A stretch of 48,167 nt of DNA, from NCBI GenBank assembly GCA_018969785.1, contig JAGWXR010000002.1:1-48167 (forward strand). Direction: 5' to 3'. Shown piece by piece: positions 1 to 48,167 of this stretch; the first letter of the stretch is position 1; each line of letters begins with the position of its first letter. A program made the translations under genes and the position numbers. Origin of the DNA: Alphaproteobacteria bacterium (GTDB lineage Bacteria > Pseudomonadota > Alphaproteobacteria > Micropepsales > Micropepsaceae). The notes beneath the pieces are model-generated. The model was not told the DNA's origin. It saw only the letters and a program-made list of their open reading frames with translations, and made no database searches.

Positions 1-422
1 TTGGCGCTGGGTGCTGCAAGGGGGCCTCCAAATGCCTCGAGCAAGGCCTGCGCGACGCCATGTGCCGGGCAACGCAGGGCGATCGTCTCGAGGCCGGCCG
101 TTGCAAGCCAGGATATGCCACAGTCGCTGCGTCTGGGCATCACGAGCGTCAACGGACCTGGCCAGAACCGAGCCGCCAGCCTTTTTGCGACATCGCTCAT
201 GTCGGCCAGTCGGGTGGCTGCCGCCAGGCCTGGTACATGCACGATCAACGGGTTGAACTGTGGGCGGCCCTTGGCGCTGAAGATGGCAGCGACGGCGCTG
301 TCGCTTGTCGCATCGGCACCGAGACCATAGACCGTTTCGGTCGGGAAGGCGACGAGACGTCCTTCGCGCAACAGGCGCGCGGCCTCGCGCAGGTTCTCTG
401 CCGTCGGCGCGCAAATGGCCAT
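1..422 (-). CDS. tsaC: L-threonylcarbamoyladenylate synthase (Sua5/YrdC family), 5' part only
   Basis: Makes threonylcarbamoyl-AMP from threonine, bicarbonate and ATP, the first step of the t6A37 modification of ANN-decoding tRNAs. Reading the minus strand from the ATG at 422 gives MAICAPTAENLREAARLLRE, then the family's PTETVYGLGADA nucleotide-site motif, AKGRP, NPLIVHV, FWPGPLTLV and finally APSAN, where the window ends. About 140 residues are visible and there is no stop, so the gene continues beyond base 1. Whether it is the short TsaC form or the longer Sua5 form with a C-terminal domain cannot be seen. The start lies 13 bases after the stop of the upstream yceI-like gene, which suggests it is the last visible gene of that operon. 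Confidence 0.93.
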   Translation of the reverse strand, partial: MAICAPTAENLREAARLLREGRLVAFPTETVYGLGADATSDSAVAAIFSAKGRPQFNPLIVHVPGLAAATRLADMSDVAKRLAARFWPGPLTLVMPRRSDCGISWLATAGLETIALRCPAHGVAQALLEAFGGPLAAPSA

Positions 423-435
423 GGGTTTCGACCTG

Positions 436-1005
436 CTAGTTCTTCCGCGTCGCGGTGACGTCGAAGAGCACCTTGACCTCGAGGGCTACGGGTGTGCCGG
501 TTGCGAAGTCCGGTCCTTCACCAATCCTGTAGTCGAGGCGGCGGATGGTGCCCGTGCCGCGTACCACGGCCTTCTTGCCGCGTATGTCGATCGAGAAGGG
601 CAGCCTGATGTCCTTCGTGATGCCCTTGATGGTCAGCTTTCCTTCGCAGATGAAGCGACCCGGTCCGTCGGCAACGAAGCGCGTGCTCTGGAATGTCGCC
701 TGGGGAAAGCCCAGTACGTTGAACCAGGCCGGCTTGGGCAGCATGGCGTCGCGCGTGGCGTCACCCGTCTTGATGCCCGTCGTGTCCACGGTGATCTTGA
801 CCGATGACGAGGCAAGGTCTGCCGGGTCGAAGCGTATCACCGAGCCGAAGCCCGGGAAGCGTCCGTCAACGACCTGACCGTTGACGGTGACCTTGAAGGC
901 AAGCCGGCTCCTGGCAGCGTCGACGGTCCAGTCCGGGGCGGCTGTTGCGGGCAGCGCCAGCGCCAGGAGCAAAGCGGCGATGAACGAGCTGATGAACCTG
1001 GTCAT
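436..1005 (-). CDS. YceI-family periplasmic protein (second copy)
   Basis: YceI proteins are lipocalin-like beta-barrels that bind isoprenoid or other lipid ligands in the periplasm. This 189-residue protein starts with a clear signal peptide (MTRFISSFIAALLLALALPATAA) and continues with the family pattern: WTVDAARSRLAFKV, GRFPGFGSVIRFDP, the D-AMLPKPAWFNVLGFPQATF segment, KLTIKGITKDIRLPF, and RLDYRIGEG near the C-terminus. Its ATG overlaps the stop of the cytochrome b561 gene by four bases (ATGA), so the two are translationally coupled. It differs clearly from the YceI copy at 1589-2191, so this is not a recent duplication. The ligand is unknown. Confidence 0.92.
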   Translation of the reverse strand: MTRFISSFIAALLLALALPATAAPDWTVDAARSRLAFKVTVNGQVVDGRFPGFGSVIRFDPADLASSSVKITVDTTGIKTGDATRDAMLPKPAWFNVLGFPQATFQSTRFVADGPGRFICEGKLTIKGITKDIRLPFSIDIRGKKAVVRGTGTIRRLDYRIGEGPDFATGTPVALEVKVLFDVTATRKN

Positions 1006-1583
1006 GTGGCTTTGTTCCCCGAGCGGACAAATGGAAGCATGCGCTTCAGCACGTCGTCGCGGTTCCAGAAGTGGTGCTTCAGGGCGGCGCCGACGTGGAG
1101 CAATAGCAGAAGGATCGTGAGGTTTGCGAGGATCTCGTGCGCCTCTTCCGAGGCTTCATGGATGTCATGCATTTCCTCGCTGCCCGACAGGCCGGGAAGC
1201 GCTGGAACCTCGAAGAGGCCAAACCAGAGCGTCGGCACGCCGGAGGATGAGGTGGACGCCATGGCCCAGCCGGTCAGCGGGATGGCGATCATGAGAACGT
1301 AGAAGGCAAGGTGGGTGAAGCCCGCCGCGAAGCGTTCCCAGGGCTTCATGGTGACCGGCAGCGCCGGAGGCCGGTGCAGCAGGCGCCACAGGATCCTGAA
1401 GACGGCGAGCGCGAGGATCGTAAGCCCCGCGGACTTGTGCATCTGGTAGAGTTCGAACTTCAGCGGATCGCTGTTTGACAGGTCGCTCATCACCTTTCCA
1501 ACGACAATCAGCGATATGATCGCAAGCGCCATGATCCAGTGAAGGGCCATGGCGACGGTGTTGTAGCGCGCCGTGTCGGTCAT
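1002..1583 (-). CDS. Cytochrome b561 (four-helix diheme membrane protein)
   Basis: A 193-residue cytochrome b561 that passes electrons across or within the inner membrane, probably between the quinone pool and a periplasmic partner. Four hydrophobic helices carry the expected heme-ligand histidines: ALHWIM in helix 1, the QMHKSAG stretch at helix 2, THLAFYVLMIAIPLTGW in helix 3, and LHVGAALKHHF in helix 4. I chose the ATG at 1583, five bases after the upstream yceI stop, because the longer reading frame adds 24 charged residues that overlap that gene. The yceI-b561 pairing matches the yceJ-yceI arrangement of Escherichia coli, which supports a shared role. The natural electron partner is not shown by the sequence. 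Confidence 0.92.
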   Translation of the reverse strand: MTDTARYNTVAMALHWIMALAIISLIVVGKVMSDLSNSDPLKFELYQMHKSAGLTILALAVFRILWRLLHRPPALPVTMKPWERFAAGFTHLAFYVLMIAIPLTGWAMASTSSSGVPTLWFGLFEVPALPGLSGSEEMHDIHEASEEAHEILANLTILLLLLHVGAALKHHFWNRDDVLKRMLPFVRSGNKAT

Positions 1584-1588
1584 GTTTC

Positions 1589-2191
1589 CTATTTCTCCGC
1601 GATGAACTCGACTTCGAGTGTCAGCTTCACGTTGTCGCCGACGAAGGATCGCCACGACACTTCCGGGAAGCCGAAGTCATCGAGCGCGATCGTGGTTGTT
1701 CCCGAGAAGCCGATTGCGTAGGCGTTGGCAAACGGGTGCATGAGGCCGCCGTTGAAGGTGACCGCCATCTCGACGGGCTTGGAGACGCCGTGCAGTTCCA
1801 GCGTGCCGGCGACGATGCCGGTACGTTCGCCGGTGACGCGGATGCTTGTTGTCGTGAAGCGTGCCATCGGATGGCGGGCCGTCTCGAAGAACTGTGTCTT
1901 CAGCTTCTCGTCGAGTTCCTTCGACAGCGTGTCGATCGAAGTCACGTCGAGCTCGATGCGGGCGGAACTTTTCTCGGGCTGGGTGCCGTTGAAGTTCAGC
2001 GTCCCCGTAACCTTGCTGAAGCGGCCACAGTAGTCGCTGAGGCCCATATGCCGGATGCAGAACTGGGCCAGGGTGTGGCGCGGGTCCAGACGGTAGGTTC
2101 CCTTGGGTGCGGATTTCGGGTTCAGCGAGGTATCGGCCTGCGCTGCGGCCCAGGGTGACGCAGCGATCGCGAGTATCAGAAGCCAGCGCAT
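1589..2191 (-). CDS. YceI-family periplasmic protein (first gene of the operon)
   Basis: A 200-residue exported YceI protein, first gene of the yceI-b561-yceI-tsaC operon. The signal peptide is MRWLLILAIAASPWAAAQA. The mature part shows YRLDPRHTLAQFCIRHMGLS, GRFSKVTGTLNFNG, LKTQFFETARHPMARFTTT, GTLELHGVSKPVEMAVTFNGG and a C-terminal VGDNVKLTLEVEF strand, all typical of the lipid-binding YceI barrel. Two cysteines (in FCIRH and DYCGRF) lie about ten residues apart and could form a disulfide. The minus-strand leader contains AAGGAG seven bases before the ATG, a strong ribosome site. It is divergent from the acyl-CoA dehydrogenase, with about 70 bases between the starts. Confidence 0.93.
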   Translation of the reverse strand: MRWLLILAIAASPWAAAQADTSLNPKSAPKGTYRLDPRHTLAQFCIRHMGLSDYCGRFSKVTGTLNFNGTQPEKSSARIELDVTSIDTLSKELDEKLKTQFFETARHPMARFTTTSIRVTGERTGIVAGTLELHGVSKPVEMAVTFNGGLMHPFANAYAIGFSGTTTIALDDFGFPEVSWRSFVGDNVKLTLEVEFIAEK

Positions 2192-2263
2192 GAAAACTCC
2201 TTGATTGACTTGCCCGGCCTGTCGCAGTGTGCGGACGCATCGCGCAGGCCTCAGGTCCCATCA

Positions 2264-4066
2264 ATGACATATGCAGCCCCCGTTCGACAAATCCGATTTG
2301 CCCTTGATTCGATTGCCGGCATTGGCTCGCTCCATGGAAATGCTGCCTATGGGGACTTTGGCGAGGATGTGGTTTCGGCCATCCTTGAGGAGGCGGGCCG
2401 GTTTGCGAGCGAGGTGATCGGACCTCTCAATCGCAATGGCGACGTCGAAGGAGCGCGGCTCGAGAATGGGCGTGTCGTGCTGCCCACCGGTTTTGCCGAC
2501 GCCTATGGCCAGTTCGTCGCCAGCGGATGGGGCAGCGTCACGGGACCTGTTGCCTATGGCGGGCAGGGGTTGCCGCATGCGCTGGGCCTTGCCGTGCAGG
2601 AGATGTGGAATGGGGCCAGCATGGCGTTCGGCCTTTGCCCCCTGTTGAGCCAGGGAGCCATCGATGCGCTCGTGGCCCATGGCTCGGATGCGCAGCGGCA
2701 GATGTACCTGCCCAAGCTCGTGAGTGGCGAGTGGTCGGGCACGATGAACCTGACCGAACCGCAGGCCGGATCGGATGTAGGTGCCCTGAAGGCGCGGGCC
2801 GTCCGGCAGGCCGACGGCACCTACCGCATCACCGGCACCAAGATCTACATCACCTGGGGCGAGCACGACGCGGCGGCGAACATCGTGCACCTGGTGCTTG
2901 CGCGCCTGCCGGATGCACCGCCGGGCACGCGTGGCATCTCGCTTTTCCTTGTGCCGAAGTACCTGCCCGACGAGCAGGGACGGCCGGGACTGCGCAATGA
3001 CTTGCGGTGCGTGGGGCTTGAGCGCAAGCTCGGGATCCACGGCTCACCGACCTGCGTGATGGCGTTCGGCGACGGCGGCGGGGCGACCGGGTTCCTGATC
3101 GGTGCCGAGAACAAGGGCATGTCGGCCATGTTCACGATGATGAACTCGGCCCGGCTTGCGATCGGGATGCAGGGCGTCGGGGTTGCGGAGCGCAGCTTCC
3201 AGCAGTCGCTTGCCCATGCGCGTGAGCGCCGGCAGGGCAAGCCATTCGGCCTGCAGCATGAAGCGCGCGACATGGTGCCCATCATCTTCCATGCGGATGT
3301 GAGGCGCATGCTGCTGACGCAGAAGGCGATGATCGAGGCCGCGCGTGCCATCTGCCTTGCGAATGCGGTGGCCATCGACCTTGCCCGGCACGGCGAGAGC
3401 GCCGAGATACGCGCGGCGGCGAAGGCACGCGAGGAGCTGCTGATCCCGATCTCGAAGGCCTGGAGCACGGACATGGCTGTCGAGGTGACGTCACTGGGTG
3501 TCCAGGTCCATGGCGGCATGGGCTTCGTCGAAGACACGGGGGTGGCCCAGCATTTCCGCGATGCGCGCATCACGCCGATCTACGAGGGAACGAACGGCAT
3601 CCAGTCGATCGATCTCATCGGGCGCAAGCTGGCGCTCGATGGTGGCGGCGCGGTGCGGGCGTTCCTCGAGGACGTGTCGGCGACTGCGGCACAGTGTGCC
3701 ACGGGCGACCCGGTGCTTGCCTCCATCGGTTCCGAGCTTGCGAAGGTGCAGGGGGCTTGCGTCGACGCAACGGCCTGGCTGCAGGCGACGATGCGCTCGT
3801 CGCCCTATGAGGCGCTGCCCGGATCGCAACCCTACCTGCAGATGATGGGGCTTCTGGCGGGCGGCTTCTATCTGGCCCGGGGTGCCATCGGGGCGCGGCG
3901 CCTGATGGGCGAGGCGGGGCAGGATGCGGCATTCCTTTCGACCCGCATCGCCGTTGCCCAGTTCTTTGCCGAGCAATTGATGCCGCGGGCCGTGGGGCTG
4001 CTCGGACCCGTGATGCGGGGCGGCGGCGGTCCGTTCCAGCTGGGTGCTTCCGAGATCGGGCTATAG
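2264..4066 (+). CDS. Acyl-CoA dehydrogenase, long (DmdC/FadE-like) type
   Basis: An FAD enzyme that puts an alpha-beta double bond into an acyl-CoA and passes electrons to electron-transfer flavoprotein. The 600-residue product begins MTYAAPVRQIRFALD, the usual opening of the roughly 600-residue subgroup that includes methylmercaptopropionyl-CoA dehydrogenase; an upstream ATG at 2201 would add 21 unrelated residues. Visible signatures are WSGTMNLTEPQAGSDVGAL (flavin and substrate loop), GTKIYITWGEH, the long helical domain with VHGGMGFVEDTGVAQHFRDARI, and YEGTNGIQSIDLIGRKL, whose glutamate is the likely catalytic base. The extra C-terminal helical domain is present. The acyl substrate cannot be told. 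The reductase at 4125 follows on the same strand 58 bases later. Confidence 0.95.
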   Translation: MTYAAPVRQIRFALDSIAGIGSLHGNAAYGDFGEDVVSAILEEAGRFASEVIGPLNRNGDVEGARLENGRVVLPTGFADAYGQFVASGWGSVTGPVAYGGQGLPHALGLAVQEMWNGASMAFGLCPLLSQGAIDALVAHGSDAQRQMYLPKLVSGEWSGTMNLTEPQAGSDVGALKARAVRQADGTYRITGTKIYITWGEHDAAANIVHLVLARLPDAPPGTRGISLFLVPKYLPDEQGRPGLRNDLRCVGLERKLGIHGSPTCVMAFGDGGGATGFLIGAENKGMSAMFTMMNSARLAIGMQGVGVAERSFQQSLAHARERRQGKPFGLQHEARDMVPIIFHADVRRMLLTQKAMIEAARAICLANAVAIDLARHGESAEIRAAAKAREELLIPISKAWSTDMAVEVTSLGVQVHGGMGFVEDTGVAQHFRDARITPIYEGTNGIQSIDLIGRKLALDGGGAVRAFLEDVSATAAQCATGDPVLASIGSELAKVQGACVDATAWLQATMRSSPYEALPGSQPYLQMMGLLAGGFYLARGAIGARRLMGEAGQDAAFLSTRIAVAQFFAEQLMPRAVGLLGPVMRGGGGPFQLGASEIGL

Positions 4067-4124
4067 AGACTGTGCCCGGCCTGCCTGCTGCCGGGTTTGG
4101 TTCAATCAGGAGAGAGAGACGGTC

Positions 4125-4895
4125 ATGTCACTGACGGGAAGGATTGCGCTGGTCACAGGTGCCAGCCGCGGGATCGGGCGGGCGATTGCCCTTGGCCTTG
4201 CGGCGGATGGTGCAGACGTCGCCGTCAATTATCGGCGCGAGCAGGACGAGGCCGAGCGCACGGCGGCTGAAATCCGGGTCCTGGGGCGGCGGGCGATCGT
4301 GGTGCAGGCATCGGTCGATGATGTCGAGGCCTGCGGGCGCATGGTCGAAGCCGTGGGGTCGGCGCTGGGGCCGGTGTCGATCCTCGTCAACAATGCCGGG
4401 ATTGCAAGCCGGGGCATGACGGTTGCCGATACGGATCCTGCGGAAATGCAGCGCGTGATCGGCGTGCATGCGCTGGCGCCTTTCTACATGTCCAGGCTGG
4501 TCCTGCCGCAGATGAGGCAGCAGAAGCGGGGCGACATCATCATGATCTCGAGCGTGGCCACACTGGGGTTTGCGGCGCGGGGTGCGCCCTACAACATGGG
4601 AAAGGCCGCGCTTGAGGCGCTGGCATTCACGCTGGCCAAGGAAGAGCGGCCCCACAATATCCGCGTCAACGTTGTGGCGCCGCCGCTGACCGATACCGAC
4701 ATGGGGCAGCGCCTCGCCAGGTCGCGCGGCGTGCAGCAGATCCATGAGCTGGATGCGAATTCACCCTTCGGTCATGTCTGTGCGCCTGAAGACATCGCCA
4801 ATGTGGTCCGCTTCCTGGTTTCGGATCGCAACTCGTATGTGTCGGGTGAGAAGATCTCGGTCCATGGCGCTGCAGACCGTGCGGGATTTGCCTGA
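4125..4895 (+). CDS. Short-chain dehydrogenase/reductase (3-oxoacyl-ACP reductase-like)
   Basis: A 256-residue NAD(P)-dependent SDR. It has the glycine-rich nucleotide motif TGASRGIG at residues 11-18, NNAG in the fourth strand, ISSVAT carrying the catalytic serine, and APYNMGKAALEAL carrying the YxxxK pair. The arginine in NYRREQDE just after the second strand suggests NADP preference. The C-terminal GEKISVHGA resembles the VDGG end of FabG-like enzymes. The ATG at 4125 is preceded by AGGAGAGAG, and the 27 residues available further upstream do not look like protein. It lies 58 bases after the acyl-CoA dehydrogenase, so a joint role in acyl or polyhydroxyalkanoate metabolism is plausible but not shown. 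Confidence 0.92.
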   Translation: MSLTGRIALVTGASRGIGRAIALGLAADGADVAVNYRREQDEAERTAAEIRVLGRRAIVVQASVDDVEACGRMVEAVGSALGPVSILVNNAGIASRGMTVADTDPAEMQRVIGVHALAPFYMSRLVLPQMRQQKRGDIIMISSVATLGFAARGAPYNMGKAALEALAFTLAKEERPHNIRVNVVAPPLTDTDMGQRLARSRGVQQIHELDANSPFGHVCAPEDIANVVRFLVSDRNSYVSGEKISVHGAADRAGFA

Positions 4896-5101
4896 GGCTG
4901 CGGTGGCGATTCGCGCTGATTCGCGCGTTTTGATCCGCGCGGTGTCGCCGGCAGCACCGGCAACTGCAATTGTTCTGTGTGCTGACGATTGCACGGATGT
5001 CTTTATTTTCAACGGTTCCGTGACGGCGTGTCTTTCGTGCATCACCTGTCGTGACACGAGATGTTGCGTAGCATGCGCAAAGGCACCAATATGTAGCTAT
5101 C

Positions 5102-5143
5102 TGAAGGCGCGCGGTGCGCTTTCACCCGTAACGAAGGAGTTAC
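5102..5143 (+). promoter_or_regulatory. Paired leader hairpins before the histone-like peptide; second one presents the SD
   Basis: Two stem-loops sit directly before the 35-codon gene. The first pairs 5102-5110 with 5116-5124 (nine pairs, one G-U). The second pairs GTAAC at 5128-5132 with GTTAC at 5139-5143. Its six-base loop GAAGGA, together with the next G, forms the AAGGAG ribosome-binding sequence (5134-5139). The ribosome site is thus held in a hairpin loop five bases before the ATG at 5148. The pairing is read directly; a regulatory effect on translation is inference. Confidence 0.45.
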
Positions 5144-5147
5144 TGAC

Positions 5148-5255
5148 ATGCCAATGGTAGCGAAGAAGAAGGCGAAGAAGCCGGCAGCGAAGACCGCGAC
5201 GAAGGCTGCTGCGAAGCCGAAGGCCGCCGTCAAGAAGGCCGCGAAGAAGAAGTAA
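5148..5255 (+). CDS. 35-residue lysine/alanine-rich histone H1-like peptide
   Basis: A very short gene: MPMVAKKKAKKPAAKTATKA followed by AAKPKAAVKKAAKKK and a TAA stop. By count 14 of 35 residues are lysine and 12 are alanine, with two internal prolines. This is the composition of the C-terminal tail of eukaryotic histone H1 and of bacterial H1-like proteins such as chlamydial Hc1/Hc2 and BpH1. Such tails bind DNA or RNA without sequence specificity and compact the nucleoid. A good SD (AAGGAG at 5134-5139) lies eight bases before the ATG. No promoter is certain. It stands alone between the SDR and a structured intergenic region. Nucleoid or ribosome association is inference from composition only. 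Confidence 0.7.
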   Translation: MPMVAKKKAKKPAAKTATKAAAKPKAAVKKAAKKK

Positions 5256-5280
5256 TTCCCATGTGCAGCCCCATGCGGGC

Positions 5281-5400
5281 TGCATGATGGAGGCGGAACC
5301 GGGACCCTGTTGGGGTCTTTAGGGGCGCCCTCCAGGGTTCAACCGGGCGTGCAACTCCCTCTGGAGCGGGTTGCGCGCCCGGTTTGCGTTTGGGCGGGTG
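5281..5400 (+). ncRNA. Candidate small RNA or processed 3' UTR: two adjacent strong hairpins
   Basis: Downstream of the histone-like gene are two consecutive stem-loops. Hairpin A spans 5289-5333: GGAGGCG pairs with CGCCCTCC (one bulged C), and GACCC/GGGTC (5303-5307 with 5313-5317) closes an inner five-base loop. Hairpin B spans 5341-5384: a 17-pair arm (5341-5357 with 5368-5384, two G-U wobbles) with a ten-base loop containing CCTCTGG. Only a weak T stretch follows, so B could be a stabilising 3' end or a terminator for the histone-like mRNA. CU-rich unpaired segments could act as anti-SD sequences. No known RNA family was recognised. Strand is assumed from the neighbouring gene. Confidence 0.4.
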
Positions 5401-5686
5401 CCTGCCCTGCAATGGGACAGTCGCGGCCTGTCAAAGCGTCCAAAAAATTTGGCAGACGATGCCCTGTTAACACGTCCCCGAATCTTCCGTTAAGGCCTGG
5501 AAGGCGCCAATCTGGCTGGTTTTCGGATGTTTCGCGCGACTGCCTTAACCCGCATCATGATGTCCCCGATTAAGGAATATAAGCCTCTAAGTTTAACGTT
5601 GCATTCAGCCTAACCCCTCATGCTTGCGTGGCTGATCGAGCGGAATGAGAGACAATTCCGCCGGAGAATGTGGGGAGTGAAACGAC
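5385..5686. other. Non-coding stretch before the Sel1 gene
   Basis: I see no credible gene here. The composition is more AT-rich than its surroundings (for example around 5440-5620, with several TTAA words). A perfect seven-pair hairpin, GCGGAAT at 5640-5646 with ATTCCGC at 5655-5661, lies in the leader of the Sel1-repeat gene about 25 bases before its GTG. A promoter for that gene is likely in this region, but I could not assign clear -35 and -10 boxes. Confidence 0.4.
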
Positions 5687-5962
5687 GTGGCTTTGCTGGA
5701 CATCAACACGGTGGAAGATTTCGAGGGTGAGGCCAAGGCCGGCAAGCCGCAGGCCCTGTACCAGCTGGGGCTCTGCTACTCGACGGGGCAGGGCGTGGAG
5801 ATGGACCTCGTCCGTGCGCACAAGTATTTCAACCTTGCCGCCATGAAGGGCGTCTCGGAGGCGCGGCTGTGGCGCGCCGAGCTTGCGCAGCAGATGTCCT
5901 CGAACGACATCGCCGAGGCGCAGCGGCTGGCGCGGCTCTGGCTGCAGGAAACCGCGCACTAG
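5687..5962 (+). CDS. Small Sel1/TPR-like repeat protein
   Basis: A 91-residue soluble protein with about one and a half Sel1-like repeats. Residues 16-53 read AKAGKPQALYQLGLCYSTGQ, then GVEMDLVRAHKYFNLAAM, the classic AxxGxxxAxxxLGxxYxxGxGVxxDxxxAxxxxxxAA pattern. A helical tail follows. Sel1 repeats form alpha-solenoids that bind other proteins; no partner is evident and there is no signal peptide. It starts with GTG at 5687, preceded by GGGGAG (5672-5677). The product is close in length to other single-domain Sel1 proteins. A hairpin and T-run terminator follow 24 bases after the stop, so the gene is probably monocistronic. Confidence 0.85.
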   Translation: MALLDINTVEDFEGEAKAGKPQALYQLGLCYSTGQGVEMDLVRAHKYFNLAAMKGVSEARLWRAELAQQMSSNDIAEAQRLARLWLQETAH

Positions 5963-5985
5963 ACCTTACGGCACTCGAGGCCATC

Positions 5986-6023
5986 GGCGGGGGCCCGGGA
6001 TATCCCGGCTCCGCCATTTTTTT
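5986..6023 (+). terminator. Rho-independent terminator of the Sel1 gene
   Basis: GGCGG at 5986-5990 pairs with CCGCC at 6011-6015 around an inner CCGGGATATCCCGG palindrome, followed by A and seven T residues (6017-6023). The last two T residues also form the start of the TTGACA box of the next promoter. Confidence 0.75.
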
Positions 6024-6053
6024 GACAAACGCGGCGTCGGGATCGGCTATATT
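6022..6053 (+). promoter_or_regulatory. Sigma70-like promoter of the crotonase gene
   Basis: TTGACA at 6022-6027 matches the -35 consensus and TATATT at 6048-6053 the -10 box. The spacing is 20 bases, longer than the usual 16-18; shifting the -10 to GCTATA gives 18. A start site about seven bases downstream would be near 6060, only a few bases before the ATG at 6064, so the mRNA could be almost leaderless. No SD is visible before that ATG. Confidence 0.5.
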
Positions 6054-6063
6054 GCCCTCCACG

Positions 6064-6870
6064 ATGAGCGATGCTTCCTCCAGACGCGGGCGCGACACGG
6101 TCCTGACGGTCGAAAAGCAGGCCGGGATCGCAACGTTGTCCTTCAACAGGCCCGAGGCCTCCAATTCCATCAACGGCGACCTGCGCCGCGTCCTTGCCGG
6201 GGCGCTCGACGAGCTTGCGGGTGACAGGGGCTTGCGCGTCGTCGTGCTGACGAGCGCGGGCGACGAGCCCTTTTCGGTGGGCATGGACGTCGCCGAGCTT
6301 GCCACGATGATGCCGGCGGACATCGAGCAGGTCGGGCTGCAGCTGCGGGGGATTCACGAGCGGCTGACGGCGCTTCATGTGCCGGTGATCGCGGCCGTGA
6401 AGGGATCCTGCCTCGGCGCCGGGTTCGAACTGGCGCTGCATGCCGACATCAGGCTGGCCCGTTCGGATGCAAGGTTCGGCCTGCCGGGCATCAATGTGGG
6501 CCTGAGTTCGGGCGGTGGCGCGCTGGGCCGGCTGCAGCGTATCAGCGGGATCGGGTCGGCGGCCGCACTGGCGCTGACCGGTGGCGTTGTAACGGCCGAG
6601 CGGGCCTTCATGCTGGGCCTGGTGTCGAACGTGGCGACGACGCCTGACTTCTGGCCTGCCGTGCAGCAGCTCGCCTCCCATTTCGTGTCGCTGTCGCCGG
6701 TGGCCGTGTCGGAGACAAAGCGGCTGCTGCGGCTCGCCGCCGAGGGCCGGGTTCAGGATGCGGCGGATGCAAGCCCCAAGGCGCTTGCCCGGTGCTTTGC
6801 CGAGGGCGATGCCCAGAGCCGGCTCCAGATCCTGATCGGTGGCCGCGATCCCGAGGCCACGCTCCATTGA
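6064..6870 (+). CDS. Enoyl-CoA hydratase/isomerase (crotonase) family protein
   Basis: A 268-residue crotonase-fold protein acting on an acyl-CoA. The two oxyanion-hole segments are present: EPFSVGMDVAELATM (first) and VKGSCLGAGFELALHADIRLA (second, with the GAGFELA glutamate in the position of Glu144 of rat hydratase). The second hydratase glutamate (Glu164, in the usual FGxPEI) is replaced by glycine: FGLPGINVGL. A standard two-glutamate hydration is therefore doubtful, and isomerase, thioesterase or another crotonase chemistry is possible. The ATG at 6064 follows the promoter closely. The hydrolase-like gene after it starts inside its stop codon. The substrate is unknown. Confidence 0.85.
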   Translation: MSDASSRRGRDTVLTVEKQAGIATLSFNRPEASNSINGDLRRVLAGALDELAGDRGLRVVVLTSAGDEPFSVGMDVAELATMMPADIEQVGLQLRGIHERLTALHVPVIAAVKGSCLGAGFELALHADIRLARSDARFGLPGINVGLSSGGGALGRLQRISGIGSAAALALTGGVVTAERAFMLGLVSNVATTPDFWPAVQQLASHFVSLSPVAVSETKRLLRLAAEGRVQDAADASPKALARCFAEGDAQSRLQILIGGRDPEATLH

Positions 6871-7715
6871 GGGCGAGGCGGGCCGCGGGGGAAGCGCTGT
6901 CGCATGTCGCGATCCGCGCGGGCCGCGGGACGCTGGCCGCCAGCATGGCCGGGCAGGGCCAGCTTGTCGTGTTTCTCCATGGCGCCGTCTGTGACCGTCG
7001 CATGTGGTGGGCGCCGCTCGGTGCGCTCTCGGCGCGTTACCGGGTCATTGCCTATGACCGGCGTGGGTTCGGGGAGTCCTCGCCGGCGGGACCGGCGCAT
7101 GCGCACGTGAAGGACCTGGATGCGATCCTGGAGGCGCTCGATGCCGACAGTGCGATCCTGGTGGCGAGTGGCGAGGGTTGCAGGATTGCCATCGACCATG
7201 CGGCCGCGCATCCCCGACGGGTCGACGGGCTTGTGCTTGTCTCGCCCGTGACGGGAGGCTTGCCGCCCGAGACATCGCCGCAGGGCGCGCTGCAACGGCT
7301 TGTCGACGAGATGGAGCTTGCCCGGCGGGCGGGCGACATGGCGTGGCTCAACCGGCTGATGACGCGGGCCTTCCTCGATGGACCTGCGCAGGCGGAGGGG
7401 CGGGTTGAGGGAAACACACGTGTCCTGTTTCAGGACATGGTCGCGATGGCGCTGAGGCGCTCAAACGGACTGCAGGACATGGCGGCCCCTGACCGGTATC
7501 GCCGGTTTGCGGGGATCTCGCAGCCGGCGGCCTTCGTTTGCGGAGCGTTCGACTTTCCGCACGCCATTGCGCGTGCGCGGGAAATGGCGGCGCTGGGGCG
7601 TCGGTCACACTTCTCGTTGATGAAGGGCGTGGCGCAGATGCCGGGCCTCGAGGCCCCGGCGCGCTTCAACAATCTGCTGAAGCGGCTCATCCGGTCCGTG
7701 CAGGACGAAGGCTGA
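6867..7715 (+). CDS. Alpha/beta-hydrolase-fold protein lacking the catalytic serine and histidine
   Basis: An alpha/beta-hydrolase-fold protein of about 282 residues. LVVFLHGAVCDRRMWW gives the oxyanion strand and YRVIAYDRRGFGESS the next strand. At the nucleophile elbow the expected GxSxG reads ILVASGEGCRI, which puts glycine (about residue 102) in the serine position. The acid site CGAFDFP keeps its aspartate (about 229). The catalytic histidine motif reads GVAQMPGLE, with glutamine at about 257. Ordinary ester hydrolysis is therefore unlikely unless a neighbouring residue substitutes. No ATG fits well: TTG at 6867 overlaps the crotonase TGA (TTGA), and the next in-frame ATG at 6945 would cut into the domain. 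The start is uncertain. Cotranscription with the crotonase is likely. Confidence 0.8.
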   Translation: MRARRAAGEALSHVAIRAGRGTLAASMAGQGQLVVFLHGAVCDRRMWWAPLGALSARYRVIAYDRRGFGESSPAGPAHAHVKDLDAILEALDADSAILVASGEGCRIAIDHAAAHPRRVDGLVLVSPVTGGLPPETSPQGALQRLVDEMELARRAGDMAWLNRLMTRAFLDGPAQAEGRVEGNTRVLFQDMVAMALRRSNGLQDMAAPDRYRRFAGISQPAAFVCGAFDFPHAIARAREMAALGRRSHFSLMKGVAQMPGLEAPARFNNLLKRLIRSVQDEG

Positions 7716-7722
7716 TCCGGGG

Positions 7723-7815
7723 TCAGATGTAGGCTGGCACCGACATCAGGGCGGCGAAGACCCAGCCGAAGAAGCCGCACGAAAAGAGGAACGCCGTGAA
7801 GCCGAGCTTACTCAT
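7723..7815 (-). CDS. Candidate 30-residue membrane peptide
   Basis: The minus strand from ATG at 7815 to TGA at 7723 encodes MSKLGFTAFLFSCGFFGWVF and then AALMSVPAYI. It is one hydrophobic helix with a short basic start, like many single-span small membrane proteins. It lies downstream of the lytic transglycosylase on the same strand and convergent with the hydrolase-like gene, whose stop is eight bases away. The leader has GGTGGTGG but no clean SD, and an imperfect hairpin at 7821-7853. I recognise no family. The composition is convincing for a membrane segment, but a gene this short could occur by chance. Confidence 0.4.
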   Translation of the reverse strand: MSKLGFTAFLFSCGFFGWVFAALMSVPAYI

Positions 7816-7953
7816 GGAAACCACCACCAGCAGGAACTGTTTGTTGTTGGTGGAAAGCTAGTCCACGAGGCTTAAGACTTTTCGAACAGCCATGATGAAC
7901 GGTGCCCAATTTTTCGAGGCGCACGTGGTGCCATGTGCCGGCGGGGCCGGTGG

Positions 7954-10284
7954 CTAGTTGCTGCGGCGCTTCTTCTTTTTCTTCTTCTTCTTGGTCGGCT
8001 TGGTTGCCGTCTTCTTCTTCGTCGGCTTGGCTGCGACCTCGTCGTCATCGTAAACAGGCGATGAAGCCACGATGGATTTTGCCGGAGCCTGCGGTGATGC
8101 GACAGCGGCCGCCGCTGTGGCGGTGGTGGCGGCTGCTGCCCCCGGGGGAGAGGAGGAGGTTGCGGTCGAGGAGAATTGAGCGCCGTTGGACGCCACCTCG
8201 GTAAAGCCGCCGCGGCGCAGGTCGTTCAGCACCCCGAACGGCACAGGCCGGCCAGCCAGGACGGCGCGGTAGACCTGGGTGTTCTCGAGGACACGCTGGA
8301 CGTAGTTGCGGGTCTCGCTGAAGGGGATGCGCTCGATCCAGTCGAGGGCGTCGGCGCTGGCGTTCCGGGGGTCGCCGTAGGTGCCGATCCACTGGTTGCT
8401 GCGCCCGCCGCCGGCGTTGTAGGCCGCGATCGAAAGGATGTAGGAGCCGGCGAAGTCAGCAAGGAGGTCAGAGACGTGCGCCATGCCCAGTTGCAGGTTC
8501 GTCGAGGGCGTGAACAGGTCCGCCTTGCCCCCATAGGGGATGGAGTGGCGGCGCGCTGTCAGGCTTGCGGTCGCCGGCATCAGCTGCATCAGGCCCCGTG
8601 CGCCTGCGCCTGACTGGGCTTCTGGGTCGAACTCGCTTTCCTGGCGGGTCAGGCCCATGATCAGCGCGCTTTCGGGAACGGTCCCGTTGCCTCGCCACGC
8701 GGGGAGCGAAATCGTCGGATAGGCAATGTCCAGCACCGGCAGGTTCTTCTGGATCCCCCGCTTGGCAACACGCAGCGCGAGGGCGGGCTGGTTCAACTGC
8801 CTGAGATACTCGACAAGGAACACGTACTGGTCCCGGTCGGAGAAGTTTTCGGCTGCCGCCAGCGCAAAGGTGCGCAAGAGGCCCTCGGAGCCGACATCCG
8901 CCAGGGCGTGCATGGCCTGCACCAGTCCCTGCTCCCTGAATGACTGGCGCGATCCGGATGTCCCGCGCTGGGACGGAGGGTCGATGTTGGCCTTGGGGTT
9001 CAGCGTCGCCGCCGCAACCTGGCCATAGAAGGTCATCGGGAACTGGGCTGCTGCATTGAACTGGCGCGTCGCCTCGGCGCTGCGGCCCTGCTTCTCGGCG
9101 GCGCGGCCGGCCCAGTAGTGGCCACGCGCGGCGCTGATCGGGGCCGTCACCGCCTCGCGCAGGCGCACGAAATGATCATAGGCCGTGTCGGGCTTGTTCA
9201 GGTATCTCAGCGCAATCCAGCCCGCGAGGAACTCTGCCTCGGCGTAGCTGATGACTGCGTCCTTGCGGATCGCGTGGGTCGAGGCGATCTGGTAGGCCTG
9301 CTGGGGATTGCCTTCATCGAGGGCTTCGCGCGCCTGGTAGTTCCGCTCGGTCCACCATTCCTCGGCCGAGGGGGCCGGCCCGTCCAGGTTCGCCGCAGAC
9401 TGCAGCAGGAGCGGGCGCGCGTCTGCGTCCTTGTCGCGCTTGCGGAGCCAGCGGGCGCGGTCGAACAGGAGGCCGGCGTCCTGCTGGAGGTCCGCCTTCA
9501 CCCGGCCATAGGCTGCGTCGGCATCGCGGGTGGCCTGGCGCAGCTTGATGCGGGCCTCGATCATGGCTTCGACATCTGCCGGCAACCAGTTCGCCATGGC
9601 ATTGGCCTGGCCGTATTCGTTTGCCCAGACAAGGCGGCTGGCACGCTTCCTGTGCTCATCGGCGGTGAGATGGTTGCCGTATTTCGACGACAGCACGGAA
9701 ATGCGGTCGAGCGTGAAGTTGCCTTCGATCCAGCCACGTCGCAGCCATGTGCGTGCCGCGGTATCCTGGCCCTTGCGCAGGTAGGCATCTCCCAGCTTGA
9801 ACATGCCCTCGCCAGACACGGGTTCGCGACCCTGGAACCAGTCGATCACGTCCGATGCGGCCATGGCGTCGGCCGGCATGGCTTCCTCGGCGCGAGCCTG
9901 AAGTCCGCGCTGGTTGGGCCAGTCGCGGTGCGTGGCAATGAAGCGGCTGATTTCGGTGAAGGGTGCTCCGTTGTCCTTGGTGACGAAGCACCTCCAGAGG
10001 ACCAGATCACGTGCGGGCGCGTTCGAAATGCCGGCTGCTATCTCGCGGGCCTTGTCCCAGTCCTTGCGGTCTGCGGCATCGAAGGCGCGGTCCAGCGTCG
10101 ACAGGTCGGACGCCGAGAGAAACTGCGCGTGGGGGCGGATATTGCGCGTGCCGTCATCGTCATAGACCGGCGACATGGTCTGGGCCTGTACGAGGCCCGC
10201 TCCCAGGATGCCCAGTGTCAGTGCCGTCGTCATGCGCCAGCAGAAACGCGTCCAGACTTTTCGGGGCTCAAATCTCAAGTTCAA
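7954..10284 (-). CDS. slt: Soluble lytic murein transglycosylase with polylysine C-terminal tail
   Basis: Cleaves the MurNAc-GlcNAc bond of peptidoglycan in the periplasm, leaving 1,6-anhydro ends. The 776-residue protein has a signal peptide (residues about 18-35), a long alpha-helical superhelix of the Slt70 U-domain type, and a C-terminal SLT domain. In the SLT domain GLTRQESEFDP carries the catalytic glutamate (residue 549), followed by GARGLMQLMPATA and ILSIAAYNAGGGRSNQW. After the domain comes an Ala/Thr/Pro-rich linker and a basic tail with eight consecutive lysines (765-772). The motif SPVYDDD occurs at residues 38-44, just after the signal peptide, and again at 742-748. The start is TTG at 10284 preceded by AGGA; ATG at 10233 is an alternative. 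Confidence 0.93.
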   Translation of the reverse strand: MNLRFEPRKVWTRFCWRMTTALTLGILGAGLVQAQTMSPVYDDDGTRNIRPHAQFLSASDLSTLDRAFDAADRKDWDKAREIAAGISNAPARDLVLWRCFVTKDNGAPFTEISRFIATHRDWPNQRGLQARAEEAMPADAMAASDVIDWFQGREPVSGEGMFKLGDAYLRKGQDTAARTWLRRGWIEGNFTLDRISVLSSKYGNHLTADEHRKRASRLVWANEYGQANAMANWLPADVEAMIEARIKLRQATRDADAAYGRVKADLQQDAGLLFDRARWLRKRDKDADARPLLLQSAANLDGPAPSAEEWWTERNYQAREALDEGNPQQAYQIASTHAIRKDAVISYAEAEFLAGWIALRYLNKPDTAYDHFVRLREAVTAPISAARGHYWAGRAAEKQGRSAEATRQFNAAAQFPMTFYGQVAAATLNPKANIDPPSQRGTSGSRQSFREQGLVQAMHALADVGSEGLLRTFALAAAENFSDRDQYVFLVEYLRQLNQPALALRVAKRGIQKNLPVLDIAYPTISLPAWRGNGTVPESALIMGLTRQESEFDPEAQSGAGARGLMQLMPATASLTARRHSIPYGGKADLFTPSTNLQLGMAHVSDLLADFAGSYILSIAAYNAGGGRSNQWIGTYGDPRNASADALDWIERIPFSETRNYVQRVLENTQVYRAVLAGRPVPFGVLNDLRRGGFTEVASNGAQFSSTATSSSPPGAAAATTATAAAAVASPQAPAKSIVASSPVYDDDEVAAKPTKKKTATKPTKKKKKKKKRRSN

Positions 10285-10459
10285 CCATCCTGCGCGCGGG
10301 CCCGAGGGCGGGCATGCCGATCACATCCCCTTGTGCGGGTACAAAGACCTTGTGGATCAGTATCACATGCGGTGCGGAAGCATCCAGTTAACCCGGCTTG
10401 TTCGAAACGCACCGAGGCTTTAGTTTCCGCCGTGTAAACATACTGGACCCGGCAAAATT

Positions 10460-11353
10460 ATGACATACGACCTCGCTCGATTTCAGGGCTCTTTTCCAGC
10501 GGTCATCACCCCTTTCCGGGATGGCAAGGTCGACATCAAGGCCTTCGAGGCTTTCCTGGAATGGCAGATGGCCGAGGGGACCAATGGCTTCGTCCCCTGT
10601 GGAACGACCGGGGAGAGCCCAAATCTTTCGGTGGACGAGTTTTCGGCCGTTGTTTCCTCAGCCGTCAAGGTTGCAAAGGGAAAGGTGCCGGTGATCGCCG
10701 GAACGGGCTCGAACTCAACCCAGCATGCCATCGAGACGACGCAACTCGCCCAGAAGTTGGGTGCGGCGGCGGCCCTCGTGGTGACGCCCTATTACAACAG
10801 GCCTACGCAGGAGGGGCTCTACCTGCATTTCCGGGCCATCGCCGAGGCCACGAAGCTGCCGATCTTCATCTACAACATCCCGGGGCGTTCGGCGGTCGAC
10901 ATGACCGTGGACACGATGGCCCGGCTTTCACGCCTTGCGAATGTGGTTGGCGTGAAGGACGCGACTGCCAACCTGCAGCGTGTCACCCAGCAGCGCCTGG
11001 CCTGCGGTCCGGACTTCGTCCAGCTTTCGGGTGAGGACGGGACGGCGCTGGCGTTCAATGCGCATGGCGGGGTGGGCTGCATTTCGGTGACAGCCAATGT
11101 GGCACCGCGCCTGTGTGCCGAGTTCCAGGCTGCGACCCTGGCCGGCGACTACAAGAAGGCGCGCGGGCTTCATGAACGGCTGATGCCGCTCCATGAGGAA
11201 CTGTTCTGCGAGACGAGCCCGGCGCCGGTGAAGTATGCGCTGAGTGTCATGGGCAAGTGCGAGCCCCTGTGCCGCCTGCCGCTCGCGCCCCTGAGCGAGG
11301 CATCCAAGGCCCGCGTGCGTGCGGCCCTCACCAAGGCGGGGTTGACCAACTAA
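10460..11353 (+). CDS. dapA: 4-hydroxy-tetrahydrodipicolinate synthase
   Basis: Condenses pyruvate with aspartate semialdehyde in the first committed step toward diaminopimelate and lysine. The 297-residue length is typical. The motifs are clear: [10 protein letters not shown] near the start, [14 protein letters not shown] for pyruvate binding, [14 protein letters not shown] with the conserved tyrosine, [23 protein letters not shown] with the Schiff-base lysine, and [12 protein letters not shown]. The ATG at 10460 gives [19 protein letters not shown], in register with the family. The intergenic region with slt (10285-10459) must hold divergent promoters, but I found no clear boxes. smpB follows after five bases. 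Confidence 0.97.
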
Positions 11354-11358
11354 TCGCG

Positions 11359-11835
11359 ATGGCCGCCAAGAAGAAGGATGACGACAGGACGGTCGTTGCG
11401 GAGAACCGCAAGGCACGTTTCAACTATTTCATCGATGAAGTCATCGAGGCCGGGATCCAGCTGACGGGAACCGAGGTCAAGTCACTGCGGGGTGGCAAGG
11501 CCACGATCGCGGAGTCCTATGCGCAGCCCAAGGGCGGCGAGATGTTCCTCATCAACTCGTACATTCCGGAATACACCGAGGGCAACCGCTTCAACCACGA
11601 GCCGCGCCGGCTCCGGAAGCTGCTGCTTCACAAGCGACAGATCGAGAAGCTGGCCAAGGCGGTCGAACGCGAAGGCATGACGATCGTGCCGCTCAGGGCC
11701 TTCTTCAATGACAAGGGCCGGGCGAAGATCGAACTGGGCGTTGCCCGCGGCAAGAAGCTCCATGACAAGCGCGATACCGAGAAGAAGCGCGACTGGCAGC
11801 GCGAGAAGGGTCGCCTCATCCGGGACAAGGGCTAG
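11359..11835 (+). CDS. smpB: SsrA-binding protein SmpB
   Basis: Binds tmRNA and delivers it to stalled ribosomes for trans-translation. The 158-residue protein shows [73 protein letters not shown], then the basic tail [20 protein letters not shown]. The tail mimics the codon-anticodon helix in the decoding site. The ATG at 11359 lies five bases after the dapA stop; the dapA-smpB order is common in alphaproteobacteria. No tmRNA gene was recognised in this window. Confidence 0.97.
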
Positions 11836-11844
11836 GGGGCGCGC

Positions 11845-12516
11845 ATGGCGGATGCGCCTGATGACGGCGATGGCGGCGGCATCCGGGAGAAGCTGGTTGC
11901 CACCAAGGAGAAGTGGGCGCGCGAGCGGCGACTGATCACCGGTGCGACCGACGAGGCCCATGCCAACCGGCTGCCGCCGGGGCAGCAGGAAGTGACGAAC
12001 TGGCCAGTTCTTGACCTCGGGATCCAGCCGGACGTCCGGCCTGATGACTGGAGGCTGACGGTGGACGGCCTGGTGGCGAACCCCGTCACGCTTGATCACG
12101 CGCAGTTCATGGCGTTGCCGCAGTCGGAGAGCGTGTCGGACATTCACTGCGTCACGCGGTGGAGCCGCTATGACAATCACTGGCAGGGTGTTGCCTCGCG
12201 CGAGCTGATCGCGCTGGTGCGGCCCAGGGACGAGGCGCGCCATGTCATCTTCCATGCCCATGACGGCTACACCACCAATGTCTCGCTCGAGGTCTTTGCG
12301 GATCCCGATGTCATGCTGGCGCATGCGTGGGACGGCAGCCCGCTCACGCGCAGCCATGGTGGGCCTGTGCGCGTGGTTATCCCGCGGTTCTATTTCTGGA
12401 AGAGTGCCAAGTGGGTGCGGCGGATCGAGTTTTCCCGCCACGACAAACCCGGGTTCTGGGAAGTCCGCGGGTACCACAATATTGGTGATCCCTGGAAGGA
12501 AGAGCGTTATGACTGA
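11845..12516 (+). CDS. Sulfite-oxidase-like molybdopterin oxidoreductase, no signal peptide
   Basis: A 223-residue protein of the oxidoreductase molybdopterin-binding (sulfite oxidase/YedY-like) family. The domain starts around residue 50 (VLDLGIQPDVRPDDWRLTVD). DIHCVTRWSRYDNHW carries the cysteine expected to ligate molybdenum, followed by HAHDGYTTNVSLE, LTRSHGGPVRVVIPRFYFWK and SAKWVRRIEF, a near-complete match to the fold. There is no Tat or Sec signal, so it is predicted cytoplasmic, unlike MsrP. The N-terminal 25 residues are acidic and glycine-rich, then basic. It lies ten bases after smpB and 39 before argC. The physiological substrate is unknown. Confidence 0.9.
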   Translation: MADAPDDGDGGGIREKLVATKEKWARERRLITGATDEAHANRLPPGQQEVTNWPVLDLGIQPDVRPDDWRLTVDGLVANPVTLDHAQFMALPQSESVSDIHCVTRWSRYDNHWQGVASRELIALVRPRDEARHVIFHAHDGYTTNVSLEVFADPDVMLAHAWDGSPLTRSHGGPVRVVIPRFYFWKSAKWVRRIEFSRHDKPGFWEVRGYHNIGDPWKEERYD

Positions 12517-12555
12517 GCGCCTGGCTGGTGCCGGAGACATGGGGACACAGGGATC

Positions 12556-13536
12556 ATGAGCATGCGTTTGCGGGTCGGGATCGTCGGCGTGAGCGGGTAT
12601 GGTGGCGGAGAGGCCCTGCGCCTGTGCGCGACGCATCCTGCGTTCGACCTTGTCTATGCAGGCGGCGAGGGCTCGGTCGGTCAGCGTCTGGTCGAGCGCT
12701 ATCCGGGGCTCGGGCGGCTGGGCGACCTCGAGATCCAGAAATGGGATCCCGTAGCCCTCCCGCCGCTTGACGTGCTCTTTGCCTCGCTGCCCACCGGACA
12801 GTCAAAGGAGGCGCTCGCGCGCGTGCCTGGCTCGGTGAAGATCGTCGACATCGGCGGTGACCACCGCTACGTCGATGGCTGGAGCTACGGGCTTGCCGAT
12901 GTCTGGCCCGAGACCATCCGCAGTGCCACGCGGGTTGCCAATCCCGGCTGCTATCCGGCGGCGACGCTGGCTGCGCTTGCGCCGCTGCTGTCGGCGAAGC
13001 TGATCGACCCGAATGGCATCATCATCGATGCCAAGACCGGTGTCAGCGGTGCCGGGCGCGGCGGTGGGGAGAGCACGATGGGCTATGCCGAGGTCAATGA
13101 GGACCTGGCTCCCTACGGACTGCTGAAGCACGTGCACATGCCGGAGATGGCGAAGACGATTGATCGCCTGTCTGGCACGAAGTCAGAGGGTCTCGTGTTT
13201 ACACCGCACCTGGCGCCCATGACGCGCGGGATCATGTCCACCATCTATGCCCGCGGCAAGGTCACGACCGAGCAGTGCCTTGAGGCTGCCCGCACGTTCT
13301 ATGCGGGCCGGGCCTTCGTGCGGGTTACCGACAAGCCGCCGCACACGAAGTGGGCCACGGGCAGCAATCTTGTCTTTGTTTCCTATGCTTGCGATCCGGC
13401 GCGCAACCTCGTCATCGCGATGGGGGCTTGCGACAACCTTGGCAAGGGTGCGGCGGGACAGGCGATCCAGAACGCCAACATCATGACGGGCCATCCCGAG
13501 ACACTGGGGCTGGAGGGCGTCACGCTCTGGCCATGA
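12556..13536 (+). CDS. argC: N-acetyl-gamma-glutamyl-phosphate reductase
   Basis: Reduces N-acetyl-glutamyl phosphate to the semialdehyde with NADPH in arginine synthesis. The 326-residue protein begins with the dinucleotide motif VGIVGVSGYGGGEALRLC. It then has ASLPTGQSKE, VDIGGDHR, VANPGCYPAATLAALAPL with the catalytic cysteine, and KTGVSGAGRGGGESTMGYAE. HVHMPEM and FTPHLAPMTRGIMSTIY follow, the latter containing a conserved histidine. The C-terminal part with TGSNLVFVSYACDPARNLVIA is complete. Its 3' end overlaps the last 17 bases of the convergent glycosylase gene. Confidence 0.96.
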   Translation: MSMRLRVGIVGVSGYGGGEALRLCATHPAFDLVYAGGEGSVGQRLVERYPGLGRLGDLEIQKWDPVALPPLDVLFASLPTGQSKEALARVPGSVKIVDIGGDHRYVDGWSYGLADVWPETIRSATRVANPGCYPAATLAALAPLLSAKLIDPNGIIIDAKTGVSGAGRGGGESTMGYAEVNEDLAPYGLLKHVHMPEMAKTIDRLSGTKSEGLVFTPHLAPMTRGIMSTIYARGKVTTEQCLEAARTFYAGRAFVRVTDKPPHTKWATGSNLVFVSYACDPARNLVIAMGACDNLGKGAAGQAIQNANIMTGHPETLGLEGVTLWP

Positions 13537-14188
13537 GGCGCCGGGCGCGGGCGAAGACGTCGTCGAACATGGGTACCGTGAGGCGGCCGGTGTTCGTGTT
13601 GTACCGGGAGCAGTGGTAGCTATCGACCAGGGTCATGCCGCGGGGCAGTGCGTGCTCTGCGCCATGGGCGAAGGGCAGGTCTGATGCCTTCAGCCTGAGC
13701 GCCCGGACGGCATTGTCATGCGCGATGCGGCCGAGTGCGATGATGACCTTCAGCTTCGTCATCGCCTCGAGGCTGGCGTTCAGGAAGACGCGGCAGTTAC
13801 CGGCTTCGGCGGGCGTGGGCTTGTTCTCCGGCGGAACGCAGCGCACCGCGTTGGAGATGCGGCAATCGACAAGTTGAAGGCCGTCATCCTTCGATCCGGC
13901 GTAGGTGCCGCTCGCAAAGCCATGTTTGAGCAAGGTTGAAAAGAGCAGGTCGCCCGCGTAGTCGCCGGTGAAGGGGCGACCCGTGCGATTGGCCCCTGTG
14001 ACGCCTGGGGCAAGCCCGAGAATCAACAGGCGTGCGTCGAGCCGGCCGAAGCTTGGAACCGGTGCGTTGAACCAGTCGGGATGGGCCTTGCGGTTGGCGC
14101 TGCGATAACCGACGAGGCGCGGGCAGAGGCTGCAATCGGCAGGCGCTTCAGCGCTTGCTGCGAGGGCCATGGGGGCCGCCAGTCGCAT
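13520..14188 (-). CDS. Uracil-DNA glycosylase, family 5 (UdgB)-like
   Basis: Removes uracil and probably other deaminated bases from DNA to start base excision repair. The 222-residue protein has cysteines that fit a 4Fe-4S cluster: CSLC near residues 19-22 and further cysteines in VDCRISNAVRCVPPENKPTP. Motif A reads GLAPGVTGANRTGRPFTGDY and the C-terminal motif B reads DSYHCSRYNTNTGRLT. The GLAPG start, without the glutamate of family 4 (GExPG), and the NTNTGRLT ending favour family 5. It is convergent with argC, sharing 17 bases. Start at 14188 is taken as the first ATG; a second ATG lies at residue 7. Confidence 0.9.
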   Translation of the reverse strand: MRLAAPMALAASAEAPADCSLCPRLVGYRSANRKAHPDWFNAPVPSFGRLDARLLILGLAPGVTGANRTGRPFTGDYAGDLLFSTLLKHGFASGTYAGSKDDGLQLVDCRISNAVRCVPPENKPTPAEAGNCRVFLNASLEAMTKLKVIIALGRIAHDNAVRALRLKASDLPFAHGAEHALPRGMTLVDSYHCSRYNTNTGRLTVPMFDDVFARARRLMARA

Positions 14189-14250
14189 GGGATGTTCCCG
14201 TTCGTTTGGACCATCCCTCCTCTATCGCACGACACCACGCGAGGTAAGGT

Positions 14251-14290
14251 CGCCTGACCGGGTTATCCCGGACCGGCTTGCGGTCAGGCG
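14251..14290 (-). terminator. Hairpin at the end of the SDR gene
   Basis: CGCCTGACCG (14251-14260) and CGGTCAGGCG (14281-14290) are perfect ten-base arms around a loop that can itself fold. The SDR stop lies inside the downstream arm. There is no T-run, so it may stabilise the mRNA end rather than terminate alone. Confidence 0.4.
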
Positions 14291-15174
14291 TCGCGCCTGA
14301 GCCAGCTGGCCTGGCGGGCGGCGAAGCCCGTCACGGTTCGCGTGATCCAGCGGGGTGTCATCTGGCTCCAGGTGGCCGCTATCTGGTTCGGCCAGCCGGG
14401 AACGATCACGGTCTGGCCGGTCATCAGGGCGGTGTAGCCCTGGCGGGCGACCGAGCGGGCGTCGGCGATGAGAAACGAGGGTGCCCAGGCGACGGCCGGT
14501 GTTGCGTTGCGGATCGACTGGACCATGCCTGTCTCGGTCATGCCGGGACAGAGAGCCGTCACGCTGACGCCGGTGCCGCGCAGCTCCTCTGCCAGCGACT
14601 CCGTAAAGGAGAGGACATAGGCCTTGCTGGCGGCATAGACGGCCATCGTCGGCACGGGCTGGAAGCCTGCTAGCGAGGCCACATTCAGGATGCGGCCGAA
14701 GCGGCGGGCGCGCATGCCGGGCAGGAAGAGGGACGTGAGGGCTGTTGCTGCCGCAATGTTGACCGCGATCAGCTGCTGCAGACGCTCGGGCGGGGCGTCG
14801 GCAAAGGGGCCAACGTCAATGAGGCCCGCGTTGTTCACAAGGATGTCGATTTCGATGCCGCGCTGTTCAAGGGTCTCGACGACCGAGACCAGTTCCTCGG
14901 CGTTCGAGAGGTCGGCGGGCAGGACGATGGAGTCTGTGTCGTGGCCGGCGTGGAGTTCGGCGGCCAATGCGTCAAGGCGGTCCTTGCTGCGGGCGACAAG
15001 CACAAGTGCATGGCCATGGTTGGCGAATTCACGCGCAAGTTCGGCGCCAATCCCGGTGGAGGCGCCTGTGATCAGAACGCGTCCGAGGCGTCGCTCGCCC
15101 ATCAGGGCAAGCTTCTTGGTCTTTGTCTTCCGTCTGCCGGTCATGTCCGGCGCGGTGCGGCGGCTTTTCGCCAT
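14284..15174 (-). CDS. Short-chain dehydrogenase/reductase with basic N-terminus
   Basis: An SDR of about 296 residues. A lysine/arginine-rich leader (MAKSRRTAPDMTGRRKTKTK) precedes the Rossmann motif VLITGASTGIGAELAREF. LVNNAGL, the serine-bearing ILNVASLAGF and MAVYAASKAYVLSF with YxxxK are all present. The C-terminus (PNQIAATWSQMTPRWITRTV) resembles the membrane-associated SDRs of the DltE/YqjQ group. I chose the ATG at 15174, because the earlier ATG at 15225 lies inside the strong hairpin at 15201-15233 and has no SD; a later ATG just before GERRLGR is also possible. It follows the phasin gene on the same strand. A lipid-related carbonyl substrate is inferred from context only. Confidence 0.88.
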   Translation of the reverse strand: MAKSRRTAPDMTGRRKTKTKKLALMGERRLGRVLITGASTGIGAELAREFANHGHALVLVARSKDRLDALAAELHAGHDTDSIVLPADLSNAEELVSVVETLEQRGIEIDILVNNAGLIDVGPFADAPPERLQQLIAVNIAAATALTSLFLPGMRARRFGRILNVASLAGFQPVPTMAVYAASKAYVLSFTESLAEELRGTGVSVTALCPGMTETGMVQSIRNATPAVAWAPSFLIADARSVARQGYTALMTGQTVIVPGWPNQIAATWSQMTPRWITRTVTGFAARQASWLRRDA

Positions 15175-15200
15175 GGCCCCTGTCCGTTCGTGGTTCCCGG

Positions 15201-15233
15201 TTTCCCGCGCGGGCCTTGTGCCCACGCGGGAAA
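15201..15233 (-). terminator. Long hairpin between phasin and SDR genes
   Basis: TTTCCCGCG (15201-15209) pairs with CGCGGGAAA (15225-15233), and inside it GGGC (15211-15214) pairs with GCCC (15220-15223), with one C-A mismatch between. It is 25 bases after the phasin stop. No T-run follows on the minus strand, so read it as a probable attenuating or stabilising element. Confidence 0.5.
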
Positions 15234-15257
15234 TCAGGCCAGAGAACGAGGTTTTCT

Positions 15258-15686
15258 TCAGGCCGCGCGGCGCGTGTCGCGCAGCGAGGTCACGAAGCGC
15301 GAGATCGGGCGGATCGTCTTCGTCGAGCTGTCGCCCACGATCTCGCTGACTTCGCGGAACTGGCGCACGGAGCGACGGAAGAGTTCCGTCATCGCCTGCT
15401 GCTGCACCTTCACGGCTTCGGCAAAGCTGCCGGCCTGGATCGTCTCGCGCAGGGCGTCAAAGCTCCACACGACGTTGTCCTGGGCGTGGTTGACGAGCGT
15501 GAGGGCCACCTTGCGGCTCTCGTCGGTCATCGTCTCGCCGGCTTCGCGCAGGGCGTCGCCTGCCTCGCGGAAGCCTTCCTGCATGCGGTTCACCATCTGG
15601 TTCACCGGGGCGCGGAAGCCGGTCGTCTCGACCTTGGCTTCGGCCTTGGCCTTCGAGCGGCCGGTCGTCTTGCGTGTCTTCGTCAT
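15258..15686 (-). CDS. Phasin family protein
   Basis: Phasins coat polyhydroxyalkanoate or other lipid granules and control their size. This 142-residue protein has a basic, low-complexity start (MTKTRKTTGRSKAKAEAKVE), then a long amphipathic helical region. Within it, NVVWSFDALRETIQAGSFAE, AVKVQQQAMTELFRRSVRQF and REVSEIVGDSSTKT match the phasin_2 pattern. The ATG at 15686 has GGAG nine bases upstream; the GTG at 15716 would add ten residues without an SD. It lies beside a wax-ester/triacylglycerol synthase and hydrolases, consistent with a storage-granule locus. Granule type is not determined; a PHA synthase is not in the window. Confidence 0.88.
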   Translation of the reverse strand: MTKTRKTTGRSKAKAEAKVETTGFRAPVNQMVNRMQEGFREAGDALREAGETMTDESRKVALTLVNHAQDNVVWSFDALRETIQAGSFAEAVKVQQQAMTELFRRSVRQFREVSEIVGDSSTKTIRPISRFVTSLRDTRRAA

Positions 15687-15719
15687 TTCAGTCGTCTCCG
15701 TTCTCTGGTTATGCACTTG

Positions 15720-16634
15720 TCACGCCGCTGCGGGTCGTGACGGTTTTTCCGACGCGGCCCGGGCATGATCGACGATCAGGCCGGCAATCCGCGGAAGAAA
15801 CTTGTTTGGCAGGTCATGGGCCATGCCTTCGATGACCTCGAGGCGCGCGCCGCGAATGTTGCGGGCGGAGTCGCGGCCGCCCGCAAGGGGGGCGAGCGGG
15901 TCCTTCGAGCCATGGATGACGAGGGTGGGCGCCGTGATCTTGCGGATATGCGGGCGCAGGTCACCGGTTGCGATAATTGCGGCAAGCTGGCGGCGCACGC
16001 CCGAGGGATAGTAGGAGCGGTCGAAGCCCCTGGCGATCTTGTTGCGCAGTTCGCTGTGGTCTTCCGCCGGATCGTTGGTGCGGATGAGGCTCCACATCGC
16101 GATCGAGCGTTCGATCAGCGCGTCACGCGACTTGTCCTTTGGGCGGGACAGGAAGAGGGGGCCTGTCACGCGCAGGCTGGGGCCCGGCAGGAGCGGGTTG
16201 AGCGTGCCGGACATGATCGAGGTCAGCGAGAGGACGCGGTCGGGATGCGTGCCGGACAGGAGCTGCCCGATCATGCCACCCATCGAGACACCCACGATGT
16301 GGGCCTTGCGGATCCCGAGGGCATCCATGAGGCCCAGCGTATCGAGGACCATGTCGTGCAGCGTGTAAGGTGCGAGGTTGCGGCCGATCACGCGCGCGGC
16401 GATCTGAGCGACGGGATGGGGGGCGTGAGCCCCATGGACCTTCGATGTCAGGCCGATGTCGCGGTTGTCGAAGGTGATGACCCGAAAGCCGGCGCCTGCG
16501 AGCTCGGAGACAAGCGCGTCGGGCCAGAAGGTCATCTGCGCCGCAAGGCCCATGATCATGACGATGGCCGGCCCGTCCTTCGGGCCGTGCTCGGCATATT
16601 CGATCATGAGCCTGTTTGCGGAGACCTGTGGCAT
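15720..16634 (-). CDS. Alpha/beta hydrolase (lipase/esterase-like)
   Basis: A 304-residue hydrolase. The fold is clear from AIVMIMGLAAQMTFWP (oxyanion turn), FRVITFDNRDIGLTSK, HIVGVSMGGMIGQLL with the GVSMG nucleophile serine, TLVIHGSKDPLAPLAGG with the acid aspartate, and IEGMAHDLP with the catalytic histidine. The N-terminus MPQVSANRLMIEYAEHG resembles the YisY/EstB-type esterases that often cluster with WS/DGAT genes. The ATG at 16634 lies 14 bases after the stop of the acyltransferase gene, so the two form an operon. A role in hydrolysing stored wax ester or triacylglycerol is inference from that pairing. Confidence 0.9.
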   Translation of the reverse strand: MPQVSANRLMIEYAEHGPKDGPAIVMIMGLAAQMTFWPDALVSELAGAGFRVITFDNRDIGLTSKVHGAHAPHPVAQIAARVIGRNLAPYTLHDMVLDTLGLMDALGIRKAHIVGVSMGGMIGQLLSGTHPDRVLSLTSIMSGTLNPLLPGPSLRVTGPLFLSRPKDKSRDALIERSIAMWSLIRTNDPAEDHSELRNKIARGFDRSYYPSGVRRQLAAIIATGDLRPHIRKITAPTLVIHGSKDPLAPLAGGRDSARNIRGARLEVIEGMAHDLPNKFLPRIAGLIVDHARAASEKPSRPAAA

Positions 16635-16648
16635 GACACCGGGCTTTT

Positions 16649-18196
16649 CTATTCCGCCGCCGAGACGATGGTCAGCCTGGGCTTGCGCTTGCGCGGACGG
16701 CTCTTCTTCGGCGCGGCTTCTGCCTTGGCTTCCGCCGGGGGCGTCGCGGGGACGGGCTCGGGCTTGGGTGCCGGGATCGGGCGCTTCAACGCGGCGGCCT
16801 GCAGTTCGTCGAACGATTCCTGCAGGCAGTTCGCATAGCGCTCGGGGTCCGTCATCAGGCTGCGGTCCGAGGTGAAGGTCACCGTCATGCTGCCGCAATA
16901 GCTGAAGACGGCGTGGAAGATGCCGACGCCCTCAAACAGGGGGCCGAGGCCGAACTGCGTCACAAGGCGGGCGCCGTTCATGTAGAGGGGCACCGGCGGG
17001 CCTGGAACATTGGTGATCACCGTGTTGAACATCGGTGCGACGCGGTTGGCCAGACCCCAGCGCACATAGAGGCGCGCGGCGAGGCCGGTCAGTGTCGAGG
17101 GCATGAAGCTCGAGTATTCGGAGAGCTGGCGGGCGCCGACGGCATTCGTCAGGGCCTTGGAGTTCTCGGCTTCTTCGTGAACGTACTGGAGGCGGCCAAA
17201 CGGATCGGCGATGTGGGTGCCGATCGGGATCGTCATGGCGCTGACGTGGTTGCCGAGCGTGTTCTTCTCGCCGGGCGTGCGCACCGATATCGGCGCCATG
17301 CAGACGAGCGATTCACGCGGGAGTTCATTGGCCGTCTTCAGGTATCGGCGCATGGCGCCGCCGATGACAGTGACGATGACGTCATTGACGGTGGCACCGG
17401 GGAGCCTGGTCCTGATTTCCTTGATTTCGGCAAGCGAGAAGTTGCGGCCGTCGACGACGCGGTTCATGGCGACCGAGCCGTTGAAGCGGGTGCGCGGCAC
17501 GCTGCCGATGGTCGTGCGCACGCGACCGCGCACGAGGTCGCCGGCCATGCGGGCAAGGCCCGGTGCGGAATTCGTCACGGTGCGGGCGAGCCGCAGGGGC
17601 GTGTTGAGCACATTGAGCTGAGCGCGGACGAGGAGCTCTGCCGATGTCGGCGTGCGCTCCGGGATCCACGGCTTGTCCGGCGCGGAAACGTTGCCGGCGG
17701 GATCGAGCGAGTGCAGGGCGTTGGTGATGTCGACGCCCGATACGCCGTCGATGGCTGCATGATGGACCTTCGAGACGATCGCGTAGGAACCCTTCGGCAC
17801 GCCGGGGACGTTGTTCAGGCCTTCAATGACCGTGAATTCCCACAAGGGCTTCGACAGGTCGAGCGGGCGGGAGTGCAGGCGTGCGGCCTGGATGCAGAGC
17901 TGGCGCCAGTCTCCCGGCTGCGGCAGGGCGATGTGGCGGACATGATATTCAAGGTCGAAGTCCGGATCGTCGATCCAGTAGGGATAGTCGAGGCTCATCG
18001 GCACGTTGGCGAGCTTGCGGCGGAAGCTCTTGGCCAGGTGCAGGCGCTGCTCGATGAAACCGAGGATGTCCTTGAAGCGCACGAATGAATTCGGCGCCGT
18101 CGACGGATCGTAGATCGCGATCGCACCGATATGCATCGGGGTTCGCGGCGTCTCCAGATAGAGGAATGCGGAGTCGAGACCGCTGAGTTGTTCCAT
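16649..18196 (-). CDS. Wax ester synthase / diacylglycerol acyltransferase (WS/DGAT)
   Basis: Transfers an acyl group from acyl-CoA to a fatty alcohol or diacylglycerol, making storage wax ester or triacylglycerol at the inner membrane. The 515-residue protein begins MEQLSGLDSAFLYLETPRTP, as in AtfA and Tgs proteins. The catalytic HHxxxDG motif is in KVHHAAIDGVSG at about residues 145-151. Later signatures are TVNDVIVTVIGGAMRRYL, VSAMTIPIGTHIADP, TNVPGPPVPLYMNGA and FGLGPLFEGVGIFHAVFSYC. After about residue 465 there is a proline/alanine/lysine-rich tail unlike the usual family end. It is followed by a hydrolase after 14 bases. The leader region 18197-18464 contains a perfect palindrome that may be an operator. 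Confidence 0.95.
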   Translation of the reverse strand: MEQLSGLDSAFLYLETPRTPMHIGAIAIYDPSTAPNSFVRFKDILGFIEQRLHLAKSFRRKLANVPMSLDYPYWIDDPDFDLEYHVRHIALPQPGDWRQLCIQAARLHSRPLDLSKPLWEFTVIEGLNNVPGVPKGSYAIVSKVHHAAIDGVSGVDITNALHSLDPAGNVSAPDKPWIPERTPTSAELLVRAQLNVLNTPLRLARTVTNSAPGLARMAGDLVRGRVRTTIGSVPRTRFNGSVAMNRVVDGRNFSLAEIKEIRTRLPGATVNDVIVTVIGGAMRRYLKTANELPRESLVCMAPISVRTPGEKNTLGNHVSAMTIPIGTHIADPFGRLQYVHEEAENSKALTNAVGARQLSEYSSFMPSTLTGLAARLYVRWGLANRVAPMFNTVITNVPGPPVPLYMNGARLVTQFGLGPLFEGVGIFHAVFSYCGSMTVTFTSDRSLMTDPERYANCLQESFDELQAAALKRPIPAPKPEPVPATPPAEAKAEAAPKKSRPRKRKPRLTIVSAAE

Positions 18197-18314
18197 GGTT
18201 CCTGCCCTTTTTTTGCTTCTGGTCTCTGCCAGGTTTGTCGTCTGTGGCTTTATTGACTCAGGCGTTCGGAAGAATTCATCATACCGAGCGACCGGTTAAC
18301 CTTGTGCATCGCGT

Positions 18315-18331
18315 TTTGTGCGACGCACAAA
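18315..18331. promoter_or_regulatory. Palindromic operator candidate upstream of WS/DGAT
   Basis: TTTGTGCG-A-CGCACAAA is a perfect 17-base palindrome, 118 bases upstream of the WS/DGAT ATG. Related half-sites occur nearby: TTGTGCATCGCG at 18302-18313 and the odd palindrome GTGCA-G-TGCAC at 18376-18386. The adjacent TetR-family gene (18465-19124) is the obvious candidate binder, but this is inference. The rest of 18197-18464 holds no gene I can support. Confidence 0.45.
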
Positions 18332-18464
18332 TTCATTTCGCTAGCGCATATAAGGAAATGGAGTTCCGGTCAATGGTGCAGTGCACAATGAGACGTTTTG
18401 CGCCCGATCCATCCCGGAGATCAGCCGTTTATTCCCGTATTTCAAGTGGTGTATTTCAGTAGAG

Positions 18465-19124
18465 TCACCCCTGCGGCGGCTGGCCGCAGTATTTCAAACC
18501 GGCCTGGAACAGCTCCAGCGTCTGCCAGAGGGCACTGGAGGCCGATTGAAGGTCGGGAGAGCGGGCCGCGGATATGGCGATCGCATTCCATGCCGCGACA
18601 AGGGACAATGCTGCTATTTCCGGCTCTATTCTGCCCAAAAATTCGCCCGCGTGCTGTCCCTTACGGATTGTTCGCGCGACGAGGTCGAGAAGCCCGGGGG
18701 CGACCTCGTTGAAGGAGGGGGCGGGGTCGCGGCGGGTCACGAACTCGAGGACGATCTGCTGCATCAGGTTGCGGTGGCTTTGCCATTCCGCGATGTAGCT
18801 GGCGAGCAGCCTTTCGAGCTGCGCCGAGGCACTGAGGCCCGGGTCGATGATGCCGGCGTTCAGGCGCTGGGTGATTTCTTCGCCGAAGGCGCGCACAAGC
18901 GCGGGTTTGTTCGGGAAGTGCAGGAAAAATGTGGCGTTTGCGACGTCTGCAGCGGTGCAGATGTCTTCTATGCGTACCTCATCGTAGGAACGCTCCGAGA
19001 TCAGGCTCACCGCTGCATCGAGGATGCGCTTTCGCGTTTCCCGCTTCTTGCGCTCCCGGCGGGAGAGGTTGTGTTCCTGATCCTGTTCCATCCCCTTGCT
19101 CGCAGTTGCCGTTGTCAGTTTCAT
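18465..19124 (-). CDS. TetR-family transcriptional regulator
   Basis: A 219-residue regulator. The N-terminal helix-turn-helix is RKRILDAAVSLISERSYDEV, then RIEDICTAADVANATFFLHF and PNKPALVRAFGEE, the canonical TetR DNA-binding domain at about residues 30-80. The C-terminal ligand-binding domain (residues 90-219) is helical and unassigned. It lies upstream of the WS/DGAT-hydrolase operon on the same strand and divergent from a lipase-like gene at 19318, so control of storage-lipid genes is plausible. The ATG at 19124 adds eleven residues compared with the ATG at 19091 (MEQDQEH), and either could be the start. CTCCA/TGGAG arms (19126-19139) lie just upstream of the first. Confidence 0.93.
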   Translation of the reverse strand: MKLTTATASKGMEQDQEHNLSRRERKKRETRKRILDAAVSLISERSYDEVRIEDICTAADVANATFFLHFPNKPALVRAFGEEITQRLNAGIIDPGLSASAQLERLLASYIAEWQSHRNLMQQIVLEFVTRRDPAPSFNEVAPGLLDLVARTIRKGQHAGEFLGRIEPEIAALSLVAAWNAIAISAARSPDLQSASSALWQTLELFQAGLKYCGQPPQG

Positions 19125-19317
19125 TCTCCAATCATGGAGTCAACTCTATAATGTTCTGTTTCGGTCCATCAAGTCCTTGATTCCGCGACGTTTCGAGGAC
19201 CGATTTCTGTTGGCATCGCAGGGTCTTTCCACTTAGCGTTGATACCAACGGTCGTATTGTCTTGCATGTCTGCGGGACGGGCGATCCAGCCGCTCCTTCG
19301 GGAGCATCGAGGTTGCC

Positions 19318-20127
19318 ATGGCAGTCATCGACGCAGGTTCTGCACCTCTTCCCGGCATCAAGCCGCCGTCCTGGCTCCTGGCTCTCACAGAGGGTGGGCG
19401 GGCCATGGCTGACTATGTCAGCCTGCAGGGTGCGTCGCCGCTCTTGGGGTACGCCCCCGCGGGCGATGGGCACCCCGTGATGGTGCTGCCCGGTTTTTTG
19501 GCAGCCGGTGGGACCACGGCGCCGATCCGGCGCTTCCTCGTATCCAAGGGCTACGAGACCTTCTGTTGGGGCCTTGGACGGAACCTCGGACCCTTGGCCA
19601 TAGGGCCGGAAGGGGAATTGCTCGGGCAGCGGCTCGAGTCGATCCACCGGAAGATGAAGCGCAAGATCAGCCTCGTGGGCTGGAGCCTGGGTGGCGTCAT
19701 GGCCCGGGAACTTGCCAAGCGCTATCCGCAGTATGTGCGGCAGGTGATCTCGCTGGGGTCGCCCTTCGGGGGGAACCCGCGCGCGAACCATGCGTGGCGC
19801 ATCTATGAGGGCCTGACTGGCCAGGAGATCAACCCCAAGGCCATGGCCGATGCATTCCGGCAATTGTCGAAAGCCCCCGCCGGCATTCCGACGACGGCGA
19901 TCTATTCCAAGGGTGACGGGGTCGTTGCGTGGCAGACCTGCGTGGAGAAGCGCTCGGCGATGACGGACAACATCGAGGTCTATGCGAGCCATTGCGGGCT
20001 GGGCGTCAATCCGGCGGTCTATTTCGCGGTGGCTGACCGGCTTGCGCTGCCTGAGAGCGAGTGGCGTCCCTTCGACCGCAATGCGGCGATGTGGCGGCGT
20101 TTTGTCTATCCCTCGTCAGGGCACTGA
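19318..20127 (+). CDS. Lipase-like alpha/beta hydrolase
   Basis: A 269-residue protein. PVMVLPGFLAAGGTTAPIRR gives the oxyanion loop, KISLVGWSLGGVMARELAKR the nucleophile elbow (GWSLG), and QVISLGSPFGGNPRA the following strand. TTAIYSKGDGVVAWQTC carries the acid aspartate, and VYASHCGLGVNPAVYFAVAD the catalytic histidine. The SLGSPFGG segment is characteristic of PGAP1/lipase-like hydrolases acting on lipids. There is no signal peptide. GAGG lies six bases before the ATG at 19318. It is divergent from the TetR gene and followed by a strong hairpin. A role in triacylglycerol or wax-ester turnover is likely but not proved. Confidence 0.88.
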   Translation: MAVIDAGSAPLPGIKPPSWLLALTEGGRAMADYVSLQGASPLLGYAPAGDGHPVMVLPGFLAAGGTTAPIRRFLVSKGYETFCWGLGRNLGPLAIGPEGELLGQRLESIHRKMKRKISLVGWSLGGVMARELAKRYPQYVRQVISLGSPFGGNPRANHAWRIYEGLTGQEINPKAMADAFRQLSKAPAGIPTTAIYSKGDGVVAWQTCVEKRSAMTDNIEVYASHCGLGVNPAVYFAVADRLALPESEWRPFDRNAAMWRRFVYPSSGH

Positions 20128-20148
20128 ATTTCCATGACCCCGAACACA

Positions 20149-20173
20149 AACGCGCGCCCCTGAGGCGCGCGTT
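20149..20173. terminator. Bidirectional terminator hairpin between convergent genes
   Basis: AACGCGCGCC (20149-20158) and GGCGCGCGTT (20164-20173) form a perfect ten-pair stem with a five-base loop. On the minus strand it is followed by TTTGTGTT, on the plus strand by a weaker GCGTTGCTT. It sits between the hydrolase (plus) and the amidohydrolase (minus). Confidence 0.75.
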
Positions 20174-20197
20174 GCGTTGCTTGCACTGTGACCCAAA

Positions 20198-21495
20198 TCA
20201 ACGGTAGGCGGGCGGCAGCGGCTCGTCGAGCTTCAGGTAGCGCCTCGCCAGTTCATCCTGGCGTGATGTCATTGGCTGCGTGCGGCCGTTGATGATGACG
20301 GCGGTTGCTTCGCTCAGGGGTTCGAGCGGGTCGCCGCTCCAGACAACGAGGTCGGCCTGCTGGCCGCGCTCGATGGTTCCTACCTTGCCCGCCTCGCCGA
20401 AGATGCGGGCTGGATTGGAGGTCAGCGCTGCGATCGCGTCGGCGTGCGGCAGGCCGTGGGCCACCGCGTTGCCCGCGTTGTAGCGGGCCTCGGGCGCGCG
20501 ATGCCCGCCGTCGCCATTCGCGAAGGCGATGAGCACGCCCGCCTTGGCAAGCCGTGCGGCGTTGTCCATCGTCGCGTCGCGGGTCTCGAAGCTGCCCGGC
20601 AGGTTCGTCGTCGGGTTCAGGATCACGGGAATGCGTGCGCGGGCCAGTTCGTCGGCTACTTCCCAGGCTTCCTCGCCGCCGGCGATGACGATGTCGAGGC
20701 GATGCTGGCGGGCCAGCCTGATGACTTCGCGGATGTCTGCCGACTTGTGCACCATCACCATGAGTTTCATGCGTCCCTGCACGACGGGCACGAGGGCCTC
20801 GAGGTCGGGGCGCGAGAGGCGCAGCTCGCGGGTGGCGCCGCTGTTGTAGTTGCCGCGGTTGCGGCTGAACCACTTCACGTCCTCGATGTCGGCCTTCAGG
20901 GCGACGATTGCCGCGCCGCGCGAGCCGCCGACCGCACCGGTTCCTGCTTCGCCGAGGGCCAGCACCATGGCAACGCGCGATTTGACGAGCGGATCGGATC
21001 CGGCGTCGAGCGTTGCGATCGCAGCCTGGCCGGCGAAGAGAAGCTCGCGGCCTTCGCCTTCACCGTTGACCGGCGTGACCACGGCGCGCGTGATACCGCC
21101 ATTGCGTGCGACGGGGATGACGAAGGACTGCGGGTCGATGCCGTGCGATATGTCGAAGGACGCGCTGATGCTCTGGCTGCTGGAGGAATTGTCGTTCGTC
21201 TCCTCCACCTGGTCGACCTCGACGACGCCGAGGTTCGTGCCGACGGCGTAGAGACCTGGCGTCACCGTCTTTCCTGCGGCATCGATGACGGTTGCGTCGC
21301 GCGGGATGCTGACCTTTGCGCCGACTGCGGCGATGCGGCCATTCACGACCAGGATCGTCCCGTTGCCGATGTCGCCCTTGGCGCCGCCGGTGAGGATGCG
21401 GGCATTGGTGATCGCGAGCGTGTCGGCCGTGGCTGCGAGGGTGGACAGCACGAGGACGAGGGCGGGGGCCGTGGCCCCGAGAAGGGTGCGGATCA

Positions 21496-21499
<4 letters not shown>
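20198..21499 (-). CDS. Exported amidohydrolase-family protein without the HxH metal motif
   Basis: A 433-residue member of the imidazolonepropionase-like amidohydrolase group. A signal peptide (IRTLLGATAPALVLVLSTLA) is followed by LAITNARILTGGAKGDIGNG, the family's urease-like beta domain. At the metal-site strand, where active members have PGLIDAHTHL, it reads PGLYAVGTNL (residues 81-90), so both histidines are lost. Later landmarks remain: TSNPARIFGEAGKVGTIERG, then QQADLVVWSGDPLE. It is probably not a normal metallohydrolase and may be a partner subunit of its neighbour. Its ATG overlaps the stop of the lipoprotein amidohydrolase gene by four bases, which indicates tight co-expression. Confidence 0.88.
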
Positions 21500-22908
<1,409 letters not shown>

Positions 22909-23040
22909 GTAAAGCCCCTCTGAAAGACCCCTATTCCCCTACAGTATTACACGGAAGTGGCCCAATTCAAACCCGAGGAATGGGTTCCCAATGGTGAATG
23001 CGGGGCGCTGCCTGCAAGGCCGGGTGCCTTGCTTGCGGCA

Positions 23041-23969
23041 CTATCTGCCAGCCTTGGCCTCAAGGCCCAGCCAGCCGTTTTCGAGCCAGGCCGCGCAGGC
23101 GGGGCCCAGGCGCTCCTCGGCACGTTGCCTGTAGTCCCTGACCTCCGCCGCGCCCAGCACGTCACGCCAGCGCTGGTTGGTTCCCTTGTTGATGAAGGGC
23201 CGCGAACCGCCGACGAAGCCGATCTCGCCGAAGGGCACGATGCGCACGGCATTCTCCTTCATGTAGTCGAATGTGCAGTGCGACGTGACAGTGTCCCAGT
23301 TCGAAGGTTCGATGCCCAGGAACGCCCCGATGCGCCTGATCTGGCCGGGCAGGTCGGCGATCAGGTCATTGTAGTGCACGAGCAGGATATTCGGCGTCTC
23401 GCGCGCGTCCCACCAGCCGCGCACATGATCGAAGAAGTCGGGGCTCTTCCCGCCGCCGATGTCATACTGGCCCGCAATCCAGGTGCGGTAGAATGCGTGG
23501 ACGTCAGGGCCCGGGCGCGGATCGGGGATCCGCTTGTTCCCCGGCGCATCGAGGGCCGCGTTGATGAGCGTGTCGCTCATGTTGTGGTAGTGGTTGTGGG
23601 CGCTCCAGGCCACGTCGCGGCCGTCGCGCGCCACATAGATGAACCTGATGTCGGGTTGTAGACGAGGCAGTCGAGCGCGAGATGTGTCTTGATGCAGCGC
23701 CGATGCGTCTGCGCGGCCAGGCGGTCGAGCTTTTCCTGCAGCGGGGGTAGCCGGCAGTCGAGCCACGGAGAGTGGCCTGAGATGTTTTCGATTTCGGCGC
23801 CGTCGAAGATCAGCTGCAACACGATCTGCTGCATCCACGTCGTGCCGGTCTTTGCGTATGTGGCCACGACGATGTCATCCTTGCGGAAGGGAAATCCGTT
23901 CCACACGGTCGAGTCCCAGAGCCATCCCTGGTTCTCGCGCGTCTTGCGCGGTCTTGTGTTCGACGTCAT
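23041..23969 (-). pseudogene. Sulfotransferase interrupted by a one-base frameshift
   Basis: Two minus-strand segments in different frames together match one PAPS-dependent sulfotransferase of about 310 residues. The first half, from the ATG at 23969 (AGGAAGG seven bases upstream), reads WLWDSTVWNGFPFRKDDIVV, then ATYAKTGTTWMQQIVLQLIF, the 5'-phosphosulfate loop, and ends KTHLALDCLVYNP. The second half continues DIRFIYVARDGRDVAWSAHN, the 3'-phosphate motif, through LVHYNDLIADLPGQIRRI to the stop at 23041. The join is at about 23653-23655, in a GGG run (CCC on the coding strand): one inserted C would restore YNP-DIRF. Both halves are otherwise undamaged, so this is either a recent mutation or an error in the sequence. 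Confidence 0.85.
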
Positions 23970-24068
23970 TTCCGCACCTTCCTGAAGCATCGCTGGATCT
24001 GACATTACTGGCCAAAACTGGCGGTTCCCAGTGTCATTGCAGCACTGATGCTGTTCACCTGCCGCGGC

Positions 24069-24091
24069 GCCTGCCTGATCCTCAGGCAGGC
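24069..24091. promoter_or_regulatory. Perfect inverted repeat between the sulfotransferase and folK
   Basis: GCCTGCCTGA (24069-24078) and TCAGGCAGGC (24082-24091) are perfect ten-base arms around TCC. The element lies between divergent genes, 100 bases upstream of the sulfotransferase start and 95 upstream of folK. It could be an operator or a leader hairpin. Confidence 0.35.
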
Positions 24092-24185
24092 TGGCGCATG
24101 GGCGATGCGCGGTTTGCCCGGGTCTGCTAGGCTTGCTGCAGTTGCCCGCACGGTTGCGTGCTCCATCCTGCAGGAACGCCTTCGC

Positions 24186-24689
24186 ATGATCCATGTCAGC
24201 CTCGGCGCCAACACGCCCTCCCGGGTGGGAGAGCCTGCTGTCACGCTCCGCGCGGCGATCGCGGAGATGCCGGCGCATGGCTTGGAGGTCATCCGGGTTT
24301 CCCCGTTCTACCGCTCGACGGCATGGCCCAATCCTGCCGATCCGGCGTTCGTGAATGCCATGGTGACCATCCGCACGGCGAGGGGGCCGATGGAAGTGCT
24401 GCAGGTCCTGCTTGCCATCGAGCGGCACTTCGGGCGGGTGCGCAAGACGCGCTGGGAGCCACGGTGCCTCGATCTCGATCTCGTCGACTATGGCGGGCTG
24501 GTCCTGGATACAGATGTGCTGTCGCTGCCGCATCCGCGGCTGCATGAGCGGGGGTTCGTCCTGAGACCCCTCATGGATGTCGATCCGACGTGGCGACATC
24601 CTGACACGGGCATCCCGATCGCCGAATTGCTCGAAAATGCTGGGGAAGAGGGCCTATCCCCCCTGCCGGTTGACCAGGAAAACGGCTGA
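24186..24689 (+). CDS. folK: 2-amino-4-hydroxy-6-hydroxymethyldihydropteridine pyrophosphokinase
   Basis: Transfers pyrophosphate from ATP to hydroxymethyldihydropterin in folate synthesis. The 167-residue product has MIHVSLGANTPSRVGEP at the start, SPFYRSTAWPNPADPAFVNA (pterin site), and RTARGPMEVLQVLLAIERHF. RTKWEPR-type residues appear as KTRWEPRCLDLDLVDYG with the magnesium aspartates, followed by LPHPRLHERGFVLRPLMDVD. All catalytic features are present and the length is normal. The ATG at 24186 is in register with the family. It starts the plus-strand block that continues with rpoZ 71 bases later, although a shared transcript is not certain. Confidence 0.96.
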   Translation: MIHVSLGANTPSRVGEPAVTLRAAIAEMPAHGLEVIRVSPFYRSTAWPNPADPAFVNAMVTIRTARGPMEVLQVLLAIERHFGRVRKTRWEPRCLDLDLVDYGGLVLDTDVLSLPHPRLHERGFVLRPLMDVDPTWRHPDTGIPIAELLENAGEEGLSPLPVDQENG

Positions 24690-24760
24690 AAATCCTTGTT
24701 TTCGCAGGCGCAGCACCGTAGAGTGCGAGGCTCCCTCGAAGACAAGGAACAAGGCGCCCC

Positions 24761-25144
24761 ATGGCTCGCGTCACCGTCGAAGACTGCGTGGACAAGATCC
24801 CGAACCGGTTCGAACTCGTGCTGCTGGCGGCCCATCGGGCGCGGTCAATCACGTCGGGCGCGGGCCTGCTCGTGGATCGTGACAACGACAAGAACCCTGT
24901 CGTTGCGCTGCGCGAGATTGCATCGACCCGGGTCAAGCCGGAGGGGCTGAAGGAAGAATTCCTGACCAGCCTCCAGCGCCACATCGAGACCGACGAGCCC
25001 GAGGCTGAGAAGCCGACGGTCGAAACCGAGGACGCGCCCGAGAACATCCAGATCTCCGAGGCAGACTATGCGCGTGCGATGCGCGCCGACTCGGATGTGA
25101 AGCGGCAAGAGGTCGTGGAAGAGGTTGACGACGGCGACGTCTGA
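24761..25144 (+). CDS. rpoZ: DNA-directed RNA polymerase omega subunit
   Basis: Omega helps fold and assemble the beta' subunit and contributes to a ppGpp-binding site. The 127-residue protein opens [35 protein letters not shown], then [10 protein letters not shown], the conserved core. Beyond about residue 75 there is an acidic alphaproteobacterial tail ([20 protein letters not shown]). It is immediately upstream of the (p)ppGpp synthetase/hydrolase gene, the usual arrangement, which links the ppGpp target with its maker. AAGGCG lies shortly before the ATG. A hairpin at 25164-25191 follows the stop. Confidence 0.97.
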
Positions 25145-25163
25145 CAGGACGCCCGTGCCGGCG

Positions 25164-25191
25164 GCCGCGTGCGCATTTCCTGACACGCGGC
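25164..25191 (+). terminator. Hairpin between rpoZ and rsh
   Basis: GCCGCGTG (25164-25171) pairs perfectly with CACGCGGC (25184-25191) around a 12-base loop. There is no T-run, so partial attenuation or mRNA processing between the two genes is more likely than full termination. Confidence 0.4.
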
Positions 25192-25237
25192 GGCATTCGC
25201 TGTCCGCCGGCCCCGCCCACGCGGGAGGCAATCGGCC

Positions 25238-27406
25238 ATGATGCGGCAGTTCGAACTTGTCGAGCGCGTAAAGGCGTATGATCCCGACGCCGACGAGGAC
25301 CTGCTGAACCGCGCCTATGTCTTTGGCATCAAGGCCCACGGCAACCAGAAGCGCGATTCCGGCGATCCGTATTTCTCCCATCCGCTCGAGGTCGCCGGGA
25401 TCCTCACCGATCTCAAGCTCGACGATGCGGCCATCGTCACGGCGCTGCTGCACGACACGATCGAGGACACGGCGGCGACCTATGCCGAAATCGAGAAGCT
25501 GTTCGGCCGGGAGATTGCCGAACTGGTCAACGGCGTGACGAAGCTGTCGCAACTCGAGCTGCAGTCGGAAGAGACCAAGCAGGCCGAAAACTTCCGCAAG
25601 TTCATGCTTGCCATGAGCCATGACGTGCGGGTGCTGCTCGTCAAGCTTGCCGACCGGCTGCACAACATGCGCACGCTGTCGGGCGTCAAGTCGCCCGAAC
25701 GGCGCAAGCGCATTGCGACCGAGACGATGGAGATCTACGCGCCGCTTGCCGGTCGCATGGGCATGAACAATTTCCGCGAGGAATTCGAAGACCGCGCCTT
25801 TGCCGAAATCAATCCCGACATGCGGGAGTCGATCGTGCGTCGCCTGTCGGACCTCAAGGCGCAGAAAGGCACCGTGATGGGTCGCATCGAGGCGGCCCTG
25901 CTGCGCAAGCTCGACGAGCACCAGATGCAGGCCATGGTGTCGGGTCGCGAGAAGAAGCCCTATTCCATCTGGCGCAAGATGGAGGAAAAGCGGGTCACGT
26001 TCGACCAGCTCTCGGACATCTTTGCCTTGCGCGTGGTGGTTGGCAGCATCGAGGACTGCTATCGCGCGCTCGGGATCCTGCACCAGTCGTGGCGGCATGT
26101 GCCGGGGCGCTTCAAGGACTACATATCACTGCCGAAATCGAACAATTACCGGTCGCTGCATACCGAGATCTATGGCCCCGAAAGCCAGCGCATCGAGTTG
26201 CAGATCCGCTCGCGCGAAATGCACGCGGTGGCCGAGAGCGGCATTGCCGCGCACTGGAGCTACAAGGACAAGCTGAGCGGGCGCGGGCCGGCGGCGAGCG
26301 TCGATGCCTATGAATCGCTTCGATCGCTCATTCGCTCGCTGAAGGATGGCGACACGCCGGAGGAGTTCCTCGAGCATACGCGGCTTGCCCTGTTCCAGGA
26401 CCAGGTTTTCTGCTTTACGCCGAAGGGCAAACTCATCACGCTGCCGCGCGATGCGACGCCGATCGACTTTGCCTATGCGGTCCACACCGAGGTTGGCGAT
26501 ACCTGCGTGGGGGCCAAGATCAACGGTCGCCACATGCCGCTGCAGACCCGCCTCAAGAACGGCGACACGATCGAGATCATCCGTTCGCCCAAGCAGGGGC
26601 CGTCGGCCGGATGGGAGAGAATGGTCGTCACGGGACGGGCGCAGGCCTCGATCCGCAAGTACCTGCGCAATGCCGAAAAGGTCGAGCAGCAGCGCATGGG
26701 CCGGGCGATCATCGAGAAGGCGTTCGGCGACGCCGGCCATGAGTATTCCGACAAGGCGCTCGGCGCGGCACTCAAGAAGCTGAACCACGCGAAGATCGAG
26801 GATGTCTTCCAGGCACTGGCCAATGGAGAGATCTCGCCGGTGGACGTGCTGACGGCGGCGGTGCCCACCTATGTACCTGACACGACCATGCGCAGCTTCG
26901 AGCGACTGGTCAGCCGCAAGTCGCAGACCGGCTCGATCCCCATCCTCAGCATGCAACCTGGCCTTGCCTTCCACCTGGCGCGCTGCTGCCAGCCCCTGGC
27001 GGGCGACCGCATCATCGGCGTGATCACGCAGGGCTCGGGCGTCATGGTGCATACGGCCGATTGCGAGCGCCTGGCAGAGGTGCAGGAGCAACCCGACCGC
27101 TGGGTCGACGTGCGCTGGGCGCCGGATGCCGCCAACGAGGTGCAGGTCGGGCGCCTGCGGATCTCGATCAACAACGTGTCGGGTACGCTGGCCAAGGCCT
27201 GCGAGATCATCGCGCGGCAGGGCGGAAACATCACCAACCTGAAGATCGCCAACCGCACGCCGCTCGTGTTCGACATGCTTGTCGACATCGAGGTGGATGA
27301 CACGCGCCATCTTGCCACCATCACTGCGGCGCTCAGGGCCTCGCCTGCCGTGCATGCCGTAGATCGTCCCCATGGAGAACAGGAAGACAATGACGATGAC
27401 GCCTGA
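25238..27406 (+). CDS. rsh: Bifunctional (p)ppGpp synthetase/hydrolase (Rel/SpoT)
   Basis: Makes and degrades the stringent-response alarmone. The 722-residue protein has all four regions. The HD hydrolase domain shows DPYFSHPLEVAGILTDLKLD, ALLHDTIEDT and LVKLADRLHNMRTL. The synthetase domain shows YSIWRKMEEKRVTFDQLSDI, VPGRFKDYISLPKSNNYRSL and IELQIRSREMHAVAESGIAA. TGS at about residues 390-450 starts FCFTPKGKLITLPRDATPID. A C-terminal ACT domain starts RLRISINNVSGTLAKACEII. The RFKD motif and intact HD residues support a bifunctional enzyme rather than a synthetase-only RelA. GGGAGG precedes the ATG. Its 3' end runs 17 bases past the chosen pyrE start, so translation may be coupled. Confidence 0.96.
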   Translation: MMRQFELVERVKAYDPDADEDLLNRAYVFGIKAHGNQKRDSGDPYFSHPLEVAGILTDLKLDDAAIVTALLHDTIEDTAATYAEIEKLFGREIAELVNGVTKLSQLELQSEETKQAENFRKFMLAMSHDVRVLLVKLADRLHNMRTLSGVKSPERRKRIATETMEIYAPLAGRMGMNNFREEFEDRAFAEINPDMRESIVRRLSDLKAQKGTVMGRIEAALLRKLDEHQMQAMVSGREKKPYSIWRKMEEKRVTFDQLSDIFALRVVVGSIEDCYRALGILHQSWRHVPGRFKDYISLPKSNNYRSLHTEIYGPESQRIELQIRSREMHAVAESGIAAHWSYKDKLSGRGPAASVDAYESLRSLIRSLKDGDTPEEFLEHTRLALFQDQVFCFTPKGKLITLPRDATPIDFAYAVHTEVGDTCVGAKINGRHMPLQTRLKNGDTIEIIRSPKQGPSAGWERMVVTGRAQASIRKYLRNAEKVEQQRMGRAIIEKAFGDAGHEYSDKALGAALKKLNHAKIEDVFQALANGEISPVDVLTAAVPTYVPDTTMRSFERLVSRKSQTGSIPILSMQPGLAFHLARCCQPLAGDRIIGVITQGSGVMVHTADCERLAEVQEQPDRWVDVRWAPDAANEVQVGRLRISINNVSGTLAKACEIIARQGGNITNLKIANRTPLVFDMLVDIEVDDTRHLATITAALRASPAVHAVDRPHGEQEDNDDDA

Positions 27407-27980
27407 TGACGTGCTTGCCGAGTTCGAGAAGGCCGGCGCCCTTCTGAAGGGCCATTTCATCCTGTCGTCCGGGCGCCACTCGGACACGTTCCTGCAGAAG
27501 GCGCTTGTGTTCCAGTACCCGCAGCGGACGGCAAAGCTGTGCAAGGCGCTGGCCGAGAGGATCCGCGCCAAGGTGCGCAAGCGGGTCGACGCCATCGTCT
27601 CGCCGGCGGTCGGCGGCATCATTCCAGGCTACGAGACGGCGCGACAGCTCAAGCTGCCAGCGATGTTCGTCGAGCGGCAGGAGGGCGTTTTCCAGCTGAG
27701 GCGCAACTTCCACCTGGACAAGAGCATGAACGTGATCATCGTCGAGGATGTAGTCTCGACGGGTCTGTCGTCGCGCGAGTGCATCGAGGCGGTGCGCAAG
27801 ACCGGGGCGAATGTCGTGGCGCTCGCGTGCCTCATCGACCGTTCGGGCGGAGACGCAAAGTTCGACGTGCCCTTCGTGCCGCTGGCGCGGCTGAAGGTGC
27901 CTTCCTGGGAGGCCGACAAGCTGCCGAAGCACCTGAAAGGCATTCCGGCGGTCAAGCCTGGCAGCCGGGGTCTTGCCTGA
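27390..27980 (+). CDS. pyrE: Orotate phosphoribosyltransferase
   Basis: Joins orotate to PRPP to form OMP in pyrimidine synthesis. The 196-residue product shows [40 protein letters not shown], the [20 protein letters not shown] segment, and the PRPP motif [21 protein letters not shown] chose the ATG at 27390, which follows AGGAAG; an ATG at 27372 lies further inside rsh and adds six residues. The 3' end overlaps the pdxJ start (TGATG). The relA-pyrE-pdxJ order is typical of alphaproteobacteria. Confidence 0.95.
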
Positions 27981-28744
27981 TGCTTGCCCATCTTCGGCTT
28001 GGCGTGAACATCGACCATGTCGCCACCATCCGCAATGCGCGCGGGGGGCGGCACCCGGATCCGCTGCGCGCGGCTCTCATGGCCGTCGAGGCCGGGGCCG
28101 ACGGCATCACGGCGCATCTGCGCGAGGACCGGCGGCACATCAGTGACGCCGACATCGAGCGCCTCGCCCATGGCATGGGGCGCCCGCTGAACCTCGAAAT
28201 GGCAGCCACCGAGGAGATGCTCCAGATTGCCCTCAGGCACAGGCCGCATGCGGTATGCCTTGTTCCCGAACGGCGCGAGGAGCGCACGACGGAAGGCGGG
28301 CTCGACGTGGCGGCGCAGCACAACCTGCTTGCGCCGTTTGTCCGGGAGCTGTCGGCGGCAAAGATCCGCGTGTCGCTGTTTGTCGAGGCCAATCCCGTTC
28401 AGCTGGCTGTCGCGCGCGCGCTGGGTGCCCATGTGGTGGAGCTGCACACGGGCGCCTATTGCGACGCGCACGCCGAGGGAGACCTTGCGCTGCGCGACCG
28501 GATCCTGGAGCGGCTGCGGGAGGGGGCGCGGGAAGCCGCGCGCCTCGGGCTCGAGGTGCACGCCGGGCACGGTCTCAACTACGAAACCGTTGGTCCCGTG
28601 GCGGCGATCCCGGAAGTCGTTGAGCTGAACATCGGTCACTTCCTGGTCGGCGAGGCCATCTTCACCGGGCTCGACGCGTCGATCCGGCGCATGCGGCTGC
28701 TGATGGACGAGGCCCGTGGCGGGGCAGGCGTCCGGCTGGCCTGA
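27980..28744 (+). CDS. pdxJ: Pyridoxine 5'-phosphate synthase
   Basis: Closes the pyridoxine ring from 1-deoxyxylulose 5-phosphate and 3-amino-2-oxopropyl phosphate in DXP-dependent vitamin B6 synthesis. The 254-residue TIM barrel has [20 protein letters not shown], the active-site [82 protein letters not shown] and [14 protein letters not shown]. The ATG shares its A with the TGA of pyrE (TGATG). acpS follows after 14 bases, the classical pdxJ-acpS pair. Confidence 0.97.
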
Positions 28745-28758
28745 ATGGAGAGTTGCGG

Positions 28759-29166
28759 ATGATTATCGGTATCGGCAGCGATCTCATCGACATCCGTCGC
28801 ATCGAGGCGACGCTGGAACGTTTCGGGGACCGGTTCGTGCAGCGGCTGTTCACGACGACGGAACAGCGCAAGTCGGAGGGCCGGCACAACAGGGCTGCCT
28901 CCTATGCCAAGCGCTTTGCGGCCAAGGAGGCCTGTTCCAAGGCGCTGGGGACGGGTTTTCGCAAGAGTGTCTACTGGCGCGACCTCGGGGTGGTGAACCT
29001 GAAGTCCGGCAAACCGACGATGGAACTGACGGGTGGGGCCGCCGAACGGCTGAAATCCATGGTTCCGCCCGGCATGAAGGCGCAGATCGACCTCACGATC
29101 ACCGACGACTATCCGCTGGCGCAGGCCATCGTCATCATTTCGGCGGTGCCGGCGGTTTCGCCCTGA
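28759..29166 (+). CDS. acpS: Holo-[acyl-carrier-protein] synthase
   Basis: Transfers 4'-phosphopantetheine from CoA to apo-ACP. The 135-residue protein begins [20 protein letters not shown] with the magnesium-binding aspartate, then [20 protein letters not shown], the second signature with its glutamate, and [15 protein letters not shown]. The ATG at 28759 has GGAG about ten bases before it; a TTG two codons upstream is less likely. The C-terminus is hydrophobic ([13 protein letters not shown]). Length is slightly above the family average of about 125. Confidence 0.95.
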
Positions 29167-29295
29167 CGGCGTATCGCCTCGGCGGATTCCCCCGGGGAGT
29201 TAACGGCTTTTTGCCGCCATTGCATTGACACTTTTTCCCGTAAACTCCATCTGATATCCAGAAAACGACCGGGTAAACGCGGGACAGGGACGCTA

Positions 29296-30054
29296 ATGTC
29301 TGACGCAAGCAGCAAGCCGTGGTGGAAGAACGAGAGCGTGATCGAGACGGCAAAGTCGCTCGGCACGATCGTCGGCATCGTCGCGTTCGTGCAGATCCTG
29401 CTGTTCCAGCCCTTCCGCATTCCGTCGAGTTCGATGGAGGGCTCGCTGGAAGTGGGCGACTACCTGTTCGTCACCAAGTTCACCTATGGCTATTCGGTCT
29501 ATTCGATCCCGCTGATCGCGCCGGCCCATGCTTCGGAGGACCGTATCCTCGGCGGGGAGGCCGAGCGCGGTGATGTCGTGGTGTTCCGCCTGCCGAGCGA
29601 TCCCTCTCAGGACTACATCAAGCGCGTGATCGGCCTGCCGGGCGACCGCATCCAGATGGTCGGCGGCGTTCTCCACATCAACGGACAACCCGTCAAGCTC
29701 GAGCAGATCGAAGACCGCATCGAGGTCCGCGAGGACGGCAGCGAGGTTCCGATCAAGCGCTTCCGGGAAACGCTCCCGAACGGCGTTCAGCATGTCATCC
29801 TCGACCGCGAGGATGAGAGCCGGTTCGATGACACCGAGGAGTTCGTCGTGCCGGCGGGTCACTATTTCATGATGGGTGACAATCGCGACAATTCAAATGA
29901 CAGCCGGGGAGATGTCGGTTTCGTGCCGGCGGCCAACCTGGTGGGTCGCGCGCAGATCATCTTCTTCTCGCATGATGGTTCGGCCGCCTTGTGGGAGTTC
30001 TGGCAGTGGCCCTTTGCAATCCGGTACAGCCGCCTGCTCAACCTGATCTACTGA
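29296..30054 (+). CDS. lepB: Signal peptidase I, first of two tandem copies
   Basis: Cleaves signal peptides from exported proteins at the outer face of the inner membrane. The 252-residue protein has one membrane helix (TIVGIVAFVQILLFQPF), then the catalytic serine in RIPSSSMEGSLEVGDYLFVT and the catalytic lysine in QDYIKRVIGLPGDRIQMVGG. GHYFMMGDNRDNSNDSR is the conserved box E. It has a typical length for alphaproteobacteria. A TTGACA at 29225-29230 upstream may be part of a promoter, but no -10 fits at normal spacing. It is followed 13 bases later by a second complete copy. Confidence 0.95.
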   Translation: MSDASSKPWWKNESVIETAKSLGTIVGIVAFVQILLFQPFRIPSSSMEGSLEVGDYLFVTKFTYGYSVYSIPLIAPAHASEDRILGGEAERGDVVVFRLPSDPSQDYIKRVIGLPGDRIQMVGGVLHINGQPVKLEQIEDRIEVREDGSEVPIKRFRETLPNGVQHVILDREDESRFDDTEEFVVPAGHYFMMGDNRDNSNDSRGDVGFVPAANLVGRAQIIFFSHDGSAALWEFWQWPFAIRYSRLLNLIY

Positions 30055-30067
30055 TCGCAGCGCGGTC

Positions 30068-30826
30068 ATGAGGGTGCGGCTTGCGGATCTTCGCGTTTGG
30101 TGGTCGGCGAACGTTTTCCGTATCGTCTTCTATGCGCTGTTGCTGGCGGTCGTCATCAGGACTTTCATCTTCCAGCCATTCAACATCCCTTCCGGGTCGA
30201 TGGAGAACACGCTGCTGGTCGGCGACTATTTCTTCGTGACCAAGTTCAGCTATGGCTATTCGCACCACAGCCTGCCCTGGTCGCCCCGCCTGTTCCCGGG
30301 GCGCGTGTGGAGCGGGCAGCCCGAGCGCGGCGATGTCGTCGTGTTCAAGCTGCCGGCACGCCCGTCGGAGGACTACATCAAGCGCGTCGTCGGGCTTCCG
30401 GGCGACAGGATCCAGATGATCGGCGGCATCCTGCACATCAACGGCATTCCGGTCCGCATGGAAAAGGTCGAGGATTACGTGCGGGTGACACCCTTTGGCG
30501 GAGAGGAGCGCTTCGAGCGCTACCGTGAAACCCTGCCCAACGGGGTCAGTCACTATGTTCTGAGCCGGGAAGCTGACTATCCGGGCTGGGACGATACGCA
30601 GGAATTCGTTGTGCCCCCCGGCCACTACTTTATGATGGGCGACAACAGGGACCAGTCCAATGACAGCCGCATACCCAATAGCGGCGTTGGCTTTGTCCCG
30701 GAGGAAAACCTGGTTGGCCGTGCCGACCTCATCTTGTTCTCGACCGATGGCAGCGCGAAAAACTGGGAATTCTGGAAATGGCCGGCTGCAATCCGGTACG
30801 GACGCTTCTTTCAGGGCATCCACTGA
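30068..30826 (+). CDS. lepB: Signal peptidase I, second tandem copy
   Basis: A second complete 252-residue signal peptidase I. The membrane helix is VFRIVFYALLLAVVIRTFIF. The catalytic serine is in NIPSGSMENTLLVGDYFFVT and the lysine in EDYIKRVVGLPGDRIQMIGG; box E reads GHYFMMGDNRDQSNDSRIPN. Length is the same as the first copy, and the two share strings such as YIKRV-GLPGDRIQM-GG and HYFMMGDNRD, but they differ widely elsewhere, so the duplication is old. Both keep their catalytic dyad. The region between S and K differs (SLPWSPRLFPGRVWSG here), which could change substrate preference. rnc follows. Confidence 0.95.
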   Translation: MRVRLADLRVWWSANVFRIVFYALLLAVVIRTFIFQPFNIPSGSMENTLLVGDYFFVTKFSYGYSHHSLPWSPRLFPGRVWSGQPERGDVVVFKLPARPSEDYIKRVVGLPGDRIQMIGGILHINGIPVRMEKVEDYVRVTPFGGEERFERYRETLPNGVSHYVLSREADYPGWDDTQEFVVPPGHYFMMGDNRDQSNDSRIPNSGVGFVPEENLVGRADLILFSTDGSAKNWEFWKWPAAIRYGRFFQGIH

Positions 30827-30860
30827 GGAGCCGCGCTTCGGGGATGGATCCGGCGCGGAT

Positions 30861-31505
30861 GTGCCTGTCGATTTCGGACATTCGTTCAGCGACGCCGGCC
30901 TGCTGAGGCGTGCGCTTACGCATGCAAGTGCGGGGCTGGAGGACAATGAACGCCTCGAGTTCCTCGGCGACCGCGTGCTCGGCTTCCTCATTGCCGAGAT
31001 GCTGGTGCAACGCTTTCCCCGCGAGACGGAAGGGGCGCTGGCCCTGAAGCTGAATGCGCTGGTGCGGATGGAGACCTGTGCCCGCGTTGCGCTTGCGTGC
31101 GGGCTTGATCGCGCGCTGATCATGTCCCCCAGCGAGGCGCGGGGCGGCGGACGCCAGAAGCCGGCGATCCTGGGTGATGCCTGCGAGGCGCTGATCGCCG
31201 CGCTTTATCTTGATGGCGGCATCGATGTCGCCCGGCGCTTCGTCATGACCCACTGGACACCCCTGCTTGACGGCGTGCTGGGTGACCTGCGCGATCCTAA
31301 GAATGCGCTGCAGGAGTGGGCGCAATCGCACAAGCTTGGAACGCCCGTCTATCGGGTGGCAAGGCGCGAGGGCCCCGACCATGCGCCGCGCTTCACGGTC
31401 GAGGTGATGGTTGGCTCGCATCCTCCCGCGTCCGGCGAGGGGACGAGCCTGCGCTCGGCCGAGCAGGATGCGGCCCGCAAGCTCCTGAAGGTGGTGGTTC
31501 CATGA
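30861..31505 (+). CDS. rnc: Ribonuclease III
   Basis: Cuts double-stranded RNA, including rRNA precursors. The protein of about 214 residues has FSDAGLLRRALTHASAGLED, the signature NERLEFLGDRVLGFLIAEML, and ILGDACEALIAALYLDGGID with the second acidic set. A C-terminal double-stranded RNA-binding domain is present: DPKNALQEWAQSHKLGTPVY, then FTVEVMVGSHPPASGEGTSL and AEQDAARKLLKVV. No ATG fits: the GTG at 30861 gives MPVDFGHSFSDAG, in register with the family, 34 bases after the second lepB. The stop overlaps the era start by four bases (ATGA). Confidence 0.93.
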   Translation: MPVDFGHSFSDAGLLRRALTHASAGLEDNERLEFLGDRVLGFLIAEMLVQRFPRETEGALALKLNALVRMETCARVALACGLDRALIMSPSEARGGGRQKPAILGDACEALIAALYLDGGIDVARRFVMTHWTPLLDGVLGDLRDPKNALQEWAQSHKLGTPVYRVARREGPDHAPRFTVEVMVGSHPPASGEGTSLRSAEQDAARKLLKVVVP

Positions 31506-32428
31506 CTGAAACGCGGACGCGGTGCGGTTTTGTCGCCGTCATCGGCGCACCCAATGCCGGCAAGTCGACGCTGGTCAATGCGCTGGTCGGGACGAAGGTA
31601 TCGATCGTCAGCCGCAAGGTGCAGACGACGCGCATGCGCGTGCGCGGCGTTGCGATGCATGGCGATGCGCAGGTCGTGCTTGTCGATACGCCCGGTATCT
31701 TCAAGCCGCGCCGTCGGCTCGACCGCGCCATGGTGCAGGCTGCATGGGCAGGCGCGGAGGAGGCGGACCTTGTCTGCCTTCTGGTCGATGCGCCTGAACT
31801 GATTGAATCGCCGAGCGGCCTGTCGGCGCAGGACACGGACAGCATCATCAAGCGGCTGAACGAGGCCGGGCAGCATGCGATCCTGGTGCTCAACAAGGTT
31901 GATGCCCTTGCACGTGATCGCCTTCTGCCGCTGATCGAGCAACTGCGCGCCCGCGCCTCGTTCGACGAGGTGTTTCTTGTCTCGGCGGCCAAGGGCGACG
32001 GCACGGCGGACCTGCTTTCCTATCTTGCGTCACGCGTGCCCGAGGGCCCATGGGCCTATCCTGCCGACCAGGCGGCCGACATGCCCATGCGCCTGCTTGC
32101 GGCCGAGATCACGCGCGAGCGGATCTATGACCGCCTGCACGAGGAACTGCCCTATGCGACCACGGTGATCACCGAGCAGTGGAAGCAGATGGAGGACGGG
32201 TCCGCGCGCCTCGAGCAGACGATCTATGTCGAGCGCGAGAGCCAGCGTGCGATCGTGCTGGGCAAGGGCGGGGCGACCATCAAGCTTCTTGGCCAGACCG
32301 CGCGCAAGGAAATGGAGGCGCAGTTCGGCCACAAGGTGCACCTGTTCCTGTTCGTGAAGGTGCGCGAGAACTGGGCCGACGATCCAATGCATTACCGCGA
32401 GATCGGGCTTGACCTGCCGGAGGCGTAG
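31502..32428 (+). CDS. era: GTPase Era
   Basis: Binds 16S rRNA and aids maturation of the small ribosomal subunit. The 308-residue protein has G1 GAPNAGKSTLVNALVGTKVS, the switch region VSRKVQTTRMRVRGV, G3 DTPGI, G4 LNKVD and G5 SAAKGDG. The KH domain follows: AAEITRERIYDRLHEELPYA, QTIYVERESQRAIVLGKGGA, then LFLFVKVRENWADD. The A of its ATG lies just before the rnc TGA (ATGA). The rnc-era-recO order is conserved in many proteobacteria. Confidence 0.97.
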   Translation: MTETRTRCGFVAVIGAPNAGKSTLVNALVGTKVSIVSRKVQTTRMRVRGVAMHGDAQVVLVDTPGIFKPRRRLDRAMVQAAWAGAEEADLVCLLVDAPELIESPSGLSAQDTDSIIKRLNEAGQHAILVLNKVDALARDRLLPLIEQLRARASFDEVFLVSAAKGDGTADLLSYLASRVPEGPWAYPADQAADMPMRLLAAEITRERIYDRLHEELPYATTVITEQWKQMEDGSARLEQTIYVERESQRAIVLGKGGATIKLLGQTARKEMEAQFGHKVHLFLFVKVRENWADDPMHYREIGLDLPEA

Positions 32429-32461
32429 GCATGCTCGCGCTGCCATCGCCGAGGATCATCG

Positions 32462-33190
32462 ATGGACTGGAATGATGATGCCATCGTGCTGGCGGTTCGT
32501 CCCTTCGGCGAGCACGGGGCCATTCTCGAGGCGCTGACGCGGGCGCATGGGCGGCACCTGGGGCTGATGCGGGGAGCCGGGTCGCGCGGCATGCGCGGGG
32601 CGCTGGAGCCCGGCAACCTCCTGTCGGTGCAGTGGCGTGCGCGGATGGACAACCAGCTCGGATCGTTTTCGGTCGAGATCGCAGCGGTGCGGGCGGCGCA
32701 TTTCTTCGAGGACCGGCTCAAGCTCGACGGGCTTGCAGCGGCTTGCGCGATGGTCTGCGCCACGCTGCCGGAGCGCGAGGTGCACGAGCGGGTGTTTCTG
32801 GCCCTCGACGGTTTGTTGCAGCACATGGTGCTCGAGCCCTCGAATACGTGGGTTGGATCTTATGTGCGCTTCGAACTGGTGTTGCTCGAGGATCTGGGCT
32901 TCGGGCTCGACCTCGACAGTTGTGCGGTGACCGGCGAGCGGGAGAACCTTGCCTATGTCTCGCCCCGGTCGGGACGGGCGGTTACCGCGGCGGGTGCGGG
33001 CGTATTTGCAAACCGGTTGCTGCGGCTGCCGGGGTTCCTGTTTGATCCGGCGGCTCCGATCGACGCGGATGCCCTGGGGCTTGGCCTCGGGTTGACCGCC
33101 CATTTCCTCGAGCGCTTTCTCGCAGAGGCCCATGGCAAGGGCCTGCCGGAGGCGCGGCTGCGCTTCGGGCAGCGTGTGGAGAAGGGCTGA
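32462..33190 (+). CDS. recO: DNA repair protein RecO
   Basis: Loads RecA with RecR during gap repair. The 242-residue protein has an N-terminal OB fold beginning WNDDAIVLAVRPFGEHGAIL, EALTRAHGRHLGLMRGAGSR, then LEPGNLLSVQWRARMDNQLG and SFSVEI. The helical part contains YVRFELVLLEDLGFGLDLDS and C, followed by LAYVSPRSGRAVTA, and ends LGLGLTAHFLERFL. There is only one cysteine in the zinc-finger region and no four-cysteine cluster, as in many alphaproteobacteria. It starts 33 bases after era. Confidence 0.94.
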   Translation: MDWNDDAIVLAVRPFGEHGAILEALTRAHGRHLGLMRGAGSRGMRGALEPGNLLSVQWRARMDNQLGSFSVEIAAVRAAHFFEDRLKLDGLAAACAMVCATLPEREVHERVFLALDGLLQHMVLEPSNTWVGSYVRFELVLLEDLGFGLDLDSCAVTGERENLAYVSPRSGRAVTAAGAGVFANRLLRLPGFLFDPAAPIDADALGLGLGLTAHFLERFLAEAHGKGLPEARLRFGQRVEKG

Positions 33191-33275
33191 GCCGGGCGCC
33201 GTAGCCTGCGGCCCCCAGGGTTTTCCCCAAGAAAAGTCCATGAACATAAGCCGTTTGGGTCACTTGCGGGCGGTC

Positions 33276-33297
33276 GCGCCTGTCGTTAGTCAGGCGC
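33276..33297 (+). terminator. Small hairpin between recO and parC
   Basis: GCGCCTG (33276-33282) pairs perfectly with CAGGCGC (33291-33297) around an eight-base loop, 33 bases before the parC ATG. No T-run follows. It could end the recO transcript weakly or fold in the parC leader. Confidence 0.35.
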
Positions 33298-33329
33298 CTT
33301 CCGGTTCATGAAGGCAGGCGGGAAACAAG

Positions 33330-35549
33330 ATGGCCCTCGATGATGTCGTGCGTGAGGTCGACCTGAAGGACGCGCTGGGCGAGCGCTATCTCGCCTATGC
33401 GCTCTCGACCATCATGCAACGCGCGCTGCCGGACGTGCGTGACGGGCTGAAGCCTGTGCACCGGCGGCTTCTCTTTGCGATGCAGCGGCTGGGGCTGGAC
33501 CCGAAGTCCAGCTTCAAGAAGTGCGCGCGCGTCGTGGGTGACGTGATGGGTCAGTTCCATCCGCACGGCGACCAGTCGATCTATGACGCACTGGTGCGCA
33601 TGGCGCAGGGTTTCTCGCTGCGCTATCCGCTGATCGACGGGCAGGGCAATTTCGGCAATGTCGACGGCGATAATGCGGCGGCCATGCGGTACACGGAAAG
33701 TCGGCTGACCGAGATCGCGCAGATCCTGCTTGAGGGCCTGAATGACGACGGCACCGACTTCCGGCCTACCTATAATGGCGAGGATCAGGAACCGGTCATC
33801 ATTCCCGGCGGGTTCCCGAACCTGCTTGCCAATGGCGCGGCCGGCATCGCCGTGGGCATGGCCACCAATATTCCGCCGCATAACCTCGACGAGATCGCGC
33901 AGGCGCTGATCCACCTGGTCAATTCGCCCAATGCACGCGACGATACGCTTCTGCAGTACATCAAGGGGCCGGACTTCCCGACGGGCGGCATCGTGGTGGA
34001 GCCGGCAGCTTCGATTGCCGAGGCCTATCGGACGGGCAAGGGCGGGTTCCGCGTGCGTGCACGCTGGACGAAGGAAGAGGGTGCGCGGGGCACCTGGCAG
34101 ATCGTCATCACCGAGATCCCGTTCCAGGTCGCCAAGTCCAAGCTGATCGAGAAGATCGCGGACCTGATCTCGGAGAAGAAGCTGCCACTGCTTGACGATG
34201 TGCGCGATGAATCGGCCGAAGATATCCGCCTTGTGCTGGTTCCCAAGAGCCGCAATGTCGAGGCGGAGATGCTCATGGAGCATGTCTTCCGCCTGACGGA
34301 TCTCGAGACGCGCTTTCCGCTCAACATGACGGTGCTGGACTCCAGCCAGACGCCGCGCGTGATGAGCCTGAAGCAGGTGCTTATTGCCTTCCTCGAGCAC
34401 CAGCGCGCGGTGATGATCCGCCGGGCGAATTATCGCCTCGGCAAGATTGCCGACAGGCTCGAGATCCTCGAGGGTTACCTTGCCGTCTTCCTGAACATCG
34501 ACAAGGTGATCAAGATCATCCGGACCTCGGATGAACCCAAGGCCGACCTGATCAAGGCCTTCAAGCTGACCGACATGCAGGCGGAAGCGATCCTCAACAT
34601 GCGCCTGCGCAGCCTGCGCAAGCTCGAGGAAATGGAGATCCGCCAGGAGCACAAGTCGCTGCAGGCCGAACAGAAGGACCTGAAGGCGCTGGTAAAGTCG
34701 GAAGACCTCCAGAACGACAGGCTGAAGGCGAGCTTCCAGGAGTTGCGGGCGCGCTTTGGCGCGAAGACGGTGCTCGGCAAGCGCCGCTCGACCTTCTCGG
34801 ATGCGCCGGCGATCGAGGACGTGCCGCTTGAATCTCTGGTCGAGAAGGAGCCGATCACGGTGCTCTGCTCGGAGAAGGGCTGGATCCGCGCCATGAAGGG
34901 GCATATCGAGCCCAGCGATGACGTTAAGTACAAGGACGGCGACAAGGGACGCTTCTGGGTAAAGGCGCAGACTACGGACAAGCTTCTGGTGCTGTCGACG
35001 AACGGGCGCTTCTTCACGCTTGACTGCTCGCAACTGCCTGGCGGGCGCGGGCATGGCGAGCCCATCCGTCTGATGTGCGACCTCGAGAACGACCAGGACA
35101 TCGTTGCCATGTTCGTGCACCAGCCCGGACGCAAGCTGCTGGTTGCCTCGAGCACCGGGCGCGGCTTCATCGTGCCGGAGGACGAGGTGCTGGCGCAGAA
35201 GCGCGGCGGCAAGCAGGTGCTGAATGTCGATCCGCTGGAGGAGGCCCGCGTCTGCACACCGGTGTCGGGCGACCACGTGGCCTTCATCGGCGAGAACCGG
35301 AAGATGGTGGTCTTCGGCATCGACGAGGTTCCCGAGATGGCGCGCGGCAAGGGCGTGGCGCTCCAGAAGTTCAAGGATGGCGGGCTGAATGATGCGGCGG
35401 TGTTCACCATGGCTGATGGCCTGAGGGACTATAACGGCCGCACATGGGAGAAGGCCGAGCTGAAAGAGTATGTCGGTGGTCGCGCGCAGGCCGGTCGGCT
35501 TGTGCCGAAGGGCTGGCCCAAGAACGGCAAATTCGCCGCGCCGTTCTGA
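33330..35549 (+). CDS. parC: DNA topoisomerase IV subunit A
   Basis: The DNA-cutting subunit of topoisomerase IV, which unlinks daughter chromosomes. The 739-residue protein begins [20 protein letters not shown] and has [40 protein letters not shown], and [19 protein letters not shown] with the catalytic tyrosine. The tower and coiled-coil region is complete, ending [20 protein letters not shown]. The C-terminal beta-pinwheel repeats are recognisable ([38 protein letters not shown]). In the quinolone-contact helix the usual serine position is glutamine (HGDQS) and the acidic position is aspartate. Length and HGDQS fit alphaproteobacterial ParC better than GyrA. Confidence 0.95.
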
Positions 35550-35574
35550 GCGTCTCCTTGCCTTGGCGATCGGA

Positions 35575-35602
35575 GGGCCGCGACCCGGGTCGCGGCCCTT
35601 TT
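35575..35602 (+). terminator. Rho-independent terminator of parC
   Basis: GGGCCGCGACCC and GGGTCGCGGCCC form a perfect 24-base palindrome (35575-35598), followed by TTTT and CGTCT. It lies 26 bases after the parC stop and directly beyond the stop of the convergent gene, so it may serve both. Confidence 0.85.
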
Positions 35603-35605
35603 CGT

Positions 35606-36061
35606 CTAGCGGGTCAGGCCGCGCGTTGCGACGATGGTGATCGTGTAGCCGGCAATGACGTCGATGAGCTGCATCAGCCCCAGAAGGAAGAAGGCCGACG
35701 TCGTGAAGCCGGGGATCGACATGAACTGGACCGAGTAGATGAGCAGCGTCATCACGGCGATCCCGTGATTGACGAGCGAGAGCATCGGGGTTCCGACCGA
35801 TTTCAGGATCTCTATGAAGAGCAGCCCCATGGCAGCGGCCACGATCACGTCGGACTGGGTCATCGACCAGACCATGCCCGAGAACATCGTGATCTCGAAC
35901 GCGGTTCCATTCAGCCAGGCGTTGACACTCTGGGGGTCGAGGCCATGAACGGCAATTACCATGAAATTGTAGTAGATCAGGGGCAGCGACAGGAGCGGGA
36001 ACACGTCGAATGTCGGCGAGGAAGAATTGAGCCGGACGCGGCGCTGACGATAGCGAGACAT
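35606..36061 (-). CDS. Conserved-looking small integral membrane protein, function unknown
   Basis: A 151-residue protein I do not recognise. It has a basic N-terminus (MSRYRQRRVRLNSSSPTFDV) and about four hydrophobic segments: PLLSLPLIYYNFMVIAV, DVIVAAAMGLLFIEILKSV, HGIAVMTLLIYSVQFMSI and AFFLLGLMQLIDVIAGYTIT. The stretch between the first two (NGTAFEITMFSGMVWSMTQS) is uncharged. It is an inner-membrane protein by composition. It is convergent with parC across a shared hairpin and has no obvious operon partners. Codon use is like that of its neighbours, which supports a real gene. Confidence 0.8.
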   Translation of the reverse strand: MSRYRQRRVRLNSSSPTFDVFPLLSLPLIYYNFMVIAVHGLDPQSVNAWLNGTAFEITMFSGMVWSMTQSDVIVAAAMGLLFIEILKSVGTPMLSLVNHGIAVMTLLIYSVQFMSIPGFTTSAFFLLGLMQLIDVIAGYTITIVATRGLTR

Positions 36062-36408
36062 GGTTGATTACCCCGTGGATCGGTGATTCGCCAGTATATG
36101 CCTCCTGCTGACCTGACAAGCGTGGCGGGAAAATGTGAGCGCTGATGCAGATAATGAGACTTTTTGCCTAAGCGCCTGAATGATCTCGTTCCCGGTGCTC
36201 AACTGTTAAGATTCGCAAGGCGGGTTTGGCGCATGTGTTGCGCGGGCGCTGCACCTGTCCCGGCCGTCAGTTTCCTTGCCCCGCAAATGAGGGGCGCATG
36301 GGGAAGGCGATGCGGCCTATCAGACAGCAGGGTGCGGGACGTTACGCCATGTCAGGGCCATGTCCTCGCGGGCGATGATTTATCCTCGCCAGTTTTTCAG
36401 TCCGGGGT
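36062..36408. other. Intergenic region before the PAS-type gene
   Basis: I see no supportable gene here. A short GCCCC/GGGGC stem lies at about 36278-36295. The region must contain the promoters of the divergent membrane protein and PAS-type gene, but no clear -35 and -10 pair was found. Confidence 0.4.
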
Positions 36409-37047
36409 TTGACACACGTGGTCTATCGTTCTGCAGGACAGTGGCAGCCATCGCGGCCGGGGCTTTCATCGCCCCGCGGCGATGTCGTGCGCACGCGCGC
36501 GCCTGCATTGACCGAAAACACCTGGGGGCTCTCTTCGTCGATGCGCAGCGCCCACAGCCTGCGGTTCGAGGCGCTGGTGCAGGGCGCCAGCCGAGGTGGC
36601 TGCCTTGCGCGGGTGAACGATATCGCGCTCGAGCGCCATGCGGAACTGAGCGGCTGGATTGCCGTGGTTCATCCCGATGCGCGGGCGCGCAGCCTGACGA
36701 TCACGCATGCGGGCGCCGGTCTGTCCATGATGCAGGCAGATCCGATGACGGGGACGGATTATCTCGACCTCGTCGATCCCGCCTTCAAGGGCGAGGCTTT
36801 CGACAGCACGTTCATGATGCTCTCGCGCCCCTGCGGGCTCTGGCAGATGACACCGGTGCGCCTTGCGGACGGAACGAGCGATCTTTTCGAACTCACCGGC
36901 TTTCCCGTTTTTGACGAGGAAAACCTGCGCGGCTTGATCGTGTTCCTCATCTGGCACGCAAGCCTGAGCTTTGAAAGCGTGACCTTTGTCGGCCATGCCC
37001 AGACCTGGGCCTGGCTTGAATTGCGCGCTGGCGCGCCGGAAGCCTAG
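36409..37047 (+). CDS. PAS-domain-like (PAS_5 type) protein
   Basis: A protein of up to 212 residues resembling the PAS_5 group common in alphaproteobacteria. The core reads SLTITHAGAGLSMMQADPMT, GTDYLDLVDPAFKGEAFDST, MMLSRPCGLWQMTPVRLADG and TSDLFELTGFPVFDEENLRG, with hydrophobic strands typical of PAS. It has no kinase or output domain, so it may be a sensory or partner protein. The start is unclear: TTG 36409, GTG 36418 (GGGG about ten bases upstream) and ATG 36541 are all in frame; the last leaves the PAS core intact. The stop TAG shares the CTAG at 37044-37047 with the convergent transporter gene. Confidence 0.78.
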   Translation: MTHVVYRSAGQWQPSRPGLSSPRGDVVRTRAPALTENTWGLSSSMRSAHSLRFEALVQGASRGGCLARVNDIALERHAELSGWIAVVHPDARARSLTITHAGAGLSMMQADPMTGTDYLDLVDPAFKGEAFDSTFMMLSRPCGLWQMTPVRLADGTSDLFELTGFPVFDEENLRGLIVFLIWHASLSFESVTFVGHAQTWAWLELRAGAPEA

Positions 37048-38294
37048 CGCGTCACGCCTGGCCGTGTCGCGCGGATCGCGAGGACAAGAGCGATCGCCAG
37101 CAGGAAAGCTGCAAGGAAGAAGGGCGCGCCCAGCACGGGCCAGTCGCCCAGGACATGGCGCGCGTCCAGGGCTGCGGCGAAGACCTGCGGGTAGAGCAGT
37201 GGGGCGATGATGAAGGCGATGCCGTTCATGCTGCCGAGCGCGCCCTGCAGGCGACCCTGCTCCGACGGATCGACGCGCTGCGACATCAGGGACTGGGCGG
37301 CGGGTGCGTAGAAGCCCCACAGGGCCGCGACAGGAACGGCAAACCAGATCCAGTTGCCGGTCGGTGCCAGCGCGTAGATGAGAAAGCCCGTGAAGCCGCA
37401 GGACAGGCCCAGGATGATCGACTTTCTCTCGCCTATGCGCTTCACGACGCGTCCGGTCAGGCCGCCCTGAACGATGATGTTCGCGATGCCGACGGCAGCC
37501 AGCGCATAGCTGATCATCATTTCATTCCAGCCATAGCGATAGGTCACGAACCAGTTGAAGACCGTGGGATAGACATGATGGGACAGCCCATAGAGGAATT
37601 GTGCGCCAGCGAGGCCGACCAGCTGCGGCGTTGCTGCGAGGAACGACAGGGAAGCGACGGGGTTGGCGCGCTGCAACGAGAATTTCCCCGCGCGCTTTTC
37701 CGGCGGCAGCGATTCCGGCAGGACGAAGAAGCCATAGAGGGCGTTGACGAGGCAGAGCCCGGCGGCGATCCAGAAGGGAAGGCGCGGGTCGATGCTGCCT
37801 GTGAAACCGCCCAGCAGCGGGCCCATGACAAAGCCGATGCCGAAGGCGGCGCCCATCATGCCATAGGCGGCGGCGCGGCGATCGGGTGGCGTGATGTCGG
37901 CGATATAGGCATTGGCGGTGCTGAAGCTTGCCGCCGTCATGCCCGACAGGGCCCGGCCGATGAAGAGCCAGGCCAGATTGGGCGCCAGCGCCATGAGGAC
38001 GTAGTCGAGGCCAAGCCCTGACATGGAGAGAAGCAGGACGGGCCTGCGCCCGAAGCGATCGGAGAGCGCACCCTGGATCGGCGCGCAGATGAACTGCATC
38101 ACCGCCCAGACAAGGGTGAGAAGGCTGCCAATGCGAACGGCGTATGCCTGCTGGCCATGCAGGAAGCTTTCGATCAGCTTGGGCATCACGGGGATGATGA
38201 TGCCCATCGCCAGGACGTCGAGCATGATCGTGAAGAAAATGAAGCCGAATGCGGCGCGGCGACGAGCCGGGGCGGGCTGGCTGGTATCGCTCAT
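37044..38294 (-). CDS. Major facilitator superfamily efflux transporter, TetA-like
   Basis: A 416-residue proton antiporter with twelve hydrophobic segments. The N-terminal half has FGFIFFTIMLDVLAMGIIIP, the family's helix 1 with an aspartate, motif A in GALSDRFGRRPVLLLSMSGL, SGMTAASFSTANAYIADITP and motif C in GFVMGPLLGGF. These are characteristic of the tetracycline-resistance (TCR/Tet) branch, which also exports other compounds. Presence of the family motif does not show drug resistance. I used the ATG at 38294 (MSDTSQPAPARRR); the upstream ATG adds 22 residues without an SD. It is divergent from the SCO1-like gene by about 100 bases. Confidence 0.92.
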   Translation of the reverse strand: MSDTSQPAPARRRAAFGFIFFTIMLDVLAMGIIIPVMPKLIESFLHGQQAYAVRIGSLLTLVWAVMQFICAPIQGALSDRFGRRPVLLLSMSGLGLDYVLMALAPNLAWLFIGRALSGMTAASFSTANAYIADITPPDRRAAAYGMMGAAFGIGFVMGPLLGGFTGSIDPRLPFWIAAGLCLVNALYGFFVLPESLPPEKRAGKFSLQRANPVASLSFLAATPQLVGLAGAQFLYGLSHHVYPTVFNWFVTYRYGWNEMMISYALAAVGIANIIVQGGLTGRVVKRIGERKSIILGLSCGFTGFLIYALAPTGNWIWFAVPVAALWGFYAPAAQSLMSQRVDPSEQGRLQGALGSMNGIAFIIAPLLYPQVFAAALDARHVLGDWPVLGAPFFLAAFLLAIALVLAIRATRPGVTR

Positions 38295-38398
38295 GGTGCA
38301 GGCCGTCCTGTCCGGTGCCGACGTGGTGGTTGGCGCATTGACATCGAGCGGTGCCTGCACCAGAAGTCCGTTCCATTAGCACAGATTGGGACGCACGG

Positions 38399-39013
38399 AT
38401 GCCCCAGAACCTGAGATATCCCCTCATCGCCCTTGTGGTTTGCCTTGTGCTCCTGCTGGGCCTGCTGTTCACCGGATCCGGTGGCCCGCGGAACAAGGCG
38501 GCTCCGGTGACCGCGTGGGGCGGACCCGAGATCGCCTCGTTTTCCCTGATCGACCAGGCAGGTGTGCCGATCAGCAAGAAGGACGTGCTTGGCAAGCCTG
38601 CCGTGCTGTTCTTCGGCTTCACCTATTGTCCCGATGTGTGCCCGACCACGCTTGCGTCGATGACGTCCTACCTGAAGCAGCTCGGTCCCGATGCCGACCG
38701 GATCGGGGCCTTCTTCGTGAGCGTTGATCCCGAGCGCGACACGCCCAAGGTGCTTGCCAGCTATCTTGCCTCGTTCGATCCGCGCATTCGTGGTGTTACG
38801 GGAAAGCCGGAAGAAATTGCAAAGCTGACAAAGTCGCTCGGGATCTACTTCAAGAAAGTCGATGCGGGCGGTGGATCCTATACGGTGGATCACAGTGCGC
38901 TGATCGTGCAGCTGGACTCGCAGGGGCGTTTCTTCGGCACGATCGCGTATGAGGAAGACAGGCAGGCCGCGCTCGACAAGCTCCGGCGGCTTGCGCGTGA
39001 AGGCTATCGCTGA
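38399..39013 (+). CDS. SCO1/SenC-family copper chaperone
   Basis: Delivers copper to the CuA centre of cytochrome c oxidase or acts as a thiol reductase. The 204-residue protein has an N-terminal membrane anchor (RYPLIALVVCLVLLLGLLFT) and a thioredoxin-like domain. That domain has FFGFTYCPDVCPTTLASMTS (the copper CxxxC), FFVSVDPERDTPKVLASYLA, and VDHSALIVQLDSQGRF with the ligand histidine. It faces the periplasm. The hydrolase gene follows after three bases, so they are cotranscribed. No cytochrome oxidase genes are present in the window. Confidence 0.94.
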   Translation: MPQNLRYPLIALVVCLVLLLGLLFTGSGGPRNKAAPVTAWGGPEIASFSLIDQAGVPISKKDVLGKPAVLFFGFTYCPDVCPTTLASMTSYLKQLGPDADRIGAFFVSVDPERDTPKVLASYLASFDPRIRGVTGKPEEIAKLTKSLGIYFKKVDAGGGSYTVDHSALIVQLDSQGRFFGTIAYEEDRQAALDKLRRLAREGYR

Positions 39014-39016
39014 GCG

Positions 39017-39892
39017 ATGTTCATCGATATTGGCGGACAATCGCTGTTCTTCGACACGGTCGGTGCCAAGCTTGCGCCGGGCGCCGATACCATGCTCGAG
39101 AAGCCAACCTTCATCGTGCTGCATGGCGGCCCCGGGTTCGATCATGCGGGACTGAGGCCTTTTTTCGATGCCTTTTCCGATATCGCGCAAGTGGTCTATC
39201 TGGACCATCGGGGCAATGGCCGCAGCGTGCCGAGCGATCCGTCGACATGGACACTGGACCAGTGGGGCGATGACATCGTTTCCTTCTGCGCGGCGCTGGG
39301 CATCTCGCGGCCGATCGTGCTCGGGCAATCGTTCGGCGGCATGGTTGCGCAGGCCTATGCCACGCGGCATCCGCAACACGCGGCCGGCATCATCCTGTCG
39401 AGCACGGCGGCGCGGATGGACTTCGACTACAGCCTTGCGTGGTTTCGCGACAGGAGTGGCGCCGAGGCGCATGCCATCGCCTCGCGCTTCTGGAATGTGG
39501 GCGATGATGAAGCGTTTGCTGACTACCTGAAGGCCTGCATGCCGCTCTACAACACGACACTCCCTGCAGACGGGCAGGCGGCACGCTCGCGCTCGATCCT
39601 GCGGCCCGAGGTCTTCCGGCATTTCTCGCTTCCCGGCCGTGAGATCCGTCGCATGGATTTCCGTTCCTCGCTTGGACGGGTTTCCTGTCCGGTCCTGGTC
39701 CTGGCCGGCGAGCAGGATCCGATCACGCCGCCCCATCTTTCTGCAGAAATCATGAAGGCGCTTCGACCCGGATTGGGCCAGTCACACGTGTTTCCGGCAT
39801 GCGGCCACGGCCCGTTTCGCGACAGTCCGGAGGCCGTCGGTGCCGTGATCCGCGCGTTCATCATGGGTCTTGCGCAGGGGCCTCACGCGTAG
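39017..39892 (+). CDS. Alpha/beta hydrolase, proline iminopeptidase-like
   Basis: A 291-residue hydrolase. PTFIVLHGGPGFDHAGLRPF contains the HGGPG motif typical of proline iminopeptidases, VVYLDHRGNGRSVP follows, and VLGQSFGGMVAQAYATRHPQ carries the nucleophile serine in GQSFGG. PVLVLAGEQDPITPPHLSAE has the acid aspartate, and FPACGHGPFRDSPEAV the catalytic histidine. All three residues are present. There is no signal peptide. It follows the SCO1-like gene directly. Peptidase versus esterase activity cannot be settled from sequence alone. Confidence 0.9.
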   Translation: MFIDIGGQSLFFDTVGAKLAPGADTMLEKPTFIVLHGGPGFDHAGLRPFFDAFSDIAQVVYLDHRGNGRSVPSDPSTWTLDQWGDDIVSFCAALGISRPIVLGQSFGGMVAQAYATRHPQHAAGIILSSTAARMDFDYSLAWFRDRSGAEAHAIASRFWNVGDDEAFADYLKACMPLYNTTLPADGQAARSRSILRPEVFRHFSLPGREIRRMDFRSSLGRVSCPVLVLAGEQDPITPPHLSAEIMKALRPGLGQSHVFPACGHGPFRDSPEAVGAVIRAFIMGLAQGPHA

Positions 39893-39944
39893 TCCTGCTT
39901 CCGGGTGGTTAATCGTGTCCCCGTCGGCTGTGGCCCGTTTGTCG

Positions 39945-39961
39945 CTCAATCGGGGATTGAG
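39945..39961. promoter_or_regulatory. Perfect inverted repeat upstream of the LuxR-type regulator
   Basis: CTCAATC (39945-39951) and GATTGAG (39955-39961) are perfect arms around GGG, about 140 bases before the regulator's GTG. The following 60 bases are the most AT-rich part of the gap and probably hold its promoter. Binding by the regulator itself is conjecture. Confidence 0.3.
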
Positions 39962-40101
39962 TCCATCCGGAATTTCCAGTGACCCCATCATTTCGTATAG
40001 TAAGGCTGAATTTTTTCTTATACTAAGTGAGTATCAGTTGCGTCTCCTCCGGGGTAGGCGGGGCGCATCTTCCAGACCTTGTGGATGAGTTGGGGGCTTA
40101 G

Positions 40102-40770
40102 GTGGATAACGCTGTTCTGTGGCTAGTCGATTCACAGCCCTTGCTGCGCGCGGGTCTTCGCGCACAGCTTGATGGACGCGGGTTCCAGGTCGCCTTCGAG
40201 GCGACAACCATCGACGAGGCGGCGCAACTCGTCTCCAAAGGGGAAAGCGCACATCTTGTGGTTGTCGAGTACGGGATTGGCGGCAACGGCGTCGCGCGCC
40301 TCAAGTCGATCATGCCGAAGGCGCGCGTTGTCGTGCTGTCGGAGGCTGCCGAGCTTGTCTACCTCTCCGAGATGTTCGGCGCGGGCGCCGACGGGTTCAT
40401 GCTGAAGAGCATCTCGCCCCTGGCGCTGGTCGAGGCCCTGAAGCTTGTGATGCTTGGCGAGAAAGTGTTTCCGAGCATCCTCACGAATTTCCTGGGCGCG
40501 CTGCAGTCGCAGCAGGCGGCGAACCCGATCGACCGGGTGCGCGTGGGCGACGTGGCGCTGTCGCAGCGCGAACTCGACATCATCCGAAGCCTTGCGGACG
40601 GGCATACGAACAAGTCGATCGCCAAGGCGCTCTCGATCACCGAGGCGACGGTGAAGGTCCACATCAAGACGGTGCTGCGGAAACTCGGCGCCACCAATCG
40701 CACGCAGGTTGCGATCTGGGCCGTGCAGCACGGCCTGAACAACAGCGGCGGCGGGCTGCGCAACCGCTAA
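40102..40770 (+). CDS. LuxR/NarL-type response regulator with Glu in place of the phosphoacceptor Asp
   Basis: A 222-residue transcription regulator. The N-terminal receiver has VLWLVDSQPLLRAGLRAQLD with one acidic-pocket aspartate (D10), VVVLSEAAE (S80) and GFMLKSISPLALVEAL with the conserved lysine (K102). The phosphoacceptor strand reads AHLVVVEYGIGG, with glutamate at position 56 where aspartate is expected. The C-terminal domain is a standard LuxR helix-turn-helix: LSQRELDIIRSLADGHTNKS, IAKALSITEATVKVHIKTVL and RKLGATNRTQVA. The start is GTG at 40102 after a GGGGG stretch. No sensor kinase is adjacent. Constitutive or phosphorylation-independent activity is inference. Confidence 0.92.
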   Translation: MDNAVLWLVDSQPLLRAGLRAQLDGRGFQVAFEATTIDEAAQLVSKGESAHLVVVEYGIGGNGVARLKSIMPKARVVVLSEAAELVYLSEMFGAGADGFMLKSISPLALVEALKLVMLGEKVFPSILTNFLGALQSQQAANPIDRVRVGDVALSQRELDIIRSLADGHTNKSIAKALSITEATVKVHIKTVLRKLGATNRTQVAIWAVQHGLNNSGGGLRNR

Positions 40771-40773
40771 CGG

Positions 40774-41835
40774 TCAGCTGTTCAGGTCCTCGCGGGCCAC
40801 TCCCTCGAACTGCAGGATGAAGTCAGCGCCATAGGCCGTGCTGGGTGTCTGGAAGCCGGGCTTGAAATCGCCGCTGGCCACGCGCCGCGCGATCTCGAGG
40901 CCGGTGAATGCCGTGAGCGTGTAGCCCTCCGGTGTCTTCAGGCGTGTGCGGATGACTTCGTTGCGCTCGTTGCGCGCGACGCCGATCAGGGTTGCCCTGC
41001 CGTTGCGGCGCTCTTCGTCCGTGGGTCCTTCCGGGCGCTTGTCGATCTGGCGCTTGAGGAAGGACTGCATGAAGCCGAGGCCCAGGATGCTCTTGATCAT
41101 GCCCGGGATTTTCGCCATCCGGCGCAGTTCGGGCACGGCCTCGAAATGGACCTCGATGTTGGGAATGCGAGTCGAATGCCAGGCTGTCGCGACATCGCCC
41201 CAGCTCACGGCGAAAGTTGGCCGCGGACCGGCGCCGAAGTCGCAGAGATCCTCGTGCACGCCTTCGAGCCGCTCAAGTTCGCCGCTGCGGCGCACGCGTG
41301 TTCCCTCGGCGATGCCCTCGATCATCGTCTTGGCCGTGCCGCGGGAGACCGAGCCGAGGCCTCCGATATAGATCTTGAGGTCCCGGGCATCGGGCATCCG
41401 CCGCTTCATGTGCGCCGAAAGGCAGTCGGAGGGCACGACATCGAAGCCGACGCCCGGCAGCAGCATGATGCCGGCCAGGCGCGCTTCGCCGTCCCGGCTG
41501 GCCAGCGCCTCGAAGACGTCGATCTCGCCCGTGATGTCGAGATAGTGCGTGTTCGTGCGGATGCAGGCATCCACCATCGGGCGTGCAGTGGCCGAAAACG
41601 GGCCGGCGATGTGCAGGACAACAGCGACTTCGGCGAGTGCGGCCTCGAGCCTGGCTGTGTCCGAAAGGTCGAAGGCCCGCCATTCGAGCCCCAGTTCGCG
41701 GGCGATGGCGCTGACCTTGGCCTCGCTGCGCCCGGCCAGAATCGGGGCGAGGCCAAGGGTTTTTGCGGTGCGGGCGGTCAGTTTACCTGTGTAACCTGTC
41801 GCACCATAGACCAGAATCCGGCCTTCTCTCGACAT
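40774..41835 (-). CDS. Saccharopine dehydrogenase-like NAD(P)-binding protein
   Basis: A 353-residue protein with an N-terminal Rossmann domain: RILVYGATGYTGKLTARTAK, LAPILAGRSEAKVSAIAREL, VVLHIAGPFSATARPMVDAC and YLDITGEIDVFEALASRD. This is the pattern of the trans-acting enoyl reductase / saccharopine-dehydrogenase-like family (as in mycobacterial Rv2449c and Rv2953), whose members reduce lipid intermediates or are uncharacterised. The C-terminal half contains GLEIARRVASGDFKPGFQTP, then STAYGADFILQFEG, common to this group. It is not likely to be the lysine-pathway enzyme. Its stop is only a few bases from the convergent regulator gene. Confidence 0.88.
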   Translation of the reverse strand: MSREGRILVYGATGYTGKLTARTAKTLGLAPILAGRSEAKVSAIARELGLEWRAFDLSDTARLEAALAEVAVVLHIAGPFSATARPMVDACIRTNTHYLDITGEIDVFEALASRDGEARLAGIMLLPGVGFDVVPSDCLSAHMKRRMPDARDLKIYIGGLGSVSRGTAKTMIEGIAEGTRVRRSGELERLEGVHEDLCDFGAGPRPTFAVSWGDVATAWHSTRIPNIEVHFEAVPELRRMAKIPGMIKSILGLGFMQSFLKRQIDKRPEGPTDEERRNGRATLIGVARNERNEVIRTRLKTPEGYTLTAFTGLEIARRVASGDFKPGFQTPSTAYGADFILQFEGVAREDLNS

Positions 41836-41925
41836 TGCGGCGGTTCCTTCAGCGCTGGTATCCTGTGCCGGTTGGCGGGTACCCCCCGGCGGGGTTGCGG
41901 TATCAGGCTATATGGGGACGGAACG

Positions 41926-42621
41926 ATGATTCGCGCAATCGTCCAGATCGGGCTCGTGCTGGTGCTGGCTGCGGCGCCTGCCGATGTGCGGGCCGACGAT
42001 GCCACGCGCACCCTCAGCAACTGCAAGGGCGGAGCGGGGATCTGGAGCGATCTCAGGCTCTCGGCCTGCAACGACCTCATCAAGTCGGGCAAGGTAGCCG
42101 GTGCCGAGCTTGCGCGCGTGCATTATCACCGCGGCAATGCGCGGCTGATGCAGAGCGACTATCGCGGTGCTATCGAGGACTACAATGCGTCCCTCGGGCT
42201 CAGCCCCAACAATCCCGATGCGCTGCATGAGCGCTGCTGGGCGAAGGCGGTGCTGAACAAGGAACTCGAGGAGGCGCTTTCCGACTGCAACGAGTCGCTG
42301 CGTCTGAAGCCCAACGATCCCGAGACACTGGGCGGTCGCGGGTTCCTTTACCTGCGCCTTGGCTTCATGAAGACCGCGATCCTTGATTATTCCGCTGCAA
42401 TCGAGGCCATGCCCAACCAGGCGAGCTTCCATTACGGGCGGGCTGTTGCCAAGCAGCGGCTCGGGGACCAGGACGGGGCGGATGCCGACTTCCTGACCGC
42501 ACGCGCCCTGGATCCGAAGATCGATGCGGTCTTCGACCGGCTTGACGATGCCGCAGGTGGAAAGGGCGTGTGGGGCACGATCACGGGCTACTGGCGCGCC
42601 GTGCTGAAGTGGATCTACTGA
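41926..42621 (+). CDS. Exported tetratricopeptide-repeat protein
   Basis: A 231-residue protein with a signal peptide (MIRAIVQIGLVLVLAAAPAD) and at least three TPR units. They run ARVHYHRGNARLMQSDYRGA with IEDYNASLGLSPNNPDAL, then ERCWAKAVLNKELEEALSDC with NESLRLKPNDP, and GRGFLYLRLGFMKTAILDYS with AAIEAMPN. TPR proteins are scaffolds; no enzymatic domain is seen. A few cysteines (NCKGG, SACND) near the N-terminus could form a disulfide in the periplasm. The ATG at 41926 lies about 90 bases from the divergent saccharopine-like gene. Confidence 0.88.
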   Translation: MIRAIVQIGLVLVLAAAPADVRADDATRTLSNCKGGAGIWSDLRLSACNDLIKSGKVAGAELARVHYHRGNARLMQSDYRGAIEDYNASLGLSPNNPDALHERCWAKAVLNKELEEALSDCNESLRLKPNDPETLGGRGFLYLRLGFMKTAILDYSAAIEAMPNQASFHYGRAVAKQRLGDQDGADADFLTARALDPKIDAVFDRLDDAAGGKGVWGTITGYWRAVLKWIY

Positions 42622-42666
42622 TCCCGTCCGGGGGAATCCCACGCGGCTGATACAGCTTCCGGGGGA

Positions 42667-42693
42667 TTTGACAGTTCGACGATAACTGTCAAA
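42667..42693. promoter_or_regulatory. TetR operator overlapping a promoter, before the ior operon
   Basis: TTTGACAGTT (42667-42676) and AACTGTCAAA (42684-42693) are perfect ten-base arms around CGACGAT, and ACTGTTT follows as a partial third half-site. The ATG of the TetR gene is nine bases downstream. The left arm contains TTGACA, so the repressor could cover the -35 box. Autoregulation is the simplest reading. Confidence 0.7.
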
Positions 42694-42702
42694 ACTGTTT
42701 CC

Positions 42703-43341
42703 ATGCAGACAAGGGACATGCTTCTTGACACGAGCTTGCGCGTTTTCTCGCGCCATGGCTATCGGCGCACGTCCATGTCGATGGTTGCGGAAGATGCGGG
42801 GCTCACGCGGCAGGCGCTCTATCATCACTTTGCCTCGAAGGAGCTCCTGTTCTCGGCGCTGGTCGACAGGCTGAATGCCCGGGCGCATGCGGCCGCCGTG
42901 GCCGCGGTGGATGACTGCTCGCAGCAATCCCTGGCCGAGCGCCTGGAGCGTTCGCTCGTGGCGCATCACCGCGAGATCTTCCAGGGCGTGGCGGGCTCGC
43001 TGCACGGGGATGAACTGATGGCGGAGGGCATGAAGCGCTGCGGTGGCACCATGACACTGCATGCGCGCCGGTTCGAGCGGCTTCTTGAATCGGTCGTGCA
43101 TGACGCGGTCGATGCGGGTGAGGTTGCTCCTGCATCCGGCTTCAGCGAGCGGCAGTTCATCGCGCTGCTTCTGGCGGCGGTGAAAGGGATCAAGGCCACC
43201 TATCTGCAACAGGGCCCAAAGGCGCATGCGCAGGCGCTTGGACTGATGGTCCGGGCGCTGTGTCGCGGCGCCTTCGTGGCGCCAGCACAATCCAGACGGA
43301 ATCAAATTACCAGACATTCGGCACGGAGGGCCAGGGCATGA
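42703..43341 (+). CDS. TetR-family regulator of the ior operon
   Basis: A 212-residue repressor. [40 protein letters not shown] and [16 protein letters not shown] form a standard TetR helix-turn-helix at residues 6-60. The C-terminal half is helical and would bind the inducer. It is preceded by a perfect palindrome, and its stop overlaps the iorA start by four bases (ATGA), so it is the first gene of the operon it probably controls. The basic C-terminus ([16 protein letters not shown]) looks unstructured. The inducer may be an N-heteroaromatic compound or aldehyde; this is inferred from the downstream enzyme. Confidence 0.92.
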
Positions 43342-43787
43342 TCACGCTTACCATCAACGGCAAGGCGCACAGCGTCGATGCGGAGGAGGCCATGCCCCTT
43401 CTCTGGGTGCTCAGGGACATCCTGAATTTCACAGGTACCAAGTATGGCTGCGGCGTGGGGGCCTGCGGCGCGTGCACGGTACTGGTCGACGGGGCGGCGG
43501 TTCGCAGCTGCTCGTATCCGGCGGTTCTGGCGCAGGGCAAGGCGATCACGACGATCGAGGGCCTGGCCGATGGTGGCACGCTTCACAAGGTACAGCAGGC
43601 CTGGATCGATGCGCAGGCGCCGCAATGCGGTTTCTGCCAGTCAGGGCAGATCATGGCGGCAGTGGCGCTTCTGAAGGAAAAGCCCCAGCCCACGGACGAG
43701 GATATCGATGCGGCGATGACCAATATCTGCCGCTGTGGCGCCTACGCGGAAATTCGGGCGGCGATCCACGCCGCGGCCAAGGGTTGA
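43338..43787 (+). CDS. iorA: Isoquinoline 1-oxidoreductase-type small subunit, 2x[2Fe-2S]
   Basis: The iron-sulfur subunit of a molybdenum hydroxylase of the xanthine oxidase family. The 149-residue protein has a plant-type cluster motif [20 protein letters not shown] with RSC following, and the second cluster in [11 protein letters not shown] and [16 protein letters not shown]. Eight cysteines match both clusters. The fold and length are typical. It passes electrons from the molybdenum subunit to an acceptor, here probably the diheme cytochrome at 46018. The ATG is coupled to the TetR stop; iorB begins eleven bases after its end. Confidence 0.94.
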
Positions 43788-43798
43788 GGGAGGCACAC

Positions 43799-46021
43799 AT
43801 GGGAAAGGTCACGCGCAGGCTGGTGATTTTTGGTGGTGCGGCCGTTGCCGGTGGCGGGCTTCTTGTCGGTTATGCGACCCTGCCCTGGCAGACGCTGGAC
43901 CGTGCGCGCCAGATTGGGGCCAGGGAAGGCGAGACGCTGGTCGCCACGTGGGTTCGGATCGGCAAGGACAACAGTGTCACCGTGATCGTGCCGCATTCGG
44001 AGATGGGCCAGGGCGTGCATACGTCGCTGCCCATGATGCTGGCCGAGGAGCTTGACGCCGACTGGTCGCTTGTTCGCATGGAACAGGCGCCCGCCGACAT
44101 GGCGTTTGCCAACCAGGGCCTCGCGCGTGGCTTCCTCGACGACCTCACGGGCTCGGTGCCGCGGTTCCTGTCGGGACCGCTTGACTTTGTCGCGCGCAAG
44201 ACGGCCGAGGCCATGAACCTGCAGACGACGGGTGGCAGCACCTCGGTGCGGTTCACAGGCGTTGCGGGCATGCGCCGGACGGGGGCTGCCGCCCGGGCAA
44301 TGCTTGTCAAGGCGGCTGCGGCTGCGTGGGGGGTGGACGAGGCTTCCATCACCACCGAGAACAGCCGTCTGGTCCATGCCGCGAGCGGGAAGAGCGCTAC
44401 CTACGGCGAGATGGCCGAGGCGGCGGCGAAATTCGACGTTCCCGTCGACGTGCCGCTGAAGCCCCGGAAGGACTACAAGATCGTCGGCAAGCCGATCCGG
44501 CGCTTTGACATTCCGGCCAAGGTCGACGGCAGCGCGGTCTACGGGCTCGACAAGCGCCTGCCGGGCATGCGCTTTGCGGTGATCGCGGCCTCGCCGGTGT
44601 TCGGCGGCAAGCTGAAGTCTGTCGATGAGAAGCCGGCGCTGGCGATGCGTGGTGTCAGCCAGGTCGTGAAGCTCGAGGATGCTGTCGTCGTCGTGGCCGA
44701 CAATACGTGGCGTGCGAAGGAGGCGCTGGCGGCGCTGTCGCCGGTGTGGGACGAGGGGGCAAATGCCGGGCTCACGTCGGCCTCGATCATTGCAGGGATG
44801 GATGCGGCCCTGACCAAGGACGGCCTGAGCGAGGAGTATGCGTCGGGCGATGTCGATGCAGCGCTTGCGGGCGCCAAGAAGGTCGTCGAGGCGCGCTACG
44901 TCGTTCCCTACCTGGCACATGCACCGATGGAGGTGATGAACACGACGGTGCATCTCGAGGGTGACCGGCTGTCTGTCTGGGGCGGGTTCCAGGACGGCTT
45001 GACCGCGCGCGTGCTTGCCGCGAAGACAGCGGGGCTGCCGGTCGACAATGTCACGCTGAACCATACCGCCATGGGTGGCGGTTTCGGACGGCGCCTGCCG
45101 GACTACATGGACTACCTTGTGCGGGCCGTGAAGGTAGGCCTGCAGGTGAAGGGTCCGGTGCAGCTTGTCTATACCCGCGAAGAGGACATGACGCATGGCT
45201 TCTTCCGCCATGCCTCGGTGGCGCGGATGCGTGGCGTGGTCGATGACAAGGGGCGCGTGACGGCATTCCTGAATACCGTGGCAGAGCGGCATGATCCGCC
45301 GGAGGCCGGGCGCTTCAACTATGCGATCCCGAACCAGGCCATGCGGTATGCCTCGGGCACGAACCCGTTGCCCTGGGGCGCGTGGCGCAGCGTCGACCAT
45401 ACGCAGCTTGGTTTCTTCATCGAGACCTTCATGGACGAACTGGCCCATGCAGCAGGGCAGGATCCCCATGCCTTCCGGCGTGCGCACCTTGCGTCTGCGC
45501 CCCGTCATCTTGCAGTGCTTGACCTTGCTGCCGAGATGTCGGGCTGGAACACACCGGCGCCTGCCGGGCGCGCGCGCGGCATTTCGATCCGCGAGGCATT
45601 CGGAACCATCATTGCGCAGGTCGCCGAGGTGTCGATCGGGGCTGACGGACTGCCCCGGGTTCACCGCGTCTGGAGTGCCGTCGATCCTGGTGAGGTGATC
45701 AACCCGGCGACATTCACGGCGCAGATCGAGGGTGGAACGATTTTCGGCCTTTCGGCGGCGCTCCATGGTGCGATCACTGTCGACAAGGGACGGGTCGTCG
45801 AGCAGAACTTCACGGACTACGAGATGGTCCGCATGGCTGATGCCCCGGTGCAGGTGGTGAAGGTCATCGAGTCGGGTGCTGCGACCGGCGGGGCGGGTGA
45901 ACCCGGGACGGCGCCGATTGCGGCGGCAGTCGGCAATGCGCTCTTTGCGCTTACGGGTGTGCGCGTGCGTGCGCTGCCGTTCCGGCTCGCGCGGTTCGGT
46001 GCGGGTGAGGGCGCGAAATGA
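43799..46021 (+). CDS. iorB: Isoquinoline 1-oxidoreductase-type large molybdenum subunit
   Basis: The 740-residue molybdopterin subunit, catalysing hydroxylation of an N-heteroaromatic ring or oxidation of an aldehyde. The N-terminus MGKVTRRLVIFGGAAVAGGG looks like a Tat-type signal (TRRLVI) or membrane anchor. The domain has VIVPHSEMGQGVHTSLPMML, LQTTGGSTSVRFTGVAGMRR, and AHAPMEVMNTTVHLEG. MGGGFGRRLPDYMDYLVRAV is the pterin-binding region, LPWGAWRSVDHTQLGFFIET follows, and the catalytic glutamate is in GGAGEPGTAPIAAAVGNAL. No FAD subunit is present, which is typical of the IorAB branch. The stop overlaps the cytochrome gene (ATGA). The substrate is not shown by sequence. Confidence 0.93.
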   Translation: MGKVTRRLVIFGGAAVAGGGLLVGYATLPWQTLDRARQIGAREGETLVATWVRIGKDNSVTVIVPHSEMGQGVHTSLPMMLAEELDADWSLVRMEQAPADMAFANQGLARGFLDDLTGSVPRFLSGPLDFVARKTAEAMNLQTTGGSTSVRFTGVAGMRRTGAAARAMLVKAAAAAWGVDEASITTENSRLVHAASGKSATYGEMAEAAAKFDVPVDVPLKPRKDYKIVGKPIRRFDIPAKVDGSAVYGLDKRLPGMRFAVIAASPVFGGKLKSVDEKPALAMRGVSQVVKLEDAVVVVADNTWRAKEALAALSPVWDEGANAGLTSASIIAGMDAALTKDGLSEEYASGDVDAALAGAKKVVEARYVVPYLAHAPMEVMNTTVHLEGDRLSVWGGFQDGLTARVLAAKTAGLPVDNVTLNHTAMGGGFGRRLPDYMDYLVRAVKVGLQVKGPVQLVYTREEDMTHGFFRHASVARMRGVVDDKGRVTAFLNTVAERHDPPEAGRFNYAIPNQAMRYASGTNPLPWGAWRSVDHTQLGFFIETFMDELAHAAGQDPHAFRRAHLASAPRHLAVLDLAAEMSGWNTPAPAGRARGISIREAFGTIIAQVAEVSIGADGLPRVHRVWSAVDPGEVINPATFTAQIEGGTIFGLSAALHGAITVDKGRVVEQNFTDYEMVRMADAPVQVVKVIESGAATGGAGEPGTAPIAAAVGNALFALTGVRVRALPFRLARFGAGEGAK

Positions 46022-46572
46022 TGCGCCTTGCCTTCCTCGGGTTGCTGCTTGCACCTTTGCTTGCAGCCTCGTCGGCGGTTGCGGACAAGGCGGAGGCGCC
46101 CGGTGTTGCCGCCTTCCGCACGGTGCAGGCCGTCCTGACGCATCCGCGCTGCATGAACTGCCATACGACGGTGAACTGGCCCACGCAGGGCGACGCACAG
46201 GTGCGCCACACATTCAATGTGGTGCGCGGGCCTGACGGGCGCGGCACGGCCGGCATGAAGTGCACGACCTGCCACCTGGCGACGAACCAGGCGGCGGGCA
46301 ATGTTCCGGGCGCGCCGGACTGGCACATGGCGCCGCTCAGCATGGGGTGGACAGGGCTCAGTCCGGCCCAGTTGTGCAAGGCACTCAAGGACCCGGCACG
46401 CAATGGCGGGCGCACGGGCGCGCGCATCATCGCGCACTTCAAGGCGGATCCGCTGGTGCTGTGGGCCTGGACACCGGGCGGCAAGCGGTCGGCGCCGCCG
46501 GTGCTTCACGCGAAGTTCGTCGAAGCCGCCGAGACGTGGCTCAGGCTCGGCGCTCCCTGTCCGGAAGGCTGA
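46018..46572 (+). CDS. Exported c-type cytochrome of the ior operon, two CxxCH motifs
   Basis: A 184-residue periplasmic protein with a signal peptide (MMRLAFLGLLLAPLLAASSA) and two heme-binding motifs, CMNCH in THPRCMNCHTTVNWP and CTTCH in GMKCTTCHLATNQAAG. WHMAPLSMGWTGLSPAQLCK follows, containing methionines that could be axial ligands. It resembles the isoquinoline 1-oxidoreductase-associated cytochrome subunits. Its ATG overlaps the iorB stop, so it is part of the same operon and likely takes electrons from IorA or IorB. The last 32 bases overlap a convergent small gene. Confidence 0.9.
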   Translation: MMRLAFLGLLLAPLLAASSAVADKAEAPGVAAFRTVQAVLTHPRCMNCHTTVNWPTQGDAQVRHTFNVVRGPDGRGTAGMKCTTCHLATNQAAGNVPGAPDWHMAPLSMGWTGLSPAQLCKALKDPARNGGRTGARIIAHFKADPLVLWAWTPGGKRSAPPVLHAKFVEAAETWLRLGAPCPEG

Positions 46573-46774
46573 GGCGGGCGCGGTAACGCTTCTCCAGCCG
46601 GCGGCGCAGGTCGCGCTCGGGCACCCCGTCGAGGTTGTCCTGCAGCATTTCGGCAAGGACCGTGTGCAGCGTCAGGTGGGATTCGTTGGCGCAGCGGCCG
46701 GCGAGGATTGCCTGGCGGCAGAGTTCGGGTCCATAGGCGACAAGGCCTGCATATCGCATTACATCCTCCATCAT
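46541..46774 (-). CDS. Small soluble protein, function unknown
   Basis: A 77-residue frame beginning MMEDVMRYAGLVAYGPELCR. It has two cysteines, a helical middle (HLTLHTVLAEMLQDNLDGVP) and a charged C-terminus (LEKRYRARLSLPDRERRA). The amino-acid mixture is balanced and looks like protein rather than an antisense artefact. I do not recognise a family. It is convergent with the cytochrome gene and overlaps its end by 32 bases, which lowers certainty because the reading in that region could be fortuitous. Confidence 0.5.
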   Translation of the reverse strand: MMEDVMRYAGLVAYGPELCRQAILAGRCANESHLTLHTVLAEMLQDNLDGVPERDLRRRLEKRYRARLSLPDRERRA

Positions 46775-46887
46775 CTTGCGCGGCAGGGCGCGGTCCGGGT
46801 CGCGAGAGGCCTGAACCGTGCCATGGCGCCAGCAGGATGTCCCGCGCCGGTTATTGAAAGGGTTGGCAAATCCTCAAGGCGATGGCT

Positions 46888-47679
46888 TCAATGTGATGGA
46901 GTTCCGCCACCGGGTTTCACGCCTGCGGCGGCGGCGAGGGCTGCCTTCTTCCGGGCCCTGTTGCGGGCCATCATGTTGAGCACCTCAACCAGCGCCGAGA
47001 ATGCCATGGCGGCGTAGATGTACCCCTTTGGCACATGAACCCCGAAGCCCTCGGCGATCAGCGTTGTTCCGATCATCAGCAGGAAGGCCAGGGCCAGCAT
47101 GATGATGGTGGGGTTGGCATTGATGAAATTGGCAAGCGGGGTCGCTGCCGCCAGCATGACAGCCACCGTGACCAGCACGGCGATGACCATGATGGGGACG
47201 TGCTCGGTCATGCCCACGGCCGTGATGATGCTGTCGACAGAGAAGACGAGGTCGAGGATCAGGATCTGGGCAATGGCGGCCGAAAAGCCTATGGAGGCGG
47301 CCCTTGTATTGAACATGTCCGGGTTCGGGTTCGGGTCCACGTTGTGATGGATTTCCTTGGTCGCCTTCCAGACGAGGAACAGGCCGCCGGCGATAAGGAT
47401 CAGGTCGCGCCAGGACAGGCCTTTCCCGAAAACCTCGATGACCGGCTCGGTCAACTGGACAATGATGGCGATCGTGCCGAGCAGGACAAGGCGCATCCCG
47501 AGGGCGAAACCGATGCCGAGCCTTCGTGCGCGCTCACGTTGTTCGGGGGGCAGCTTGTTCGTCAGGATCGAGATGAAGATCAGGTTGTCGATTCCCAGCA
47601 CGACTTCCATGGCAATGAGGGTGACGAGGGCGGCCCAGGCCGCCGGGTCGGCGGCGAGCTGCATCAGGTAATCGATCAT
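46888..47679 (-). CDS. TerC-family integral membrane protein
   Basis: A 263-residue membrane protein of the TerC family, whose members export metal ions such as manganese or are linked to tellurite resistance. About seven to eight hydrophobic helices are visible. The two conserved acidic motifs are present: [20 protein letters not shown] in the first half and [20 protein letters not shown] in the second. Between them, [20 protein letters not shown] is typical. The C-terminal tail is basic and alanine-rich. The upstream region folds into several hairpins, discussed separately. Ion specificity cannot be told from sequence. Confidence 0.93.
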
Positions 47680-48081
47680 GTCCGTTCTCCAAATCAGGCG
47701 TGCCAGGAGGCGTTTACCAAGTCAGTGGCGAAAGTCCCAGTCGTGCCGTGTGCGCCCCGCTACCAGGGATTGCCCGAAGCGATCGTTTTCACCGCTTCGG
47801 CTTCGCGCAGAAGGTACATCCGGGCGGGTCCGACCCCCTATTTGTTTAAACGCTAGTTTGTGTGAAAAATGCACCCCAGACACGGTAGGCGAGCATCGCG
47901 CGATTACCATCCCTTGGTGGCGAAACTGACACGCGCGACGCGAATTGCTGGACGGTCCGTTGATCTTCCCGGGAGAAAGATCAAAATAACCCTGCGTCGG
48001 TTCGCTTGGATGGTGTGGGGATGCCGCCAATCGACCGACTGACCGCCACGGCGCATCGAACGCGCGCCACAAGCGGGGGGC
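47680..48081. other. Non-coding region upstream of terC with several hairpins
   Basis: No supportable gene. On the terC strand the leader contains a perfect eight-pair hairpin (47774-47781 with 47793-47800) and a short GGGTC/GACCC palindrome at about 47826-47836. Further out is TGATCTT (47961-47967) paired with AAGATCA (47977-47983). TerC genes elsewhere can be preceded by the manganese riboswitch yybP-ykoY, but I could not match its conserved core here. Confidence 0.4.
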
Positions 48082-48165
48082 GCGGGCTCTCTAGTGGACT
48101 TTCGGCCGGATCACGTCACCAGCGAAATCCGATTTATCCGAACCACTAGGAGCCCGCTTTTTTTT
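48082..48165 (+). terminator. Long hairpin ending in eight T residues; terminator or 3' end of a small RNA
   Basis: GCGGGCTC-T-CTAGTGG (48082-48097) pairs with CCACTAG-GAGCCCGC (48143-48157), fifteen pairs with one bulged base. Inside, TTCGG (48101-48105) pairs with CCGAA (48138-48142), and CGGAT (48107-48111) with ATCCG (48127-48131). Eight T residues follow (48158-48165). No gene that it would terminate lies upstream on the plus strand within 400 bases, so a small RNA is possible. Confidence 0.6.
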
Positions 48166-48167
48166 GG

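What the first reader, a model, noticed from the sequence alone, without database searches (positions are those of the whole stretch)
5102..5255. 35-residue histone H1-like peptide whose ribosome site is displayed in a leader hairpin
The peptide is 40% lysine and 34% alanine (14 and 12 of 35), like an isolated histone H1 tail, and is easily missed because it is so short. Two stem-loops precede it, and the second holds AAGGAG in its loop five bases before the ATG. A basic peptide with a structured leader could be regulated by nucleic-acid binding, perhaps its own. The sequence facts are direct; the regulation is speculation.
Basis: partly seen in the sequence, partly recalled or inferred. Interest (0 to 1): 0.6.

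Follow-up and report, generated by a model that had tools for sequence, protein, structure and literature searches.

The report
Tiny conserved histone-H1-tail gene with leader hairpin
A 35-residue lysine/alanine peptide that gene finders would easily skip is a real, conserved bacterial gene with its own promoter and a conserved RNA hairpin at the start of its message; it is a very short form of a known type of DNA-coating protein, but the hairpin said to display the ribosome site is not conserved.

Summary
The 35-aa ORF (5148-5255; 14 Lys, 12 Ala) is a real gene. All 11 available genomes of the genus (uncultivated Alphaproteobacteria related to Parvibaculum) carry a 29-36 aa ortholog at the same place (gatB - peptide - Sel1 - enoyl-CoA hydratase - slt - dapA). 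It is under purifying selection (pN 0.15, pS 0.48). At the same locus other lineages carry longer KA-rich proteins (35-196 aa); one Parvibaculum ortholog passes the Pfam HC2 (histone H1-like) cut-off. So this is a naturally short, free H1-tail-like protein.

Of the two hairpins, the first (5103-5123) is conserved with compensatory changes in the genus. It lies just behind a conserved promoter (TTGCGT-17-CAATAT), so it probably forms the 5' end of the mRNA. The second, said to display AAGGAG, is not conserved and behaves like chance.

Best explanation: an abundant nucleic-acid-compacting (H1-like) peptide whose mRNA carries a 5'-terminal stem-loop, most likely for stability. Autoregulation is untested. 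Unexpectedly, a cluster of GANTC (CcrM methylation) sites lies about 235-245 nt upstream of the ATG in every genus member and near there in two sister groups, despite about 3-fold GANTC avoidance. This suggests cell-cycle-linked control (inference).

The parts
4908..4923 (+). Tandem GANTC sites (GATTCG-CGCT-GATTCG), candidate CcrM/GcrA regulatory element
   Evidence: Two GANTC sites at about -243/-233 from the ATG in 11/11 genus loci. The only exact GATTCGN{3,5}GATTCG in the 2.1-Mb own assembly. GANTC avoided overall: 49 observed, about 158 expected in the window. Position-specific excess in three clades. Function inferred.
5064..5092 (+). Predicted sigma-70-type promoter TTGCGT-N17-CAATAT
   Evidence: TTGCG invariant and (C)AATAT in 9/11 genus loci, with constant spacing. 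Equivalent TTGC..N17..CATATT in sister groups and Parvibaculum. TSS not measured, predicted near 5098-5100. The generic scan did not call it.
5103..5123 (+). Conserved 5'-leader hairpin GAAGGCGC-GCGGU-GCGCUUUC (8 bp)
   Evidence: 94% of cells paired, 8 double-sided compensatory cells over 3 pairs, 0/500 shuffles reach the covariation score; consensus-fold z -7.6.
5128..5143 (+).
   Evidence: 61% of cells paired, same as shuffles (62%) and a slide of -3 (59%).
5134..5139 (+). Shine-Dalgarno AAGGAG
   Evidence: AGGAG is present upstream of the ATG in all 11 genus loci, with a short, somewhat variable spacer.
5148..5255 (+). 35-aa KA-rich H1-tail-like protein MPMVAKKKAKKPAAKTATKAAAKPKAAVKKAAKKK
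   Evidence: Orthologs in 11/11 genus genomes with an invariant KAAAKPKAA core; synteny; pN<pS in 55/55 pairs.
5259..5290 (+). Strong hairpin right after the stop codon, possible transcript 3' end
   Evidence: Folds in the window; GC-rich hairpins follow the stop in several relatives; no U-run, so terminator role uncertain.
5687..5962 (+). Downstream Sel1-repeat protein (91 aa), synteny marker, not part of the transcript unit claimed
   Evidence: Pfam Sel1; 79-95% identity in the genus.

Best explanation
The locus encodes a very short, free-standing histone-H1-like (Hc2/AlgP-tail-like) cationic disordered protein. It is transcribed from its own sigma-70 promoter (5064-5092) into a message that begins almost directly with a stable hairpin (5103-5123), followed by a single-stranded conserved Shine-Dalgarno site. 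The protein most likely binds nucleic acid (DNA first; RNA or polyphosphate possible) by charge and is needed in quantity. The 5'-terminal hairpin most likely keeps the mRNA long-lived by hindering 5'-end-dependent RNase E decay, without masking the ribosome site. Shown: gene conservation, positional orthology with longer H1-like proteins, conserved promoter motif, covarying hairpin. Inferred: expression, DNA binding, mRNA stabilisation.
For: Orthologs of 29-36 aa in all 11 genus genomes. Shared order peptide - Sel1 - ECH - slt - dapA. pN 0.15 vs pS 0.48, pN below pS in 55/55 pairs. Positional orthologs of 35-196 aa in related clades, rich in K, A, P and T, likewise upstream of Sel1 and, where checked, next to gatB. 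A Parvibaculum ortholog scores 55.4 bits on Pfam HC2, cut-off 40. The hairpin covaries and sits about 10 nt after a conserved -10 element. A leader stem of different sequence folds at the same place in the sister clade. KPAA-repeat tails of AlgP bind DNA (PMC9239181), and Hc2-type proteins vary in length by repeat number (PMC2848022). Stem-loops and 5' UTR features protect mRNAs such as ompA (PMC7509114).
Against: No expression or binding data. The 35-aa protein itself matches no Pfam or NCBIfam model. HC2 matches are compositional and can arise from any KA-rich sequence. The hairpin sequence (loop GNGGU, GGUGCG strand) is also conserved, which stability alone would not require and which hints at a specific binder.
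Confidence: 0.6

Rival explanations
1. The conserved hairpin is a regulatory binding site (for the peptide itself, another RNA-binding protein or an sRNA) that tunes translation or decay, i.e. autoregulation.
For: The loop and 3' strand (GGUGCG) are invariant in the genus beyond what pairing needs. A lysine-rich peptide could bind RNA; Chlamydia Hc2 binds RNA and represses translation (PMC2848022).
Against: The hairpin does not overlap the RBS. Outside the genus the stem is replaced by one of different sequence. A generic K-rich peptide has no evident sequence specificity.
Confidence: 0.22
2. The ribosome site is displayed in the loop of the second hairpin, which controls translation.
For: The hairpin folds in the window.
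Against: Not conserved; 61% of cells pair, equal to shuffles and nearly equal to a slide of -3.
Confidence: 0.03
3. The ORF is a decaying remnant of a longer H1-like gene and has little function.
For: Related lineages have mostly longer proteins (up to 196 aa) at the locus, so length may have shrunk here.
Against: Start, RBS, frame and an invariant KAAAKPKAA core persist in 11/11 genomes with pN well below pS, and promoter and leader are conserved too.
Confidence: 0.05
4. The peptide mainly organises polyphosphate or PHA granules (AlgP/PhaF-tail-like) rather than the nucleoid.
For: AlgP, an H1-like KPAA-repeat protein, positions polyP granules (PMC9239181).
Against: AlgP has an additional N-terminal helical domain that this peptide lacks; a free tail cannot obviously tether two bodies.
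Confidence: 0.1

Closest known systems
Hc2 / Bordetella BpH1 / NCBIfam hist_H1_lk_Burk (Pfam HC2, PF07382)
   Same: Lys/Ala-rich low-complexity basic protein with strong length variation; the longer orthologs at the same locus match PF07382, one above the curated cut-off.
   Different: 29-36 aa instead of about 165-237 (Hc2) or 182-206 (BpH1); no pentamer repeat array; no model match itself; different phylum or class and no demonstrated homology beyond composition.
AlgP/PhaF C-terminal KPAA tail (Pseudomonas)
   Same: Similar composition; tail peptides bind DNA.
   Different: There the tail is attached to an N-terminal domain; here it stands alone.
ompA-type 5'-terminal stabilising stem-loop
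   Same: Stem-loop near the predicted mRNA 5' end, RBS left free.
   Different: Stabilisation not measured; loop and one strand are conserved in sequence.

Membership tests
Histone H1-like Hc2 family (PF07382 / NF038053) | Profile match over the curated cut-off | tested here: not met
   No match for the 35-aa protein; a Parvibaculum positional ortholog (162 aa) passes PF07382, 55.4 vs 40 bits, but not NF038053, 48.5 vs 80.
Histone H1-like Hc2 family (PF07382 / NF038053) | Lys/Ala-rich composition | tested here: met
   40% K, 34% A.
Histone H1-like Hc2 family (PF07382 / NF038053) | Array of lysine-rich pentamer repeats | tested here: not met
   No repeat array visible in the 29-36 aa forms.
Histone H1-like Hc2 family (PF07382 / NF038053) | DNA binding and nucleoid compaction | not testable with these tools
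   Needs binding or imaging assays.
5'-terminal stabilising stem-loop (ompA-like) | Conserved stem within a few nt of the TSS | tested here: inconclusive
   Stem conserved; TSS only predicted from a conserved promoter motif.
5'-terminal stabilising stem-loop (ompA-like) | Lengthens mRNA half-life | not testable with these tools
   Needs a half-life measurement.
CcrM/GcrA-controlled promoter | GANTC sites in the promoter region, conserved | tested here: inconclusive
   A GANTC cluster is conserved at a fixed distance in 11/11, 9/9 and 5/5 loci of three clades, but it lies about 140 nt or more upstream of the predicted -35, outside a core promoter.
CcrM/GcrA-controlled promoter | GcrA and CcrM present in the organism | tested here: inconclusive
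   GcrA in 11/11 genomes, the window's own included; CcrM-type RAMA domain in 7/11, including all 6 high-quality genomes, but not found in the window's own incomplete assembly.
CcrM/GcrA-controlled promoter | Cell-cycle- or methylation-dependent transcription | not testable with these tools
   Needs synchronised or CcrM-depleted cells.

The most novel reading that the evidence does not exclude
A free 29-36 aa H1-tail peptide acts as a replication-timed chromosome-compacting protein: its transcription is gated by CcrM methylation through a conserved GANTC cluster and its mRNA is controlled by a sequence-specific 5' hairpin, giving Alphaproteobacteria a cell-cycle-linked linker-histone analogue.
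Probability: 0.12. Interest if true: 0.75.

Novelty: new variant of a known kind. Interest (0 to 1): 0.42.

Why it matters
It shows that H1-tail-like proteins can be retained as free peptides of about 30 residues, below the size at which genes are usually annotated, at a locus where relatives keep forms up to six times longer. That is a natural series for testing how tail length relates to DNA compaction. The conserved methylation-site cluster upstream offers a testable link between a nucleoid protein and the alphaproteobacterial cell cycle.

Tried and rejected
Rfam search of the window: no family. Fixed-hexamer promoter scan: no call; the promoter was recognised only by conservation. Peptide-alignment scan of named genomes: no confirmed relatives, probably because the peptide is short and low-complexity; solved by scanning with the neighbouring Sel1 protein. 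SD hairpin as a regulatory element: rejected. RNA model R1 finds only the genus, whose sequences it was built from; outside it the leader hairpin has another sequence. Antisense ORFs across the gene: not pursued, because the sense frame shows selection. Extra structure at -232..-92 gives a weak consensus fold (z -4.8, energy only -4.8 kcal/mol), not claimed. No structure prediction was run because the peptide is expected to be disordered.

Full report
Observation. The ORF at 5148-5255 encodes MPMVAKKKAKKPAAKTATKAAAKPKAAVKKAAKKK: 35 aa, 14 Lys, 12 Ala. It is the only ATG ORF of 30 aa or more with at least 30% Lys in the window, and none appeared in 30 third-order Markov simulations. Both described hairpins fold. 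The SD loop is GAAGGA, with the last G of AAGGAG in the stem, and AAGGAG ends 8 nt before the ATG, not five.

It is a gene. All 11 genomes of the genus have one copy, 29-36 aa, with an invariant KAAAKPKAA core. Downstream order is constant where contigs allow: Sel1-repeat protein, enoyl-CoA hydratase, slt, dapA. Codon-aligned pairs give pN 0.15 and pS 0.48, with pN below pS in 55 of 55 pairs, and length differences are whole codons. The named records are uncultivated Alphaproteobacteria, one labelled Rhodobiaceae.

Its relatives. At the matching place in related lineages there is again a Lys/Ala-rich ORF: 35-116 aa in one sister group, 56-68 aa in another genus of the family (for example strain SO-S41), and 105-181 aa in Parvibaculum and its kin. 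The gene upstream was compared in the genus, the sister group, the family genus and Parvibaculum and is the same protein of about 490-510 aa throughout; from its sequence I recognise GatB (name by knowledge). In the window and its nearest relative an SDR gene lies immediately upstream instead. A Parvibaculum ortholog passes the Pfam HC2 cut-off (55.4 vs 40 bits) and shorter ones match weakly; the 29-36 aa forms match nothing. Such matches depend on composition, so the claim here is positional orthology plus 'works like', not proven membership.

The leader. TTGCG...N17...(C)AATAT lies at constant spacing upstream in the genus, and a TTGC-N17-CATATT version occurs in the sister group and most Parvibaculum loci. 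The first hairpin starts about 10 nt after this -10 element, so it would form the very 5' end of the mRNA (TSS predicted, not measured). It is supported by compensatory changes: 94% of cells paired, 8 double-change cells over 3 pairs, 0/500 shuffles reach the covariation score, and it is clearly better than any slid version (consensus z -7.6). In the sister group a stem of different sequence folds at the same place. The second hairpin is not conserved: 61% paired against 62% in shuffles and 59% at a slide of -3. The covariation support comes from 11 related sequences and so from few independent events.

Upstream control region. In all 11 genus loci two GANTC sites lie near -243 and -233 from the ATG. 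GANTC is otherwise avoided (49 seen, about 158 expected by composition in the window). The fixed region -275..-220 holds 29 sites in 11 genus loci (random windows mean 1.2), 15 in 9 sister loci (1.1) and 17 in 5 loci of another genus (0.6), each with 0/2000 random sets reaching it; Parvibaculum shows no excess. The region was chosen after seeing the sites, and the loci are related, so these counts are not independent tests. GcrA is in 11/11 genomes and the CcrM-type RAMA domain in 7/11, including all six high-quality ones but not the window's own incomplete assembly. The pair stays with this gene even where an SDR gene separates it from gatB, so it probably belongs to this gene. The pair is far from the predicted promoter, so the mechanism is unclear.

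Mechanism. Most likely the product is a nucleic-acid-binding cationic peptide: KPAA-repeat tails bind DNA (PMC9239181) and Hc2 and BpH1 vary in length by lysine-rich repeats (PMC2848022). The hairpin leaves the SD site free and sits at the presumed 5' end, which fits a stabilising stem-loop of the ompA kind (PMC7509114). The invariant loop and GGUGCG strand leave room for a specific binder, including autoregulation.

Verdict. Real, overlooked and ordinary in kind (H1-like small basic protein), but a distinctive variant by its size, conserved leader and upstream methylation-site cluster.

Noticed in passing
window 4908-4923; same offset in L042-L051: Tandem GATTC (CcrM) sites at a fixed distance upstream of the H1-like gene, with GANTC clusters near the same place in two sister clades, despite GANTC avoidance elsewhere.
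   Followed up: partly
G002:C17:38162-38177: Another exact GATTCG-N4-GATTCG pair lies about 150 bp upstream of the gcrA match (38313-38744) in one genus member, hinting at a shared regulatory motif.
   Followed up: no
L043 about -177, L056 about -191, L052 about -180 from the ATG: A palindrome TCCGTANACGGA (and close variants) recurs upstream of the gene in several clades; degenerate in the window (about 4974-4985). Unknown factor site or RNA stem.
   Followed up: partly
window 4125-4895 and L042: An SDR oxidoreductase gene sits immediately upstream of the peptide gene in the window genome and its nearest relative; in most other loci checked gatB is the neighbour.
   Followed up: partly
window 7954-10284 (-): The slt-like lytic transglycosylase ends in a lysine-rich tail (PTKKKTATKPTKKKKKKKKRRSN), also K-rich in some relatives.
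   Followed up: no
window 5687-5962: A 91-aa Sel1-repeat protein is unusually conserved (79-95% identity in the genus); only its presence, not its function, was examined.
   Followed up: partly
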